From the IMG/VR virus record IMGVR_UViG_3300022821_000007, positions 1 to 45,604 of that record: DNA of 45,604 nt. One strand, 5' to 3'. The notes under the pieces are model-generated. The model saw nothing but the letters and a program-made list of their open reading frames with translations. It had not been told where the DNA came from and made no database searches. Position numbers and translations under genes: made by a program. This document shows, one piece after another, positions 1 through 45,604 of this stretch (position 1 is the stretch's first letter; the number at the start of each line of letters is the position of its first letter). This DNA is from a virus.

Positions 1-127
1 AATGTAGGAATAAGTACAACTAACCCAACTGAACCTTTTACAGTTATTGGAAATAGCCTTTTAAATTCTGTTCTAGTCACAAATGCTGATTCGTCTTTAT
101 CTTCTAGCCCATATGTTCTAATAGCTA
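1..127. repeat. Left copy of the 127-bp terminal direct repeat
   Basis: Bases 1-127 are identical to 45478-45604. Both copies lie inside one open reading frame and keep its phase. A repeat of exactly 127 bp matches the largest k-mer used by common de Bruijn assemblers. It is therefore best read as an assembly overlap of a circular or circularly permuted genome, not as a biological terminal repeat. Confidence 0.95.
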
Positions 128-462
128 GGTCTTCAGGAGCAGGTTCTGGGATTTATGCAGATGCTGGTAATCTTGTATTACAACCGAGAGGAAGCATTTC
201 TGGGAGAGGAACTTATATTTTAGATGGTGGGGGAGATATTAATATGTCAATTTTAGATGGAGGCAACGTAGGAATAGGAACATCAACACCAGAAGCCCTC
301 TTTCATGTCTCAGAAGCAACTGCAACTACGACAGCAGAATTTGGAAATGATGGAGGTACTTCACCTTCCTGTATGAAATTCCAAGACACAGACGGAGCAG
401 GATGGACATATTGTACTTTCCTTAATGGAACTATGACATGCGATACTAACTCATGCGAATAA
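1..462 (+). CDS. Exported repeat-containing surface/tail-fibre protein, C-terminal part (wraps from 44215)
   Basis: This is the 3' part of the gene that starts at 44215. Position 1 is the first base of a codon, and the frame stays open to TAA at 460-462. It carries two NVGI(G/S)T..(N/T)P motifs, near bases 1-30 and 268-297, the second followed by LFHV. This motif family is common in bacterial surface proteins and phage tail fibres. The C-terminus has the cysteine-bearing pattern DTDGAGWTYC then TMTCDTNSC, which I associate with surface proteins of candidate-phyla bacteria (family impression, not a search result). Joined across the repeat, the protein is 574 residues. An ATG at 244 would give a 72-residue product, but the open frame upstream makes that unlikely. 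The next gene starts 4 bases downstream. Confidence 0.8.
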   Translation, partial: NVGISTTNPTEPFTVIGNSLLNSVLVTNADSSLSSSPYVLIARSSGAGSGIYADAGNLVLQPRGSISGRGTYILDGGGDINMSILDGGNVGIGTSTPEALFHVSEATATTTAEFGNDGGTSPSCMKFQDTDGAGWTYCTFLNGTMTCDTNSCE

Positions 463-466
463 TTCT

Positions 467-757
467 ATGAAAAAAATATTATTAACAATTAGTAGTATAG
501 GAATATTAGTATTAGGTTTTAATGCTTTTGCTATACAAACTAAGACGATTAATTATCTTAGTGGTAATTATGGAATAGGAACAACTACACCAGTATCAAC
601 ATTAGAAGTAGCAGGGATAATATCAAGTGAGGGTGTTTATGGAGAAATACACGTAGCAGACGGAAGTACAGCACAAAGTATTCCTACAGGTTTAACTTAT
701 ACAAAACTAACAGGCTTTACAGACAATGGACTTTCAAACAATGTAACCCAGCAGTAG
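467..757 (+). CDS. Exported C1q/TNF-like surface protein, N-terminal fragment (frameshifted)
   Basis: The N-terminus is a clear signal peptide: MKK, then a hydrophobic core (ILLTISSIGILVLGF) and an AFA cleavage site near residue 22. It is followed by one GIGTTTPVSTLEVAG motif. Residues about 60-96 begin a jelly-roll domain of the kind found in phage fibres (TGFTDNGLSNNVT). The frame then hits a premature TAG, giving 96 residues. The rest of the same domain continues in the -1 frame from about 748 to 1062. One extra C in the run at 747-749 would join the two parts into a protein of about 198 residues. The gene lies between the long fibre gene and the lysis-type genes, so it is probably a receptor-binding or surface protein. 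No Shine-Dalgarno precedes the ATG. Confidence 0.75.
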   Translation: MKKILLTISSIGILVLGFNAFAIQTKTINYLSGNYGIGTTTPVSTLEVAGIISSEGVYGEIHVADGSTAQSIPTGLTYTKLTGFTDNGLSNNVTQQ

Positions 758-1062
758 CTAGCGATAGTATTACATTAACGAAAGCAGGAGTATATAGATG
801 CTCTGCCTCAATAAGTGCAGCCAGTGCAGGAGTAGCAACTTTCAGAACATCAGTCTTCTTAAATGGAGTAGAACAACATCAGTGCCATAACCTTAGAAAA
901 TATGCTAATGCTAATGACTTTGGTGCATCTTCGATCACAGGATTTATGAGAGCAACAACTACTCCGGTAAGTGTTGATTTAAGAGTAAGACACGACGATG
1001 GTGGTTCAGAAAACTTTACTCCTAGTTATATGAATCTTACTGTAGAATATGTTGGAGAATAA
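748..1062 (+). pseudogene. C-terminal part of the frameshifted C1q/TNF-like surface protein
   Basis: This frame has no suitable start of its own. It reads directly on from the preceding fragment: NNVT, then PAVASDSITLTKAGVYRCSA, then FLNGVEQ, then SVDLRVRHDDGG, then FTPSYMNLTVEYVGE and TAA. The series (T.AGVY, FLNGV, DLRV.HDGG, FTP.Y.NL) is the full strand pattern of a C1q/TNF-like jelly-roll often found at the tips of phage fibres. The break is a single missing base in CCC at 747-749. It could be a real mutation, a population variant, a consensus error or a frameshift site, although no classical slippery heptamer is present. The coding pattern is otherwise intact, so the lesion must be recent or artificial. 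Confidence 0.7.
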
Positions 1063-1117
1063 AGTAAGAAATACTTAAGATAGACAAACGACTTTATAAC
1101 TCTTTACACTAATCATT

Positions 1118-1405
1118 ATGAAATCTTTATTAATTCTACTTTTACTATTTATTAGCTACTCTATACCAAGTGATGATTTAAGATTGATCGTAGAAAAACA
1201 GAAGCAACACGAAATATATCTAAGCCAAATAAAAACAGAGACTAATATTCCATTAGTAATAAATAATGTATCTAATAAATTAATTGATGAATCAAATGAG
1301 AAATATAATCCAAAACATAATTTTTCTACCTATGATGATTTTATTCTTAGGATTTATTTATTTTATAACAACTATAAGATGGATAGTATTCGGAACAGAA
1401 ACTGA
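1118..1405 (+). CDS. Small exported or membrane-anchored protein, possibly spanin-like
   Basis: A 95-residue product with a hydrophobic N-terminus (MKSLLILLLLFISYSI) is followed by a charged, helical region (DDLRLIVEKQKQHEIYLSQI) and a polar tail. I do not recognise a family. The position, just before several tiny membrane proteins, a holin-like gene and a peptidase, together with the one-anchor-plus-helix layout, resembles a spanin or other lysis accessory. That is inference from context only. Its last 74 bases overlap the next small gene in another frame, so the C-terminus or one of the two genes could be spurious. Confidence 0.5.
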   Translation: MKSLLILLLLFISYSIPSDDLRLIVEKQKQHEIYLSQIKTETNIPLVINNVSNKLIDESNEKYNPKHNFSTYDDFILRIYLFYNNYKMDSIRNRN

Positions 1406-1436
1406 TAGAGAGAAAGCAGGATATGAGCCTAGATAA
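1332..1436 (+). CDS. 34-residue membrane protein
   Basis: Two adjacent ATG codons (1332, 1335) open a frame that encodes one strongly hydrophobic segment (ILFLGFIYFITTIRWIVFG) and a short charged tail ending EPR, then TAA. It overlaps the upstream 95-residue frame, and the following mini-gene starts inside its last codons, which suggests translational coupling. The single-span layout and the neighbourhood fit a lysis-associated or other small membrane protein. No family is recognised. Confidence 0.4.
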   Translation: MMILFLGFIYFITTIRWIVFGTETDREKAGYEPR

Positions 1437-1512
1437 TTTAATGATTTCAATTATGTGTGATTTGCTTGTCTTGTATTTATTAATGAGTGCAATTAAAAAC
1501 AAAGATGTATAA
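1423..1512 (+). CDS. 29-residue membrane protein
   Basis: The frame starts inside the end of the previous mini-gene (14-base overlap) and encodes a short hydrophobic helix (LMISIMCDLLVLYLLMSA) with a basic tail (IKNKDV), then TAA. The holin-like gene follows 17 bases later. The overlap chain of 1118, 1332 and 1423 looks like a set of coupled tiny membrane genes. Function unknown. Confidence 0.35.
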   Translation: MSLDNLMISIMCDLLVLYLLMSAIKNKDV

Positions 1513-1529
1513 TTAACTTACATAATATT

Positions 1530-1778
1530 ATGGAAAAAGTAAAAGCATTCTTCCAAACAAAACTTGGAAGACACGTTCACTCGTTTGGAAAGACATACGT
1601 CACTGTCTTTATTGGTACGTATTTAGCTTTAAACGGCTTACTAGATGAAGTTAATGCTTTATCTAATATACAAGGACTACAAGAGTTAAATCTAGCAGAC
1701 GTCAGTACATTGCTTATCAGTGCTAAGTTTGCTTTCTTATCAGTTATAAGAAATCTTTATAAATTGTTAATGGATTAA
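1530..1778 (+). CDS. Holin-like small membrane protein
   Basis: 82 residues. An N-terminal basic helix (MEKVKAFFQTKLGRHVHSFG) leads into a hydrophobic segment (KTYVTVFIGTYLALNGLL), a polar linker with ADVSTLL, and a second hydrophobic stretch (ISAKFAFLSVIRNLYKLL). The pattern basic N-terminus, K(T/A).V..F, then L.ADVSTLL.A...A....I.NL is like small phage holins of the r1t type that form pores in the inner membrane at lysis. It sits between tiny membrane genes and a peptidase gene, as expected for a lysis cassette. The start has an AT-rich leader (ACATAATATT) and no Shine-Dalgarno. The family match is by pattern only. Confidence 0.5.
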   Translation: MEKVKAFFQTKLGRHVHSFGKTYVTVFIGTYLALNGLLDEVNALSNIQGLQELNLADVSTLLISAKFAFLSVIRNLYKLLMD

Positions 1779-1782
1779 TTAC

Positions 1783-1983
1783 ATGTCTAGAACTACTATA
1801 AATAAAAATTCAACAGTCTCGATTACTTTGATGGTATTAATACTGAGTGGAGCAATCTCTATTACAGCTTTTCTATTTTCAATCAAGAGTGATGTCAGAT
1901 CAGTATGTGAAGAAGTTAAAGGTATCAAAGAAATGATTACAATGCTTCATGGAAATGACAAGACTGCAATTAACAAAGAATAA
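1783..1983 (+). CDS. Small single-span membrane protein, possible second holin or spanin
   Basis: 66 residues. A polar N-terminus is followed by one membrane helix at about residues 12-33 (VSITLMVLILSGAISITAFL) and a charged segment (SIKSDVRSVCEEVKGIKEM) that could form a coiled coil. It starts 4 bases after the holin-like gene, and its stop TAA is directly followed by the ATG of the peptidase gene (TAATATGG). The layout resembles holin partners or inner-membrane spanins. No sequence family is recognised. Confidence 0.5.
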   Translation: MSRTTINKNSTVSITLMVLILSGAISITAFLFSIKSDVRSVCEEVKGIKEMITMLHGNDKTAINKE

Positions 1984-1984
1984 T

Positions 1985-2962
1985 ATGGATGATCAAATTA
2001 AAAAAGCATTACATTCTTTAAACTCACTAAGAGTTAAAGAGAAAGGATGGGATATCTCAAATGAATTACCAGATGCGAGAGATAAGCAATTCAGTGAATC
2101 ATTCAAAGAAGAGATAGCAGGTGCTTCAATTCCTTCGATCTTTAGATACGAAGAGAAAGAACTACCTAAGAGACCTTTTCAAGATCACATTCTAAGTTGC
2201 GTAAGTTGTACATGTACTTACATAAACATGTTCCATTCTAAGAGAGAGAATAACGCAGTTAAGTTATCATGGAGAGACGTATACGCTAACGTGAGACATT
2301 ATGCTGGTGGTACTTCTGTCAGAGAGAATCTAGATTGGTTAAAGCATAAAGGACAATGCTTAGACTACACACTACCAGAGAGAGAATACTTTCTTGGAGA
2401 ACCATCTATGCAAAATAAGAATCTAGTACCAGCGAAAGCAAGGCAAGAAGCAGAGAGATACAAGATAGCTTCTTACTATTACTTAAAACCATATTCAAAG
2501 TTAGAGATGAAGACTGCTATTCTTAAAGCACCAGTTGGAATATGTATTGATATCTGTAGAAATTGGTATACTACGAAACCAGGAGTTGCTATTCAGTGGG
2601 ATAACAAACCGAGGGGAGGTCATTTAGTTTCTTTGATTGGTTGGACATCGCAAGGTTATATCGTAGCAGATTGGGATAACAGAGAATATAAATTATTAAG
2701 CTATAACTATCCACTCAAACTTGCATTCTTTATATGCGATAAGAGTGACTTTAAAAAGGATATGCTAAAGCCAAGAAAAGTAGAAAATTCAAGTCGATTA
2801 TTAGTAATACTCCCTAATGGGAAATATCAATTCATTTCTAGTTCTGCTCAATGGGCATCTCTTAATGATAAGAAATTATTACAAGGAGAAACAAAGCTTA
2901 TTACAGAAAGCGAACTTAAGAAGATGGAGAAGGATGAAGAACCATTAGTAGTCGTAAAATAA
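1985..2962 (+). CDS. Papain-like (C1A-type) cysteine peptidase
   Basis: 325 residues from the ATG at 1985, chosen because it follows the previous stop by one base; an upstream in-frame ATG at 1949 would overlap that gene. Papain-type active-site motifs are visible: Gln66 in PFQDH, then six residues on the probable nucleophile Cys72 in ILSCVSC; His213 in RGGHLVSLIGW; and Asp/Asn229-232 in VADWDN, which matches the GGH....G(W/Y)......W(D/G)N core of C1A peptidases. There is no signal peptide. The position directly behind holin-like genes suggests a lysis enzyme. A virion-maturation or ejected protease is equally possible, because structural genes follow. Cys75 and Cys77 are alternative nucleophiles. 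Confidence 0.65.
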   Translation: MDDQIKKALHSLNSLRVKEKGWDISNELPDARDKQFSESFKEEIAGASIPSIFRYEEKELPKRPFQDHILSCVSCTCTYINMFHSKRENNAVKLSWRDVYANVRHYAGGTSVRENLDWLKHKGQCLDYTLPEREYFLGEPSMQNKNLVPAKARQEAERYKIASYYYLKPYSKLEMKTAILKAPVGICIDICRNWYTTKPGVAIQWDNKPRGGHLVSLIGWTSQGYIVADWDNREYKLLSYNYPLKLAFFICDKSDFKKDMLKPRKVENSSRLLVILPNGKYQFISSSAQWASLNDKKLLQGETKLITESELKKMEKDEEPLVVVK

Positions 2963-2963
2963 T

Positions 2964-4163
2964 ATGAGTAAAAAGTATAGCGAAATCGATGTTGATCTAC
3001 AGGATCTATTCGGGTCTACTGCTAACATCAAGATCGATAAAGTAGTTAGAAAAAGATTATTTAATAAAGTATTAGATGATCTAGGTTTATTTGCTAACTG
3101 GTCATTTGCGATCAGAAGAATAAATTTTAATTACTTGAAAGACTTAGGAGAATATAACGTAGAGAACTACTTAGGTCTAACTGATTACAAAGCTATCAAA
3201 TCGTTAGGAGGAGTTGCAGTAATACACGAAGACGACTACGAACCACAGCATGTTAATGGATTGAAGATAAGAGATAAGAAGTTTAGTGGCAGAGGTCATT
3301 CATGCTTTCAAAGAGTAGCTGATACAATGATCGATGGAGTTCCATATCTCTTAGCTAATCTGCAAGCAAGTAGTACTTTACAGATCTCTGGATTAGATGC
3401 TTTAACTAATGAAGGAACATGGTCAGTAGTAGGTGATGCAATTAACTTAGCAGTAGATACACAAGAGTATAGACAAGGTAATGCTTCTCTTAAATTTGAT
3501 ATAGATGTAAGTGAAGAGGTTGGTAATTACGCTGGTATTACTAACTCTACTATTAATTCAATTGATCTTACTGATTATGCATTCGCATCTGATTTCTTAT
3601 TAAGAACTTATTTACCAGAGTCAACTGATGTAGAGTCTATTGAATTAAGAATTGGTAGCTCTAGTTCTGCTTATTATAAAATGACAACTACAGTTCCTAT
3701 TAATAATACAGAGTTAGAAGATGGATGGAATAGAGTTAAGTTAGCATTTGATAATAAGACTACAGTTGGAGTACCAGACATAACTTCAATCGTATATGCA
3801 GAGTTAAGAATTAATTATGCAGCAGGATATACAGATCAGCAAGTAGCTAGATTTGATGACTTACAATTAAATAAGAGATTCCAATTAGATATGTCTTACT
3901 TCTCTTCTTTCTTTGCAAAGTCAGCAGCTGGAGTAAGACAACAGTATATAGTAGCAGACACAGATGTTCTCGTAGCTTCTAACGATGTTGTTAATGCATT
4001 AGAAGAACTAACATTCTATCAGATGCAAAGAACTACTAAGAGTTTAAAGAAAGCAGACAGAGATGAAGCATTCTTAAATTATAGAGCAATAAGAAATCGA
4101 TTAAGACATAGATATGGTTATGCAATCAAGAGAGGATCAAGACATGTTAAAACTCAACGATAA
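2964..4163 (+). CDS. Virion structural protein with a jelly-roll-like insert
   Basis: 399 residues, starting one base after the previous stop. The N-terminal 140 residues are mixed alpha/beta (VDLQDLFGSTANIKIDKVVR, then SFAIRRINFNYLKDLG). Residues about 150-305 form a beta-rich module (GNASLKFDIDV, DGWNRVKLAF, YAELRINY, ARFDDLQL) with the strand pattern of a concanavalin/CBM-like jelly roll. The C-terminal 80 residues are basic and helical (KSLKKADRDEAFLNYRAIRN). It sits just ahead of the beta-propeller-like tail gene, so a head-tail adaptor or tail-surface role is likely. No named family is recognised. Confidence 0.55.
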   Translation: MSKKYSEIDVDLQDLFGSTANIKIDKVVRKRLFNKVLDDLGLFANWSFAIRRINFNYLKDLGEYNVENYLGLTDYKAIKSLGGVAVIHEDDYEPQHVNGLKIRDKKFSGRGHSCFQRVADTMIDGVPYLLANLQASSTLQISGLDALTNEGTWSVVGDAINLAVDTQEYRQGNASLKFDIDVSEEVGNYAGITNSTINSIDLTDYAFASDFLLRTYLPESTDVESIELRIGSSSSAYYKMTTTVPINNTELEDGWNRVKLAFDNKTTVGVPDITSIVYAELRINYAAGYTDQQVARFDDLQLNKRFQLDMSYFSSFFAKSAAGVRQQYIVADTDVLVASNDVVNALEELTFYQMQRTTKSLKKADRDEAFLNYRAIRNRLRHRYGYAIKRGSRHVKTQR

Positions 4164-4166
4164 AAT

Positions 4167-5939
4167 ATGGAAAATTTACTAGACAAAACAAAGTTTCTTG
4201 GTTTATTCACGAGACAACCAGTCACAAAGAATAGGCCAGATACAGCAGCAGTAGCTTTGAATGTTAAGATTACTGGAGAAGGAGTAGAACCTGTTAAGGG
4301 TTATACATTCTTTGGTAAGACTAAAGACTTAACTGCAAGACAGAAGATATCAGATGCGTTCACATTCATTCTTCAAAGTGGAGAAGAGATACCAATGAGA
4401 ATATTAAATGATACGTCAAATAATATTGTCCAATGGTACGATGCTACAAATGATGACTGGTATGACCTACTTGCTATCACAGTTGATACAACTGTATCAT
4501 TTCAAGACTATAATGCAAGCACAGAGAATGCTATCTACTTTGGAAATGGAGTTGATAACCATACTAAGTGGTCAGGAAATAAAACAAGATTGACAGCAGC
4601 TATTACAGCGACTGATACAGATATTCCAGTAACAAGTACAGATGGCTTTGAAGCTACTGGTACAATCACTTATAATGGAACAGAGATCGCTTATACTTCA
4701 AAGACTGCAACGACGTTTGTAGTAGGTTCTGCTCATGCATCAGCTGGAGCAGACGATGGGGTAGCTGAAGCAGCAGATGATGCTTCTCTCGCAGGAGTAG
4801 CTTTAAGTAAGATCTTACTGTCAGCTCATAACAGAATGTACTTAGTGAATGAATCAGATCCTAACTCTATTGAATATTCTAAAGAAGGAGATGCAGAGAA
4901 TTGGACATCAGGAGCTAACAGAGCAGACGCTGGAGTGGAAGACTTTCCAGTAGTTGGTGGAAGAATCAATGGACTAGCAGTCTTAAGAAACTATATTGTG
5001 ATCTTTAAAGACAGAACGATTCTTATGTTCAAATGGGAATATCCAACTTCTACAACTAAAGTACCAGCTTATGAGCATGTTGTAATTGGTAGTAATATTG
5101 GCTCAATCACTCACAAAGGGATTGCTAATATTTATAAAGAGTTATTCTATACAACTAACAACGGAATTAGATCACTTACACAAAACTTAGTTACAGGCCA
5201 ATGGGATGCTGATCCTTTAACTGGTCCGATTGATGCTTCAATCAAGTTATATGATTTTGATGAAAGTGCATCAGTATACGATGACGCAGAAGATGTTTAC
5301 CTAGTAGCATGTAAATCTAAATCTACGATGACTCATAACGATAGAGTTATCGCTGTCTGGTTTTATATAGACGACACTGGGGCAAGAAGAAAAGGTTTCT
5401 CGATTCTAGATTGGAATGTAGCATGCTGGTTCCACTATGATCAGAAGTTATTCTTTGGATCTTCAGTCGATGGAAATACTTACCAAGCATTCAATTCGCA
5501 TACTAGAGATGGTACTGCTTTAATTTCTATCTACACTAATAATAGGGATGACTTTGGAAAGAAGAGCTTGAAGATATCAGATGCGCTTATGATTGAAGGA
5601 TTAATAGCACCAGGTACAGAGATTGAGTATACTATCTTCTTTGATGGAGGTAATACTGGTAGCCAAGTATTCACAATTAAATCAACTGGAGTATATGTTA
5701 AAAAGAAGAAGATAAATACTTTAGGTTCATTTAAACTTGGTGAAGCAGTGTTAGGACCAGAGATAGCTGGCTTAGAGAATCTACAGCAATTCAATATTAC
5801 AGTACCATTAAGAAACTCTAATTTCTATGATTTACAAATACAAAGAAGATCAACAAAACTATCTAGTAATTATTTAATATATTATGAGGGAATAATCGAT
5901 ACGTCAGAATCGTACGATAGTCCTCATGAAGAAGCTTAA
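4167..5939 (+). CDS. Beta-propeller-like tail protein (podovirus nozzle/stabilisation type)
   Basis: 590 residues. Repeated beta strands typical of phage tail beta-propellers are visible: LLSAHNRMYLVNESDPNSIE with YSKEGDAENW, then GGRINGLAVLRNYIVIFKDR, then ITHKGIANIYKELFYTTNNG, then SILDWNVACWFHYDQKLFFG. An inserted module at about residues 140-190 (ITATDTDIPVTSTDGFEATG, TITYNGTEIAY) is a common phage beta module. The N-terminal LFTRQPVTKNRPDTAAVALN matches the start of P22/T7-type tail hub or nozzle proteins. These assemble at the tail tip of short-tailed phages. The gene starts 3 bases after its neighbour. Assignment is by pattern. Confidence 0.6.
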   Translation: MENLLDKTKFLGLFTRQPVTKNRPDTAAVALNVKITGEGVEPVKGYTFFGKTKDLTARQKISDAFTFILQSGEEIPMRILNDTSNNIVQWYDATNDDWYDLLAITVDTTVSFQDYNASTENAIYFGNGVDNHTKWSGNKTRLTAAITATDTDIPVTSTDGFEATGTITYNGTEIAYTSKTATTFVVGSAHASAGADDGVAEAADDASLAGVALSKILLSAHNRMYLVNESDPNSIEYSKEGDAENWTSGANRADAGVEDFPVVGGRINGLAVLRNYIVIFKDRTILMFKWEYPTSTTKVPAYEHVVIGSNIGSITHKGIANIYKELFYTTNNGIRSLTQNLVTGQWDADPLTGPIDASIKLYDFDESASVYDDAEDVYLVACKSKSTMTHNDRVIAVWFYIDDTGARRKGFSILDWNVACWFHYDQKLFFGSSVDGNTYQAFNSHTRDGTALISIYTNNRDDFGKKSLKISDALMIEGLIAPGTEIEYTIFFDGGNTGSQVFTIKSTGVYVKKKKINTLGSFKLGEAVLGPEIAGLENLQQFNITVPLRNSNFYDLQIQRRSTKLSSNYLIYYEGIIDTSESYDSPHEEA

Positions 5940-5940
5940 T

Positions 5941-7344
5941 ATGAAGAAAACTTTAATCTGCTTTTTACTTCTATGCTTATTAGCTCCCGTAGCAATACAA
6001 GCAGAAGTTAACCAAGCAACATTAATACACAAAGTATTTGGTACAAGAAAGGTCGTTAACATTGGAGATAAAGATGTCTTCGCTGGGGGATATATTCTGG
6101 AGACTCCTGACGTAAGAATTAAATATGGTTTAGACTCAGAACCAGATGTAGCTGGTGCAGTCAAAGGATTCAGACCTTCTGGATTCTTTACTACTCTAGC
6201 TTCTTTCTTAGCAGAAGGAGGAACAGAGACTACACTCTCTGTGACTAGTCTAACTCTCCCAGACGGAACATCTTTAAATGATTCTTACTATGGAGATCTT
6301 CTAATCTTAACAATAGGAGAAGGAGAATCTGAAGAGAAGATATCAGTTAGTACTTTAAATGAAACAACACTAACTTTTACAATTACAGACAGAGGACATG
6401 AGTATGGAAGACTAGCTACTACTACTGCTAACATCTTGGCTCATTATCCAGGTGATATAGTATTTGTTTCTAATGATGACCATTTCTTGAATCAACAGTA
6501 CATGGATTTAGATTCTGATCAAACAGTCGCTGGAACTATCACGTACGTCAATTACCCAGTAATCTCTGGAACAAGTTTAGCAACTATTCCACGTCAGTTA
6601 GTTACTAAGCAACAGTTAGATGCAACTGCATTCTCTGGGATAGCAAGTTCAACAGAAGATACTATTGGTGGAATTGAACTTGGAACATTAACAGAGATAG
6701 CTTCTAGTAGTTATAGCATTACAGATCCGAAAGCATTGCATACAAGATACGCAACGTCAACACCTTGGAGCGATACTATAGGAGCTGGATATACTTGTGT
6801 TACAGAAGATGATGGGAATATTAGTGCAGACTGCTTACCGTTCGGAAGTGAGACAGTTGAAATAGCTACTACTACTCAATGGGGAGTATTTGGAGGTTTG
6901 ATGCCAACTGGTTCTATAACAGCTTATGCAACATCGACTGCTCCACAAGGTTGGTTAGTTGCAGATGGTTCAGAAATTGCTTCTACTACTTATGCATCGC
7001 TATTTGCAGTCATCGGATATACTTACGGGGGAACTCCAGGAGGAGATTTTAATCTACCGAACTTAAATGGAAGAAATATTATTGGATATGGTTCAGCTAC
7101 AACAACAATAGACACAATGGGAGAAACTGGAGGAGAAGATGAACACGTGCAGAGTATTGCAGAAATGCCAGCCCATACTCATAGCAATATAGCAGATGAA
7201 GCGGACAGAAGTTATAGTTTTTCATCTGGTGGGCCTAGTGAAGGTGATTTAGCTGGAGGAGGAACAACAGGTTCAGCAGGAAGTGGTACAGCTTTCAATG
7301 TATTAGACCCTTTCATTGTATTACAATACATAATTAAATATTAA
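5941..7344 (+). CDS. Exported tail-collar-domain protein
   Basis: 467 residues from the ATG one base after the upstream stop. This start exposes a signal peptide (MKKTLICFLLLCLLAPVAIQ, then AE); an ATG at 5926 would bury it. The C-terminus is a phage tail-collar domain: MPTGSITAYA, then APQGWLVADGSEIASTTYAS, then LFAVIGYTYGG, FNLPNLNGR, and the histidine motif EMPAHTHS near residue 415. A serine/threonine-rich middle (ASSTEDTIGGIELGTLTEIA) resembles fibre-associated modules. Collar proteins normally sit at tail tips or fibres. A Sec-type signal on one is unusual and suggests assembly from, or display on, the outside of the host membrane. Confidence 0.75.
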   Translation: MKKTLICFLLLCLLAPVAIQAEVNQATLIHKVFGTRKVVNIGDKDVFAGGYILETPDVRIKYGLDSEPDVAGAVKGFRPSGFFTTLASFLAEGGTETTLSVTSLTLPDGTSLNDSYYGDLLILTIGEGESEEKISVSTLNETTLTFTITDRGHEYGRLATTTANILAHYPGDIVFVSNDDHFLNQQYMDLDSDQTVAGTITYVNYPVISGTSLATIPRQLVTKQQLDATAFSGIASSTEDTIGGIELGTLTEIASSSYSITDPKALHTRYATSTPWSDTIGAGYTCVTEDDGNISADCLPFGSETVEIATTTQWGVFGGLMPTGSITAYATSTAPQGWLVADGSEIASTTYASLFAVIGYTYGGTPGGDFNLPNLNGRNIIGYGSATTTIDTMGETGGEDEHVQSIAEMPAHTHSNIADEADRSYSFSSGGPSEGDLAGGGTTGSAGSGTAFNVLDPFIVLQYIIKY

Positions 7345-7356
7345 TATATTAAAAAT

Positions 7357-8970
7357 ATGGAACCAGAGCAACTAATACAAAGACCAGGAGCTGCTAATGC
7401 AATCAGATTAGCTGATACTGGTTTTAAAGATTTAGAAGAAGCATCAGATATTGGTGGATTCTCTCCTGTATCAAAAGATACTCAAGTTCTTCCAGAAGGT
7501 AATGGTCGTTCTGGAGTAGAGAACTTCACAGTAAATAACTTAGCTAACGGAGATGGTAACGCAGATGACATTGATTTAGGAGAAGAAGACGATATCTCTT
7601 TCTCTGATACATTCTCTACTAGAGAAGACTTTGATACACGAGTAGCTGCAGAGAGAGAAAGACTCGAGACATCTGGTGAAACAGCTAGGTCTGCAGCAGA
7701 AGCTAAGATCGCTGCACAATTCGAACCATTCATAGAAGATGCTGAGAAGTTCAAAGTTGATATTGGAGAATCTACTAGAGGAGAGTTTGGTACGAACAGA
7801 AGATTATCAACTGCTGCTTTATCATTTGTAGATACAAGAGTAGCTGCAGCACAAGAGAAGATAACAGAATTAGAAGATAAGAGAGATGCTGCTATAGCAA
7901 GTTTAGATACTACATTAGCAGAAAGTATTGAAGCAGATATAAAGACATTCAGAACAAACGAATTATTCTGGATCCAAAGACAAGATGATTTAGCTAAGCA
8001 GAAGTTTGACCAAGATCTTGCAATCGATAAGCTTGGTATCTCGAAAGACACAGCTTCACTAGCACAAGCAAGAGAAACTAGGTTAGCTAATTCAGATTTA
8101 AGAACTAAGACTCTTGATAATATAAGTAAGATAGCAGAAAGTAATATTACACTTGACCAGATCTCTGCAGAAGAAAGAGATAAGTTTGAAACAAGAGCTG
8201 GCTTACCACAGGGTTCGTTTGAAGCTATCTTTAATAATTTACAAGAAGCTAAACAAGCTGAACAGTTTGGAGACGAAGTTAAATTACACCAGTCTCTCTC
8301 TACTCTATTAGATTCAGTAGCAGAAGGAACAGAATTAGTAATTGGCGATAATGTCTATAAAGGATCTAAGGGACCAGATGTTAATATCATTACTAAAGAA
8401 GATACTAATGGTAATGTACTATCAATCGGTTTAGATAAAGACACAGGAGAAGAAATCTATCGTACTAGCTTAGGTCATATCGGTAAAGGATTTAAAACAA
8501 GTACAGCAGGAAGTGGATTTACTCTAGCATCTGGGGCTAAGAATAAAATGATTGCAGCTGGAGTCTCTCTCGATGATATCAATGCTTTACAAACGAACAT
8601 TAAGAATGGTCATTCGCTAGACGATATATTCAATGCAGAAGGTACAGAGATCTCGACTGAACAGCAAACTGTTATTCGAAATGCAATGAGTGGAGTCACT
8701 CCTACAGTTGGAGACTTTGATAACTTAACAGATGACCAATTTTCAACTGCATACTTATCTCCTTTCGCAAGTAAGAGCGGGAAAGTCGATGGAAAAGAAT
8801 TCTTAAAGAAATCTAATGCAGACACAATACTAGAAGCTGACAGAAGAGGATTCTTCGATGACGATGAGACAGGCTTCGTAGAAACTCAACTCGATCGAAT
8901 CAAATTTGGATTTGCTGTATTTACAGGAGATCAAGCAGAGAAAGAAAGATTAAGAAATAAGAATAAATAA
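7357..8970 (+). CDS. Coiled-coil virion protein, possible internal/ejection protein
   Basis: 537 residues. An acidic, unordered N-terminus (to about residue 85, with ADDIDLGEEDDISF) is followed by a long helical region at about 85-260, rich in heptad-like Ala, Glu and Lys (VAAAQEKITELEDKRDAAIA). The C-terminal half is mixed and includes SAGSGFTLASGAKNKM-like segments. No enzyme motif is visible. The place between a tail gene and the giant polyvalent protein is where short-tailed phages encode internal virion proteins that leave with the DNA. The gene starts 12 bases after its neighbour, with an A/T-only leader. Confidence 0.5.
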   Translation: MEPEQLIQRPGAANAIRLADTGFKDLEEASDIGGFSPVSKDTQVLPEGNGRSGVENFTVNNLANGDGNADDIDLGEEDDISFSDTFSTREDFDTRVAAERERLETSGETARSAAEAKIAAQFEPFIEDAEKFKVDIGESTRGEFGTNRRLSTAALSFVDTRVAAAQEKITELEDKRDAAIASLDTTLAESIEADIKTFRTNELFWIQRQDDLAKQKFDQDLAIDKLGISKDTASLAQARETRLANSDLRTKTLDNISKIAESNITLDQISAEERDKFETRAGLPQGSFEAIFNNLQEAKQAEQFGDEVKLHQSLSTLLDSVAEGTELVIGDNVYKGSKGPDVNIITKEDTNGNVLSIGLDKDTGEEIYRTSLGHIGKGFKTSTAGSGFTLASGAKNKMIAAGVSLDDINALQTNIKNGHSLDDIFNAEGTEISTEQQTVIRNAMSGVTPTVGDFDNLTDDQFSTAYLSPFASKSGKVDGKEFLKKSNADTILEADRRGFFDDDETGFVETQLDRIKFGFAVFTGDQAEKERLRNKNK

Positions 8971-8975
8971 AACTT

Positions 8976-11900
8976 ATGCCAATATCAATACTATCTAAAA
9001 AAGAAAAGTCAGGTTCGATCCCGATATTTGCTAGAGGTACGAAAATACAAGCTAGAGAACCAGATGTTTCTGTAGTTGACTTAGAAGACACAGGAACAGT
9101 AGAGATCGTACCTCTTGGTCAGAGAGAGAGAGACGTAGACATCGTTGACTTAGAAGGAAATAAAATCTTGACTAGTTTTAATAAGTCAACATCAGAAAGC
9201 TTGAGTGAAAGCGAATCTCTTAACTTCAAAGAAGGTGAAGGAGTAGAAGACAAAGACTTTGAACCAGGTCCTAGAGTTAGTTCTAGTAGAAGAGATATAC
9301 TTGGTAAGGAAAGAACTATACCACTTACGAATACAGAGAAGATACGTTCAGCTATTACTACTCTTACTTCACCACAGTTTAAAGAGACTATCTCAGATCC
9401 TAAGACTTTGAAACTATTAGGAACATCTGTTATCTCTTCTAGTCTTTCTGCTATTAAAGGATTTGATGGAGCAAGTGTTACTAGCTCGAATCTTGGAGAC
9501 CAGTTTATAGGTGCTAATAACGAAGAGCTTGCAAAGCTTGCAGAAGATAATCCAGAGATATCTGAGTTCATTCAAAGTTTAGGATTCTCGTTATCAACTA
9601 TAGCACCAGCGATATTAACTGGTATGGGAGTAGCTGCTATACCTCTACCTGGTACGAAGAGAGCAGCACCAGTAGTTGGTTCTGCAGTAGTTGGTAAGTT
9701 AGCATTCAATATGGTCTCCTATCAAATTACACAAGAATACTTAGAGATGAAGAATCAAGAGTCTATACAATCAACTGGAAAAGGAATAACAATAGAAGAA
9801 GAGAAAGCATTGAAAGAAGAATTTCAATCGAAAGCTACTGAAGCTGGCTTATGGGAAGCAATCCCAGAAGCAGCTGGTAGTTTAATAGGATTCAATGCTC
9901 TGTCTGCTCCATTGACTAAGATGTTTGGTAAGAACGTAGCAACTAAACTCTTAACTAAAGGAGGTACTGTATTAGCAGAAGAATTAACGACAGAGACTAT
10001 AACAGAACTAGGTCAATCAAACTTGAGATACGAAGCTAAGCTACCAGGAGGGAAAGAGATTAACTGGTCGAGTCCTGATGATTGGAAAGCAGCTCTAGCA
10101 GCAGTAGCTCCTATGACAGCAGCTATTACTTTTGTAACAGGTGGAACAATAGGGCTAGGTCTTAAAATTAATACACTAGCGAGAGAAGTACAAGATAAAG
10201 ATTTGATGAATAACTTCTCTATTAAAATAAAAGAATTATCTGATGAAGTAGTAAAGAATGAGAAAGGATTCATTAAGATACCTGGTAAAGAAGAAGCAGC
10301 TGCACCAGAAGCATTTAAAGATTTTGAAGATCTATCAATAAAGACTTTAGAGAAACTAGAAGGAAAGACTACAGTCTCTCCACAGTTCATATCTGATTTA
10401 TCTAATGCTCCTGATTTGAAACAACCAGAAAGAGATTTGATAAGAAGAACGTTAAGAGAGTTACCAGAAGGAAAAGTTAATGTTAAAGACTTTGCAGATA
10501 AGATTAAAACAAGTCTTGTACCATTAGAGACAATCGTTAAAGGAAAACAATCTCTTAAATATGAGAACATTGTCTTGCCAGATGAACAGAGGGGAGAGAT
10601 AGCTGAGTACGACGAGCATCTTTACGAGAGTCCTATTAAAACATCAGCTGGAGAAATACATTTTGGTAGATTTGCACCAAGATACTTTGCTCATACAAGA
10701 ATCGAAGACCTTGCTATAGAAGGAAGAGGACCAAGAGACGTTGAAGAAGGTGCAATAGAGCAAGACGATATGAGAGCAAGTGATACAAGAAGAATTATAG
10801 AATTACAATCTGACTTATTTCAAAGAGGTAGATTAAAAGCAGAAGCAAAGGTTAGTAAAGGAGTCGAGTATTATAAAAAGATTGGAGCGAACGAAGACGT
10901 AATTGCTAGACAATTAGAGTTAGAGAAGATTAGACAAGAAGAGTTAGAACAACTACAACCATACAGAAACAACTGGTTCGAAAGAATAATCAAAGAAGAA
11001 ATTAAACAAGCAGCTACAGATGGTAAGAACACTTTACAGTTTCCTACAGGAGAGACTGCTATGCAAGTTGAAGGATTATCAGGAGGAGAAGCGACTGCAG
11101 ATGCAATCGAAGATTTTACAGAGGGAGAGACTGTCCAGCACCAAGGAAGAGACTGGCTAGTTACTAGTGCACATCCAAGTGAAGGAGACATGACTGCTTT
11201 TCCACTAGATAAACTTGCTGCAATAAATAAAAAATTCAATGTTAAAATAACAGAAAAAGATATTGCTAATTTTGAATTCAACCAGTATACTAGTGACGAC
11301 GAAACTCTCGACGCAATCGAAGAAGCAGTCTCTAACTTAGAAGAGAATATCGCAAGGACAGAAGATGTAGATAAATCGAATCCAATCTATAAATTCTACG
11401 AGAAAGATATACGTAAATATCTCAAACGTATTAGACCAGATATGAAAAGAGTAACTGATGAGCAAGGAGTCGAATGGTTCCAATTAGATATCACAGAACA
11501 AGATGCTACGAAACCAGTCACAGCTTTCTTTACAAGTGAAGGTAAAGACTTTGTATTTGGTACTACACCAGAGAAGATGAAAGAACAATTAACTAAGATC
11601 TTAGGAGAGATTGATTTTAAAGCATTAGACTTTATCCCTGGAGGTAAGTTAGGATTTATGGTAGACCAGATGATTAGAGTCTTAGAACTGAATGGTAAAG
11701 TATCAGAGACAGTTGCTTATCACGAAGCATTCCATTACTTTGTTAATACACTAGGAGGTAAAGAAGCTAATGTATTAACTGATTGGATATTAGAAAATAA
11801 GAAAGACGATGTTGAAGCATTGAAGAAAGCTAACCCAGAACAAGCAGAGAGCTTATCAGATATTGAAATGGCAGAAGAAGTATTAGCTAATGAGTTCGCT

Positions 11901-14900
11901 AGATATATGCGAAAAGGTACTACGTGGTCTGCTAAGTTTAAAGCATTCTTTGATAGACTATTACAGAAGATAGAATTATTTAAACAAGACGGAGATGTTA
12001 TTAGTGAACTATTTAATAGAATCAAAAGAGGAGAAGCTAAAGACTTAACTGGTAAAGCAAGTACTATAAGAAAAGACTTTATCTCAGTTGATCCATTCAT
12101 TGAAGGAAGCAAAGTAAAAGTAGTTAGATTTAGTAAGCCAGAGTTTGTTAACACAGACAATTTTAGAGGAGGAACTTGGTATGCGACAGAAGATAGTTCT
12201 ACATTTGATTTTCAGAAAGAATTTGAGGGAATCGTTGGAGGAGAGAAAAGAACAGATGAAACTTTGATCTTAAACAATCCTCTCATTATTAAAGATGCAG
12301 ACGTAGTCATTGGGTCCAGAAATGTTATCGAGAGTGGCTACGAGAACTTCTTACCAGAGAGAGAGAGAGAGTTAGCTAACAGAGTCGAAGAAGATATCTT
12401 CGAAGTAAAAGATAGCGATATTAACGCAATCCTAACTAGAAATGGTAATACGCAAGCAGAAATAAAAAAAGTAATTAACTCTACAAATAAAATTGATGCA
12501 ACAATGGATTTGATTGTAGCAGAAGGACTTAGAAAAGAAGGATACGATTCATTGATATTACAGAACACATTTAAAGACAAAGTAATTGACCAGCATATTT
12601 TCAAGATTAAAGACAAAGCTCAACAAGAGTTAGATATAATTAAGAAAGAAATAGAAACTAAAGTCTCTAAGAAAGCACCAAGACTTAAAGCTATAAAGAC
12701 TGGAGAGAAGAGAGGAGCTAGAGTTACTAAGAAGATAGAAGTAAGAGTTGCTAAGAGAGAAGTATCTGCAGAGAAGAGGCAAAAGAAAAGAGAAGTTAAA
12801 GCAGCAGTACAAGAAACATCTAAGAATATTAATGCAGACATTAAGAATAAAGCAACTGATGTACAAACAGCTAAGAATGAAGTAGTAAGATTTGCTAGAA
12901 AGAATTTATCTCTCTCAGACAGAGGAAAGCTATTACCAATCATGCGAGATATAACTTCTTTCAAAGATCTAGGTAAAGCAAAGAAGAGAGCAGATGAATT
13001 AATTGATGAAGCTAGAAAAGAAGAAGCATTAATAGCTGCTATAGGTAAAGAGAGAAGTAAGGTTGCATTTATAAAACAGTTAGCTCAATTAAATCAAACA
13101 GCGATGAATCACATCAAGAAGAAGTTAGGAATCAATAGACCATTACGAAAAATGTCTTTTGAAGAATTAGAAAGAGTAGTAGATGAATTGAAAAGAAGAT
13201 TAAAATTTAAAAGGGACAGGGGATTACTACCGACAGTATCTAAGACAGATCAAGAAGTATCTGAGAATGTTTATCTTGGTAATAGAATCGTTAAAGATCA
13301 AAATGATTTCAGTGTTAAGAAAACATTAGGCAAGATTGGTAAAAGTTTAGGAGAAGCTTTAGATCCTATCTTCACTCCTATCTCTACTAGATTAAAGAAT
13401 ATCGATCAATCTCTTAAGAATGCATTAAGGAAGTTTGAATTTAAGTTAGGATTACAATTACAATCAGATCGAAATCAAGCTAAGCCATTCTTAAAGAGTA
13501 TGAAGAATTTAGAACGAAATGATTTCTTAGATTTAGATCTAGCTTTAAAGAATGGAGATGCTAAGACTATTAATAGAATAGTTAAGAAGTATAATCTAGA
13601 AGATGAGTATGCTGATGTCAAGAAGATGCTAGATGATATTTATGATAGAGCTGATGCAGTTGGATTTGATATCGGTTATAAAAGAAATTACTTTCCTAGA
13701 ACAATTAAAGATACAAAAGGATTCATGGATTATATACAAGGAAGTGATGACTGGAGTATTATTGATGAAGCAATCAAAAGAAAAGAAACTTCATTAGGAG
13801 ATAGCTTATCTCTCGATGAGAAAGCTAGTTTAATTAATACAATGATAAGAGGTTACGCTGGAGGTATAGCATTATCAGAAACTGGTCAAATGAAAACCAG
13901 AAGTATTGATTTAATTGATGGAGAGTTAAACCAATTCTATTCTGAAGCTAACTTATCTTTATCTCAATATATCTCTGGAGTTAACGATGCTATTGAAGCA
14001 AGAAGATTCTTCGGTAAAGAAATTAAGATCTTAGATAAAGAAGGAGAAGAGATAACTGATATCGATCAAAGCATAGGTCATTACATTGCTAAGCTAACAG
14101 CAGATGGTACAATCAGAGCTAGCCAAGAGAAAGAGTTATCTAGTATATTAAAAGCTAGATTCGATCCTAAAGCAATGCATGGAGTATTAGGAGTTATTAG
14201 AGATCTGTCTTATATAGATGTATTAGGAAGTCCTCTTAATGCTTTAACACAGTTAGGAGATTTAGCTTTCGCATTTTATAAAGGAGGAATCGTAGAGACA
14301 GTTAAGAATGCACCTGGTGCTTTAATCAATAAGTCTAAGATTAAGAAAGAAGACTTAGGAATAGAAGAGATTGGAGCAGAGTTCGCTGGAGATAGTAAGA
14401 TAAAGAATGTATCAGATATAGTAATGAATATCACTGGATTTAAGAAACTAGATACTCTAGGTAAGAATACTTTAGTCTCAGCTGCTATCTCTAGGTATCA
14501 AACTGAATTTAGAAAGAGTAATCCTAATAAGTATATCAACCAAAAGATAGACGAGATCTTTGGTGAAGAAGCTGAACAAGTTAAGAGAGACTTAAGAGAT
14601 GACTATATTTCAGAGAACGTTAAGTACTTAGCTTTTAATGAACTCTTAGATGTACAACCTGTTTCGTTATCAGAGATGCCAGAGAAATACTTAAGTGGTG
14701 GTAATAATAAAATCTTATACATGCTTAAGACATGGACGATTAAGAAGTTAGATGTATATAGAAATGATGTCTTTAGATTAATGAAAACTGATAAGCCTCA
14801 AGCACTGAAGAATCTATTTAGATTAGCAATGTATTTAATCTTAATGGAAGCAGGAGTCGATGAACTCAAAGACTTTGTATTAGGAAGAGAGACTTCATTC

Positions 14901-15260
14901 AAAGATAAAGTAACTGATAACATTGCTAAGCAAGTTGGCTTCAGCAGATATACTACTACTCAAATAACGAGAGATGGTTTAGGTAGATCTTTATTCGAAC
15001 AGATCGTACCACCTACTCAAGCAGCAGATAGTTTATCTAAAGATGTTATTGGTGGATTCAAAGACTTCGATACAATTAAAGACGTTAGCAATTTAAGAAC
15101 TATTAAATCTATTCCAGTTGGTGGTAAGTTATACTATTACTGGTTCGGGAGAGGAAGTGATAGTACATCTAGAAAAAGTAGCATTAAAACTAAGAAGATT
15201 ACTATCCCTAAAATAAACATAAAAAAGATAAAAATAAAGCCTATAAAGATCAGTATATAG
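8976..15260 (+). CDS. Giant polyvalent-type virion protein with metallopeptidase and ART-like domains
   Basis: 2,094 residues, the largest gene in the window. Visible parts, with approximate residues: disordered N-terminus (1-110); hydrophobic, Gly/Ala-rich segments at about 200-260 and 370-400 that could enter membranes (TAAITFVTGGTIGLGL); a TRRIIELQSDLFQRG motif near 605-620, seen in many giant phage proteins; an HEAFH zinc-peptidase motif at 916-920 with acidic residues near 967-973 (EEVLANEFARY); an ADP-ribosyltransferase-like segment at about 1060-1190 (FRGGTWYATEDSS, then LRKEGYDSLIL); a Lys/Arg-rich coiled coil at about 1210-1420; and a C-terminal helical region with KRNYFPRTI. Such mixtures match the described class of phage polyvalent proteins delivered into the host with the DNA. 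Domain calls rest on motifs only. Confidence 0.65.
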   Translation: MPISILSKKEKSGSIPIFARGTKIQAREPDVSVVDLEDTGTVEIVPLGQRERDVDIVDLEGNKILTSFNKSTSESLSESESLNFKEGEGVEDKDFEPGPRVSSSRRDILGKERTIPLTNTEKIRSAITTLTSPQFKETISDPKTLKLLGTSVISSSLSAIKGFDGASVTSSNLGDQFIGANNEELAKLAEDNPEISEFIQSLGFSLSTIAPAILTGMGVAAIPLPGTKRAAPVVGSAVVGKLAFNMVSYQITQEYLEMKNQESIQSTGKGITIEEEKALKEEFQSKATEAGLWEAIPEAAGSLIGFNALSAPLTKMFGKNVATKLLTKGGTVLAEELTTETITELGQSNLRYEAKLPGGKEINWSSPDDWKAALAAVAPMTAAITFVTGGTIGLGLKINTLAREVQDKDLMNNFSIKIKELSDEVVKNEKGFIKIPGKEEAAAPEAFKDFEDLSIKTLEKLEGKTTVSPQFISDLSNAPDLKQPERDLIRRTLRELPEGKVNVKDFADKIKTSLVPLETIVKGKQSLKYENIVLPDEQRGEIAEYDEHLYESPIKTSAGEIHFGRFAPRYFAHTRIEDLAIEGRGPRDVEEGAIEQDDMRASDTRRIIELQSDLFQRGRLKAEAKVSKGVEYYKKIGANEDVIARQLELEKIRQEELEQLQPYRNNWFERIIKEEIKQAATDGKNTLQFPTGETAMQVEGLSGGEATADAIEDFTEGETVQHQGRDWLVTSAHPSEGDMTAFPLDKLAAINKKFNVKITEKDIANFEFNQYTSDDETLDAIEEAVSNLEENIARTEDVDKSNPIYKFYEKDIRKYLKRIRPDMKRVTDEQGVEWFQLDITEQDATKPVTAFFTSEGKDFVFGTTPEKMKEQLTKILGEIDFKALDFIPGGKLGFMVDQMIRVLELNGKVSETVAYHEAFHYFVNTLGGKEANVLTDWILENKKDDVEALKKANPEQAESLSDIEMAEEVLANEFARYMRKGTTWSAKFKAFFDRLLQKIELFKQDGDVISELFNRIKRGEAKDLTGKASTIRKDFISVDPFIEGSKVKVVRFSKPEFVNTDNFRGGTWYATEDSSTFDFQKEFEGIVGGEKRTDETLILNNPLIIKDADVVIGSRNVIESGYENFLPERERELANRVEEDIFEVKDSDINAILTRNGNTQAEIKKVINSTNKIDATMDLIVAEGLRKEGYDSLILQNTFKDKVIDQHIFKIKDKAQQELDIIKKEIETKVSKKAPRLKAIKTGEKRGARVTKKIEVRVAKREVSAEKRQKKREVKAAVQETSKNINADIKNKATDVQTAKNEVVRFARKNLSLSDRGKLLPIMRDITSFKDLGKAKKRADELIDEARKEEALIAAIGKERSKVAFIKQLAQLNQTAMNHIKKKLGINRPLRKMSFEELERVVDELKRRLKFKRDRGLLPTVSKTDQEVSENVYLGNRIVKDQNDFSVKKTLGKIGKSLGEALDPIFTPISTRLKNIDQSLKNALRKFEFKLGLQLQSDRNQAKPFLKSMKNLERNDFLDLDLALKNGDAKTINRIVKKYNLEDEYADVKKMLDDIYDRADAVGFDIGYKRNYFPRTIKDTKGFMDYIQGSDDWSIIDEAIKRKETSLGDSLSLDEKASLINTMIRGYAGGIALSETGQMKTRSIDLIDGELNQFYSEANLSLSQYISGVNDAIEARRFFGKEIKILDKEGEEITDIDQSIGHYIAKLTADGTIRASQEKELSSILKARFDPKAMHGVLGVIRDLSYIDVLGSPLNALTQLGDLAFAFYKGGIVETVKNAPGALINKSKIKKEDLGIEEIGAEFAGDSKIKNVSDIVMNITGFKKLDTLGKNTLVSAAISRYQTEFRKSNPNKYINQKIDEIFGEEAEQVKRDLRDDYISENVKYLAFNELLDVQPVSLSEMPEKYLSGGNNKILYMLKTWTIKKLDVYRNDVFRLMKTDKPQALKNLFRLAMYLILMEAGVDELKDFVLGRETSFKDKVTDNIAKQVGFSRYTTTQITRDGLGRSLFEQIVPPTQAADSLSKDVIGGFKDFDTIKDVSNLRTIKSIPVGGKLYYYWFGRGSDSTSRKSSIKTKKITIPKINIKKIKIKPIKISI

Positions 15261-15267
15261 GCAGCAG

Positions 15268-15292
15268 AAAAAGCACCTAAATCGTGCCTTTT
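15268..15292. terminator. Bidirectional terminator between the converging arms
   Basis: AAAAAGCAC - CTAAATC - GTGCCTTTT forms a GCAC/GTGC stem flanked by A and T runs. Either strand reads as a hairpin followed by a T tract. It lies 8 bases after the stop of the giant gene, where the two transcription arms meet. Confidence 0.6.
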
Positions 15293-15300
15293 CATTGAAG

Positions 15301-15329
15301 ATGATATATTCTATAGGTATATCATTTTT
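15301..15329 (+). terminator. Intrinsic terminator of the rightward arm
   Basis: A perfect 8-bp inverted repeat, ATGATATA (15301-15308) and TATATCAT (15318-15325), with a 9-base loop is followed by a T run (15325-15329). It backs up the hairpin just upstream. Confidence 0.6.
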
Positions 15330-15408
15330 GATTGTAAATAGAGAGCATCTCTTAGCTTTGAGACACTGCCAAAAGCGTAGTATTACGTAGAGTTTCTGTA
15401 ACCTTAAG

Positions 15409-15645
15409 TTATATCTTCTTAATGAAGAAGTATTTGAATGGCCAGATCTTCTCGTACCATTTGAGCTTGGTAGCATGACTAGCTATGAATCGCTTCTCGA
15501 ATTCTTCAGATTGCATTAGTAGCGCTGGTGGATTAGTCTGCATTGCTAATGAATCTAGGTGAGCATTAAATAGCATATTTTGCATGACGGTATGTTGCAT
15601 CGCTTTCTTTCTAAATTCTAGTTCTAGTTCTTTTATATCTGTCAT
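15409..15645 (-). CDS. Small hypothetical protein, last gene of the leftward arm
   Basis: 78 residues. A helical, charged N-terminus (MTDIKELELEFRKKAMQHTV) is followed by a hydrophobic, aromatic C-terminus ending WPFKYFFIKKI. No family is recognised. The ATG follows the upstream mini-gene's stop by one base (TAATATG), the same junction seen between many genes here. A longer antisense-frame ORF over this region has no such support. Confidence 0.5.
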   Translation of the reverse strand: MTDIKELELEFRKKAMQHTVMQNMLFNAHLDSLAMQTNPPALLMQSEEFEKRFIASHATKLKWYEKIWPFKYFFIKKI

Positions 15646-15646
15646 A

Positions 15647-15784
15647 TTATTGTAGTATATCTATATGTCTTGTTTCGATCCTACCGAAATCATTGACTAT
15701 AGCTTCTACTCTTTTCTCTCCTCGCTTAACAGGTTTATCTTTTCTAATGTGTTTGTGTTCACTTATGATTTGAATAATTTCCAT
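15647..15784 (-). CDS. 45-residue basic protein
   Basis: A short frame fills the gap between two genes exactly. It starts 3 bases after the upstream gene's stop, and its TAA is followed after one base by the next ATG. The product is basic (MEIIQIISEHKHIRKDKPVK, then RGEKRVEAIVNDFGRIETRH). No family is recognised. Support is the tight packing and the absence of alternatives. Confidence 0.5.
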   Translation of the reverse strand: MEIIQIISEHKHIRKDKPVKRGEKRVEAIVNDFGRIETRHIDILQ

Positions 15785-15787
15785 ACT

Positions 15788-16135
15788 TTATTTATTCTTA
15801 TGTTTATTAAATCTATTATATTTAGCTACGATGTATTCTAATCTCTGGCCAGCTGCTATTGATTCCCAAGCTGGTACATCTTTTAAGTTGATTCTTACTA
15901 ACTTACCACTTTGCTTTCCATCGACATCTACGTACTCTCCATAGATATCATAATACTTGTTACCAATTCTTATGACAGCATGTGAATTTTTAACTTCTTT
16001 ATAAGCTATTGCTTTAGGATAGATAGACTTCATGACCTGAAAGAGACCATAGCATCCACCGAATGTATAGACGATAGCAGCATCATGGAAACTTCCTCTG
16101 ATTGCTTTTAATACTTTTAAGATGTCTTTATGCAT
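15788..16135 (-). CDS. Small cysteine-peptidase-like protein
   Basis: 115 residues. The core YTFGGCYGLFQVMK, then NSHAVIRIGNKYYDIYGEYV, carries Cys, His and Asp in the order and spacing of papain/NlpC-like peptidase folds (GGC at about 27-29, SHAV at about 51-54, YDIYGE at about 61-67). Short phage proteins with GGCY and (H)VV.IG..YYDI.G motifs are known, but their substrates are not established to my knowledge. The start overlaps the previous gene by 8 bases (coupled). It could be a processing or host-modifying protease. The fold is an inference. Confidence 0.45.
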   Translation of the reverse strand: MHKDILKVLKAIRGSFHDAAIVYTFGGCYGLFQVMKSIYPKAIAYKEVKNSHAVIRIGNKYYDIYGEYVDVDGKQSGKLVRINLKDVPAWESIAAGQRLEYIVAKYNRFNKHKNK

Positions 16136-16481
16136 TTTCTTTATTCTTAATTAATAATTTCTTCTTAGCTGCTGATTTATGTTGATTGATTTTCATCTGA
16201 GCTACTTGACAAGTCGGTGAGCACATCTTTCTAGCTCCTCCTTCAAATTCAGTTCCACATACTGGGCAGATCTTTTTCTTAGTACTCTTGAGATATCTAT
16301 TAGAAAACTTGACTGGACCAGAGACATTACTGTTCTTTGGTTTTCTTCCATCGTCGCAACTAATACAGAAGCTTTTTCTTTTCATGTTCTGACCACCAGG
16401 TCCAAGACATACTTCGATCTGGTCAAAGTCTTCCATTAGTTTAAATTGTTTGCATCTACTGCATTGAAATTTCTTTTCCAT
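16128..16481 (-). CDS. Zinc-finger protein with two treble-clef-like modules
   Basis: 117 residues. Cysteine pairs are arranged as CSRCKQFK...FCISC (residues about 7-43) and CPVCGTEF...KMCSPTC (about 71-90), with a Lys-rich tail. The first unit looks like the zinc knuckle before some HNH/endonuclease VII-like nucleases; the second resembles a zinc ribbon with a CSPTC turn. No catalytic His-Asn-His is visible, so a nucleic-acid-binding role is more likely than nuclease. The A/T leader (TTAATAAATAT) lacks a Shine-Dalgarno. Confidence 0.5.
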   Translation of the reverse strand: MEKKFQCSRCKQFKLMEDFDQIEVCLGPGGQNMKRKSFCISCDDGRKPKNSNVSGPVKFSNRYLKSTKKKICPVCGTEFEGGARKMCSPTCQVAQMKINQHKSAAKKKLLIKNKENA

Positions 16482-16506
16482 ATATTTATTAATAGTTTGT
16501 AAAAGT

Positions 16507-16530
16507 AGAGGGGAGCTTGTTGTCCCCTCT
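16507..16530 (-). terminator. 3' hairpin after the 71-residue gene
   Basis: Perfect 8-bp stem AGAGGGGA (16507-16514) and TCCCCTCT (16523-16530) with an 8-base loop, 6 bases after the stop of the leftward gene at 16536. On the transcribed strand it is followed by TACTTTTAC, a weak T tract, so it may terminate or protect the mRNA end. Confidence 0.6.
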
Positions 16531-16535
16531 TTAGT

Positions 16536-16751
16536 TTAGACATACTTCGCGAGCATGTTGTTTCCCATCGAGTCAGCGAATCTTACGTATTGGCAGTGGT
16601 CAAATAACCAAGTATTACTTGTGTTGACCCTTGCTCTTACCCATCCACCAAATTTAGGAGTCCACTCGATCGTATAACTATAATGCTTCTTTGGTGTTAT
16701 ACCCCACCACTCTTTGTCAGGAAGTCTTATTACTTGATCTTCGTTAGACAT
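16536..16751 (-). CDS. 71-residue hypothetical protein
   Basis: A small aromatic protein with an acidic N-terminus (MSNEDQVIRLPDKEWWGITP, then WTPKFGGWVRARVN). No family is recognised. The ATG overlaps the upstream HNH gene by 8 bases and has a purine-rich AGGGGG four bases ahead of it, one of the few Shine-Dalgarno-like sites in this genome. A hairpin follows the stop. Confidence 0.5.
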   Translation of the reverse strand: MSNEDQVIRLPDKEWWGITPKKHYSYTIEWTPKFGGWVRARVNTSNTWLFDHCQYVRFADSMGNNMLAKYV

Positions 16752-17031
16752 ATTTCCCCCTAGTGTAAAGAGCCTCTATAATGTGACTTGTTTGTCCTCT
16801 CCAGAAATAATCGAGTAGATAATGTATGATCTCTTCTGGAGTCTTGTTATCAAACAGCCTGTGATAATCTCGATGCCTATACATATCAATGTATACCATG
16901 TTCTTGTTAGAAGTCTTTCCACCTCTTGAACTTGGGATGATATGATGACCATCGATTTTCTGACCTTGTGCTTTCTTCTTCTCTATCATTCGTCTCTCTT
17001 TCCGAAGTTTCTTCTTTTCTTTTGAAGCCAT
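16744..17031 (-). CDS. HNH-like endonuclease
   Basis: 95 residues from the ATG at 17031, chosen because it has a strong Shine-Dalgarno (AAGGAGG) at normal spacing; the frame stays open to 17094. A basic N-terminus is followed by DGHHIIPSSRGGKTSNKNMV and then MYRHRDYHRLFDNKTPEEII. This HHIIP.SRGG...N......(H)..YH.LF.N.TPEE pattern is an HNH/beta-beta-alpha-metal nuclease type found as small stand-alone phage genes. It is 288 bp away from the replication genes and next to accessory genes, and may be a mobile nuclease or have a packaging role. The leader type differs from most genes here, hinting at separate origin. Confidence 0.65.
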   Translation of the reverse strand: MASKEKKKLRKERRMIEKKKAQGQKIDGHHIIPSSRGGKTSNKNMVYIDMYRHRDYHRLFDNKTPEEIIHYLLDYFWRGQTSHIIEALYTRGKYV

Positions 17032-17140
17032 CTTGCTCCTCCTTATATAGTTGGTAGTAAGACCAAATTGCTTTGGCAGTATTGTGGCATCCAATTCTTT
17101 CTAATTCTTGCATAATCAAAAGAACTTTTACTAAACCCAT
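16907..17140 (-). CDS. 77-residue hypothetical protein overlapping the HNH gene
   Basis: The frame starts with a good Shine-Dalgarno (AAAGGAG, 7 bases ahead of ATG) and encodes a helical N-terminus (MGLVKVLLIMQELERIGCHN, then TAKAIWSYYQLYKEEQ). Its last 41 codons overlap the HNH gene in another frame and look like a low-complexity shadow (KEETSERETNDREEESTRSE). Either it is a true overlapping gene whose tail is unconstrained, or the N-terminus once belonged to the HNH protein and was separated by a frameshift. Confidence 0.4.
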   Translation of the reverse strand: MGLVKVLLIMQELERIGCHNTAKAIWSYYQLYKEEQDGFKRKEETSERETNDREEESTRSENRWSSYHPKFKRWKDF

Positions 17141-17177
17141 GATTGACTCCTTTTAGATTAACGTAATTAGCTGATTA

Positions 17178-17200
17178 CTATCACCAAGAATTAGTGATAG
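17178..17200 (-). terminator. 3' hairpin after the secreted-protein gene
   Basis: Perfect 7-bp stem CTATCAC (17178-17184) and GTGATAG (17194-17200) with a 9-base loop, 19 bases after the leftward stop at 17219. No T tract follows. Confidence 0.5.
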
Positions 17201-17218
17201 CATATAAAATAACTAAGT

Positions 17219-17698
17219 CTATCTAATGTCTAATAGCAATGGAAGACTTCTAACATACCCACCGTATGATACGATGACAGCTGAATAGTTTCCTGCTTGT
17301 AAAGTAAAGATCGAAGTGTGACCTGTTCCATAGTTTGCATCTTCTACTCTTTGTAGTTGTCCGTCTTTGTAAATCTCTACGTAGCTATTAGTAAACTGAT
17401 TAGTTAGCCACTGTAGTTTGACATTACCATATCCAGCAAACTCTCCTGGAAAGTATACGATTGAATCTGCAATAGAGATTCTCTCACTTCCTGGTGCTAT
17501 CCTGTTAGTAAAGACAACAATTAAACTACTAGAACTCGATGGTACTTGAATGCAAGCACCTAGTGCATCTTCTGTACCAGCTCTTCCACCTGATGTGCAA
17601 GAGTCTCCTAACGCAGCCGATGTTGTATTAACATTAGCTCCGGTGCTCAGTATTAGAGCGATCACAATCATAATTGCAATCTTATATAAATTTCTCAT
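17219..17698 (-). CDS. Secreted beta-rich protein
   Basis: 159 residues. It has a signal peptide (MRNLYKIAIMIVIALILSTG) with cleavage likely near TTSAA (about residue 28), then a short segment with two cysteines (DSCTSGG and GACIQV) that may form a disulphide. Residues about 60-159 form beta strands like an Ig or Ig-like fold (GYGNVKLQWLTNQFTNSYVE, then IFTLQAGNYSAVIVSYGG). It is the only obviously exported protein of the leftward arm and is transcribed with early or replication genes. A surface-exclusion or host-envelope role is possible; no family is recognised. Confidence 0.6.
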   Translation of the reverse strand: MRNLYKIAIMIVIALILSTGANVNTTSAALGDSCTSGGRAGTEDALGACIQVPSSSSSLIVVFTNRIAPGSERISIADSIVYFPGEFAGYGNVKLQWLTNQFTNSYVEIYKDGQLQRVEDANYGTGHTSIFTLQAGNYSAVIVSYGGYVRSLPLLLDIR

Positions 17699-18000
17699 AT
17701 ATTTAAAATGAATGATGTATTAAGTCCTGGTACTGGGTGATAGATTGGGCCTGTTTGGAAATCGTCACAGACAGTTATATCGAAATGATATCCTTTCTGC
17801 CACATCTTCAGACCGATTACTTCTTTTAATCTCTTTGATTCGATAAACCTGTCTGCTTTCAATTTCCCTTCTTCAGATTGAATGTAAACTCTCCAACCTA
17901 TCTTAACGAATACTTTGAGTAATTCGATAGCAGCTTTATTTATTTCTCCGTTCTTGATTAATACTCCTTCTAAATTGAATACGATTAAATTATCATTCAT
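17695..18000 (-). CDS. Degenerate HAD-like protein
   Basis: 101 residues. LIVFNLEGVLIKNGEINKAA, then LLKVFVKIGWRVYIQSEEG, matches the opening of HAD hydrolases (usual motif I DxD, motif II S/T). Here motif I reads NLEG instead of DxDG, so the nucleophilic aspartate is replaced and phosphatase activity is doubtful. Motifs III and IV could be K.DRFIESKR and TVCDDFQTGP (the DD could be motif IV). Small HAD-like phage proteins are often annotated as kinase-phosphatase fragments. ATGA overlap with the next gene suggests coupling. Confidence 0.5.
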   Translation of the reverse strand: MNDNLIVFNLEGVLIKNGEINKAAIELLKVFVKIGWRVYIQSEEGKLKADRFIESKRLKEVIGLKMWQKGYHFDITVCDDFQTGPIYHPVPGLNTSFILNI

Positions 18001-18274
18001 AAGTTTCTTCTGCTGCTAAGTCTCTTATCTCTCTAAAGTAAATACCATATTCTTCATCTGTACTTTGTCGCATGACATACTTCTTGTCTACGTATTCAAT
18101 TATTACTAGATCAGAAACGTTAGGTCCTTCTAAATTAATACAGTGTATTTGCTCTTTATCAATAATATACTTAGTTGCTATGTAGTCTTTACATAACTTC
18201 TTAGCTATATTAAAGCTCGTCGAATCTTTCTGCAATACTAGCCTTAGGTTTATTCCGACTTCTTTTTTTGACAT
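17993..18274 (-). CDS. 93-residue hypothetical protein
   Basis: Charged alpha/beta protein (INLRLVLQKDSTSFNIAKKL, then DLVIIEYVDKKYVMRQSTDE). No family is recognised. The start lies 65 bases inside the 3' end of the VRR-NUC gene, and the stop overlaps the HAD-like gene start by 8 bases, so it sits in a tightly coupled chain. Its C-terminus is acidic. Confidence 0.5.
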   Translation of the reverse strand: MSKKEVGINLRLVLQKDSTSFNIAKKLCKDYIATKYIIDKEQIHCINLEGPNVSDLVIIEYVDKKYVMRQSTDEEYGIYFREIRDLAAEETYE

Positions 18275-18629
18275 ATTGTTTTTCTACTTCTTTTAATTTA
18301 TCTTCTAGTATATTCTCATCCCAACAGATGAATGCTTCAAAGATATCGCATCGACTAAACGATTCTATGAACTCTTCTTGCTCGGGACTACCTTTTTTCT
18401 TTTTTGATTTTACTTCAATAAACATGAAGTGCTTTCTTCTTGGATTGTAAGCTAGCAGATCTGGAATACCTTTGAACTCTGCTTCTTTCTTCTTATATCT
18501 AACCTGACCACCAGAGCATCCAGCTGGTACTCCGCCGTTGTAGACTTTCTTCACATGATAGCCATATATAGCTAACTTCTGTACAATAGCATTAGTTACT
18601 ACTGTCTCTGGTTGTTGTCTTCTTTTCAT
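18210..18629 (-). CDS. VRR-NUC family PD-(D/E)XK nuclease
   Basis: 139 residues. The family signature is complete: GIPDLLAYNP (Asp57), then FIEVKSKKKKGSPEQEEF (Glu72, Lys74), plus NGGVPAGCSGG near residue 32. VRR-NUC nucleases are common in phage replication modules and cut branched or flapped DNA, so this one may resolve replication or recombination intermediates before packaging. The C-terminal tail is strongly basic (KKRSRNKPK). It lies downstream of polymerase and HD genes in the same transcript. Confidence 0.8.
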   Translation of the reverse strand: MKRRQQPETVVTNAIVQKLAIYGYHVKKVYNGGVPAGCSGGQVRYKKKEAEFKGIPDLLAYNPRRKHFMFIEVKSKKKKGSPEQEEFIESFSRCDIFEAFICWDENILEDKLKEVEKQYVKKRSRNKPKASIAERFDEL

Positions 18630-18631
18630 AA

Positions 18632-18802
18632 CTATTTACTATTAATTAATAAAGTAGACCCTACTATTTCTATTAGCAAATTTTCTTTGATTCTAGCTTT
18701 CATTCTTCTACATTTGCAATACATCCAGGTATGAAGATCGATTGGATTAGTAGGTTTAACTGGATTTTCGCAATGTGCGCAAACAATAGTTGTCTTTTTC
18801 AT
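18632..18802 (-). CDS. 56-residue zinc-knuckle protein
   Basis: A short frame fills the gap between the VRR-NUC gene and the membrane-anchored coiled-coil gene. It carries CAHC near residue 8 and CKC near residue 29 (TIVCAHCENPVKP, then MYCKCRRMKARIKE), the spacing of a small zinc ribbon. Its TAG is followed by the VRR-NUC ATG two bases later. Probably a nucleic-acid or protein-binding accessory; no named family. Confidence 0.5.
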   Translation of the reverse strand: MKKTTIVCAHCENPVKPTNPIDLHTWMYCKCRRMKARIKENLLIEIVGSTLLINSK

Positions 18803-18806
18803 AAGA

Positions 18807-19214
18807 TTAGAATTTTATATTATTTAAGTAAGAACAAGTTGGTTTGCATTTCTTGATTACTTCAGTGAAACTTCTTTGTACTCTCTCGTAAGCATCATCT
18901 TTGTCTGCTAAGTCTACATATAACTGATTGATCTCGTTGACTTCGTTATTACAATCACCTTTAACCCAAGTAGCAAAATATTCTTTGCATTCTGGGCATA
19001 CAAATTCTTTCAGTTCTTTCTCTCGTATAATTAGCCTCTCTTCTAATGAAATCTTCTCGCTTGTTAGTCTTCTTATTTTGACAGTATAAGAATCTCTCTC
19101 TGCTATTAATAAGTTATTTGCTTTTTGTAAATCGTCCTGTGAGTTATAGTATAGACCGAGAGTATATCCTAAGAACCCGAGAGCAATTACAATTATTATT
19201 TCTTGTAATTTCAT
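18807..19214 (-). CDS. Membrane-anchored coiled-coil protein
   Basis: 135 residues. One N-terminal membrane helix (EIIIVIALGFLGYTLGLYY) is followed by a long helical region (residues about 25-75, SEKISLEERLIIREKELKEF) with a CPEC pair and later CKPTC. An anchored periplasmic coiled coil is the layout of inner-membrane spanins, but the gene lies in the replication arm, away from the lysis genes. A membrane-bound replication or host-takeover role is equally possible. Confidence 0.45.
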   Translation of the reverse strand: MKLQEIIIVIALGFLGYTLGLYYNSQDDLQKANNLLIAERDSYTVKIRRLTSEKISLEERLIIREKELKEFVCPECKEYFATWVKGDCNNEVNEINQLYVDLADKDDAYERVQRSFTEVIKKCKPTCSYLNNIKF

Positions 19215-19218
19215 ATAG

Positions 19219-19779
19219 TTAATCTAGTATTGATTTATCAATATATTTTCTTGATGCTAAGTAATCACATAAGTGTACGAAGCATTCTAATTTACTACGT
19301 GGTATAGGTAAGTCAAGTCCACCAGTAGCTTTCCATCTCCCCATGTGAGATGCAATAGCATCAACGATAACTTGAAAGTCTTTCTTACTAATGAACGCTT
19401 GTTCTTGCATACTCCAGTTCAAATGTTGATAAGCAATCATAGGATGGTCTTTAAGTGTATGCTTACTATCTTCTAATCCATACTTGCACATATCATGTAA
19501 GATGATTGCTGCTCTTATCAAATTTTGATCGTGCTCATTAAAGCCATTATCTTTATTAAGTATGAATAGATCTTCTGCAATAGCGAATACTGCCATTGTA
19601 TGCCTTAGTAATCCTTCATCTCCTTCTGCAAACTCTGGATGATACTTTCCAGAACTTGATGCTTCTCTAATAAAGAAAGAGTCTGGTGCGAACTCTAGTG
19701 CTGCAATAACAAATTGAGCAACTCTTTCGTCTGTGATAAATCCTATCTGTGCAGATAGTTTCTTTGTTTCTTCTCTCAT
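19219..19779 (-). CDS. HD-domain phosphohydrolase
   Basis: 186 residues from the ATG at 19779, 4 bases after the polymerase stop; an earlier ATG at 19839 would overlap the polymerase by 56 bases. HD-superfamily metal ligands are visible: His60 (GLLRHTMAVF), His95-Asp96 (AIILHDMCKYG), His145 (SHMGRW) and Asp172 (HLCDYLAS). This arrangement is that of metal-dependent phosphohydrolases acting on nucleotides or RNA ends (YfbR/HDIG-like). Next to nucleotide-metabolism and replication genes, a dNTP or signalling-nucleotide hydrolase is plausible. The substrate cannot be read from sequence. Confidence 0.75.
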   Translation of the reverse strand: MREETKKLSAQIGFITDERVAQFVIAALEFAPDSFFIREASSSGKYHPEFAEGDEGLLRHTMAVFAIAEDLFILNKDNGFNEHDQNLIRAAIILHDMCKYGLEDSKHTLKDHPMIAYQHLNWSMQEQAFISKKDFQVIVDAIASHMGRWKATGGLDLPIPRSKLECFVHLCDYLASRKYIDKSILD

Positions 19780-19783
19780 ATTT

Positions 19784-22087
19784 TTATATTTTTCTTTTAC
19801 GTCTTCCTTTCTCTTCTTCGAAGTACTGCTCCCAATCATGTCCAGGATAAGCGCTAAAGAGTATTCTTTCTAGGATTGCGAATATCTTCGTATTCCAATA
19901 ATACGTCGTATCGTAATCATCTAAATAATTATATACACTGCAAGCTGTAATACCTTGTCCTCTTACTTTACCTGTTACGATGTATTTGACGTAACATCCT
20001 TTCTCCCAACTGTTATATCCTCCTTCTGTCTTCCCATTATCTCTTAACCATTTAGCAACTTTAACATGAGGTAATTTTGATTCTACTATAACTTCGTTTC
20101 CACTCTTATCGAACTTCTTCTTGTCATAGTCTTTAACATCCTTTGCTAATTTGATTTGTAGTGTTACTGTTTTCTTTTTAAGTTTGCCTGCTACTACTTT
20201 CTTCTTTATCTTTTTAAGCCAATTGATAATATCAGTCTGTGAACAATTGTCTAAGAGCATCATCTTGAATAACCTTCGTTGATACTTAGCAGCTATCGGT
20301 AATGTTTCTCTTCTCCTTTCTTCAAATCCTACAATCTTTAATTCTCCTTCCTCTACTTTAACGTATTTCTTTTTGACTGAAGTAAGTAAGACCTTCTCGT
20401 AGATTGCTTCTACTTTCAAATCAATATGACTAGTAATAACTCCGAAATGTTTAAACAAATGATATGCTATGAATTGATTAATCTCTAGTCTGAATGCATC
20501 TGGGTCTATTACATGGTCCATTGTAACAAAGACTGAATCAGTATCTCCATATAATACTTGACCTCCTGCTTCTTCAACGTATGCTTTAGCTAAGTAGATT
20601 AAGTAATGACCTGACAATGTAATTGCTTCTGCATTCTCTCTCCTGTAGTATCGAGTGAATCTAGCTCCTAGTATTCCATAGAATGAATTACTCATTGTCT
20701 TAAAAGCATACTGCTTAAAATATAGTGTTTCGTATTCTGGGTGATCATGCTCCATGTCTTTCATCACTCCATTCCTTATATCATTTCTAGCTGTTAACAA
20801 TCCTGTTATAATCTTGGGTATTATTCCTTCCTTCTTGTAGAACGTTTGCTCATTAGGAGAACTAACATCTTTGGAAGTCCTACGACGGTCTCTCCAAGTC
20901 TCAGGAGAAATATTAAAGGTCCTGATAATGCTAGGATAAAGACTAGTGAAATCAAAATGATAAACATCAGGATGAGTTCCAGGAATAGGTTCCAGCACGA
21001 TCCCTCCCTTATATTTATTATCGTTGTTCCCGTAGTTGTCCTGGCTCCAAGCTGGCTTAGTAGGAAATCTGGTACCGTCAGGAGAATTTCGTAGTATGTA
21101 CATATCCAAGATTCTAGATATTGCATATTCGTTCATGAAGCAACCAGTGATTGAACACTCAATCGCTTTCTGCCTACTTATTTTTAATTTATTATCTAAC
21201 TTAAGTAATAACATAACATCTTGTATGTTATACTCTTTCAATTTCTTAGGATTCTCTGTGTATAATTCCCATATCGTTTCGTCATGCTGCACTTTAGATT
21301 CTCCTAGTATTACATTTGATACTTCTTGAAGAGCAAAGCTTCTGACTTTCTTAATCAAGTCAATGTTTCTTTTATTAATCTCCATCATCTTTTGCATTAA
21401 GTCTAACTGAATCATCTGCCTCCAGTCATACCAGATCTTTAACTTCTTTGATCTTGCTTGTATGTATGGAACATCGAATCCTTCTGAATGCCAACCAGCT
21501 ACTACATCGTACTTTTCTATCCATCTGTAGAAATTATGTAAGATCTTCTTCTCGTCTTTGCAAGATGTATAATAGACTCTACCTTCTTGATTAACTCCTG
21601 CTATCGATACGATTCTGTCTCTGCCTATTTCTATTCCCTTTCCTCTGTCATCTGTTTCAATATCAAAATATAAGAGCCTAGGTTCTGTCTCTATTGGTAG
21701 CTTATGATCTATCAAGCATCGTTGAGCAGAATTAAGATCTGCTTCGTATGTTTTAATTCCTAAGACTTTAAGTTCTGACATGACTTCTTTCTTAGGATCT
21801 AAGACTCTTTGATTAACTGTCTTGCAGTATATCCTTACGAACTTACCTTCTCTAACCATTTTCAATATGAGTCCTTCTTTCTCGAAACTCTTTAACTCGT
21901 GCTGAATATCTTTAGCATCTCTGAATGTTATACAGAAGTAGTACGGATAGTCAGTTATAGTCAAGTAATTTCTACCACGATCATTTCGGTATACAAGAGT
22001 CACATCTTCTCTCTCTGTAAATGCTATGATATATGGACGAAACGTCTCTTTTAAGAATTGTTTGTATGTTACTACTCTTTTATTCAT
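19784..22087 (-). CDS. Family B DNA polymerase with 3'-5' exonuclease
   Basis: 767 residues. Exonuclease motifs: FDIET (141-145), VVAGWHSEGFDVPYI (195-209), EYNIQDV (285-291). Polymerase motifs: A, FDFTSLYPSII (378-388); B, KTMSNSFYG (463-471); C, YGDTDS (513-518); and KKKYV (572-576), equivalent to the KKRY template-grip motif. The length and the lack of terminal-protein insertions argue for an RNA-primed replicative enzyme, fed by the PrimPol-helicase at 25154. The thymidylate-synthase-family gene ends 1 base upstream, and the HD gene follows after 4 bases. Complete and probably active. Confidence 0.93.
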   Translation of the reverse strand: MNKRVVTYKQFLKETFRPYIIAFTEREDVTLVYRNDRGRNYLTITDYPYYFCITFRDAKDIQHELKSFEKEGLILKMVREGKFVRIYCKTVNQRVLDPKKEVMSELKVLGIKTYEADLNSAQRCLIDHKLPIETEPRLLYFDIETDDRGKGIEIGRDRIVSIAGVNQEGRVYYTSCKDEKKILHNFYRWIEKYDVVAGWHSEGFDVPYIQARSKKLKIWYDWRQMIQLDLMQKMMEINKRNIDLIKKVRSFALQEVSNVILGESKVQHDETIWELYTENPKKLKEYNIQDVMLLLKLDNKLKISRQKAIECSITGCFMNEYAISRILDMYILRNSPDGTRFPTKPAWSQDNYGNNDNKYKGGIVLEPIPGTHPDVYHFDFTSLYPSIIRTFNISPETWRDRRRTSKDVSSPNEQTFYKKEGIIPKIITGLLTARNDIRNGVMKDMEHDHPEYETLYFKQYAFKTMSNSFYGILGARFTRYYRRENAEAITLSGHYLIYLAKAYVEEAGGQVLYGDTDSVFVTMDHVIDPDAFRLEINQFIAYHLFKHFGVITSHIDLKVEAIYEKVLLTSVKKKYVKVEEGELKIVGFEERRRETLPIAAKYQRRLFKMMLLDNCSQTDIINWLKKIKKKVVAGKLKKKTVTLQIKLAKDVKDYDKKKFDKSGNEVIVESKLPHVKVAKWLRDNGKTEGGYNSWEKGCYVKYIVTGKVRGQGITACSVYNYLDDYDTTYYWNTKIFAILERILFSAYPGHDWEQYFEEEKGRRKRKI

Positions 22088-22088
22088 A

Positions 22089-22790
22089 TTAGTAATTCAT
22101 TAATTTATCCCAATCGCGTTTGTAAATATGTAAAGATGATGCGAACATAATAAACTTACCAACTGGTATTCCTAGCTCGTTAGCCATCCATTCTTGCAAT
22201 GCTATAGCTAACCAGATATCATTCTGGAAGTGAGTAGCAAAGTCTGTACTTCGCATATTGTAAATTATATCTAAGCTACCATCTCTTTTCATGAAGTGAT
22301 AGAACATTGAGCATGGTATTCTTTTCAGTCCCATTCTGTATTGGTCTATGTGTCTATCATGTATTTGAATAATAGCTTGCCTTGTTTCTGGATTATCTTG
22401 AAGCTCTTGCTTAACTCTTTTCAATTGCCAACACATTCTCTCTGAATATGTGTACTCGAAAGTTAATTCGTTAGTTAAGTTATTCTTTACTAAGAACTCG
22501 TTCCATACATCTTCTCTTATCTTATATGCATTACCAGGATTAACTTCTTTCAGACTGATTCTCTCTTTAAACTCTGCCAGACACCATGCTTGAGTAACAA
22601 GTGGCATCTTGTCTTTATCTGCTACATCTAATATGGTAAATGAAAATGCTTGTATCTCTCTTGTATTAAATTCTTCGTCTGAAGAAATACGTTTATTCTG
22701 CATCGTCTGCGTATGTACAGTCGATGCACATTTCTTAAGCTCGCGAGCAATATCATTGATAGCCATGCGACATGTTTCGTATATTCTCAT
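22089..22790 (-). CDS. Thymidylate-synthase-family enzyme, probably dCMP hydroxymethylase-like
   Basis: 233 residues. The catalytic block aligns without gaps to E. coli ThyA: Cys160 (RIPCSMFY; Cys146), Arg180-Ser181-x-Asp183 (Arg166, Ser167, Asp169), His221-x-Tyr223 (SLHIY; His207, Tyr209). At the position of ThyA Asn177, which selects dUMP, this protein has Asp191 (FQNDIW). Asp here is the known hallmark of phage dCMP hydroxymethylases such as T4 gp42. So the substrate is more likely dCMP than dUMP, giving 5-hydroxymethyl-dCMP or methyl-dCMP. An Asn (190) directly precedes, so a one-residue shift would weaken the argument. It is shorter than ThyA (264). Its neighbours are a dUTPase/dCTPase-like gene and a dNMP kinase. 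Confidence 0.75.
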   Translation of the reverse strand: MRIYETCRMAINDIARELKKCASTVHTQTMQNKRISSDEEFNTREIQAFSFTILDVADKDKMPLVTQAWCLAEFKERISLKEVNPGNAYKIREDVWNEFLVKNNLTNELTFEYTYSERMCWQLKRVKQELQDNPETRQAIIQIHDRHIDQYRMGLKRIPCSMFYHFMKRDGSLDIIYNMRSTDFATHFQNDIWLAIALQEWMANELGIPVGKFIMFASSLHIYKRDWDKLMNY

Positions 22791-22794
22791 AAGA

Positions 22795-23028
22795 TTATGA
22801 TTTAACTGGCGTCCAGTTTTTTATTTTCTTAGGATCTACTTTCATTATACACTTAGGATTAGTGCAAACATAAGTAGCTGTGTCATGTTGAGGAGCAACT
22901 AACTTCTGTTCCTCAACGATCTTTCGATACCTAACTAATTTCTGTTGCTTGAATTTACATTCAGGGCAAGTATGTAGTACGATCTCTATTAGAGATTCAT
23001 TAGTACTTTGATTTAATTCGTTTCTCAT
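22795..23028 (-). CDS. Zinc-ribbon protein
   Basis: 77 residues with two cysteine pairs, CPEC (about 21-24) and CTNPKC (about 55-60), separated by a basic stretch (KQQKLVRYRKIVEEQ). This is the pattern of a four-cysteine zinc ribbon such as those in transcription-factor or RNA-polymerase-associated phage proteins. It starts 29 bases inside the end of the dUTPase-like gene and ends 4 bases before the thymidylate-synthase-family gene. It may be a DNA-binding regulator; function unknown. Confidence 0.5.
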   Translation of the reverse strand: MRNELNQSTNESLIEIVLHTCPECKFKQQKLVRYRKIVEEQKLVAPQHDTATYVCTNPKCIMKVDPKKIKNWTPVKS

Positions 23029-23419
23029 TGACTTTTATTTTCTTCAGCACTAGTGTAGCTAATAATTCAGGGTCTATTCCTGATGCGAAACATGCATTAA
23101 TAAAATAGATCATAATATCTGCTACTTCATCGTAGTACTCGTTGATATCTGTGAAATACTTTGTTTGTCTCCATGTCTTTGCATTATTAAGTGCAACTAC
23201 TGCCTCGTTAATCTCCTGGATCATTCTCCAGAAAATGTTATTATTAATATGTTTACATACTTCTGGAGAATGTAAGTTCTTTCCATCTCCAAAAAGTAAT
23301 CTAGTTGGGAAACCTTCTATCTCTCCAAACTTCTTCTCGACTTCTTCCTGTGCTTTAAACATTTGTATAAGTAGATCTTTCTTTGGATCTGCTTTGATTG
23401 GCTCGTCTTTTATATTCAT
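23000..23419 (-). CDS. All-alpha NTP pyrophosphatase (dUTPase/dCTPase-like)
   Basis: 139 residues. The MazG/dimeric-dUTPase metal motifs are visible: RMIQEINEAVVALNN (Glu69, Glu72) and YYDEVADIMIYF (Glu98, Asp101), followed by LKKIKVNEKR (Lys-x4-Asn-x2-Arg) as in dimeric dUTPases. The family hydrolyses dUTP, dCTP or related dNTPs to monophosphates. In T4, such an enzyme (gp56) removes dCTP and supplies dCMP to the hydroxymethylase. The adjacent kinase and thymidylate-synthase-family gene fit the same pathway. The start ATG overlaps the kinase stop (ATGA). Confidence 0.7.
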   Translation of the reverse strand: MNIKDEPIKADPKKDLLIQMFKAQEEVEKKFGEIEGFPTRLLFGDGKNLHSPEVCKHINNNIFWRMIQEINEAVVALNNAKTWRQTKYFTDINEYYDEVADIMIYFINACFASGIDPELLATLVLKKIKVNEKRIKSKY

Positions 23420-23946
23420 AGTAGTTTAGAGTTTTTATAAATAAAGTCATAAGCTTGTTTAACAACTGCTGCTCTTGATACATCTCCATCAATATATACT
23501 TTCCTAAGACAAGAGTTATATACTACACTTTTGTATTTAGCAAGAATTGGTTGGATGTGATGTTCTCGTAAGAAATCTTCTTTCTCTGTTTCAAATCTCT
23601 TGATTATAGTTTCTACGTTAGTACTCATCTTCATTAGTAGCATTCTGTCTCTGTGTTGGTATTCAAATCTCTCCCAATCAAATAACAATGCAGGCTTATA
23701 GTTTCTCAAGACTGCTCCATATACTAACTCTGTAATATGACTTCTGTCAAAGATGTGAAATGTATCTGGTCTTTCTAATGCATAGTTATAAAGACCTCTG
23801 TATATTCCAATAGTCTGCTGACCACTTGCTAAAGTATTATCAGGCTTGATTGTGTTTTTATAAATTGTAGCAGGGATGAGGCGAGAGAGCCCTCTGATTA
23901 GTGACGATTTTCCACTTTTGTCAATTCCTTCAATTAATATAATCAT
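23416..23946 (-). CDS. Deoxynucleotide (dTMP-like) kinase
   Basis: 176 residues. P-loop GIDKSGKSS (7-15), a DRSH motif at about 67-70 equivalent to the DR(Y/W) of thymidylate kinases, and a lid-like basic segment at about 110-130 (IIKRFETEKEDFLREH). Phages use such kinases to phosphorylate dTMP or modified dNMPs. Next to a dCMP-hydroxymethylase-like enzyme and a dNTP pyrophosphatase, phosphorylation of hydroxymethyl-dCMP (as T4 gp1 does) is a reasonable proposal. It overlaps neighbours on both sides by 4 bases. Confidence 0.75.
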   Translation of the reverse strand: MIILIEGIDKSGKSSLIRGLSRLIPATIYKNTIKPDNTLASGQQTIGIYRGLYNYALERPDTFHIFDRSHITELVYGAVLRNYKPALLFDWERFEYQHRDRMLLMKMSTNVETIIKRFETEKEDFLREHHIQPILAKYKSVVYNSCLRKVYIDGDVSRAAVVKQAYDFIYKNSKLL

Positions 23947-24431
23947 AATTGTTTACCCCTTAAATTCAACCGAGTCATTCTCTCTTGTAATTTAAGTTGC
24001 TTCTTAAAGATTAAGTCATTCTTTCTTCTCTTAATCATAAATGCTTTCGATGTTCCTTGTCCTATCAGATGCTCTCTTTTCTCGAATGTAAGAATTAACT
24101 TTGCTCTTTCTCTCTTTACTATTAAATAAGGAAACATCGCTTTAGTTATACATTGTATAGAATCAGTTGAAGTTGAACTCCATGAATAAAGATCTTTGTG
24201 CCTTGGGTTCATTCTTCTCCTTTCTTTTATTCTACCCCCAATATTTTTTCGTATATATTTTAAAGCATTTAAATCAGTATTGGATATCGACATACCAATA
24301 TGGAGAGAAGGACGCCCATTCTTAGAAGTACCGTGTCTTTTAATTCTGAACGCCCCTTCGCCATCGAAGAAACCTGCAAACCAAATTAGAAATGTTTTAT
24401 CGAATTTAGTTTTGATGATTTGTTTCTTCAT
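23943..24431 (-). CDS. LAGLIDADG homing endonuclease
   Basis: 162 residues with one LAGLIDADG-type motif at residues 17-28 (WFAGFFDGEGAF), so it should act as a homodimer. The downstream pattern (ISNTDLNALKYIRKNIGG, SWSSTSTDSIQCI, FPYLIVKRERAKLI) is typical of single-motif intron-type endonucleases. No intron or split gene is visible around it. It is inserted as a free-standing gene between a lysine-rich protein and the kinase, with ATGA overlaps at both ends, so it is translated as part of the operon. The C-terminus is basic. Confidence 0.85.
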   Translation of the reverse strand: MKKQIIKTKFDKTFLIWFAGFFDGEGAFRIKRHGTSKNGRPSLHIGMSISNTDLNALKYIRKNIGGRIKERRRMNPRHKDLYSWSSTSTDSIQCITKAMFPYLIVKRERAKLILTFEKREHLIGQGTSKAFMIKRRKNDLIFKKQLKLQERMTRLNLRGKQL

Positions 24432-24748
24432 AATTTCTTTTTCTTCTTTCTAGCTCCTTTAGGATATCGTTGTTTCGATAGCTCTTGGAGTGCTCCTCTT
24501 AATTCCCTAATTGATTTTTTAGTAGGGGATGCAGGTTCAAATAAAGCCATAAGCTCAGTTACTTTATCTGATTCCGGTGTATGCTTATACAGTTTGATTC
24601 TTCCTCCTCTTTTCTTGTTTCCTTTTAGAGCTTTCTTTTCTTTGGCTTCATCTATCTCGTCTTCTTCTGGAAAGTTACCTCTTCTCTTTTTCTCTTCAGC
24701 TGCTTCTTCGTTCAATTCCATTGTTTTGTCAAGAATAGATTTTACCAT
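24428..24748 (-). CDS. Charged lysine-tailed hypothetical protein
   Basis: 106 residues, highly charged and helical (ELNEEAAEEKKRRGNFPEED), with a basic C-terminus (PKGARKKKKKL). No family is recognised. It lies 4 bases after the 131-residue lysine-tailed gene and is coupled to the homing endonuclease by ATGA. A nucleic-acid-associated role is plausible from charge only. Confidence 0.5.
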   Translation of the reverse strand: MVKSILDKTMELNEEAAEEKKRRGNFPEEDEIDEAKEKKALKGNKKRGGRIKLYKHTPESDKVTELMALFEPASPTKKSIRELRGALQELSKQRYPKGARKKKKKL

Positions 24749-24752
24749 AAAT

Positions 24753-25148
24753 TTATAGATCGTCTAAAGAAGCTTTTTTCTTTTTCTTCTTTTTTGATTT
24801 TAGTTTCTTAGATTTTTTAGGTTTGTCATAATCTTCGTCAGCATCGTCTAGCTCTGTAATTTCGTAGTCAGTACTTTGTCCATCTCCTAATTTCTTAATT
24901 TCAATCATTGTACCTTTTCGAATATAAGCAAACTTTCGAATTACTTTAGCTGCACTAGTTGATAAATCTTTTGCTTCATCTTCTCCGTCTAATAAGATTT
25001 GAAACTGATAGCTCATCTTATTAAACTTCGTGTTCATCTTCTCTGTATATCCCATGTATTTACCTACTACTTTTTCTCCTATTTCCATCTTAACATATTT
25101 ACCACTAGCATTAGCGATATTGATTAAGTCCTTGTTAACGTATACCAT
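24753..25148 (-). CDS. Lysine-tailed protein, possible single-stranded-DNA-binding protein
   Basis: 131 residues. The N-terminal 95 residues are beta-rich (YVKMEIGEKVVGKYMGYTEK, then MSYQFQILLDG, then GTMIEIKKLGDG), as in an OB fold. The tail is acidic (ELDDADEDYD), then very basic (KKKKKKK), then ASLDDL. It sits between the PrimPol-helicase and nucleotide genes, where an SSB would be expected, and an acidic C-terminal tip is typical of SSBs. The final KKKKASLDDL closely matches KKKKASMEEL at the end of the 28389 product. The fold assignment is inference. Confidence 0.5.
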   Translation of the reverse strand: MVYVNKDLINIANASGKYVKMEIGEKVVGKYMGYTEKMNTKFNKMSYQFQILLDGEDEAKDLSTSAAKVIRKFAYIRKGTMIEIKKLGDGQSTDYEITELDDADEDYDKPKKSKKLKSKKKKKKKASLDDL

Positions 25149-25153
25149 AATAA

Positions 25154-26710
25154 TTAGATAGTTGTTCGTCGACTAGATGTATACCTAGTTGTACGAACAT
25201 CAAATTTTAAGAATGTTTTATTTGTTTCTCCTTTTCTATTCTTAGCGATATGTAATTCTGCTCTGTCTCTTTTTTCTTGATCTTGCAATCGGTGTAGTAA
25301 GAAAACGATATCGGCATCTGCTTCTAAGTTTCCAGAATCTCTTAGGTCTTTTAACTGAGGACTCTTTCCATCTGCGTTCCTAGTTAATTGAACGGGAGAG
25401 ATAACTGGAATGTTTGTTATTCTAGCTAACATTTTTAAATTCTTAGAGATCTTACCAACTCTTTGGTTATCATTTCCATTTGAATCTGGCTTATCTCTTA
25501 AGAATTGAAGGTAGTCTACAACAATCAAATCAATTTTATTAGATATTAGATGTTCTTTTACAACATCGATTACTTCATCTGATGTAGCTTTAGCTAGTTC
25601 AGCTATTGAGAAAGGAAGTTTCTTCATTCTCTTATAACCTATTTTCAATTTCTTTCTCTTGATATCTCCTTTAATTATATTACTACATCGTTCATTAAGA
25701 GCGAAAGCTAATAGTCTATCGTATATATCGATAGCATCCATTTCAATAGAAAAGAATAAAACGTGTTTTCCTTTCTTAGCTGCGTTATAAGCTATTGAAA
25801 GTGCAAGAGCAGTCTTACCAACTGATGGTCTTGCTCCTATTAAGATTAAGTCTCCTTTTCTAAATCCTCCATTCATAGATGCATCAATTGAATCTAATCC
25901 AGAGGGTACTAGGTCATCGATTCCATTTTTTCTGTTCTGTATCTCTTTCCTATGTTTCTTTGTTAAAGATGACAGAGTGAAGATTTCTCTTTCTGAATCT
26001 TCCCTGTGATATTTAGCTCTTTGCGAAATACTTTCAAATACAGAACGTAATTCAGTTTCTGTCATAGGAGGTCTGTTTCTCTGGTTCCAATCCTTGACTG
26101 CTGGCCAAGCTAGTTTCTCCCATAATTTATAAGGAGTCTTTGTTAAGAATAAGCCACATACTTTAGCAGCCTTCTCGTTTCGTGAACCAGAACCAGCTCC
26201 TTCTAAGATTTCGTCCCAATCAGTATTACCCTGTTCAACTAATTCTTTGTGAAAGAGTTCTACTGGGAAGGGAGTAATCTTGACCTTAGTCTTCCACTTG
26301 TATCTTTTCCCAGACGAGTGTAACGAAGGAGGTGCAACTACGTATCCCCCGTTGTTTCTAATGTCAGTTAACTCTTTGATTCTAACTGCATTTGTAACAC
26401 TGTCCGAGTATTGATAATAAAAATGAAATCCATTTCCACCAGTACTGACAGTTTTAGTTTCAGGAAGATATGAATAATCTCCTCCTTCTTCAATATCGAC
26501 AACTGTTAGATTTGAAATCTTTCCTGTGACAATACCAATATTAGCATCTGGGTATTCTTTCCACCATCTCTTGATTTGTTTACGAGTTGCTAATTCCTGT
26601 GTATATTTTTTCCAAGAGAGTAGTGGTGTCTTAGCTTTTCGACTAACTGGTATAATCGACCACCCCTTAGCTCTTATCGCTAATGCTTTTTGTAGCATGT
26701 CAATTTTCAT
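25154..26710 (-). CDS. PrimPol-DnaB fusion: primase and replicative helicase
   Basis: 518 residues from the ATG at 26710; a TTG six bases upstream would overlap the previous gene. N-terminal domain (about 1-155): bifunctional primase-polymerase fold with NIGIVTGKISNLTVVDIEEG (catalytic Asp72/Glu74), GFHFYY (His96) and DIRNNGGYVVAPPSLH (Asp117). A linker with a PriCT-like helical segment follows (about 170-235). C-terminal DnaB/RecA-like helicase: Walker A GARPSVGKT (292-300), FFSIEM, Walker B LIVVDYLQFL (395-404), PVQLTRNAD and LKDLRDSGNLEADAD. The fusion supplies both primer synthesis and fork unwinding for the family B polymerase in the same transcript. Confidence 0.9.
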   Translation of the reverse strand: MKIDMLQKALAIRAKGWSIIPVSRKAKTPLLSWKKYTQELATRKQIKRWWKEYPDANIGIVTGKISNLTVVDIEEGGDYSYLPETKTVSTGGNGFHFYYQYSDSVTNAVRIKELTDIRNNGGYVVAPPSLHSSGKRYKWKTKVKITPFPVELFHKELVEQGNTDWDEILEGAGSGSRNEKAAKVCGLFLTKTPYKLWEKLAWPAVKDWNQRNRPPMTETELRSVFESISQRAKYHREDSEREIFTLSSLTKKHRKEIQNRKNGIDDLVPSGLDSIDASMNGGFRKGDLILIGARPSVGKTALALSIAYNAAKKGKHVLFFSIEMDAIDIYDRLLAFALNERCSNIIKGDIKRKKLKIGYKRMKKLPFSIAELAKATSDEVIDVVKEHLISNKIDLIVVDYLQFLRDKPDSNGNDNQRVGKISKNLKMLARITNIPVISPVQLTRNADGKSPQLKDLRDSGNLEADADIVFLLHRLQDQEKRDRAELHIAKNRKGETNKTFLKFDVRTTRYTSSRRTTI

Positions 26711-26712
26711 AA

Positions 26713-26940
26713 TCAATTTTTGATTAAATTAGCTTGAATCCATTTCATAATTTCTGAGCCTTTCGCTATATATACTGCTTTATGTGCAGACCCTTTGTTA
26801 ATACAATTTACTGCTCCTGAACTAAGGACCCTTGTCCATACTGATCTAGATTTAATAGGAAGCATCTTGTTTCTTCCCATCTCTACTAAGTCAGAGACTG
26901 TATACCATTTATGAGGATTTAGTTCTAAGCGATTTATCAT
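26713..26940 (-). CDS. Small DNA-binding-like protein (excisionase/winged-helix type)
   Basis: 75 residues. KWYTVSDLVEMG followed by RSVWTRVLSSGAVNCINKG and a hydrophobic strand (KAVYIAKGSEIMKWIQ) gives the helix-turn-helix-wing order of small excisionase or MerR-like DNA-binding proteins. ATGA overlap with the upstream nuclease and TGA two bases before the primase ATG show tight coupling. It could recruit the helicase or act as a regulator. Family assignment is tentative. Confidence 0.45.
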   Translation of the reverse strand: MINRLELNPHKWYTVSDLVEMGRNKMLPIKSRSVWTRVLSSGAVNCINKGSAHKAVYIAKGSEIMKWIQANLIKN

Positions 26941-27701
26941 ACTTTTAAGACTGAGTCATATAACTTGCAATCACAGAAATCATATTTGGCGTGAATTGCT
27001 CTAGGAAATTTTCTAGCATTAATTAGCTTGCCTTGTTGTTCGATTAAATGATAAAGACTTATTATATCATCAACTGTTCGATGAGTTCTCATAATTTGAA
27101 TAGGTTCTCTCTTGTGTTTCTTTAAGAAAACAATATATTCAAAGTATTTTGGAAGTTTACCGTATGTATTATAATACCACATATAATAGAAAGTTGGTTG
27201 AAGTGATTCATCAATATCTTTCTGCTTATACTTCTTCGTACTAGTTTTATAATCTCCGATACCTTCGTCTTTAGTAACGTAATCTGTGATGCCAGTGATA
27301 CATCTAACAATCTTTGATGATTTCTTAGTTGCTGGATTTTTCAAAAAGAATTTGAATCTTTGCTCAGCACTTTTAATGTTGTTTAGATGTTCACTGTGAT
27401 TCTCAAAGAAATAAGTTAGAAGTCTTTTACCATTTTCAAGATTTTCTTTATAGTTGATTTTAGGATAATCAACGTTAGGTCTAAAGTATAAATCTTTGTA
27501 TAAGAAATTCTCTGCGAATACTTTCAATGGTTTAGTCTTCTTATTCTTAAACTTTAATTCAAGAGCTAGATGTAATGCAGAACCGAATGCTAGAGGTACA
27601 GGTTTATATGGAAATTTGATTTTCAATATGCTCCTATACCAATATAGCAATGGGCATTGTAGATAATTTCGAAGAGCCGAGTACGACATCTTCTCTATCA
27701 T
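26937..27701 (-). CDS. Cas4/RecB-like PD-(D/E)XK nuclease
   Basis: 254 residues. The start SYSALRNYLQCPLLYWYR, then FGSALHLALE (His44), is the usual N-terminus of RecB/Cas4-type nucleases. The catalytic core is GITDYV (Asp140), GIGDYKTS (Asp150, Lys152) and LQPTFYYMWYY (Gln168). Cys16 and the C-terminal CDC (243, 245) could contribute to an iron-sulphur cluster as in Cas4 and AddB, but a fourth cysteine in the usual place is not clear. The role is probably recombination or DNA-end processing in replication. No Cas1/Cas2 or array is present, so this is not a CRISPR gene. Confidence 0.85.
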   Translation of the reverse strand: MIEKMSYSALRNYLQCPLLYWYRSILKIKFPYKPVPLAFGSALHLALELKFKNKKTKPLKVFAENFLYKDLYFRPNVDYPKINYKENLENGKRLLTYFFENHSEHLNNIKSAEQRFKFFLKNPATKKSSKIVRCITGITDYVTKDEGIGDYKTSTKKYKQKDIDESLQPTFYYMWYYNTYGKLPKYFEYIVFLKKHKREPIQIMRTHRTVDDIISLYHLIEQQGKLINARKFPRAIHAKYDFCDCKLYDSVLKV

Positions 27702-27703
27702 AT

Positions 27704-28336
27704 CTATTTCTTTAACTCTGATTTACGTTTCTGAGCGTAAGCAATTAGATATTCTGATTGAGTATCTGAGAATTTCTTCTGTCCTTTCTTCATTTTCTTA
27801 ACTGCTACTGCGAACTGCTTCTTGTTCTTAGCCATCGTTAAGTTATTGATATGAACTTCAATACCTTCTAACTCTTTCTTACTGATTTTGATACCGAAGT
27901 CATCTGCTTCCTCTTCCTCATCGTCATCATCTTCATCTGCATCTTCGTCATCTTCGTCGTCGTCTTCTTCGTCATCTTCGTCCTCATCATCATCATCATC
28001 ATCATCATCCTCATCATCATCGTCGTCGTCTTCTTCTTCGTCCTCTCCGTCTTCTTCTTCTTCCTCATCGTCTTCGTCCTCTTCTTCTTCGTCTTCTTCA
28101 GTAATAGATGGAAGATAAGCTTTCTGTAATAATGCAAGGTCAGCAATTAACTGTTCATCTAATTCTGCTTTGACTTTCTCAGCATCTTTAGGAGCAATGT
28201 CCATTACACTTGAGCTAACTTCTAAATCGGTAGTTTCGAATTTCTCACCACCTCTAGCTCCGTGACTAAGCTTTTTAACGATACGTCTTGTAATCGTTTG
28301 AGCCTGCTTAGCTAAGACTGATTTATTCTTTGCCAT
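27704..28336 (-). CDS. Acidic low-complexity protein
   Basis: 210 residues. A basic N-terminus (MAKNKSVLAKQAQTITRRIV) leads to an Asp/Glu-only tract of about 70 residues (about 85-150), then a more ordered C-terminus (IKISKKELEGIEVHINNLTM) ending in Lys. The tract makes long serine ORFs on the opposite strand, which are not genes. Acidic phage proteins can mimic DNA or act as chaperones; neither can be shown here. It is the first gene of the replication block, directly upstream of the Cas4-like gene. Confidence 0.5.
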   Translation of the reverse strand: MAKNKSVLAKQAQTITRRIVKKLSHGARGGEKFETTDLEVSSSVMDIAPKDAEKVKAELDEQLIADLALLQKAYLPSITEEDEEEEDEDDEEEEEDGEDEEEDDDDDDEDDDDDDDDEDEDDEEDDDEDDEDADEDDDDEEEEADDFGIKISKKELEGIEVHINNLTMAKNKKQFAVAVKKMKKGQKKFSDTQSEYLIAYAQKRKSELKK

Positions 28337-28388
28337 AAGTATTAAATGCTTTAATAGTAATAAGTAAAATGACCATTAAGAAAACAAT

Positions 28389-28685
28389 TTATAGTTCTTC
28401 CATACTTGCTTTCTTTTTCTTTTTACTTTTCTTTTCTTTTTTGACTTTAGATTTACCAGCTTTCTTGCTTTCTTTCTTCTCGTTCTTTTTACCTTTTTTC
28501 TTAGAAGATTTGACCAAGTTTTTAACTGCTGCGTCTTTAGCTTTAGAAGCTTCGTCCAAAGATTTGAATTTTGATACAACGTATCGTTCAGGATTCTTTT
28601 GAGCTTTCTTAGCTTTACGAACTAAGTGCTTCTTCTCGTTTTTCTCTATGACTTTACCAGTCTTTTTGTTGATTAAATAAAACAT
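28389..28685 (-). CDS. Lysine-rich MFYLI-family protein
   Basis: 98 residues. The start MFYLINKKTGKVIEKN, then VVSKFKSLDEA, is shared in pattern with the product of 29982 (MFYLIKNESEIIDES, HKVSKFAP), so the two are probably paralogues. The C-terminal half is almost pure Lys/Glu/Ser and ends KKKKKASMEEL, like the KKKKASLDDL end of the 24753 product. The start has a real Shine-Dalgarno (AAGGAAGGTGAT), unlike most genes here, which suggests high expression. A nucleic-acid-binding role is likely from charge. Confidence 0.55.
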   Translation of the reverse strand: MFYLINKKTGKVIEKNEKKHLVRKAKKAQKNPERYVVSKFKSLDEASKAKDAAVKNLVKSSKKKGKKNEKKESKKAGKSKVKKEKKSKKKKKASMEEL

Positions 28686-28731
28686 TCATTATCACCTTCC
28701 TTTCTAGTTTTGATTAGTATATTAAATACCT

Positions 28732-28800
28732 AAGTGATGGGGAGAGTGAACTAACTTCCTAGAAACTTAGTTCAAAAAGATTTCTCTCCCTCCATTACTT
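28732..28800 (-). ncRNA. Long nested stem-loop directly after the 57-residue gene
   Basis: AAGTGATGG-GGAGAG (28732-28746) pairs with CTCTCCCTCCATTACTT (to about 28800). Inside it, TGAACTAA (28747-28754) pairs perfectly with TTAGTTCA (28767-28774). The structure starts 2 bases after the leftward stop codon at 28803. It may be a terminator, an mRNA-end stabiliser or a processed small RNA. Confidence 0.55.
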
Positions 28801-28802
28801 AC

Positions 28803-28976
28803 CTATTTCTTTGATTTTAAAACATCTTCGTATTTTGTTAACTTGACTGATACAATCTCGTTTTCTGTGAAAGTCTTTCTTACTACCTTCTCTGCGTGAG
28901 CTGTAGTATTAGCTTTGACTAGATAACGTTCTTTCTTGTCTTCTTCGTTGACAATAACAACTTCGTAGTAGTTCAT
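28803..28976 (-). CDS. 57-residue DUF4494-like small protein
   Basis: The frame fits exactly between two structured elements. The sequence MNYYEVVIVNEEDKKERYLV, then KANTTAHAEKVVRK, then EIVSVKLTKYEDVL has the layout of DUF4494-type phage proteins (aromatic start, Y.VKA....AE, K). That family is known mainly from phages and genomes of Bacteroidetes; its function is unknown. The A/T leader lacks a Shine-Dalgarno. Confidence 0.5.
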   Translation of the reverse strand: MNYYEVVIVNEEDKKERYLVKANTTAHAEKVVRKTFTENEIVSVKLTKYEDVLKSKK

Positions 28977-29000
28977 AAACGTATTTCTAAATTAATTAAG

Positions 29001-29062
29001 TAATTGGGAGAGAGATACTTCCGTACTGCTAGTGCTTGTCAGTCTAGCAGAATATCTCTCCC
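29001..29062 (-). ncRNA. Nested stem-loop directly after the 144-residue gene
   Basis: Outer arms TAATTGGGAGAGAGATA (29001-29017) and TATCTCTCCC (29053-29062); inner perfect stem CTGCTAG (29026-29032) and CTAGCAG (29044-29050). It lies 4 bases after the leftward stop at 29067 and repeats the layout of the element at 28732-28800, with different inner sequence. Confidence 0.55.
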
Positions 29063-29066
29063 TTAA

Positions 29067-29501
29067 TTATTCAAGTAATGTATATCTCATCGACCTTAAG
29101 TGATGTATAGTATAATCAACGTATCCTCTTCTGTTCTCTGACTTCAATCTTATATTTATACCATTGACTTCTATGACTGTTCGTTCGATTCCAGATTTTG
29201 TGATAAGTTTAGAACCATGCTTGAGTTTACCGAGAGTAATTGGTTTGTACTTGCTATCAGTTATCTTCTTAATAGTCTTGCTAACATGAATAGGCAAGAG
29301 AGTTCGATTCCATTCTCCATAATGCCATCCTACTTCCCATCCACATGTTAGGCAGACTTGTACATCGTGGACTGTACAATGTCTCGTTGTCTTTCTTGTT
29401 GGAACTGCACAGCTGAAGTTTGTCTCAGTTCTCTTTTCGAACTTACATCCTTTTGTTATGCAATGGTATTTCTTATTCTTTATGACTTTTCTAAATTCCA
29501 T
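29067..29501 (-). CDS. Cysteine-rich hypothetical protein
   Basis: 144 residues. Cysteines at CITKGCKF, FSCAVP, HCTVHDVQVCLTCGW could bind one or two zinc ions. The C-terminal half is beta-rich (HGSKLITKSGIERTVIEVNG, INIRLKSENRRGYVDYTIHH), like a small SH3/KOW-type barrel. No family is recognised. It overlaps the upstream gene by 11 bases, and a nested hairpin follows its stop. Confidence 0.5.
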   Translation of the reverse strand: MEFRKVIKNKKYHCITKGCKFEKRTETNFSCAVPTRKTTRHCTVHDVQVCLTCGWEVGWHYGEWNRTLLPIHVSKTIKKITDSKYKPITLGKLKHGSKLITKSGIERTVIEVNGINIRLKSENRRGYVDYTIHHLRSMRYTLLE

Positions 29502-29706
29502 TATTGTTTCTATTAATTAATATGTTACCATATCTAAGTTCTTCGTTTGCTTTGTCTAAGACTCTGATTTGAGAATAGTCTAATTCATAGCTTAGTTTCT
29601 CTAATATTCTCAGTGGAGACAAATCAAAGAACCAAGCGAGTTGTGATATAGGAACTCTATCCTCTGTAAATTTCTCTATTATATTTTTATTTATTATTTC
29701 GTTCAT
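29491..29706 (-). CDS. Small helix-turn-helix-like protein
   Basis: 71 residues. The segment DRVPISQLAWFFDLSPLRIL is spaced like a helix-turn-helix (ISQLAWFFDLS.LRI). The rest is helical and charged. Its ATG overlaps the TGA of the upstream zinc protein (ATGA), strong evidence for expression. A regulator role is possible but not shown. Confidence 0.5.
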   Translation of the reverse strand: MNEIINKNIIEKFTEDRVPISQLAWFFDLSPLRILEKLSYELDYSQIRVLDKANEELRYGNILINRNNNGI

Positions 29707-29876
29707 CTTTTAATTTCTTCTAATTTAATTTTAAAATCACTTTTGCAATTAACACATCTTATTCGGTTATCATCTGTGAATGCGAATGACCTGCAGTTGC
29801 AGTTGGGACAACCAATTCCCAAGCAGAATAAGATGTGTATAATCTCTCTTCTTAATTTATTGATTATGTCAGTCAT
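29703..29876 (-). CDS. 57-residue zinc-ribbon protein
   Basis: The product has CPNCNC near residue 23 and CVNC near residue 41 (IGCPNCNCRSFAFTDDNRIR, then CVNCKSDFKIK), a clear short zinc ribbon. The TGA overlaps the ATG of the following gene. An AT-rich leader is followed on the upstream side by the cloverleaf-like element. Probably a nucleic-acid-binding accessory. Confidence 0.55.
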   Translation of the reverse strand: MTDIINKLRREIIHILFCLGIGCPNCNCRSFAFTDDNRIRCVNCKSDFKIKLEEIKR

Positions 29877-29886
29877 AGTAATTTAG

Positions 29887-29977
29887 GGGGAATGAACAAA
29901 TGAAGTATTGCTTAGTTTCAAATGAGTCGGAACCCACTTGCCCTATACGAGAACTCCAAGTAGCTTGCTCATTCCCC
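29887..29977 (-). ncRNA. Cloverleaf-like structured element
   Basis: On the leftward strand the 9-bp closing stem GGGGAATGA/TCATTCCCC encloses three hairpins: CAAG-CTA-CTTG, a 7-bp stem (with two G-U pairs) closing the loop TTCCGA, and a weaker AAG/CTT hairpin. The size (91 nt) and layout recall a tRNA, but the D and T arms and anticodon loop do not fit the consensus, so I do not call a tRNA. It begins 4 bases after the stop of the gene at 29982. Confidence 0.5.
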
Positions 29978-29981
29978 GTGA

Positions 29982-30317
29982 TTATTTAGCGTATAGCATT
30001 GTTGGTACTTTGTCGTAGAGATTCATTGTTCTCAGTTTCTTAGAGTTCTGTCTCTTTAACTTTCTCAGTTCTTTCTTACTTAATACTTCTGTCGGTAATT
30101 CTTCTTCCTCATCATCATCTGATAATAAATCATCAAATAAGTCTTTTACCTTCTTTGCTACTTTCTTGAGTTTCTTTCCAGTTGGTGCGAACTTACTAAC
30201 TTTGTGAATTACTTTGTCTTCCTCAGACATTTTCTTATAGACTTTTCGTAGTTGACCTTTCTTGTCAGATTCATCAATGATTTCACTTTCGTTTTTAATT
30301 AGATAAAACATAGTCAT
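29982..30317 (-). CDS. MFYLI-family protein, paralogue of 28389
   Basis: About 111 residues from the ATG at 30317 (the MFYLI start is at 30311; a TTG lies just upstream). The start MFYLIKNESEIIDES and VIHKVSKFAPTGKK match the 28389 product in order. It continues with a basic helix, an acidic patch (DDLLSDDDEEEELP) and a C-terminal strand ending VPTMLYAK. No named family. It is the first gene after the 30.3-30.6 kb repeat region on this strand, so it may have its own promoter there. Confidence 0.5.
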   Translation of the reverse strand: MTMFYLIKNESEIIDESDKKGQLRKVYKKMSEEDKVIHKVSKFAPTGKKLKKVAKKVKDLFDDLLSDDDEEEELPTEVLSKKELRKLKRQNSKKLRTMNLYDKVPTMLYAK

Positions 30318-30320
30318 CAA

Positions 30321-30638
30321 TTAATCAATTAATTATTTAAAAATATGTATATACTAAGTACGTTTATTATTTATTAAAAAGTATAGTTAGTATATAGTAT
30401 AGTATAGTATAGTATATATAGTAATAGAGTAAAGAAAGGAGAAAGCTATATTATATTTCTTTTAGTTATCTAACTTGTTCTTTCTCCTTTTCTTTATCTA
30501 TATTATAATAATAAGATATATTATGAATTTTGTAAACTAGTTCAATGTTACAGTGTAAATAGAGTTGTTAACAAGTAATCTTTTTGATTTATTATATTTT
30601 AAAGATTTGATTTATACCCTTATTACTAATCGCAAACT
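30321..30638. promoter_or_regulatory. A/T-rich intergenic region with TATAG iterons and a long hairpin
   Basis: No coding frame. It holds four or more tandem TATAG pentamers (about 30393-30417), the words CAGTGTAA and GAGTTGTTAACA (30562-30573), and a 15-bp near-perfect stem: AAAGAAAGGAGAAAG (30431-30445) with CTTTCTCCTTTTCTTT (30480-30495), one bulge. The iterons and both words recur in inverted orientation at 33.7-33.8 kb. It probably contains a promoter for the gene at 29982 and may be part of an origin. Confidence 0.45.
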
Positions 30639-30908
30639 TTATACTTTGAAATTCTTGCCGGCTATTTGTAGACTTTCAATTATTTTATAGTCTATTCTGC
30701 TAAATTGTAATTCTACCTCTCGCCATATTGCATTCTCGAAGCTCATTGCCCCATTTGTGATATGCTCCCTCCCTACTATTCTCTCTTCAAATTCTTCAGT
30801 AACTTCTTCATGTATATTTGCAAGTAATTGTTCTTTATAATTTGCAATGTATTTTCTCATTATTAAATTAATTTCTTGCTTTTCTTTTTGCGTAAGAATG
30901 TGTTTCAT
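30639..30908 (-). CDS. 89-residue hypothetical protein
   Basis: A helical, charged protein (MKHILTQKEKQEINLIMRKY, then KEQLLANIHEEVTEEFEERI) with a C-terminus ending IIESLQIAGKNFKV. No family is recognised. It stands alone, with regulatory DNA on one side and a hairpin-terminated gene on the other. The A/T leader lacks a Shine-Dalgarno. Confidence 0.5.
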   Translation of the reverse strand: MKHILTQKEKQEINLIMRKYIANYKEQLLANIHEEVTEEFEERIVGREHITNGAMSFENAIWREVELQFSRIDYKIIESLQIAGKNFKV

Positions 30909-30928
30909 ATTGATTGATTAAGAATTAG

Positions 30929-30951
30929 CGAAGAGAGAAACTCTCTCCTCG
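30929..30951 (-). terminator. 3' hairpin abutting the 59-residue gene
   Basis: CGA-AGAGAG (30929-30937), loop AAA, CTCTCT-CC-TCG (30941-30951): a 9-bp stem with a 2-base bulge that touches the stop codon at 30952. Confidence 0.5.
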
Positions 30952-31131
30952 TTACTCCTCACTCTCTTCCCATTCTTCTAAGCATTCTTTAAGAGAACCG
31001 AATGACCATATTGCCATCTCTTCAAGAGTTGCATTACTTGCTATACTTTTGAAGGTGCTCTCAATAAACTCAGTAAACTTCGCACTGTTTTCGTATTTCT
31101 CTTCGAATTGCTTCTCGACTTTCTTACTCAT
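30952..31131 (-). CDS. 59-residue acidic hypothetical protein
   Basis: The product is acidic and helical (MSKKVEKQFEEKYENSAKFT, then EMAIWSFGSLKECLEEWEES). Its start overlaps the previous gene's stop by 8 bases, and a hairpin follows its stop directly. No family is recognised. The overlap and hairpin together support expression. Confidence 0.5.
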   Translation of the reverse strand: MSKKVEKQFEEKYENSAKFTEFIESTFKSIASNATLEEMAIWSFGSLKECLEEWEESEE

Positions 31132-31303
31132 AGTCTTGTTGCTTAAAGCTATAAGAGAGCTGTAGCAGAATGATATATTTAAAGATATATAATACCTTAT
31201 CTTTTTTGTATACTATTCCATACGAGTCGCTTTTGACTCTTTTATAATGTCTCTTTATAGCTTTATTATTAATATTTAGCTGTAATGTGCTTATTCCTGC
31301 CAT
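31124..31303 (-). CDS. 59-residue basic hypothetical protein
   Basis: The basic N-terminal half (LQLNINNKAIKRHYKRVKSD) is followed by aliphatic strands (VYKKDKVLYIFKYIILLQLS). No family is recognised. It overlaps the acidic 59-residue gene by 8 bases, so the two may be a coupled basic/acidic pair. Confidence 0.4.
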   Translation of the reverse strand: MAGISTLQLNINNKAIKRHYKRVKSDSYGIVYKKDKVLYIFKYIILLQLSYSFKQQDYE

Positions 31304-31330
31304 AAAGCTTTTTATAGCAGTTTAAGAACT

Positions 31331-31414
31331 TTACTTCTTTTGTGCGTCTAATCCTATTTTATATCCTACCAATCCTGCAAATAAAACATAGAATATTAAA
31401 ACGTAATAATTCAT
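31331..31414 (-). CDS. 27-residue membrane miniprotein
   Basis: One hydrophobic helix (YYVLIFYVLFAGLVGYKIGL) and a polar end (DAQKK). Its ATG overlaps the TGA of the upstream membrane gene (ATGA), which supports translation. Function unknown. Confidence 0.4.
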   Translation of the reverse strand: MNYYVLIFYVLFAGLVGYKIGLDAQKK

Positions 31415-31605
31415 TTTGATAATTGTTTAATTAATAAATAATTTGATACACAATCTGTATATCCTTCTGAATAATTATTCTGCTGCATTATTGGTACGAG
31501 TTTAATCATTCTTATTTTAACTATTACTCCTGAGAATACTATTCCTAATATAAACAGAAGTAATAAATGATAGTAATATGTTTGCTTTCTCATTATAATA
31601 TTCAT
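31411..31605 (-). CDS. 64-residue membrane protein
   Basis: A basic N-terminus (MNIIMRKQTYYYH) is followed by one membrane helix (LLLLFILGIVFSGVIVKI) and an aqueous tail with one Cys. A second ATG (MRKQ, 31593) is also possible. It is coupled by ATGA to the 27-residue miniprotein and starts 1 base before the end of the 32-residue gene. Two adjacent small membrane proteins in the early arm could alter the host envelope. Confidence 0.45.
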   Translation of the reverse strand: MNIIMRKQTYYYHLLLLFILGIVFSGVIVKIRMIKLVPIMQQNNYSEGYTDCVSNYLLIKQLSK

Positions 31606-31606
31606 A

Positions 31607-31705
31607 TCATTTAACTTGGAATATTATACCTCCAGTGAACCATATATTTCTTAGTGAATGGTCCTTGAGTCTATAATACTTCCATCCTTTAGCGAATTTA
31701 TTCAT
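31607..31705 (-). CDS. 32-residue basic miniprotein
   Basis: A short basic frame (MNKFAKGWKYYRLKDHSLRN, then IWFTGGIIFQVK) ends TGA just ahead of the 64-residue gene. Support is its position in a chain of tightly packed small genes. Function unknown. Confidence 0.3.
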   Translation of the reverse strand: MNKFAKGWKYYRLKDHSLRNIWFTGGIIFQVK

Positions 31706-31736
31706 TTTGTTTTTATTTTAATAATTAAATCTATTG

Positions 31737-31763
31737 TATTCACTTCACTTCGAAATGAATACT
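31737..31763 (-). terminator. 3' hairpin after the 75-residue gene
   Basis: GTATTCAcTTC pairs with GAAaTGAATAC (one mismatch), starting 5 bases after the leftward stop at 31769. Confidence 0.4.
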
Positions 31764-31768
31764 GAGAA

Positions 31769-31996
31769 TTAGTTATAAAGATATTCATAGCCCTTCTTAT
31801 TGCACCATTTCTCAATAAACTTAAAGACGTACTTAGGTAAAGTAGAAGTTGAAGCTGTTAACTCAATCCAAAACTTTTTAGTAATTTTGTCTATCACTAT
31901 GTTGCCTAAGTTATCTAAGTTGAGCCAGTTATAAACTTTATTTTCTTCTTTGAAGTTCTCTTCTATAAATTCATTTGTTAGTGTGTCATCGTTCAT
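31769..31996 (-). CDS. 75-residue hypothetical protein
   Basis: An acidic N-terminus (MNDDTLTNEFIEENFKEENK) is followed by an aromatic, mixed segment (NIVIDKITKKFWIELTASTS, then YVFKFIEKWCNKKGYEYLYN). No family is recognised. A hairpin follows the stop; the leader is A/T-only. Confidence 0.45.
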   Translation of the reverse strand: MNDDTLTNEFIEENFKEENKVYNWLNLDNLGNIVIDKITKKFWIELTASTSTLPKYVFKFIEKWCNKKGYEYLYN

Positions 31997-32062
31997 AATT
32001 TATTTTTATTAATAATTAAGTTATTTGTTCCCATTAACCTTTAACGAGAACTGATAGTTTAA

Positions 32063-32200
32063 CTATTCTGTTCCTGCGAATACTTTTACTAATTCTGCTA
32101 ATTTACTAACACTTGCTTCTGGATAAATTCTTCTTACTGTTCCATAATGCTTATTAACTTCTTGTTTACTTTCTGCTGGGTTATTCCCATTCTTTATCAT
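32063..32200 (-). CDS. 45-residue hypothetical protein
   Basis: A basic, helical short protein (NPAESKQEVNKHYGTVRRIY, then PEASVSKLAELVKVFAGTE). No family is recognised. Its TAG lies inside a small hairpin (GAAC..ATAG/CTAT..GTTC). Convincing amino-acid composition and the isolated position support it as a gene. Confidence 0.4.
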   Translation of the reverse strand: MIKNGNNPAESKQEVNKHYGTVRRIYPEASVSKLAELVKVFAGTE

Positions 32201-32476
32201 TTTTTAATTACTTTTTCTTTAAGCATGCTTGTTATATTATATTAATTTATAAATGATAGCTCGCCTTAGCGTTAACTTTTGGAGTAAATCCCTTAACTCC
32301 TACCTCGTAATACTAAGGATTATTATACATCTCATAATCAGACTTGTCATGATGATAACATAGGCATTAATTATTGTAGGTCAGTGTATTTGGATTAATG
32401 CGTCTTATTCTATAATTAATGTAATGAACTTATTATATACTTCAATTCACTTAATTAAAGTATATGTATAAATAAA
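32201..32476. other. Non-coding gap with small hairpins
   Basis: No convincing frame. On the leftward strand, GGAGT...ACTCC and CGC...GCG hairpins lie at about 32255-32315, which could be part of a leader or small RNA for the gene at 32063. The right end holds one copy of the 50-bp repeat. Confidence 0.4.
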
Positions 32477-32479
32477 TTA
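32430..32479 (-). repeat. 50-bp direct repeat, copy 1 (3' hairpin)
   Basis: Identical over 50 bp to 33069-33118. In both copies the repeat contains the TAA stop of the adjacent leftward gene and continues 47 bases past it. Read leftward, it forms ATATACTTTAATT - AAGTG - AATTGAAGTATAT, a 13-bp hairpin with one mismatch. It looks like a duplicated transcript-end element. Confidence 0.8.
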
Positions 32480-32614
32480 TTCAATGTACATCTCCTTTCC
32501 ATCTTCATAGCCTAAATTATATATCTCCTCTACTAACTCAGCTATTTCATTCTTTGTTAATAGCGTTGAATTTCCTATCTTCTCGCTATATTCTTTCTTA
32601 AAGTTTGCATTCAT
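32477..32614 (-). CDS. 45-residue hypothetical protein
   Basis: Short acidic protein (MNANFKKEYSEKIGNSTLLT, then KNEIAELVEEIYNLGYEDGK). Its TAA is the first base triplet of the 50-bp repeat. No family is recognised. It shares this 3' element with the gene at 33116. Confidence 0.45.
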   Translation of the reverse strand: MNANFKKEYSEKIGNSTLLTKNEIAELVEEIYNLGYEDGKEMYIE

Positions 32615-32720
32615 ACTTTTATTTATTAATTTATTAATGTGCTTTCTTTATGATTAAGTTAATTATATCATACTTCTCAGAATTTGTAAATGTTAATAAA
32701 CTGTTAATAACTTTTCTATC

Positions 32721-32749
32721 TTATCTCACTAATTCATTTAATGAGATAA
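32721..32749 (-). terminator. 3' hairpin after the coiled-coil gene
   Basis: Perfect 8-bp stem TTATCTCA (32721-32728) and TGAGATAA (32742-32749), 15 bases after the leftward stop at 32764. A short A/G-rich stretch, not a T run, follows. Confidence 0.45.
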
Positions 32750-32763
32750 AGAGAATAGCTATC

Positions 32764-32997
32764 TTACTTCTTCAATATCCATTTTAACTGGCTATTATAG
32801 TTAATTAATCTTCTCTTCTCTTCTTGATATTCTACTAATCTTTTACCAATATTCTCAATAAATATTACTTGGTGATTATTATTTTTAATATCTTCTGCTA
32901 AGTTAACTAACTCTTTACTCTCTCTCTCAATGTCTTTTTCTCTTCTTCTAATCCCGTAGTTATTCTGCTCAATTAAAGTCTTCACTTTATTCTCCAT
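32764..32997 (-). CDS. Small coiled-coil protein
   Basis: 77 residues from the ATG at 32997; an ATG at 33030 would add 11 residues (MKCCYIFISKS). Almost entirely charged helix (KVKTLIEQNNYGIRRREKDI, then ERESKELVNLAEDIKN) with heptad-like spacing. No family is recognised. Confidence 0.45.
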   Translation of the reverse strand: MENKVKTLIEQNNYGIRRREKDIERESKELVNLAEDIKNNNHQVIFIENIGKRLVEYQEEKRRLINYNSQLKWILKK

Positions 32998-33068
32998 ACT
33001 TTTGCTAATAAATATATAACAACATTTCATTCTTACATATCTATTCTTATTATTTAATTATAATGTAT

Positions 33069-33118
33069 TTATTATATACTTCAATTCACTTAATTAAAGT
33101 ATATGTATAAATAAATTA
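33069..33118 (-). repeat. 50-bp direct repeat, copy 2 (3' hairpin)
   Basis: Identical to 32430-32479. It includes the TAA of the gene at 33116 and the same 13-bp hairpin. Because the two copies are 639 bp apart and identical, they are either recent duplicates or under strong selection. Confidence 0.8.
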
Positions 33119-33421
33119 ATTTCCTTCCTCTTCATCATACCAGATTTGATTATAACATATCATTTCACTCCTATCTTCATCTCCTTCTATACCTAATACT
33201 AAACTCCATCTATAATAATCTTCACTATCTCTACCAAAGTTTTCCTCCGGTATTAATTTATCCCATTTCTTAAAGCCTAATTGTTTATCAAATTCTACCT
33301 GAAATTCTTTGCTTGCTTTTATATTCTTATCAGATTTAATTAAATCTAATTCTTTTATAAAGTCAGCTTTTTTCATTTTGTTTATCATATACCTTATATA
33401 TCTCTCCTTTATTATATTCAT
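33116..33421 (-). CDS. Hypothetical protein, first gene of the leftward arm
   Basis: Up to 101 residues. The ATG at 33388 (MINKMKKADF) has AAGG just upstream; the ATG at 33421 is also possible. The sequence is acidic and aromatic (DYYRWSLVLGIEGDEDRSEM). It is the promoter-proximal gene of the leftward arm, a place phages use for host-takeover proteins. No family is recognised. Confidence 0.5.
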   Translation of the reverse strand: MNIIKERYIRYMINKMKKADFIKELDLIKSDKNIKASKEFQVEFDKQLGFKKWDKLIPEENFGRDSEDYYRWSLVLGIEGDEDRSEMICYNQIWYDEEEGN

Positions 33422-34193
33422 GTTATATATTATTAAGGACGTAATATTTATTTTATTCCTTTGTATAATATATTATATATAATGCGAGAGAGAATATATA
33501 GGATATATTTATATTATATTATTATTTAATGAACTTTATGTTTTGATTGAGTGTAATTATATTATATACCATTTCTCATGATTTGTAAATGATTATAATT
33601 GAAGCGTATATAACCTATAACATTACACAAGAATACAAGTTATTAACATCTCTCACTTATCTCAATCTTATTATTTATATTATTATTTAAGATTTAATAT
33701 ACCTACCTGTTAACAACTCATTCTTTGTTGTAACGTTACACTGTATATATACTATACTATACCTTACTTTACTATACTATACTATACTCTCATACTATCT
33801 ATACTCTTATAGCGTAGTAGTTATATACTATTTACATATTGTATGATATATGATATACTATATATATACATACATACTAACATACTATACAATACTATAC
33901 ATACAACGACGTAGTCGTAGTTATTTTGTGTAATTATAGCAATATATATTTCAGAATGCTATGTATATCTCACTCATTACACTCTCATTCTCACTTTACA
34001 ACTCATCATTCGTATTCGAGCTTAAAAGTATCTCTTTCAAATTATCTATCTAGTAGTAGATAAATCTAGAAATGAAAGATGATGTAAGATAAATCGTAAA
34101 AGAAAGTAAGTTGTGAGAATTTCGTAAAGTAAAGAAAGATGTAAGATATTGAGAATAAGAAAGTATTCGTAAGCTACTAATTAATATAATGAT
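33422..34193. promoter_or_regulatory. Divergent A/T-rich region: early promoters and candidate origin
   Basis: 772 bp without a gene, between the first genes of the two arms. It holds tandem ACTAT/TATAC units (33751-33812 and 33850-33905), TGTTAACAACTC (33708-33719) and GTTACACTG (about 33732), which are the reverse complement of words at 30.39-30.57 kb; a palindrome ACGAC-GTA-GTCGT near 33905; and a hairpin TTATCTA/TAGATAA (34042-34063). Promoters for both arms must lie here, and the repeats make it the best candidate origin. No DnaA-box consensus was seen. Confidence 0.45.
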
Positions 34194-34442
34194 ATGAGTT
34201 TTAAAAAGATATTAGAAAAATCAAACGAAGATCAAATGGAATTCGGTAGAGTAGATACCAATAAAGTACTGAAAGATATACTAGAAGAATTAGCAAGAAA
34301 AGAAACTGCATTAAATAATGATCGACTATGGAAACAGATCACTTATAATAAGATGCAGAATACTGATACGATCGAGTTACCTACTTTGTACAAGATCTTA
34401 GTAGAGTATAAAATAATCAATAGTGAAAAAGATGGGATGTAA
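34194..34442 (+). CDS. 82-residue hypothetical protein, first gene of the rightward arm
   Basis: A charged, helical protein (MSFKKILEKSNEDQMEFGRV, then DILEELARKETALNNDRLWK) ending DGM. No family is recognised. It precedes the structured RNA and the packaging genes in the same direction. The leader is TTAATATAATGAT, without a Shine-Dalgarno. Confidence 0.5.
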   Translation: MSFKKILEKSNEDQMEFGRVDTNKVLKDILEELARKETALNNDRLWKQITYNKMQNTDTIELPTLYKILVEYKIINSEKDGM

Positions 34443-34457
34443 TAATTAATATAATAC

Positions 34458-34567
34458 AATTTAGGTTCTTTATTCCTCGAGGAAGTTTAGCGTATTTGGC
34501 TACTTCTCGAGTAGGACTCTATAAGTTATGACTCTTATACTTGCTCGAGGAGTTAAGGATCTAAATT
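34458..34567 (+). ncRNA. 110-nt three-way-junction RNA ahead of the packaging operon
   Basis: AATTTAGGTTCTTTATTCCT plus CGAG (34458-34481) pairs with 34544-34567 over 24 positions, with three G-U pairs and one mismatch. Inside are two hairpins: GAAGT(TT)AGC/GCT-ACTTC (34482-34506) and TATAAG/CTTATA (34520-34539). TCGAG occurs three times at the junctions. The RNA would lie 15 bases upstream of the next gene. Candidates are a leader regulator, a processing site or an independent small RNA. Confidence 0.55.
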
Positions 34568-34582
34568 GAAAAAGCTAAACGT

Positions 34583-35029
34583 ATGACACAGCCAAACAAA
34601 AGTCAAGGTCCTAAGATTACTAGGATCGACAAGCATGGAACAACTTTACCACCAGGAGTTCAATTCGGTGAAGCAAAAGATTTATCGAACTTAGCTGCTA
34701 AGAAAGTTAATAACGAAGCAGCAGCAGCTGAACTAGAAGAAAAGAAAAGAGGTAAAGAAAGGATGGAGCATATAATTAATGAGTTAGAAGTTATAGTAAG
34801 AGTTAACAGACTATCGTTAGCAGAAGCTTCTCATATCTTTCAGTTCTTTATTAATTTCTACATGAATAAAAGCAAAGAAGAGTATTTATTCAAAAGAGAT
34901 GTTAGATCTGATGAAGTAAAAGATAATCTTCATAAGAACCGTAAAAAGATTATGGGTTATATGAGAGATGCTATAGCTCAGGAAGAGAAGGAAGCATTAG
35001 CTAATAAAGATAAAGAACTTAAGAAATAA
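34583..35029 (+). CDS. Hypothetical protein upstream of the terminase
   Basis: 148 residues, helical and charged. A polar N-terminus (MTQPNKSQGPKITRIDKHGT) leads to a Glu/Lys coiled segment (about 50-70) and a helical C-terminus ending KDKELKK. No family is recognised. Position (structured RNA, this gene, another unknown, then TerS/TerL) suggests a head or packaging accessory. Confidence 0.5.
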   Translation: MTQPNKSQGPKITRIDKHGTTLPPGVQFGEAKDLSNLAAKKVNNEAAAAELEEKKRGKERMEHIINELEVIVRVNRLSLAEASHIFQFFINFYMNKSKEEYLFKRDVRSDEVKDNLHKNRKKIMGYMRDAIAQEEKEALANKDKELKK

Positions 35030-35033
35030 GAAT

Positions 35034-35435
35034 ATGATTGACCAAAGACTAGAAGAGTTCAAAGTCTTCTCAGTTCGTTTCGCTGCTCTATTAGAGAATG
35101 ATGCAAAGATCGATACTTTGATAATGGTTAACGCATATACATTGGAAGAAGCTTTAGAAAAGATCGAGAAACGATTAGAAGAAGGTTATGAGTTGAAGAT
35201 AAAAAGATTTGGAGTAATTGAATATTGCTATAAGAAGTTATCTCAGTTACATAAGTCAATAGCTGATAAAGAATTTCTAAATGATATTGAGAAAGAAAAG
35301 ATAGCTAAGAATTATTTGATGAACATATTCATAGAGAACGAGAAGATGACACTTAAGAAAGTATTCACATCTTCTGAATTAAAATTATTAAATGATAAAA
35401 TATCAAATGAACAAGTCCAAAAAACAATCAAATAA
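35034..35435 (+). CDS. Hypothetical protein upstream of the terminase
   Basis: 133 residues, mostly helical (RLEEFKVFSVRFAALLENDA, then EALEKIEKRLEEGYELKIKR). No family is recognised. It overlaps the start of the small-terminase gene and follows its neighbour by 4 bases, so all three are one operon. Confidence 0.5.
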   Translation: MIDQRLEEFKVFSVRFAALLENDAKIDTLIMVNAYTLEEALEKIEKRLEEGYELKIKRFGVIEYCYKKLSQLHKSIADKEFLNDIEKEKIAKNYLMNIFIENEKMTLKKVFTSSELKLLNDKISNEQVQKTIK

Positions 35436-35982
35436 AGAACAAGCAAGTAGGCAAGCTTCTCGTAGAAAGGAAACTAAGAACGAAGAGCTTGAAGCAGAAG
35501 CCCAAGAAATATTAGGTGACCCTGCTAAATATGAGAAAGCTACTTCAGCTATGTTCAAAGCTTTACTACCAAAAGTAAAGAGAGGTCCTAAAATAAAAGA
35601 TCTTGATCAACTGTTAACTGATAAGCAATGGAGAAAGACTTCTTTAGCAATGGCAGCAGAAGGATGCTCGATGTTAGAGATCATGCTAGCTATTGGAATG
35701 AATCCTAACAGGCATTATAAATTACTGAAAGAAAATACTCCTAGAGGTAAGAAGTATAAGATAACAATGAAACTAGCAGAGAAACTCTGTGAAGCTTGGT
35801 GGTTAAAGATTGGACGAAAAGGTTTAACTATGAAATCAAACTTTAATTCGCATTTATACTATATGAATATGAAGAATAGATTTGGATGGAGAGAGAAACA
35901 AGAAACAGAATTTGGAAAAGAGACTCTCGCAGTAATAGAAGACTCGATGCAGAAAATAGCGAAAGGAAGTAGAAGAACATGA
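35407..35982 (+). CDS. terS: Terminase small subunit
   Basis: 191 residues from the ATG at 35407 (an ATG at 35392 adds five residues). A basic, disordered N-terminus is followed by a helix-turn-helix (GCSMLEIMLAIGMNPNRHYK, about residues 82-103), then the segment KSNFNSHLYYMNMKNRFGWREK (about 146-167), a pattern common in small terminase subunits. It recognises phage DNA and loads the motor. The gene is directly upstream of, and overlaps (ATGA) with, the large subunit. Confidence 0.8.
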   Translation: MNKSKKQSNKEQASRQASRRKETKNEELEAEAQEILGDPAKYEKATSAMFKALLPKVKRGPKIKDLDQLLTDKQWRKTSLAMAAEGCSMLEIMLAIGMNPNRHYKLLKENTPRGKKYKITMKLAEKLCEAWWLKIGRKGLTMKSNFNSHLYYMNMKNRFGWREKQETEFGKETLAVIEDSMQKIAKGSRRT

Positions 35983-37616
35983 TTACAAATAAAGAAATAG
36001 AAAATTTACCAGGAAGATCAGATTTCTTATACCCGAGATTCGATTTCAATATCTATGATGGTAAGATGGTTATCAATCATTCTGCCAAAGATTTGAAAAG
36101 GATACTCGCTTATGAGATGGAGAAATGCAAAGAGGATGATGTCTGGAAATTAGCTAATCAGAATTTTGTTGACGATCACGAAGAACCATTCGAACTCACA
36201 CCAGCTCAGTTAGAAATATTCAAATGTATTTATTACAGAGACTTTGATAGAGTTCATATCGTTTCTAGTACACAGTATGGAAAGACATTAAACATTGCAT
36301 CTGCTTTGTTAGCTAGAATCTCAAGTCATCCTGAAGATTGGTTAGTCACTGTTCCAGATTTAAAGAGAGGTAGAAATCTTTTGAAGTATATGATTAATGC
36401 TACTTCTAAGAATGAATACTTCAAACGTAAGTTAATCGGTGTTAAAGATAAAGATCATTCAGCAATGAACAGATTACTAGAAGAGAAATCTAAAATTAAA
36501 TTAACATATCAAATTTTAGGGAAAGACGATAACATTCCAAGATATGGTTCAGTTGAACTTATAACTTGTGAAGCTCATAGAACACAAGATGCTATCGAAA
36601 GCATTATGGGCTTTGGAGGAAGAAATGTTATCTCAGATGAGAGTTCGTTAATATCAGATGAGATTGAAGCAGGTATCTTTAGGATGTTTGCTGGGAAGGG
36701 TAAAGATACTTGTTATATCAAGATTGGCAATCCTTTCCATAGAAATCATTTCTACAAGAGCTTCGTTAGCAAGAGATACAAGAAAATATTTATTAAGAAA
36801 GAGATAGGATTAGCAGACGGAAGATACACTCCTGAGTTTATTGAAGAAGCAATGGAGAAACCTAAATCAGAGATTCTTTATGATTGTGAATATCCACCAG
36901 AAGACGCAGAAGACGCAGATGGTTGGTCTAAACTATTATTAGGAGAAGACGTTAAGAGAGCTATTCTTCCTGAGATAAAGTTAATCGGCCCAATAAGATT
37001 AGGAGTTGATTGTGCAGGAGGTGGAAAGAACCAATCAGTCATAGTTGCTCGAGGTATTAATGGAGCTAGAGTTTTATGGCAATCAAGAACTAGAGATACA
37101 ATGAAGATAGCAGAAGCAGTATATGACTTTGCTATAATGCTAGAAGTAGATCCTAAAGAGATCTTTATTGATATGGTTGGATTAGGAAGAGGAGCTTCAG
37201 ATAGGCTAGCTCAGCTAATTGGAAGACCATGCGGAGTCAACGTTGGTCAAGCAGCAGACGCTAAAGTACATAAGAAAGAATTTACAAATTTAAGAGCACT
37301 AGCTTTCTGGAGAGTAAGAACCTGGATCTTGCGAGAAGGAAGACTAGAGAAGCATACAGGATGGGAACAACTATCTCATGCTTTATTCTATAAGTTAAAA
37401 AAGAGTAAAGTACAGATGATGCCAAAAGAGACAATGAGAAAGAAAGGAATTGTCTCACCCGATTACGCAGATGCTTTAATGTTAACATTTACAAAGAAAG
37501 ACGAATATTTTGAAACAGGTAAATCTAAAAAGTCGAAAAAAGAAGATGACTTTTTCAAAAATAAAATGAAAAAGAAAAGATTAAGAAACAAATCATTTAG
37601 AACAGTTCAATCATAA
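35979..37616 (+). CDS. terL: Terminase large subunit
   Basis: 545 residues. ATPase: Walker A SSTQYGKT (96-103), Walker B NVISDE (216-221). RNase-H-like nuclease: GVDCAGGG (Asp344), IDMVGLGRG (Asp398) and SPDYADAL (Asp495/Asp498). This is the motor that packages DNA into the prohead and cuts it to length. The terminal tail is Lys-rich. Its family, judged by order of motifs, is of the usual tailed-phage type; headful or cohesive-end cutting cannot be read from sequence alone. TerS overlaps upstream and the portal follows 4 bases after its stop. Confidence 0.93.
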   Translation: MITNKEIENLPGRSDFLYPRFDFNIYDGKMVINHSAKDLKRILAYEMEKCKEDDVWKLANQNFVDDHEEPFELTPAQLEIFKCIYYRDFDRVHIVSSTQYGKTLNIASALLARISSHPEDWLVTVPDLKRGRNLLKYMINATSKNEYFKRKLIGVKDKDHSAMNRLLEEKSKIKLTYQILGKDDNIPRYGSVELITCEAHRTQDAIESIMGFGGRNVISDESSLISDEIEAGIFRMFAGKGKDTCYIKIGNPFHRNHFYKSFVSKRYKKIFIKKEIGLADGRYTPEFIEEAMEKPKSEILYDCEYPPEDAEDADGWSKLLLGEDVKRAILPEIKLIGPIRLGVDCAGGGKNQSVIVARGINGARVLWQSRTRDTMKIAEAVYDFAIMLEVDPKEIFIDMVGLGRGASDRLAQLIGRPCGVNVGQAADAKVHKKEFTNLRALAFWRVRTWILREGRLEKHTGWEQLSHALFYKLKKSKVQMMPKETMRKKGIVSPDYADALMLTFTKKDEYFETGKSKKSKKEDDFFKNKMKKKRLRNKSFRTVQS

Positions 37617-37620
37617 TCTT

Positions 37621-39540
37621 ATGAAAATAAACAACAGCAAAATTATCAAGCTAGAGAAACAAGATGATGAAGCAATCTCTGGTGATCTAGCAATGGACAA
37701 GAAGACTCACGATAGGTTCTATTCTCCGCCAGTTGAGCAAGACGCAGAAATAAGAGAGTATGTACAAACTCGAACTTCTGAAATCTTAGAAATGAGAATG
37801 GAGAGAGATAGACCTTATGAACACTTTGGTTTATTAGAGGATGGAACTTCTTCTAACATTATTAAATACATTAATGAAAGTGAGAAGAGAATGAATGGTA
37901 CATTAGAGAGAAGTGATTTCAAAGACGATTGGCAAGCTAATATCTTTGACCACGTTACTAGAAATAAGACAATGCAAATCTTGGCTAGGTTAACTGCTCA
38001 AAGAATGAAAACATTCTTCTTTAATAATAAAGGAGTTAGATCTTCGTTAGCAGTTGTAATGAGTAATCTATACGAATCTAACTCAAGAGGAAGAAACGGA
38101 CTTAATAAAGGCGAAGTATTTTTATTCCAATCAATGTTCGAAAGTATATTGAAGGGAACAGTAATCAGGGAGATTAAATATTTTGAAGGAAAGAGAAGAG
38201 TCAAGACTACTAAGGGTAAGAATGGAAAATGGAATTACAAGAATCTATTTGAATACGAAGATGTATTGAAATCTGTTATGCCTCTTGAACATTTTATTCC
38301 GGGAGACGTTAAGAAGTTTAGTATAGCACAGATGTCAAAATGTGCAACTGAAGAACCGATGTCATTAGATTCTTTTATTAAAGACTATTCTAGTTATAAA
38401 GGATATAGTAATGTTCGTCCAGTTTCTTTTTATTCAGACGCAGAACAAACACGATTTGAATTAAAACAAGCGACAGACCAAGTATTAGTAAGAAGATATT
38501 TTAATAAGAACACAGATGTAATGGATATCATTGCTAATGGACATTTACTTACAGAGATTGGAGATCCTCTTCCTAATAAGCACAAGCAATTACCATTCAT
38601 AGATTCTAAGTTTGAGATACTCTCTAACAATTTCTTCTATGGAATGAGTTTAGCATTTAAGTTAGCTTCTTATCAAGACATGAATAACTCGTTATTAAAT
38701 ATGATGCTTGACCAGATCTTCATTTCACTTAAGTCTCCAATATTTAATGCATCAGGTTCTGAAATAGATCTTGATTGGATGTATCCAAGTAATGTTATTG
38801 ATATTGATCCAGACTCAGACGTAAGTAAAATTAGAGAATTTAAAACACAACCAGAAACAGGAGCTGCTGCTTCAATGCTTAATATTATTCAAGCTAGAAT
38901 GAACGCTTCATCTGTCTCAGGTCAAAGTGAAAGAGAAGGAACACCACCATCAGCAGAAGAAGTAGCTACAGTAAGAGAAGCATCAATGGATATCATGGAT
39001 TTATTCTTAAAGCAAATGGAATGGTCAGAAGAAGATGTAGCAGAACAGACGATGCAGATCATGCTAGAGAAATATCCAGGAAGATTAAAGAGCTCAGGTA
39101 AACACAGAAAATTTGTTATTGATAATGTTAGAACTCTTACTGGTGAACTTGGTACGATGGAAGTAAATATCAGAAAAGAACCTAGATCGAAAGGTTTATT
39201 AAATAAGATCAATCTTGGTTCAGATAAGACTTCACAGATAGTAGATATACCAATGGAAGCAATCATGGATTTCAGAGGAATGGTTAAAGTTGTTCCTAAT
39301 GCTTCAATCAAAGAAACACAAGCTCAAACAAAGAGAGCTGAGATTGAATGGAACAAGATAACAAGCCAGAATCAATATGTAAATCAGAAAGAGAATATCA
39401 AAGACCTAGCAGAAGCTTATGGAAAAGATCCTTCAAAATTAATACTAGATGCACCAGAGGAAATTCCTGGTCAGGAGAAGAACGATGTAAGAGGACCTGG
39501 TCTAACTCCTAGAGGTGGATCTAGTGCAGTAACAAAATGA
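37621..39540 (+). CDS. Portal protein
   Basis: 639 residues, the expected size for a portal. Characteristic segments include LPFIDSKFEILSNNFFYGMS and MNNSLLNMMLDQIFISLKSP, which are the buried clip/stem helices seen in many portals, plus a helical C-terminus rich in Gln/Glu (QARMNASSVSGQSEREG). It sits between terminase and scaffold-like genes, in the standard order. The protein forms the dodecameric vertex through which DNA passes. Its TGA overlaps the next ATG (ATGA). Confidence 0.8.
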   Translation: MKINNSKIIKLEKQDDEAISGDLAMDKKTHDRFYSPPVEQDAEIREYVQTRTSEILEMRMERDRPYEHFGLLEDGTSSNIIKYINESEKRMNGTLERSDFKDDWQANIFDHVTRNKTMQILARLTAQRMKTFFFNNKGVRSSLAVVMSNLYESNSRGRNGLNKGEVFLFQSMFESILKGTVIREIKYFEGKRRVKTTKGKNGKWNYKNLFEYEDVLKSVMPLEHFIPGDVKKFSIAQMSKCATEEPMSLDSFIKDYSSYKGYSNVRPVSFYSDAEQTRFELKQATDQVLVRRYFNKNTDVMDIIANGHLLTEIGDPLPNKHKQLPFIDSKFEILSNNFFYGMSLAFKLASYQDMNNSLLNMMLDQIFISLKSPIFNASGSEIDLDWMYPSNVIDIDPDSDVSKIREFKTQPETGAAASMLNIIQARMNASSVSGQSEREGTPPSAEEVATVREASMDIMDLFLKQMEWSEEDVAEQTMQIMLEKYPGRLKSSGKHRKFVIDNVRTLTGELGTMEVNIRKEPRSKGLLNKINLGSDKTSQIVDIPMEAIMDFRGMVKVVPNASIKETQAQTKRAEIEWNKITSQNQYVNQKENIKDLAEAYGKDPSKLILDAPEEIPGQEKNDVRGPGLTPRGGSSAVTK

Positions 39541-39935
39541 TAAAGAATTTAATCATACAATTACTATTTAAACTGTTAGGAGTAAATCAAAGATTAGCTA
39601 AAGTTTATGCAGAGTCAGAAATACCGAGCATGTCAACACCTCAAGAAGATAAAGAAGTATTGAGAATAATGATGCATAAACATCAGATAGCTTTAGCAGA
39701 CGTTGCAGATATCGATTCATATGTTTTATATCTAAACCAGTTAATATTAATATACCAGAGACTCAGATTAAGGAGTAGAGACTCAAAGCAAAACGATTAT
39801 TTAATTATAATAGTGTTCTTAACTAAACATATCTACGAACTCGAGCAGAGTTTAATCAGGTATAGAAAGATGGATCAACAGATGATCCTGAAAGTTAGGA
39901 AAGAAAGAATCATTAAGAAGAGAGCTAAAAATTAA
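39537..39935 (+). CDS. Hypothetical head-region protein
   Basis: 132 residues. A helical, basic protein (LIIQLLFKLLGVNQRLAKVY, then LVLNQLILIYQRLRLRS-like stretch) ending KKRAKN. No family is recognised. ATGA coupling to the portal and the position before the scaffold-like gene suggest a prohead role. Confidence 0.5.
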   Translation: MIKNLIIQLLFKLLGVNQRLAKVYAESEIPSMSTPQEDKEVLRIMMHKHQIALADVADIDSYVLYLNQLILIYQRLRLRSRDSKQNDYLIIIVFLTKHIYELEQSLIRYRKMDQQMILKVRKERIIKKRAKN

Positions 39936-39975
39936 TTAGAGATCGTAGGAAAACTATTATCTCAGAAAGAAAAGT

Positions 39976-40701
39976 ATGTTAAAAAAAAGAAAGAAGGAAA
40001 CAAAGGTATCATCTGAGGAAATCAAAGATGACAAAAAGATGCAGAATAGAGTTGGTCGTTCTAAGGAAGAAGTCAAACAGTTATTCATGGATAGCTATAT
40101 CAAGAAGTCTGGCTTAGATCCTAAAGACGAGAAAGTTCTATCATTGGTTAGTGATTTAGCTGACAGAGAATTATCTAATTCAAAAAGACTCGGTAAAACT
40201 TTAAAGCAAAAGATTGGTTACCGAGAGAAGTTCGAGATTGCTTCAAAGAAAACAGTCGTCAAGAAAGAAGAGGAAGAAGATGAAGAAGAAGATGATGACG
40301 ATGATGACGAAGAGAAAAAGACAAAGAACGAAGGAAGTGGTTTCGAGAAGTTTCGATCTATTGAAAGAGATAAAGCTACTAAGGTAGTCATTAACAAAAT
40401 CATAAAAGATCACAAAGACGAAGGACTTTCGTTCGATGATGTTTATGATAAAATTAGAGAAGTCTATGTTGAGAAAGACACTGATACTTCTCGAAGTGAT
40501 TTTGAAAAGAGGATCAGACTTGCATACCGTAATGCATTCCCTGCTCTTTATGAAGAAGACGTTAAATCTAAAATTACAAAGGAAGCTAACGAAGAAGAAG
40601 ATGACGATCCAAAGCATAAAGAATTTAAGGAGAAGAAGAAAGATCCTGCTAGAAAGAATCGACGGTCTAATATTAAAGACTGGTATAAAGGCGATAAATA
40701 A
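39976..40701 (+). CDS. Scaffold-like protein
   Basis: 241 residues, highly charged. A Glu/Asp-only stretch at about 97-112, a basic N-terminus (MLKKRKKETKVSSEEIK) and a basic C-terminus (KKKDPARKNRRSNIKDW). Between portal and capsid genes, a charged, helix-rich protein is the usual scaffold. The C-terminal basic patch is typical of the coat-binding end of scaffolds. No protease gene was seen next to it, so scaffold exit is more likely than cleavage. Confidence 0.6.
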   Translation: MLKKRKKETKVSSEEIKDDKKMQNRVGRSKEEVKQLFMDSYIKKSGLDPKDEKVLSLVSDLADRELSNSKRLGKTLKQKIGYREKFEIASKKTVVKKEEEEDEEEDDDDDDEEKKTKNEGSGFEKFRSIERDKATKVVINKIIKDHKDEGLSFDDVYDKIREVYVEKDTDTSRSDFEKRIRLAYRNAFPALYEEDVKSKITKEANEEEDDDPKHKEFKEKKKDPARKNRRSNIKDWYKGDK

Positions 40702-40721
40702 TTCATTTAATTTTACGTATT

Positions 40722-41123
40722 ATGTTCAAACCACTTAGATATGATAGTGGAAAGTTAGCAGAGAGACCAGCAACAGCTGCTCAAGAGTTTGTTAAATATC
40801 AATTAGCAAAAATGAGCTCTGGACTATTAGTAACAGCTGATGCAGGAGACGCAGAAGCTGAGTACATTGTAATGGAAGGCATTACAGTTGCAGCTGATAG
40901 TGATCCAGTACTAGTATTACCTATCGATGATGTGATGGATGTTATTGCAACTACTGCTACTACTCCAGTTCAAGCTACTCATGTTGGTAACGATTACGAT
41001 ATAGGAAGTAACGTTGCTCTTGATCTAACTGCTACTACTGACAAACTTTTCCACGTTGAAGAAATCTTTAGTGCTAGTGATAAACAAGTACTAGGGCGAT
41101 TCAACAAGCCAGCTATAGCTTAA
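40722..41123 (+). CDS. Head decoration-like protein
   Basis: 133 residues, beta-rich, with hydrophobic strands and Thr/Ala/Val (EAEYIVMEGITVAADSDPVL, then DVIATTATTPVQATHVGND). The gene lies between scaffold and capsid genes, where head decoration or capsid-stabilising proteins are encoded. The start MFKPLRYDSGKLAERP is a common opening of short coat-associated proteins. The assignment is from position and composition. Confidence 0.5.
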   Translation: MFKPLRYDSGKLAERPATAAQEFVKYQLAKMSSGLLVTADAGDAEAEYIVMEGITVAADSDPVLVLPIDDVMDVIATTATTPVQATHVGNDYDIGSNVALDLTATTDKLFHVEEIFSASDKQVLGRFNKPAIA

Positions 41124-41164
41124 AATATAGCATGCATTTATTTAATTAATTTACAGAGTGAAAT

Positions 41165-42145
41165 ATGATTACTAAAAAAGATTTCCCTTCACTCTCAACT
41201 AGACTAGACGAGATCTTCAATGAATCTACTCAAGATTCATTAGCGATGGCTAAAGGCTTCGACGTTTTCGAAGTAGCTGAGACAGACAGAAAAGATTTCA
41301 AATTCCAAATTTTACATGGAGTTGCTGGCGTAAGAAAAGTTACACCAGGTCAAGATCTACCGAGAGTAGATGGTATAGAAGGCGATGACATTTCTTATTC
41401 ACAGGCTTACTATGGTGCTATTGTTCCAGTAACAAAAGAGAATAGAAAGTTTGATGAATATGACGAGATCGATGATATCGCAGCTTCTATTACAGAAGAT
41501 GCTTGGGATAAAGTAGACCAGTCTCTAGCAGACGTTTTACTTAATGGATGGGCTAATTCTTACACAGATGTTTGGGGAGAGACTATTACAGCAACTGGAC
41601 CAGATGGAGTAATGCTATTTAATGCAAACCATACTAACCCTGCATCATCAAGAGTATTTTCTAATTTAATTAATGATGGCACAAATAACAATCCTACTTT
41701 TTCAAGAGAAGCTATTGCTAACCAGATTGCTAGAGGAAGAGGATTCAAAGATGTACATAACCTTAGTAAACCAGTTATCTTTGATACGTTACTTATTCCT
41801 TCAGAGTTAGAAGATGCAGCAATCAGATACACAGAAACTATTCAGTTACCTGGTACTCCTAATAACGATACCAATAAATATGTTACTCAGACTATTAAAC
41901 AGATTATTGTTTGGGAAAGACTTTCTACAAGAAGCGATGGAACAGATACTTCTGCATACTGGTTCATGCTATCATCTAAGAAAGTTGGTAAATCTCTAAA
42001 GTGTAAATTCGCAGAGAGACCAACCTTAGATGCACCTGAACAAGTTTATTCTAATAAGAATTGGGATTGGTCAATTGATTTCTTCTACGCAAGAGGAATT
42101 GGTTACCCTCAGTTTGTTGCAGGATCAAATAGTTCAAACGCCTAG
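41165..42145 (+). CDS. Major capsid protein (HK97-fold type)
   Basis: 326 residues. Segments typical of Mu/HK97-like capsid proteins: PVTKENRKFDEYDEIDDIAA in the E-loop region, DGVMLFNANHTNPASSR, KPVIFDTLLIPSELEDAAIR, and DWSIDFFYARGIGYPQ at the end (the last strand often precedes the stop). Size and position after scaffold and decoration genes agree. Strong hairpin 7 bases after the stop (42153), so this is probably the end of a highly expressed message. Confidence 0.8.
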   Translation: MITKKDFPSLSTRLDEIFNESTQDSLAMAKGFDVFEVAETDRKDFKFQILHGVAGVRKVTPGQDLPRVDGIEGDDISYSQAYYGAIVPVTKENRKFDEYDEIDDIAASITEDAWDKVDQSLADVLLNGWANSYTDVWGETITATGPDGVMLFNANHTNPASSRVFSNLINDGTNNNPTFSREAIANQIARGRGFKDVHNLSKPVIFDTLLIPSELEDAAIRYTETIQLPGTPNNDTNKYVTQTIKQIIVWERLSTRSDGTDTSAYWFMLSSKKVGKSLKCKFAERPTLDAPEQVYSNKNWDWSIDFFYARGIGYPQFVAGSNSSNA

Positions 42146-42152
42146 ATCGTAA

Positions 42153-42179
42153 AGAGGGAGTGATAATGACACTCCCTCT
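42153..42179 (+). terminator. Strong hairpin after the major capsid gene
   Basis: Perfect 10-bp stem AGAGGGAGTG (42153-42162) and CACTCCCTCT (42170-42179), loop ATAATGA, then CTTATAA. There is little T tract, so partial termination or mRNA stabilisation is likely. It would uncouple abundant capsid message from the tail genes. Confidence 0.7.
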
Positions 42180-42203
42180 CTTATAAACTAAACTTATTTT
42201 ATT

Positions 42204-42863
42204 ATGAGTATAAATTGGGGAAAACTCAAAAGCCAAGATCGTGTCAAGGATATAGGTAAACCTTGGTCCGAAGCAGAACAACTGGCTATCCATGAGTACA
42301 ATATTCCTGCTGCATACGTCAGAGGAGGTATTCTGACAAAGAAGGAATATAAAAAAGAATTAGCTCAAGAAAAATCTAGAGGTAAAAGCGTTGAAATGCT
42401 TTCTAGTAATGAGCTTCTTAATTACGCAACTAGATTAGGTTTACCAGCTATTGCAGAGATGTCATTTGCTGCTATGCAATTAGATGTTAAGAACAAGATG
42501 GAAGAAGAAGCATTAGAAACTTTCGAAGACATTAGAAAGTATGAATCAGAGCAAGCTGAACTTAAGAAAGGAAACGAAGACGAAGCTGAAGAGGAAGAAG
42601 ACGATGAAGAAGAAGATGGAGAGGAAGAAGCAGAAGAAGAAACTGAAGAGGTAGAAACTGAAGAAGAAACTGAAGAAGAGACTGAAGAAGAGACTGAAGA
42701 AGAGACTGAAGAAGAGGACGAAGAATCAGAAGAAGAAGAAGAAGACGAAGAAGAAGACGAAGAGACTGAGGAAGAAGAAGCTGCTAGAATTAAGAAAGAG
42801 AAAGCAAAGAAAAGAAAAGCTAAGAAAAAGAAAGCTGCTAAGAAAGCAGGCAAGAAAAAATAA
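42204..42863 (+). CDS. Acidic/basic low-complexity head-region protein
   Basis: 219 residues. The N-terminal 115 residues look folded (SINWGKLKSQDRVKDIGKPW, then GLPAIAEMSFAAMQLDVKNK). Residues about 125-195 are Glu/Asp/Thr repeats (EETEEETEEET), and the tail is Lys/Ala-rich (KKRKAKKKKAAKKAGKKK), like a histone tail. Position after the capsid gene suggests a head-interior or head-completion protein; the basic tail could bind packaged DNA. Confidence 0.5.
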   Translation: MSINWGKLKSQDRVKDIGKPWSEAEQLAIHEYNIPAAYVRGGILTKKEYKKELAQEKSRGKSVEMLSSNELLNYATRLGLPAIAEMSFAAMQLDVKNKMEEEALETFEDIRKYESEQAELKKGNEDEAEEEEDDEEEDGEEEAEEETEEVETEEETEEETEEETEEETEEEDEESEEEEEDEEEDEETEEEEAARIKKEKAKKRKAKKKKAAKKAGKKK

Positions 42864-42889
42864 ATCATTTTATTAATTAAGCAACTATT

Positions 42890-43591
42890 ATGAAGAAATC
42901 ACACATCGCAATTGCATTCGCTGTATTTGCTTTAGTAGTTGTTCTTGGTTCTGTATACGGTGTTCGAGCTTATGACGAAAATAAAGTTATCAGCCAGAAC
43001 ATCGAACATGCAGACGTTGTTTATCAACAGTGCTCAGCTGAAGTAGCTGCTTTACCATCTGACGTAGGTGGTGCAGTCTCTTCTGTTGCTGGAGTTTGTA
43101 ATGGGTACGAGTTACCTACGCAATTATGTAACGTAAATGCTTATGAACTTCAACTGCAGACTGATTTAACTATCGATGATGAGTTAACAGTTAGCGGAGA
43201 AGCTATTTTCGAAGGATTAACATCTGGATCAGGTGCTAATCAATTAGCGACTAGCACAGGAACAACTATCTTAACAGCAGCTCAACTATTAGCTAACAGC
43301 TATTTAGAGATTACTGTTAATACTGGTACTACAGCTACAGTTGAATTACCTGCAACTTCTACTATGACAACTCTGATGCCAAATGTATCAGATCATAGAG
43401 AATGGGTTATTCATAACGCAACATCTAGTACAATGGCTATGACCATTACAAAGGGAGATGGAATTGATTTAATCGGAGTTACAACTAACGATGATGTAAT
43501 TGATGAGACAGAATACTCTCTGCTTAGTTGTTGGAGAAAACCTGACACTGACTTAGCATGCCTTCTTACTGAATGGCTACACTTAGACTAA
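42890..43591 (+). CDS. Exported virion-arm protein 1
   Basis: 233 residues. Signal peptide or anchor (MKKSHIAIAFAVFALVVVLG, then SVYGVRA at about residue 27), followed by a Cys-bearing segment (YQQCSAEVAALP, VCNGYELPTQLCN) and a beta-rich C-terminus with Thr/Ser repeats (TGTTATVELPATSTMTTLMP, ATSSTMAMTITKGDGIDLIG). It is like fibre-associated proteins in composition. Its position between head and fibre genes suggests a tail-surface component. The family is unknown to me. Confidence 0.55.
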   Translation: MKKSHIAIAFAVFALVVVLGSVYGVRAYDENKVISQNIEHADVVYQQCSAEVAALPSDVGGAVSSVAGVCNGYELPTQLCNVNAYELQLQTDLTIDDELTVSGEAIFEGLTSGSGANQLATSTGTTILTAAQLLANSYLEITVNTGTTATVELPATSTMTTLMPNVSDHREWVIHNATSSTMAMTITKGDGIDLIGVTTNDDVIDETEYSLLSCWRKPDTDLACLLTEWLHLD

Positions 43592-43606
43592 TCGGTTATA
43601 TTTAGT

Positions 43607-43627
43607 TGGCTTCTACAAAAGGAGCCA
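43607..43627 (+). terminator. Weak hairpin between two exported genes
   Basis: TGGCTTC (43607-43613) and GGAGCCA (43621-43627), 7 bp with one G-U, loop TACAAAA. It sits 16 bases after the stop of the first exported protein and may reduce readthrough. Confidence 0.35.
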
Positions 43628-43661
43628 GCGATACTATAATTAATTAAAATATAATAAGAGT

Positions 43662-44213
43662 ATGAAACTAAAAGACATTTTTATTGTTGCAGTAGTTCTA
43701 TCAGCTCTAGTGATTTCACTAGTTGCTTTAAACTTTGCAAATGAAGCAAAGATGTTAGCGAATCCTTCTGTCGAAAAGGACGAGACATCTATTGCTGGTG
43801 ATTTCTTTGTATTAGAGAATCACAAGTATAACACAGCGACAACTACAGTTGAGTATTTAATCTCAGCTGGAGATGCAATCACTGAAGAATTTTATACAGG
43901 AGATGCAGATTTACTTGATATGAATCTAGCAGTAGTCGCAAGTTCTACTTCAGCTGTACTATCATGGGAGTTTGAATACTCTGATAATTACATTGATTGG
44001 TACCAAGAATCTGGGTCACAAGTTGATTCAATCACGGCAGTTAGTTATGGAGCAACTGGCTTAGTCCATAGTTGGACACCAGGAACTACATCAGAGTCAT
44101 TAAGAAATTTCTCAATGTCTCCAGTAGCAGCTAAGTATACGAGAGTAACATTCTCAGCATCAACTGCTAACTTATCACTATGGTATAATATAATTAACAG
44201 GAGAACACAATAG
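43662..44213 (+). CDS. Exported virion-arm protein 2
   Basis: 183 residues. A single N-terminal anchor (KDIFIVAVVLSALVISLVAL) without a clear cleavage site, then a beta-rich domain (NTATTTVEYLISAGDAITEE, VLSWEFEYSDNYIDWYQESG, AAKYTRVTFSASTANLSLWY) that resembles a jelly-roll or discoidin-like fold. Likely anchored in the host membrane or on the particle. The leader contains no Shine-Dalgarno. The following fibre gene starts one base after its stop. Confidence 0.55.
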   Translation: MKLKDIFIVAVVLSALVISLVALNFANEAKMLANPSVEKDETSIAGDFFVLENHKYNTATTTVEYLISAGDAITEEFYTGDADLLDMNLAVVASSTSAVLSWEFEYSDNYIDWYQESGSQVDSITAVSYGATGLVHSWTPGTTSESLRNFSMSPVAAKYTRVTFSASTANLSLWYNIINRRTQ

Positions 44214-44214
44214 T

Positions 44215-45604
44215 ATGAAGAAAATATTTAACTATGCAATCATTCCTATATTAGCATTGGCTATCGTAGGAATAGTATATGCACAAGCTAGTTCTTTGAT
44301 CTACATCTCTGATGATGGAAATACGAGAATTATAAATCTAGAAGAGAGTGATGTAGCGGGAAGTGGAGGACAGATATATGAACCAACAGCTGTTGATCTT
44401 TCTGATTTAACTTTAGCAGAGAACTCAGTATACAGAGGAGATGCTTCTGATAATCCAGAAGCTACAAGTGATTTAACAATATTGTCAAACGGCAACGTCG
44501 GGATAGGGACAGACACCCCAACCTCTTTATTACACGCAGTCCAAACCTCAACAACAGGAAGCACAGGATATTTTTATAGAAACTTAGCAAGTGCTTCTAC
44601 TGATAGTCCTTTGATGCAGTTAATAAATGACAATGCAGGAGATGACCAGAATGTTCAAACTAATCAAAATGACGGAACAGGTGATACTTTATTTTTAGAC
44701 ACAAACGGTAATACAACTTCATTAAACATAGATAGTGAAGCAACAACAGCTGGTGTCTTTACTTTGGAGTCACTTAATACTTCTGGAAGATTATTATTAG
44801 TTAGAAATTATGGAGCGATGGCTTCAAATGTTTCTAACGCTGTTGCTTCTTTTCAACAAAATTCATCTAGTTCAGGAGGAATTACATTAGAATCTAAGAA
44901 TGCAGGTACAGGAAACACCCAATTCCTAGACACAAACGGAGACGCAATATCTCTAAACATAGACTCCGAATCAACCACTCAGGATATTGTTAATATAGAT
45001 GGAGCCCCATTAACCTCTGGTATAGCACTAGACGTTATAGGTGGTGCAAGTAAAACTGGTACTCTTGGAGTTGCAAGGTTCTTAAATTCTGGTGACGCAA
45101 CCAATGTTTCTATCGACCAAAAGGGTAATGGTATATCTCTAAACATAGACTCCGAAGCAACAACTGCTAATGTAATAACTGTAGGGACTGTAAACACAGA
45201 CAGAGGAGTCAAATTTTTTAGTACTGGAGCATATACAGGTACTACTAACGGTGGTTTTATATTGGCAGAATTAACGAATGCAGCATCTACTCAACCTGTA
45301 TTTTTATCAAGAAATGCTGGAAGTGGTGTAGGATTAAGAATCGACAACAATGGCAATGGCATAGGCTTAGAAATAGACTCCGAAGCAACCTCAGCAACAG
45401 TCCTTAATGTAACAGCAGAAAACACAAGCGGAAACATTATGAATATTGATAGTAAGTTAGTAATGGATTATGAGGGGAATGTAGGAATAAGTACAACTAA
45501 CCCAACTGAACCTTTTACAGTTATTGGAAATAGCCTTTTAAATTCTGTTCTAGTCACAAATGCTGATTCGTCTTTATCTTCTAGCCCATATGTTCTAATA
45601 GCTA
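44215..45604 (+). CDS. Exported repeat-containing surface/tail-fibre protein, N-terminal part (continues at 1-462)
   Basis: The frame is open from ATG 44215 to the window end and continues, in phase, through the terminal repeat to TAA at 460-462: 574 residues in all. A signal peptide is clear (MKKIFNYAIIPILALAIVGI, then VYA). The stem has an NVGIGTDTPTSLLH motif near residue 95 and four copies of a unit with (S)LNIDSEATT (about residues 170, 247, 309, 385), spaced 62-77 residues. Such repeats build trimeric beta-helical fibres. Codons of the first NVGIGT part end more often in C/G than the rest of the genome, suggesting a mosaic origin. Confidence 0.75.
   Translation, partial: MKKIFNYAIIPILALAIVGIVYAQASSLIYISDDGNTRIINLEESDVAGSGGQIYEPTAVDLSDLTLAENSVYRGDASDNPEATSDLTILSNGNVGIGTDTPTSLLHAVQTSTTGSTGYFYRNLASASTDSPLMQLINDNAGDDQNVQTNQNDGTGDTLFLDTNGNTTSLNIDSEATTAGVFTLESLNTSGRLLLVRNYGAMASNVSNAVASFQQNSSSSGGITLESKNAGTGNTQFLDTNGDAISLNIDSESTTQDIVNIDGAPLTSGIALDVIGGASKTGTLGVARFLNSGDATNVSIDQKGNGISLNIDSEATTANVITVGTVNTDRGVKFFSTGAYTGTTNGGFILAELTNAASTQPVFLSRNAGSGVGLRIDNNGNGIGLEIDSEATSATVLNVTAENTSGNIMNIDSKLVMDYEGNVGISTTNPTEPFTVIGNSLLNSVLVTNADSSLSSSPYVLIA
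44722..45400 (+). repeat. Four degenerate (S)LNIDSEATT modules inside the fibre gene
   Basis: TTA/CTA-AAC-ATA-GA(T/C) units begin at 44722, 44953, 45139 and 45367 (the last reads LEIDSEAT). They are 231, 186 and 228 bases apart. Each follows a D.(N/K)G(N) turn, giving a repeat of about 62-77 residues. They share codons (ATAGACTCCGAA in three of four), so unequal recombination could change copy number. Confidence 0.7.
45478..45604. repeat. Right copy of the 127-bp terminal direct repeat
   Basis: Exact copy of bases 1-127. It carries the codons for NVGISTTNPTEPF inside the fibre gene, so the duplicate should be removed when the circle is closed, leaving 45,477 bp. Confidence 0.95.

Follow-up and report, generated by a model that had tools for sequence, protein, structure and literature searches.

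The gene cluster and its genome

The window, that is, the whole stretch of DNA analysed here, is the full record IMGVR_UViG_3300022821_000007 (45,604 nt, G+C 34%). The same 127 bases stand at its two ends (1-127 and 45478-45604), and the terminal ORF runs across both of them. Therefore, the window appears to be a complete tailed-phage genome that maps as a circle of about 45.5 kb. A scan of genome contigs for a host gave a single weak match (28%, Sporosarcina), which is uninformative in this respect. The matches of the family B DNA polymerase (PolB) and the terminase listed in named phages are all below 31% identity and therefore give no host.

Five adjoining ORFs on the minus strand are displayed below.

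19784..22087, minus strand: family B DNA polymerase, directly downstream of the enzyme (PF00136, E=2.1e-45)
22089..22790, minus strand: thymidylate synthase (TS)-superfamily enzyme, 233 aa, predicted dCMP C5-hydroxymethylase (Pfam PF00303, PHROG_160, AlphaFold and Foldseek)
22795..23028, minus strand: 77-aa four-Cys zinc-ribbon-like ORF, between the pyrophosphatase and the enzyme
23000..23419, minus strand: all-alpha NTP pyrophosphatase, predicted dCTPase (dCTP/dUTP to dCMP/dUMP; PHROG_12184)
23416..23946, minus strand: P-loop dNMP kinase, thymidylate-kinase-like (phrog_761)

The 77-aa ORF, the pyrophosphatase, and the kinase lie upstream of the enzyme on the same strand, with ends that overlap or nearly touch. 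The pyrophosphatase and kinase genes are real, with homologues in synteny. They had been described as the next two genes upstream; both are indeed upstream, but as the second and third genes, with the 77-aa ORF intervening. No family match above the cut-off was obtained for this ORF in the Pfam and PHROGs scan, and small Cys-rich ORFs occupy its slot in 3 of the 4 close relatives (L012, L013, and L014).

Several other ORFs can be seen in the surroundings. A LAGLIDADG-type endonuclease ORF (23943-24431) abuts the kinase gene and is probably a recent insertion, since relatives L012-L015 show no match to it at the equivalent place. An HD-domain protein (19219-19839, phrog_5889), possibly a nucleotide phosphohydrolase, overlaps the PolB gene. 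Additionally, the ORF next to the exonuclease gene (27704-28336) encodes 210 aa with a long acidic stretch rich in Asp and Glu, which could act as a DNA mimic or form a disordered linker.

Active site, substrate, and product of the TS-like enzyme

The enzyme matches the Pfam TS family PF00303 with E=1.2e-14 (54.6 bits against a gathering score of 24.3) and PHROG_160 with E=2.7e-28. The TS-superfamily signature, consisting of the Cys nucleophile, Arg-Ser-x-Asp, and His-x-Tyr, is present and is invariant or nearly so in the family. All residues named in the original prediction (Cys160, Arg180-Ser181-Asp183, Asn190-Asp191, His221, and Tyr223) occur at those positions of the 233-aa ORF. By alignment, Cys160 is equivalent to ThyA Cys146, Arg180 to Arg166, Ser181 to Ser167, Asp183 to Asp169, His221 to His207, and Tyr223 to Tyr209. 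The codons of four of its residues are listed below.

22218..22220, minus strand: Asp191 codon (position of ThyA Asn177 and T4 Asp179); Asp in 41/41 family members, Asn190 variable
22242..22244, minus strand: Asp183 codon (ThyA Asp169, T4 Asp171; pterin site); Asp in 41/41, Asn in 5/5 of the AfhB group (dCMP 5-hydroxylases)
22311..22313, minus strand: codon of the nucleophile Cys160 (ThyA Cys146, T4 Cys148); invariant in 41/41
22503..22505, minus strand: Trp96 codon (ThyA Trp80, T4 Trp82; PABA site); Trp in 39/41, absent from AfhB-type enzymes

In the MAFFT alignment with E. coli ThyA and T4 gp42, Asp191 falls in the column of ThyA Asn177 and T4 Asp179 (gp42 reads FRND here). Cys160, Arg180, and Asp191 hold the ThyA spacing without a gap, as had been proposed. 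The same placement was obtained when profiles were compared by hhalign with those of ThyA, T4 gp42, and the Mosigvirus enzyme, and the phmmer alignment to MilA (CMP 5-hydroxymethylase) puts MilA Asp186 at this place. Position 190 is Asn in 31 of the 41 members, the others having Asp, Val, Tyr, or Thr, while position 191 is always Asp, which shows that the placement is not due to chance. The competing placement, Asn190 at the ThyA Asn177 position, was checked by sequence and profile alignment and is ruled out: every aligner used places Asp191 there, and Asn190 varies. It can be seen that the enzyme has Asp where canonical ThyA has Asn, and shares the Asp found in T4 gp42 at position 179.

The pocket has features of its own. 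A family-specific His187 (40 of 41 members) borders the cofactor pocket; the residue at this position is Gly in ThyA and T4 and Val in AfhB. Judged from its residues, the pocket is therefore identical to neither that of ThyA nor that of T4 gp42, and the cofactor geometry may differ. The counterpart of the catalytic Glu (ThyA Glu58, T4 Glu60) is Glu73 or Glu76, the alignment being ambiguous; four distant members have His in the Glu73 column. In the AlphaFold model (pLDDT 95.7), the best Foldseek match against the PDB by E-value is MilA (TM 0.82), followed by AfhB (TM 0.80).

The claim that an Asn to Asp change at this position switches specificity to dCMP agrees with published work: TS with N177 or N229 replaced by Asp switches its activity to dCMP, T4 gp42 needs Asp179, and the SPO1 dUMP-hydroxymethylase retains Asn (PMC8670742, PMC5175136, PMC6400193). 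According to the MetaGPA study, Asp177 is the mark of TS genes located on contigs whose cytosine was shown by experiment to be modified, and PF01503 pyrophosphohydrolases are found together with TS there (PMC8670742). In Microbacterium phage Huwbert, family member gp67 (Asp) adjoins gp68, a canonical ThyA with Asn, and ThyX occurs in two phages carrying family members; the family member is therefore not needed for dTMP in these phages. The invariant Asp and these coexisting synthases support the predicted substrate well, and the enzyme very likely acts on dCMP. Two relatives of this activity were rejected. A dUMP hydroxymethylase is ruled out by Asp at position 177. A CMP hydroxymethylase (MilA/BcmA) is ruled out by Arg137 and Ser181, which match the deoxyribose-preferring enzymes and not the Lys133/Ala176 of MilA.

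The same evidence bears on an ordinary thymidylate module, in which dUMP would be converted to dTMP while a dUTPase and a dTMP kinase boost the dTTP supply. The TMK-like kinase and the presence of dUTPases in the pyrophosphatase superfamily would suit such a module, and no ThyX was found in the window. Databases also label relatives thymidylate synthase and dUTPase, and several copies of the module are annotated plainly as thymidylate synthase, dUTPase, and thymidylate kinase. However, Asp and never Asn occupies position 177 in all 41 members, relatives coexist with canonical ThyA or ThyX, and the C-terminal lid is missing, which makes this reading very improbable.

With regard to the product, Trp82, Asp171, Tyr96, and Tyr218 line the tetrahydrofolate site in the ternary complex of T4 gp42 (PMC6400193). 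All 4 residues are kept in the window enzyme, as Trp96, Asp183, Tyr115, and Tyr223, respectively. Only 10 residues follow His-x-Tyr (28 in T4 gp42 and 55 in ThyA), indicating that the TS C-terminal lid is missing. On this basis, it is reasonably likely that the enzyme makes 5-hydroxymethyl-dCMP with folate. The term hydroxymethylase used in the original prediction is kept as a best guess: the folate-site residues, the separate clade, and the MilA fold match speak for it, but the closest solved structure by sequence is that of a rival, the dCMP 5-hydroxylase AfhB.

AfhB-type 5-hydroxylation, which the original prediction did not take into account, is the main rival. A flavin-dependent enzyme would produce 5-hydroxy-dCMP as in Mosigvirus, and the DNA would contain 5-hydroxycytosine or a derivative. 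A TS-superfamily 5-hodCMP synthase exists in Mosigvirus (PMC13390438). PDB entries 9iqc and 9iqu are titled riboflavin/FAD-dependent dCMP hydroxylase, and their sequences occur in Mosigvirus phages with 100% identity over the matched stretch. The sequence proximity of AfhB amounts to 47 bits for the single sequence and 83 bits for the profile, compared to 57-63 for TS and MilA; moreover, the window kinase resembles kinases of AfhB-type cassettes. However, Asp183 is replaced by Asn in 5/5 of the AfhB group examined here (Mosigvirus moskry, Serratia X20, Acinetobacter DLP3, Shewanella Thanatos, and Tenacibaculum PTm5), and none has Trp at the Trp96 position, whereas the window family has Asp in 41/41 and Trp in 39/41. 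This combination, Asn at ThyA-169 with loss of Trp80, is a pattern seen in these five members rather than a published definition, and the window enzyme lacks it. In the tree, the AfhB group and the window family are split at 99/95, and counterparts of the sugar-nucleotide genes of AfhB cassettes were not found in the window. The 5-hydroxylase reading is thus rather unlikely. Against the hydroxymethylase reading, the window clade is not grouped with T4 gp42 in the tree, the gp42 branch being too long to place.

A dCMP methylase would use the same chemistry followed by hydride transfer, giving 5-methyl-dCMP like the engineered TS N229D. Asp177 alone turns TS into a dCMP methylase, as the work of Liu and Santi is cited in PMC8670742, and among TS structures the profile matches best the N229D mutant from L. 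casei, which was crystallised with dCMP. The lid of TS is missing as in T4 gp42, however, and methylation is improbable. We favour a hydroxymethylase over a hydroxylase or methylase on the combined basis of the folate-site residues, the separate clade, the MilA fold, and the missing lid. Since 5-hydroxylases share Asp177, this residue alone no longer means "hydroxymethylase", and the cofactor-site residues therefore need checking too.

Partner genes and conservation of the module

The pyrophosphatase matches PHROG_12184 with E=8e-14 and PF01503 weakly. The HMM of its 17-member family matches T4 gp56 with E=5e-5 (Z=100,000), the match running through the C-terminal metal-site and KN-NxxRQ-Y region; the HMM of the five-member close clade alone gives a non-significant E=2 against gp56. 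Its model (pLDDT 88.7) is closest to the human dCTP pyrophosphatase DCTPP1, with a probability of 1.00 but an E of 0.024. In terms of profile similarity, the pyrophosphatase and T4 gp56 are distant homologues; gp56 takes both dCTP and dUTP according to its record annotation. The earlier description as a dUTPase/dCTPase-like pyrophosphatase agrees with the HMM match to gp56 and the likeness of the model to DCTPP1. The kinase matches the thymidylate kinase family phrog_761 with E=2.9e-13, and its profile matches YorR and TMK in the PDB; T4 gp1 was not among the matches of the kinase HMM.

The order kinase, pyrophosphatase, enzyme, PolB is kept in four relatives (L012-L015), whose enzymes are 59-67% identical to that of the window. 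A pyrophosphatase is found upstream of the enzyme in 31 of the 34 viral loci, some of which are near copies. Annotated kinase and pyrophosphatase genes also lie by the family members of Gordonia HippoPololi, Microbacterium Huwbert, Brevundimonas Strzyga, and a Manatee Spring phage. In Rhizobium RHph_I9, both genes lie beside a TS-like gene whose product is nearer to the AfhB group in the tree. This retention of gene order and neighbourhood indicates that the module is a recurring unit. By eye, a cytosine-C5-methyltransferase-like ORF is seen between the pyrophosphatase and the enzyme at L017:4910-5998, where others have a TS-like paralog, and uracil-DNA-glycosylase-like ORFs lie beside the module at L031:3460-4044, L045:5468-6004, and L014:3077-3703.

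A further protein of about 250-340 aa is encoded close to the enzyme in 24 of the 34 loci (leaving out one further HMM match in L027, which is the enzyme ORF itself) and in HippoPololi, Huwbert, Strzyga, and DP SC_2; its gene usually lies between those of the enzyme and the pyrophosphatase. Where tested, it belongs to phrog_13667 or phrog_34294, both of unknown function, with no Pfam match. Examples of this TS-like paralog are as follows.

L016:4915-5793, TS-like paralog
L018:5124-6017, TS-like paralog
L035:5121-6026, TS-like paralog
L038:4607-5506, TS-like paralog
L045:4618-5466, TS-like paralog
L063:2395-3423, TS-like paralog
L066:2994-3902, TS-like paralog
L010:7182-8174, TS-like paralog

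Tyr72, Cys116, Arg135, and Asp146 are invariant in the alignment of these proteins. Its Arg and Asp are 11 residues apart, exactly as Arg166 and Asn177 are in TS, and over this stretch the paralog profile aligns to the enzyme (E 4.8e-6, probability 86%). From its sequence, the protein looks like a diverged TS paralog, and it is possibly a partner subunit of the dCMP enzyme. Neither the window nor the four closest relatives nor contigs G001-G003 gave a match to it; in its place, 3 of these 4 relatives have, like the window, a small Cys-rich ORF.

These observations could fit a separate phage dCMP-modifying clade with its own signature, His187 and HTQTMQ-N/D-K. Most members would use the second TS-like protein (phrog_13667) and may make a modification other than 5hmC or 5-hydroxycytosine, and the window subclade would have dropped the partner and have the zinc-ribbon protein instead. 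We regard this version as rather unlikely, with a small but appreciable chance of being correct.

Proposed pathway and comparison with known systems

The hydroxymethylase reading leads to a pathway in which three genes would make a modified cytosine nucleotide ahead of replication. The pyrophosphatase would remove dCTP, and probably dUTP too, yielding dCMP. In the TS-like enzyme, Cys160 would attack C6 of dCMP while Asp191 orients the cytosine, and a methylene group would be taken from 5,10-methylene-tetrahydrofolate. Without the TS C-terminal lid, water would then attack to give 5-hydroxymethyl-dCMP. The TMK-like kinase would phosphorylate this product, and the host NDP kinase would convert it to the triphosphate. 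Finally, the phage PolB would incorporate the modified triphosphate instead of dCTP, for which it would have to accept the modified dNTP. Since the Asp-marked dCMP enzyme adjoins a predicted dCTP-removing enzyme and a nucleotide kinase, the phage DNA probably carries chemically altered cytosine.

Pfam and PHROGs scans of window ORFs revealed no glycosyltransferase, carbamoyltransferase, or sugar-nucleotide gene, in agreement with the original observation that no glucosyltransferase was seen. A hidden glycosyltransferase or carbamoyltransferase was considered as well and rejected on these scans. Because the genome looks complete, the absence is meaningful, but for recognisable families only. 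With no sugar-transfer gene found in the window, the DNA would contain plain 5hmC, or a decoration supplied by the host or by an unrecognised phage gene. Among the relatives, a 955-aa GT2/TPR/methyltransferase protein occurs in G003 (L056:7420-10287), the only one where it was seen; it is a candidate decorator or a surface-glycan gene.

The strategy of modifying cytosine before replication is itself already known. If the pathway is true, cytosine is replaced or marked in small phages of 40-47 kb that have been seen only in metagenomes, by means of a compact gene set that has no recognised sugar decoration. It would also follow that pre-replicative cytosine modification reaches well beyond T4-like phages and involves a new enzyme clade.

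Compared to known systems, several likenesses and differences can be observed. The Asp177 TS group of MetaGPA (PMC8670742) shares Asp177 and the pairing with a PF01503-type pyrophosphohydrolase, but is often accompanied by carbamoyltransferase or deaminase domains, neither of which was found in the window. The AfhB enzymes of Mosigvirus (9iqc, 9iqu) are alike in size, short C-terminus, and Asp at position 177; they differ in having Asn for Asp183 and no Trp96, in being FAD-dependent by PDB title, and in being flanked by sugar-nucleotide genes. MilA (PDB 5jnh) is the best Foldseek match and has Asp186 at the same position, whereas its Lys133 and Ala176 (ribose preference) contrast with Arg137 and Ser181 of the window enzyme (deoxyribose).

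The original prediction had equated the three genes with the T4 trio of gp42, gp56, and gp1. This holds by function only: the pyrophosphatase is distantly homologous to gp56, and the TS-like enzyme is a diverged member of the same superfamily as gp42. The kinase is analogous, being TMK-like, of another family, and without a match to gp1. Also, identity to gp42 is 24% in the aligned part, the window family has His187 and the HTQTMQ(N/D)K motif, no glucosyltransferase was found in the window, and the genes for gp42, gp56, and gp1 lie apart in T4, whereas the three window genes are clustered. The TS fold, Asp at 177, the absence of a TS-type lid, the folate-site Trp and Asp, and the order of steps are alike in the two systems.

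Follow-up and report, generated by a model that had tools for sequence, protein, structure and literature searches.

The packaging genes of IMG/VR virus record IMGVR_UViG_3300022821_000007 (positions 1 to 45,604, the whole stretch analysed and hereafter the window) are preceded by a 110-base stretch predicted to fold into a three-armed RNA, which raises the question of whether this RNA is real and, if so, whether it resembles the phi29 packaging RNA or serves as a leader of the operon that follows. Comparison with relatives indicates that it is a real, undescribed RNA element, its fold being preserved by matched mutations in one relative.

A stable branched fold between two genes

The element is non-coding and lies between ORF 34194-34442 and ORF 34583-35029, and, as the original prediction had stated, neither neighbour explains its structure. 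None of 200 dinucleotide shuffles was as stable, and among 110-nt segments of both strands of the whole record (means near -16 kcal/mol) it ranks first in stability at a mere 36-37% GC. The predicted terminal helix enclosing two hairpins agrees with the sequence and fold: in its long form the helix spans 24 positions and is interrupted by a single U.U mismatch, and three of its 23 pairs are G-U (columns 8-103, 10-101 and 16-95). The recurrence of TCGAG at the junctions was likewise borne out, with copies at 34477-34481, 34507-34511 and 34545-34549, each inside CTCGAG. Relatives were found by a large-terminase (TerL) search, which gave L002/L004 (TerL 84% identical) and L003 (TerL 80%). The parts of the element are as follows.

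34458..34567 (+): whole RNA element; fold -41.4 kcal/mol, z -5.8; homologue at L002 1489-1595
34458..34478 (+): P1 helix, 5' arm; 20 pairs and a U.U mismatch at 34471/34554, 20 of 20 pairs kept in L002
34547..34567 (+): P1 helix, 3' arm; same pair conservation as the 5' arm
34476..34481 (+): repeat copy 1, CTCGAG; CCTGGG in L002
34506..34511 (+): repeat copy 2, CTCGAG; CCTGGG in L002
34544..34549 (+): repeat copy 3, CTCGAG; CCTAGG in L002
34479..34508 (+): arm P2; three junction pairs kept, inner pairs not
34509..34546 (+): arm P3; 7-bp helix, conserved ACUC bulge at 34516-34519, AU-rich apical hairpin

Paired changes preserve the fold in a relative

The L002 homologue occupies the same place, with the counterpart of ORF 34583 starting 12 nt after it, and folds far better than its shuffles (-38.5 kcal/mol, z -5.9). 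P1 has kept every pair through five double changes (U-A to C-G, G-C to A-U, C-G to U-A, U-A to C-G and C-G to U-A) and two one-sided changes through G-U, and the lower helix of P3 has kept 7 of 7 pairs through two double and two one-sided changes. When the same substitutions were placed at random, all P1 pairs survived in 133 of 200,000 trials, and all 27 pairs of P1 and P3 in 2 of 200,000. Sliding the partners by 1-3 columns lowered the paired cells from 95% to at most 54%, a contrast that is partly expected because the structure was derived from the sequences compared. The original prediction had named a lack of compensatory changes among relatives as the outcome that would speak against it; this comparison of two sequences, the window element and its L002 homologue, instead gave seven double changes with 27 of 27 pairs kept.

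Some stretches are conserved as sequence. Pairing of the inner P2 hairpin is not conserved, yet UUUGGCU within P2 does not differ between the two phages. The same holds for the ACUC bulge of P3 and for the P1 block UUUAUUCC/GGAGUUAA with its U.U mismatch, amid neighbouring pairs that vary.

Three repeats changed as a set

The element can be drawn as two branch-migration isomers, the 24-position helix and a perfectly paired three-way junction in which P2 and P3 take over the last three pairs of the long helix. Vienna folding favours the long helix by ~2 kcal/mol for the window and the junction by ~1-2 kcal/mol for L002, and such energies cannot decide between the isomers; multibranch loops are poorly predicted by folding programs (PMC5340915). 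All three repeats were altered together in L002. Only copies 1 and 3 pair in the long helix, which would leave copy 2 to drift freely; in the junction form copy 2 is engaged on both sides, its 5' half pairing with the 3' half of copy 1 and its 3' half with the 5' half of copy 3. Moreover, a double change was found at pair 58-83. Because all three repeats changed together and the 58-83 pair exists only in the P3 helix, these changes favour a true three-way junction, and the element may interconvert between the two isomers. That it is an RNA switch between branch isomers working through the three co-evolving repeats or, despite the ordinary TerL, a non-phi29 RNA part of the packaging machinery seems a long shot. 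The junction itself, beyond the long helix, becomes a testable functional part.

The fold belongs to the mRNA strand

The plus strand folds better than the reverse complement by 15 kcal/mol in the window and 7 kcal/mol in L002. G-U pairs are kept on the plus strand at columns 16-95 and 57-84, and five further pairs vary through G-U. The G-U pairs assign the fold to the mRNA strand. An imperfect palindrome near terminase genes could instead point to an element acting as DNA, such as a packaging site, origin or cruciform, or to palindrome repair by chance with no RNA role, the more so as CTCGAG is itself palindromic and template switching can give palindromes paired changes. Template switching would, however, erase the G-U pairs and the U.U mismatch, a cruciform gains nothing from them, and the poorer fold of the reverse complement also stands against this explanation, which we regard as very improbable. 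Conserved and variable G-U pairs together with the conserved mismatch argue for selection on the late-strand transcript, against cruciform or palindrome repair.

The RNA stands at the front of the packaging module

The position ahead of the terminase operon, as first proposed, is supported by the genes that follow, which run in the order 148-aa ORF, 133-aa ORF, ORF in the small-terminase position and TerL. The RNA is located 1.4 kb before TerL, which carries ATPase and nuclease motifs (QYGKT, VISDE, VDCAGGG and DYADAL).

34443..34455 (+): TAATTAATATAAT, promoter-like element directly upstream of the RNA
34583..35029 (+): 148-aa ORF, the first conserved one of the packaging module; homologous ORFs at 47% (L002) and 39% (L003), no PHROG
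35392..35982 (+): ORF in the small-terminase position, 196 aa; assigned by position only
35979..37616 (+): large terminase (TerL), 545 aa; PHROG 2, E 1.4e-20

After a run of unrelated small genes, the DNA homology of the window to L004 resumes exactly at 34456, the 5' edge of the RNA; the RNA is thus the first conserved part of the packaging module and travels with it. Further along, a strong hairpin with a poor U tract directly follows the capsid gene (42155-42185 on the plus strand; 8702-8726 in L004) and may be a terminator, a 3' stabiliser or a processing site. At 44214-45604 (+) an open frame with repeats of the FLDTNG..SLNIDSEATT type, tail-fibre-like, runs off the contig end, the record being incomplete or cut within a gene; a structured stretch at 44739-44848 was dropped as lying inside this frame.

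A TAATTAA/TATAAT element lies immediately upstream of the RNA in both phages. TAATTAATATAAT also occurs exactly at 34178-34190, before ORF 34194, and with at most one mismatch has 7 matches in the window against 0.6 expected; in L002, TTAATTAA stands at 1480-1487, 1 nt before the RNA. The RNA thus starts one or two bases after the TTAATTAA/TATAAT promoter-like element. In the window TAATTAA stands 16-30 nt ahead of start codons 11 times against 1.8 expected, upstream of about ten genes, and may there be a promoter or an initiation signal of the host. Its occurrence before the RNA suggests a transcription rather than a translation signal, because no start codon follows this copy at that distance. 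A search upstream of the element found no -35 box, and the promoter call rests on the motif; RNA made from a TATAAT whose last base is 34455 would usually begin near 34462, within the helix. A hairpin at 1433-1456 of L002, ahead of the RNA, could end an upstream transcript.

On the downstream side, no intrinsic terminator or poly-U tail was seen after P1, and the AUG of the operon's first conserved gene follows P1 by 15 nt in the window and 12 nt in L002. The A-rich start region is mostly unpaired in both phages, and neither isomer hides the start codon. Shine-Dalgarno sequences are missing from most genes of this phage.

The element is confined to one lineage

The RNA is missing before the homologous downstream gene of L003, and a covariance model built here and run with no filters gave no convincing hit in L003 or L015 and did not find the RNA a second time in window 1-34400. 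The gene order is kept and the RNA absent in L011-L014 (nearly one phage) and in L015, and a TerL sub-alignment gave 14 further loci, none with the RNA by the covariance model. Given this absence from the same place in L003 and in more distant relatives of the same gene order, the RNA is lineage-specific, known from two phages, and either young or often lost.

Wider scans gave the same picture. No close relatives other than L002 and L003 came from the TerL, portal-position and capsid scans. When viral contigs were scanned for the pattern of the conserved core, everything except the L002/L004 contig was a chance match; among the core matches rejected, that in L005 falls in a nucleotide-kinase-like gene on the other strand, and those in L008 and L009 have no such fold. 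In genome contigs a first scan was empty and a second gave only a 27-residue partial match on one MAG contig, and the phages collection gave weak AT-rich matches only (E 0.5). A long hairpin of L003 (155-215) and a 21-bp hairpin at the end of the small-terminase-position gene of L015 (2550-2602) were rejected as not homologous to the RNA; the latter, in a more distant relative, is followed by seven T and lies between that gene and TerL.

None of the 4227 Rfam families matched at gathering score, nor did any match appear at E up to 10 for 34380-34620 beyond weak ones far below threshold, the best being plant-type microRNA hairpins; hammerhead and riboswitch readings were dropped for want of a match. 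A literature search found no leader RNA of phage terminase operons. The element is of interest as a structured phage RNA outside every Rfam family, backed by compensatory changes, at the front of a packaging operon.

The window holds a second strongly structured non-coding stretch at 29877-29981 (-), with closing helix 29887-29976 (GGGGAAUGAGCAA...UUGUUCAUUCCCC, -38.1 kcal/mol, z -5 to -6). It likewise stops shortly ahead of an AUG, here by 10 nt; this AUG belongs to the ORF that heads the leftward replication operon, a small CxxC zinc-finger-like one. No Rfam family matched the stretch at gathering score.

A structured leader and its alternatives

Our preferred, though tentative, explanation is that the element forms a structured 5' leader on the packaging (late) operon mRNA and acts in cis as a boundary, stabiliser or processing element, because a conserved mRNA-strand fold follows a promoter-like element, the AUG comes 12-15 nt on and no terminator intervenes. 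Transcription would begin where the closing helix does, or nearby, and the mRNA would thus open with a closed, branched, double-stranded domain, which could shield the long message from decay that depends on the 5' end and separate it from the variable small genes upstream. In a readthrough transcript from upstream, the 20-bp helix would be a double-strand-specific cut site (RNase III type) yielding a fresh 5' end, and the mostly single-stranded A-rich start region would allow ribosome entry. Besides the motif-based promoter call and its expected RNA start inside the helix, two observations count against such a leader: L003 keeps the operon without the RNA, so the role would be dispensable or met otherwise, and a plain stabiliser or cut site needs neither co-varying junction repeats nor conserved loop sequences.

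An alternative is a leader regulator in which the junction, with its conserved bulge and loop, would bind a phage protein (e.g. the small terminase or the first gene product) or a ligand and so exert feedback on the operon. A three-way junction lends itself to specific recognition; the UUUAUUCC/GGAGUUAA block, UUUGGCU and the ACUC bulge stay identical amid varying pairs, and two near-equal isomers using the same three repeats could switch. Short identical stretches in just two sequences are weak evidence, however, and neither isomer hides the start codon or makes a terminator, leaving such a regulator possible but on the unlikely side. A processive antitermination leader like HK022 put, whose nascent RNA would bind RNA polymerase and allow readthrough of late-operon terminators, would suit an element at the start of a long operon with a strong hairpin after the capsid gene in both phages, put itself acting from nascent RNA over at least 10 kb (PMC9378689). 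The poor U tract of that hairpin, the lack of a closing helix around the two stem-loops of put and the finding that terminator-like sites are, within error, not commoner than in shuffles make this rather improbable. We also think it improbable that the element is a separate trans-acting small RNA, including a packaging RNA working like phi29 pRNA. Size, three-armed shape and the position before TerL would suit one, and the P3 loops, self-complementary in both phages, could allow dimers, but the element has no terminator after it, shows no conserved loop-loop complementarity between arms, leaves the Rfam pRNA model unmatched, accompanies an ordinary TerL and does not stand beside the operon of L003 or of relatives further away. 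Among these possible alternatives we rank the protein-binding regulator above the put-type leader and the latter above the trans-acting RNA. The cis-acting leader would offer this uncultured phage, mostly without Shine-Dalgarno sites, a candidate means to set off and protect its late message.

Comparison with known systems

RNase III processing sites and 5' stabilising stem-loops are known from phage mRNAs, as at the T7 early mRNA sites. Like them, the element has a long, near-perfect helix that lies on the mRNA strand ahead of phage genes or between them, and its 20-23 pairs with one mismatch agree with the near-continuous helix of ~20 bp or more expected of such sites; it differs in being branched, with repeats at the junction and loop sequences that are conserved, and its cleavage is putative.

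Like HK022 put, the element is a structured RNA close to where a phage operon transcript begins, and it would act in cis. Put, however, is ~70 nt, consists of two adjacent stem-loops and occurs as two related copies downstream of the early promoters (PMC9378689), whereas the element is one closed three-way junction in a single copy, and we do not count it as a put RNA.

The likeness to phi29 pRNA noted in the original prediction holds for size and shape (a core of ~110-120 nt with a closing helix and three-way junction, near packaging genes) and fails for the Rfam match, the interlocking loops and the phage type. Rfam Phage_pRNA gives no match to the element, even at E up to 10. In phi29 pRNA the loops of two arms interlock (PMC5340915); here the P2 and P3 loops share at most 3 complementary nt in either phage, with no conserved interlocking. 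The pRNA belongs with the gp16-type ATPase of phi29-like phages, to which it is described as unique (PMC11476376), whereas here a PHROG 2 large terminase is encoded in a 45.6-kb incomplete record, and the RNA sits in an operon leader and is absent in close relatives. Because of the ordinary TerL, the lack of conserved interlocking loops and the lack of an Rfam match, a phi29-type pRNA role is unlikely, which does not by itself exclude a role in packaging; the leader regulator or RNase processing site that the original prediction had held at least as likely is the better reading. The element thus provides a clean case for asking whether RNA parts stand beside terminase genes outside the phi29-like phages.

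Follow-up and report, generated by a model that had tools for sequence, protein, structure and literature searches.

Conserved Predicted Export Signals on Candidate Receptor-Binding Proteins of a Tailed Phage Probably Infecting Patescibacteria

In the phage genome contained in the window, as we term the whole 45,604-nucleotide stretch of DNA analyzed here, genes of the virion arm carry N-terminal export signals that are conserved in relatives, that precede spike and collar domains, and that fall, by gene order, among the structural genes. The explanation we favor is that the receptor-binding proteins of this phage are exported by Sec and would join virions outside the cytoplasm around lysis; we infer the export, the cleavage, and the incorporation, and give the whole close to an even chance of being right. 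The phage is probably a tailed virus of the ultra-small Patescibacteria, and the retained signals, which hint that the phage makes or uses its fibers in an unusual manner, bear on phages of these bacteria, a group little known so far.

Results

The first and last 127 bases of the window are identical, and this 127-bp direct terminal repeat identifies a complete circular phage genome. The gene content, with a terminase (35979; genes are named by their start positions) and HK97-type capsid genes, is that of a headed phage and includes a portal-like protein assigned by position (37621), a major capsid protein (MCP; 41165 to 42145, + strand) assigned by PHROG match, tail proteins (2964 and 4167), a collar protein (5926), and a 2,094-aa protein (8976). 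The opposite strand carries a family B DNA polymerase, a primase-helicase, and small genes.

A preliminary description of the window had listed seven genes with a signal peptide or N-terminal anchor. All seven reading frames exist, six of them with Sec-type signals and one, 1118, with an anchor only. Calls were made with a home-made, rule-based caller (not SignalP) that looks for a positive n-region, an uncharged 11-residue h-region (mean hydropathy ≥ 2.0), and a −3/−1 site. It called signal peptides in 467, 5926 (or its inner start 5941), 17219, 42890, 43662, and 44215, each of which has a positive n-region and an uncharged hydrophobic core within its first 40 residues. Small residues at −3 and −1 after the core are clear in 42890, 44215, 467, 5926, and 17219, weak in 43662, and absent in 1118. 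Because its N-terminal hydrophobic segment lacks a cleavage site, 1118 reads as an anchor, and 43662 may be one too, since its strong h-region is not followed by a good −3/−1 site. Across the window, 7 of the 57 genes received a signal call (the seventh being the 66-aa membrane protein 1783), far above the 0.16 expected from whole-protein shuffles, and none of 147 internal-Met controls was called. The caller classed 1118 and 31411 as anchors; 31411 and 18807 also have N-terminal hydrophobic segments and, like 1783, look like ordinary small membrane proteins. By these sequence features the listed proteins are predicted Sec and signal peptidase I substrates, with translocation and cleavage likewise predicted, and we regard Sec targeting of the N-termini as very probable. 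Among the structural genes of reference podophages, few or none receive a signal call (T7, 0/12; P22, 0/12; HMO-2011, 0/29; BcepC6B, 1/15; and P-SSP7, 1/19).

The signal-bearing genes of the virion operon occupy the slot after the MCP gene and the stretch that separates the tail hub gene from those for the large internal proteins. The first slot is marked by a conserved acidic gene directly after the MCP gene (42204 to 42863, + strand). The preliminary description had placed its observation at 42890 to 44213, where the genes are real and which holds only two of the seven. One of these (42890 to 43591, + strand) encodes a 233-aa exported-type protein with a predicted signal peptide (ending VYGVRA, then YD), a low-confidence linker, and a C-terminal beta-sandwich (residues 113 to 233), as judged from the signal caller, an AlphaFold2 (AF2) model, and homologs. 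The other (43662 to 44213, + strand) encodes a 183-aa protein with an N-terminal hydrophobic signal or anchor. The next gene, 44215 (44215 to 45604, + strand), specifies a fiber-like protein with a predicted signal peptide (IVYA, then QA) and GNVGIGTxTP repeats. Because the genome is circular, with its 127-bp terminal repeat, the gene crosses the junction and runs on into positions 1 to 462 (+ strand), which encode the C-terminal part of the 574-aa product. It is followed by a 96-aa predicted exported protein (467 to 757, + strand; NAFA, then IQ) with a YGIGTTTP repeat unit, a paralog of the 44215 type, and by the 95-aa anchor-bearing protein (1118 to 1405, + strand). Farther along, a tail hub or stabilization-like structural protein without a signal (4167 to 5939, + strand) lies just upstream of the gene for the tail-collar-domain protein (PF07484; 5926 to 7344, + strand), a candidate receptor-binding tip with a predicted signal peptide (VAIQA, then EV). 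The remaining member of the set belongs to the early arm and is a 159-aa predicted exported protein (17219 to 17698, − strand; TTSA, then AL), a candidate host-envelope protein.

MCP searches yielded 36 viral loci. In other viral contigs, no homolog of 42890, 43662, or the collar protein lacks an N-terminal signal or anchor; the signals noted on the collar and fiber-like genes are real features that relatives retain. All homologs of 42890 (L002, L006, L018, L040, and L042) keep the signal. Where the hydrophobic core ends, all six members of the family, though diverged in sequence, retain Ala at −1 and have either Val or a small residue at −3. The hydrophobic N-terminus of 43662 is kept in all its homologs (L002 and the L003 group); 43662 alone as query against viral contigs gave no match. 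Of the collar homologs, those of L041 and the L003 contig (L081) carry a signal and those of L040 and L042 an anchor. The full pattern recurs in L041, at four matching positions. Loci L040 and L042 have signal-bearing proteins in common with the window, yet their capsid genes were not detected as MCP relatives. Among the three full-length collar proteins, the signals are 21 to 37% identical, compared with 59 to 72% for residues 85 to 200, and on these alignments the collar-protein signal is apparently under selection as a signal. No relatives were found for 1118, or for 17219 among the related loci compared. Small proteins of L029 and L018 that aligned to 43662 as signal-free homologs were rejected as too distant.

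In the MCP tree the trait is clustered: a group comprising the window, L002, L003/L005, L006, L018/L019, and L041 (as L083), all with signals, has a weakly supported base, and a second apparent gain of signals occurs in L034/L035. Other relatives have signal-free genes in the slot after the MCP gene, with signal-bearing fiber-like proteins elsewhere in L015 and in a provirus described below. In the fiber gene of L003, the sequence ending SVQA is followed by the predicted cleavage point and then by DWRFNPFTQKLDYY, while in signal-free sister fibers the same motif begins at the initiator Met (L031, MFKINPFTGKFDWV; L015, MPFKFNPITGNLDLV). As cleavage in L003 would expose an N-terminus like the starts of the L031 and L015 proteins, the signal seems to have been added ahead of an ordinary fiber N-terminus, which the predicted cleavage would restore; this is the single clear case, encountered outside any survey.

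The domains behind the signals resemble phage attachment proteins. In the AF2 model of 42890 the linker is poor and residues 113 to 233 are usable, with pLDDT there mostly 63 to 82, which is moderate. This region matches the folds of the Pseudomonas phage Pa223 capsid spike (Z = 10.2), the Solidus tailspike (8.7), T4 gp10 (8.3), CBA120 TSP4 (8.2), and T4 gp9 (7.0), and mature 42890 has 192 viral structure-model matches at E ≤ 0.001. Mature 42890 models, at moderate quality, as a phage spike or T4 gp10-type attachment domain. Over its C-terminal 120 residues it shares the fold of the Pa223 spike, T4 gp10, and CBA120 TSP4 (Z = 8.2 to 10.2), whereas sequence identity to them is only 10 to 19%; these three proteins are made in the cytoplasm. 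Matches to the 42890 family in Patescibacteria genomes were weak and largely over the signal region. Gene 5926 matches the Pfam tail-collar domain at 66.1 bits (curated cut-off 24; E = 2.7e-18) and tail-protein PHROGs as well. Its conserved N-terminal domain has no convincing match in PHROGs and none in cultured phages, and profile comparison (hhalign) of this mature domain with the signal-free tail proteins of sister phages detected no similarity. An AF2 model of the collar protein (pLDDT 31) was discarded. Collar domains are rare among Patescibacteria, occurring in 7 of the 380 genomes compared; several belong to large proteins with multiple collars, and the N-terminus of at least one such protein resembles that of a type IV pilin. 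The GIGT repeats of 44215 and 467 define a fiber type that, with the L015 relative as query, is found as giant chromosomal proteins in 21 of the 380 genomes; several of these bear signals and lie beside housekeeping genes. The proposal that the phage encodes host-like adhesins gains some support from this shared repeat type.

Close MCP relatives were found in only 2 of 84,980 species genomes, both in the same phylum, and one of these genomes belongs to Ca. Staskawiczbacteria of the Patescibacteria group. Its contig 17 (G001) encodes an MCP 50% identical to that of the window. The phage there has a tyrosine integrase and is flanked by an AIR synthase gene and, at its opposite end, by a ribosomal-protein operon with SecY, identifying it as an integrated provirus. 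In its late region is a 780-aa signal-bearing fiber-like protein (L086:8878-11220). These data support Patescibacteria as hosts of the capsid lineage, rather than of this exact phage; the episymbiont host proposed earlier is therefore upheld at the level of the lineage and short of proof for the phage itself. The provirus of this capsid lineage is represented by L086:14579-15655, with L044 and L085.

Discussion

Textbook accounts place the assembly of tailed phages entirely in the cytoplasm up to lysis, and we know of no tailed phage shown to attach its fibers after export. Under the explanation favored here, the virion arm would encode receptor-binding spikes and fibers as Sec substrates (42890, 44215, 467, the collar protein 5926, and probably 43662). 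Their N-terminal signals would carry them across the host cytoplasmic membrane, where most would be cleaved by signal peptidase I before folding on its outer face, while heads and tail hubs would assemble in the cytoplasm; the exported proteins would then dock through their mature N-terminal regions on meeting the particle, at the membrane or at lysis. Given Sec targeting, a role in the virion is favored because the genes lie in the virion operon, because spike and collar domains follow the signals, and because these are the only recognizable fiber, spike, or collar genes; no signal-free gene of these kinds was recognized in the window. Against this, the tail protein 2964, with its weak tail-protein family match over residues 162 to 304, could itself bind the receptor, and neither 43662 nor the collar proteins of L040 and L042 have a clear cleavage site. 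For the early-arm protein 17219, a place in the host envelope is more likely than one in the virion.

A different use of real export signals would be that the proteins act as free or surface-bound receptor-binding decoys that mask host receptors, keeping infected cells and debris from taking up progeny or competing phages, or that alter host attachment. We consider this the main rival, less likely than a virion role, and several observations are in its favor. Both BcepC6B gp19 and PBR31 orf035 place a tail-fiber tip domain on a stand-alone signal-bearing protein, as a decoy would; the GIGT-type repeats recur in the giant, often signal-bearing, chromosomal proteins of Patescibacteria; and 17219 fits a decoy better than a virion role. 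Porphyromonas phages (Nixviridae) are described as encoding five signal-bearing proteins of unknown function, proposed to modify the host surface (PMC10367356). As in the present phage, the Sec signals are encoded by the phage and fitted to the rules of its host; they differ in that collar or spike domains are not reported for the five proteins in the passage considered (PMC10367356). However, most signal-bearing genes of the window lie inside the virion operon, among structural genes, and if none of their products entered the virion, the phage would lack any recognizable fiber, spike, or collar gene, save for a possible extra domain in 2964. The same gene order separates them from lysogenic-conversion (moron) genes, which form a separate unit outside the structural operon, whereas five of the signal-bearing genes lie inside it; 17219 could qualify as a moron surface protein.

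It is less probable still that the N-terminal helices escape cleavage, either tethering the proteins to the inner membrane as docking sites or lying as hydrophobic segments within the virion and helping DNA ejection. Good cleavage sites are missing from 43662, L041:1694, and the L040 and L042 collar proteins, and L029:11307, in the slot after the MCP gene, was called an anchor. For 43662 and 1118, uncleaved anchoring is possible. By contrast, A-X-A-like sites follow the h-region in 42890, 44215, 467, the collar proteins of the window, L041, and L081, and L003:11216. A miscalled start, with translation beginning farther downstream and the hydrophobic N-termini left out of the real proteins, is very improbable; although alternative starts exist for some genes (5926/5941), in-frame hydrophobic N-termini recur in independent relatives of diverged sequence and most of the genes have K/R beside the Met and start close behind the previous gene.

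Among known systems, the coat proteins pIII and pVIII of filamentous phages (Inoviridae) are virion proteins exported by Sec before assembly, as proposed here; the window phage differs in being headed, and its assembly at the membrane is only a possibility. In cultured tailed phages, gp19 of Burkholderia phage BcepC6B and orf035 of Xanthomonas phage PBR31 are signal-bearing proteins, annotated as tail fiber or putative structural protein, with a C-terminal domain common to ordinary T7-type tail fibers and found in the ordinary tail fiber of Klebsiella phage SAA231. They differ from the present set in that one such protein is seen per phage, its sequence is unrelated to those in the window, and the hosts are others. 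Predicted signals on fiber, structural, or collar genes are thus not confined to this host, occurring in BcepC6B, PBR31, and ctLwi270. The last (L067; MW202554), an uncultured spring podovirus, has three clear signal-bearing late genes (one lectin-like, one with glycoprotein repeats, and one unnamed), and its collar protein, which adjoins the stabilization protein, begins with a signal-like helix that lacks lysine.

Single signal-bearing fiber or structural genes are already present in cultured phages. In the open-access literature searched we found no discussion of the export of gp19 or orf035 and no paper on exported tailed-phage fibers; as far as we found there, no earlier description exists of a conserved set that takes in essentially every candidate receptor-binding protein. 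If the favored explanation is true, tailed-phage assembly would gain a step outside the cytoplasm from such conserved exported proteins, and the fibers would be open to envelope chemistry (disulfides and glycosylation) and to secretion-dependent host factors; otherwise, exported receptor decoys may have been revealed.

Two compositional features were compared between exported and other proteins. The tetrapeptide [AG]-[ST]-[ST]-[ST] occurs 97 times in exported proteins of the phage lineage compared with 18.9 expected from composition, a fivefold excess, and near expectation in its cytosolic proteins (30 compared with 18.4). One guess is that it is a surface-modification site. More tentatively than the core proposal, then, a tailed-phage lineage may make its spikes and fibers outside the cytoplasm, exporting them by Sec, maturing them, possibly modifying them at A-[ST]-[ST]-T motifs enriched only in exported proteins, and adding them to particles at or after lysis. 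The enrichment covers exported proteins of the window, L002, L003, L041, and L015. A[ST]{3} is raised in several giant exported-type GIGT-repeat proteins of Patescibacteria; as a general mark of exported proteins in that group it was rejected (18 compared with 17 expected). Cysteine is significantly more frequent in exported than in other proteins of the window (0.84 compared with 0.23 per 100 aa), whereas across the relatives the values are 0.60 and 0.62. Because the enrichment disappears there, oxidative folding is not supported in general, and the cysteine content was rejected as proof of it.

Further genes of the virion arm drew attention in passing. Two small membrane proteins (1530 and 1783; 1530 to 1983, + strand) are possible lysis genes. 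An adjoining 337-aa protein (1949 to 2962) is also conserved in L041 (53%) and in L003 (29%), where Cys84, His225, and Asp positions do not vary; it recalls a papain-like peptidase, with no match in Pfam or PHROGs. In the tail protein at 2964 to 4163, the region with the weak PHROG match could be an inserted binding domain. Finally, a small protein encoded before the MCP gene (40722 to 41123) is present in 36 related loci and is a candidate head decoration protein.
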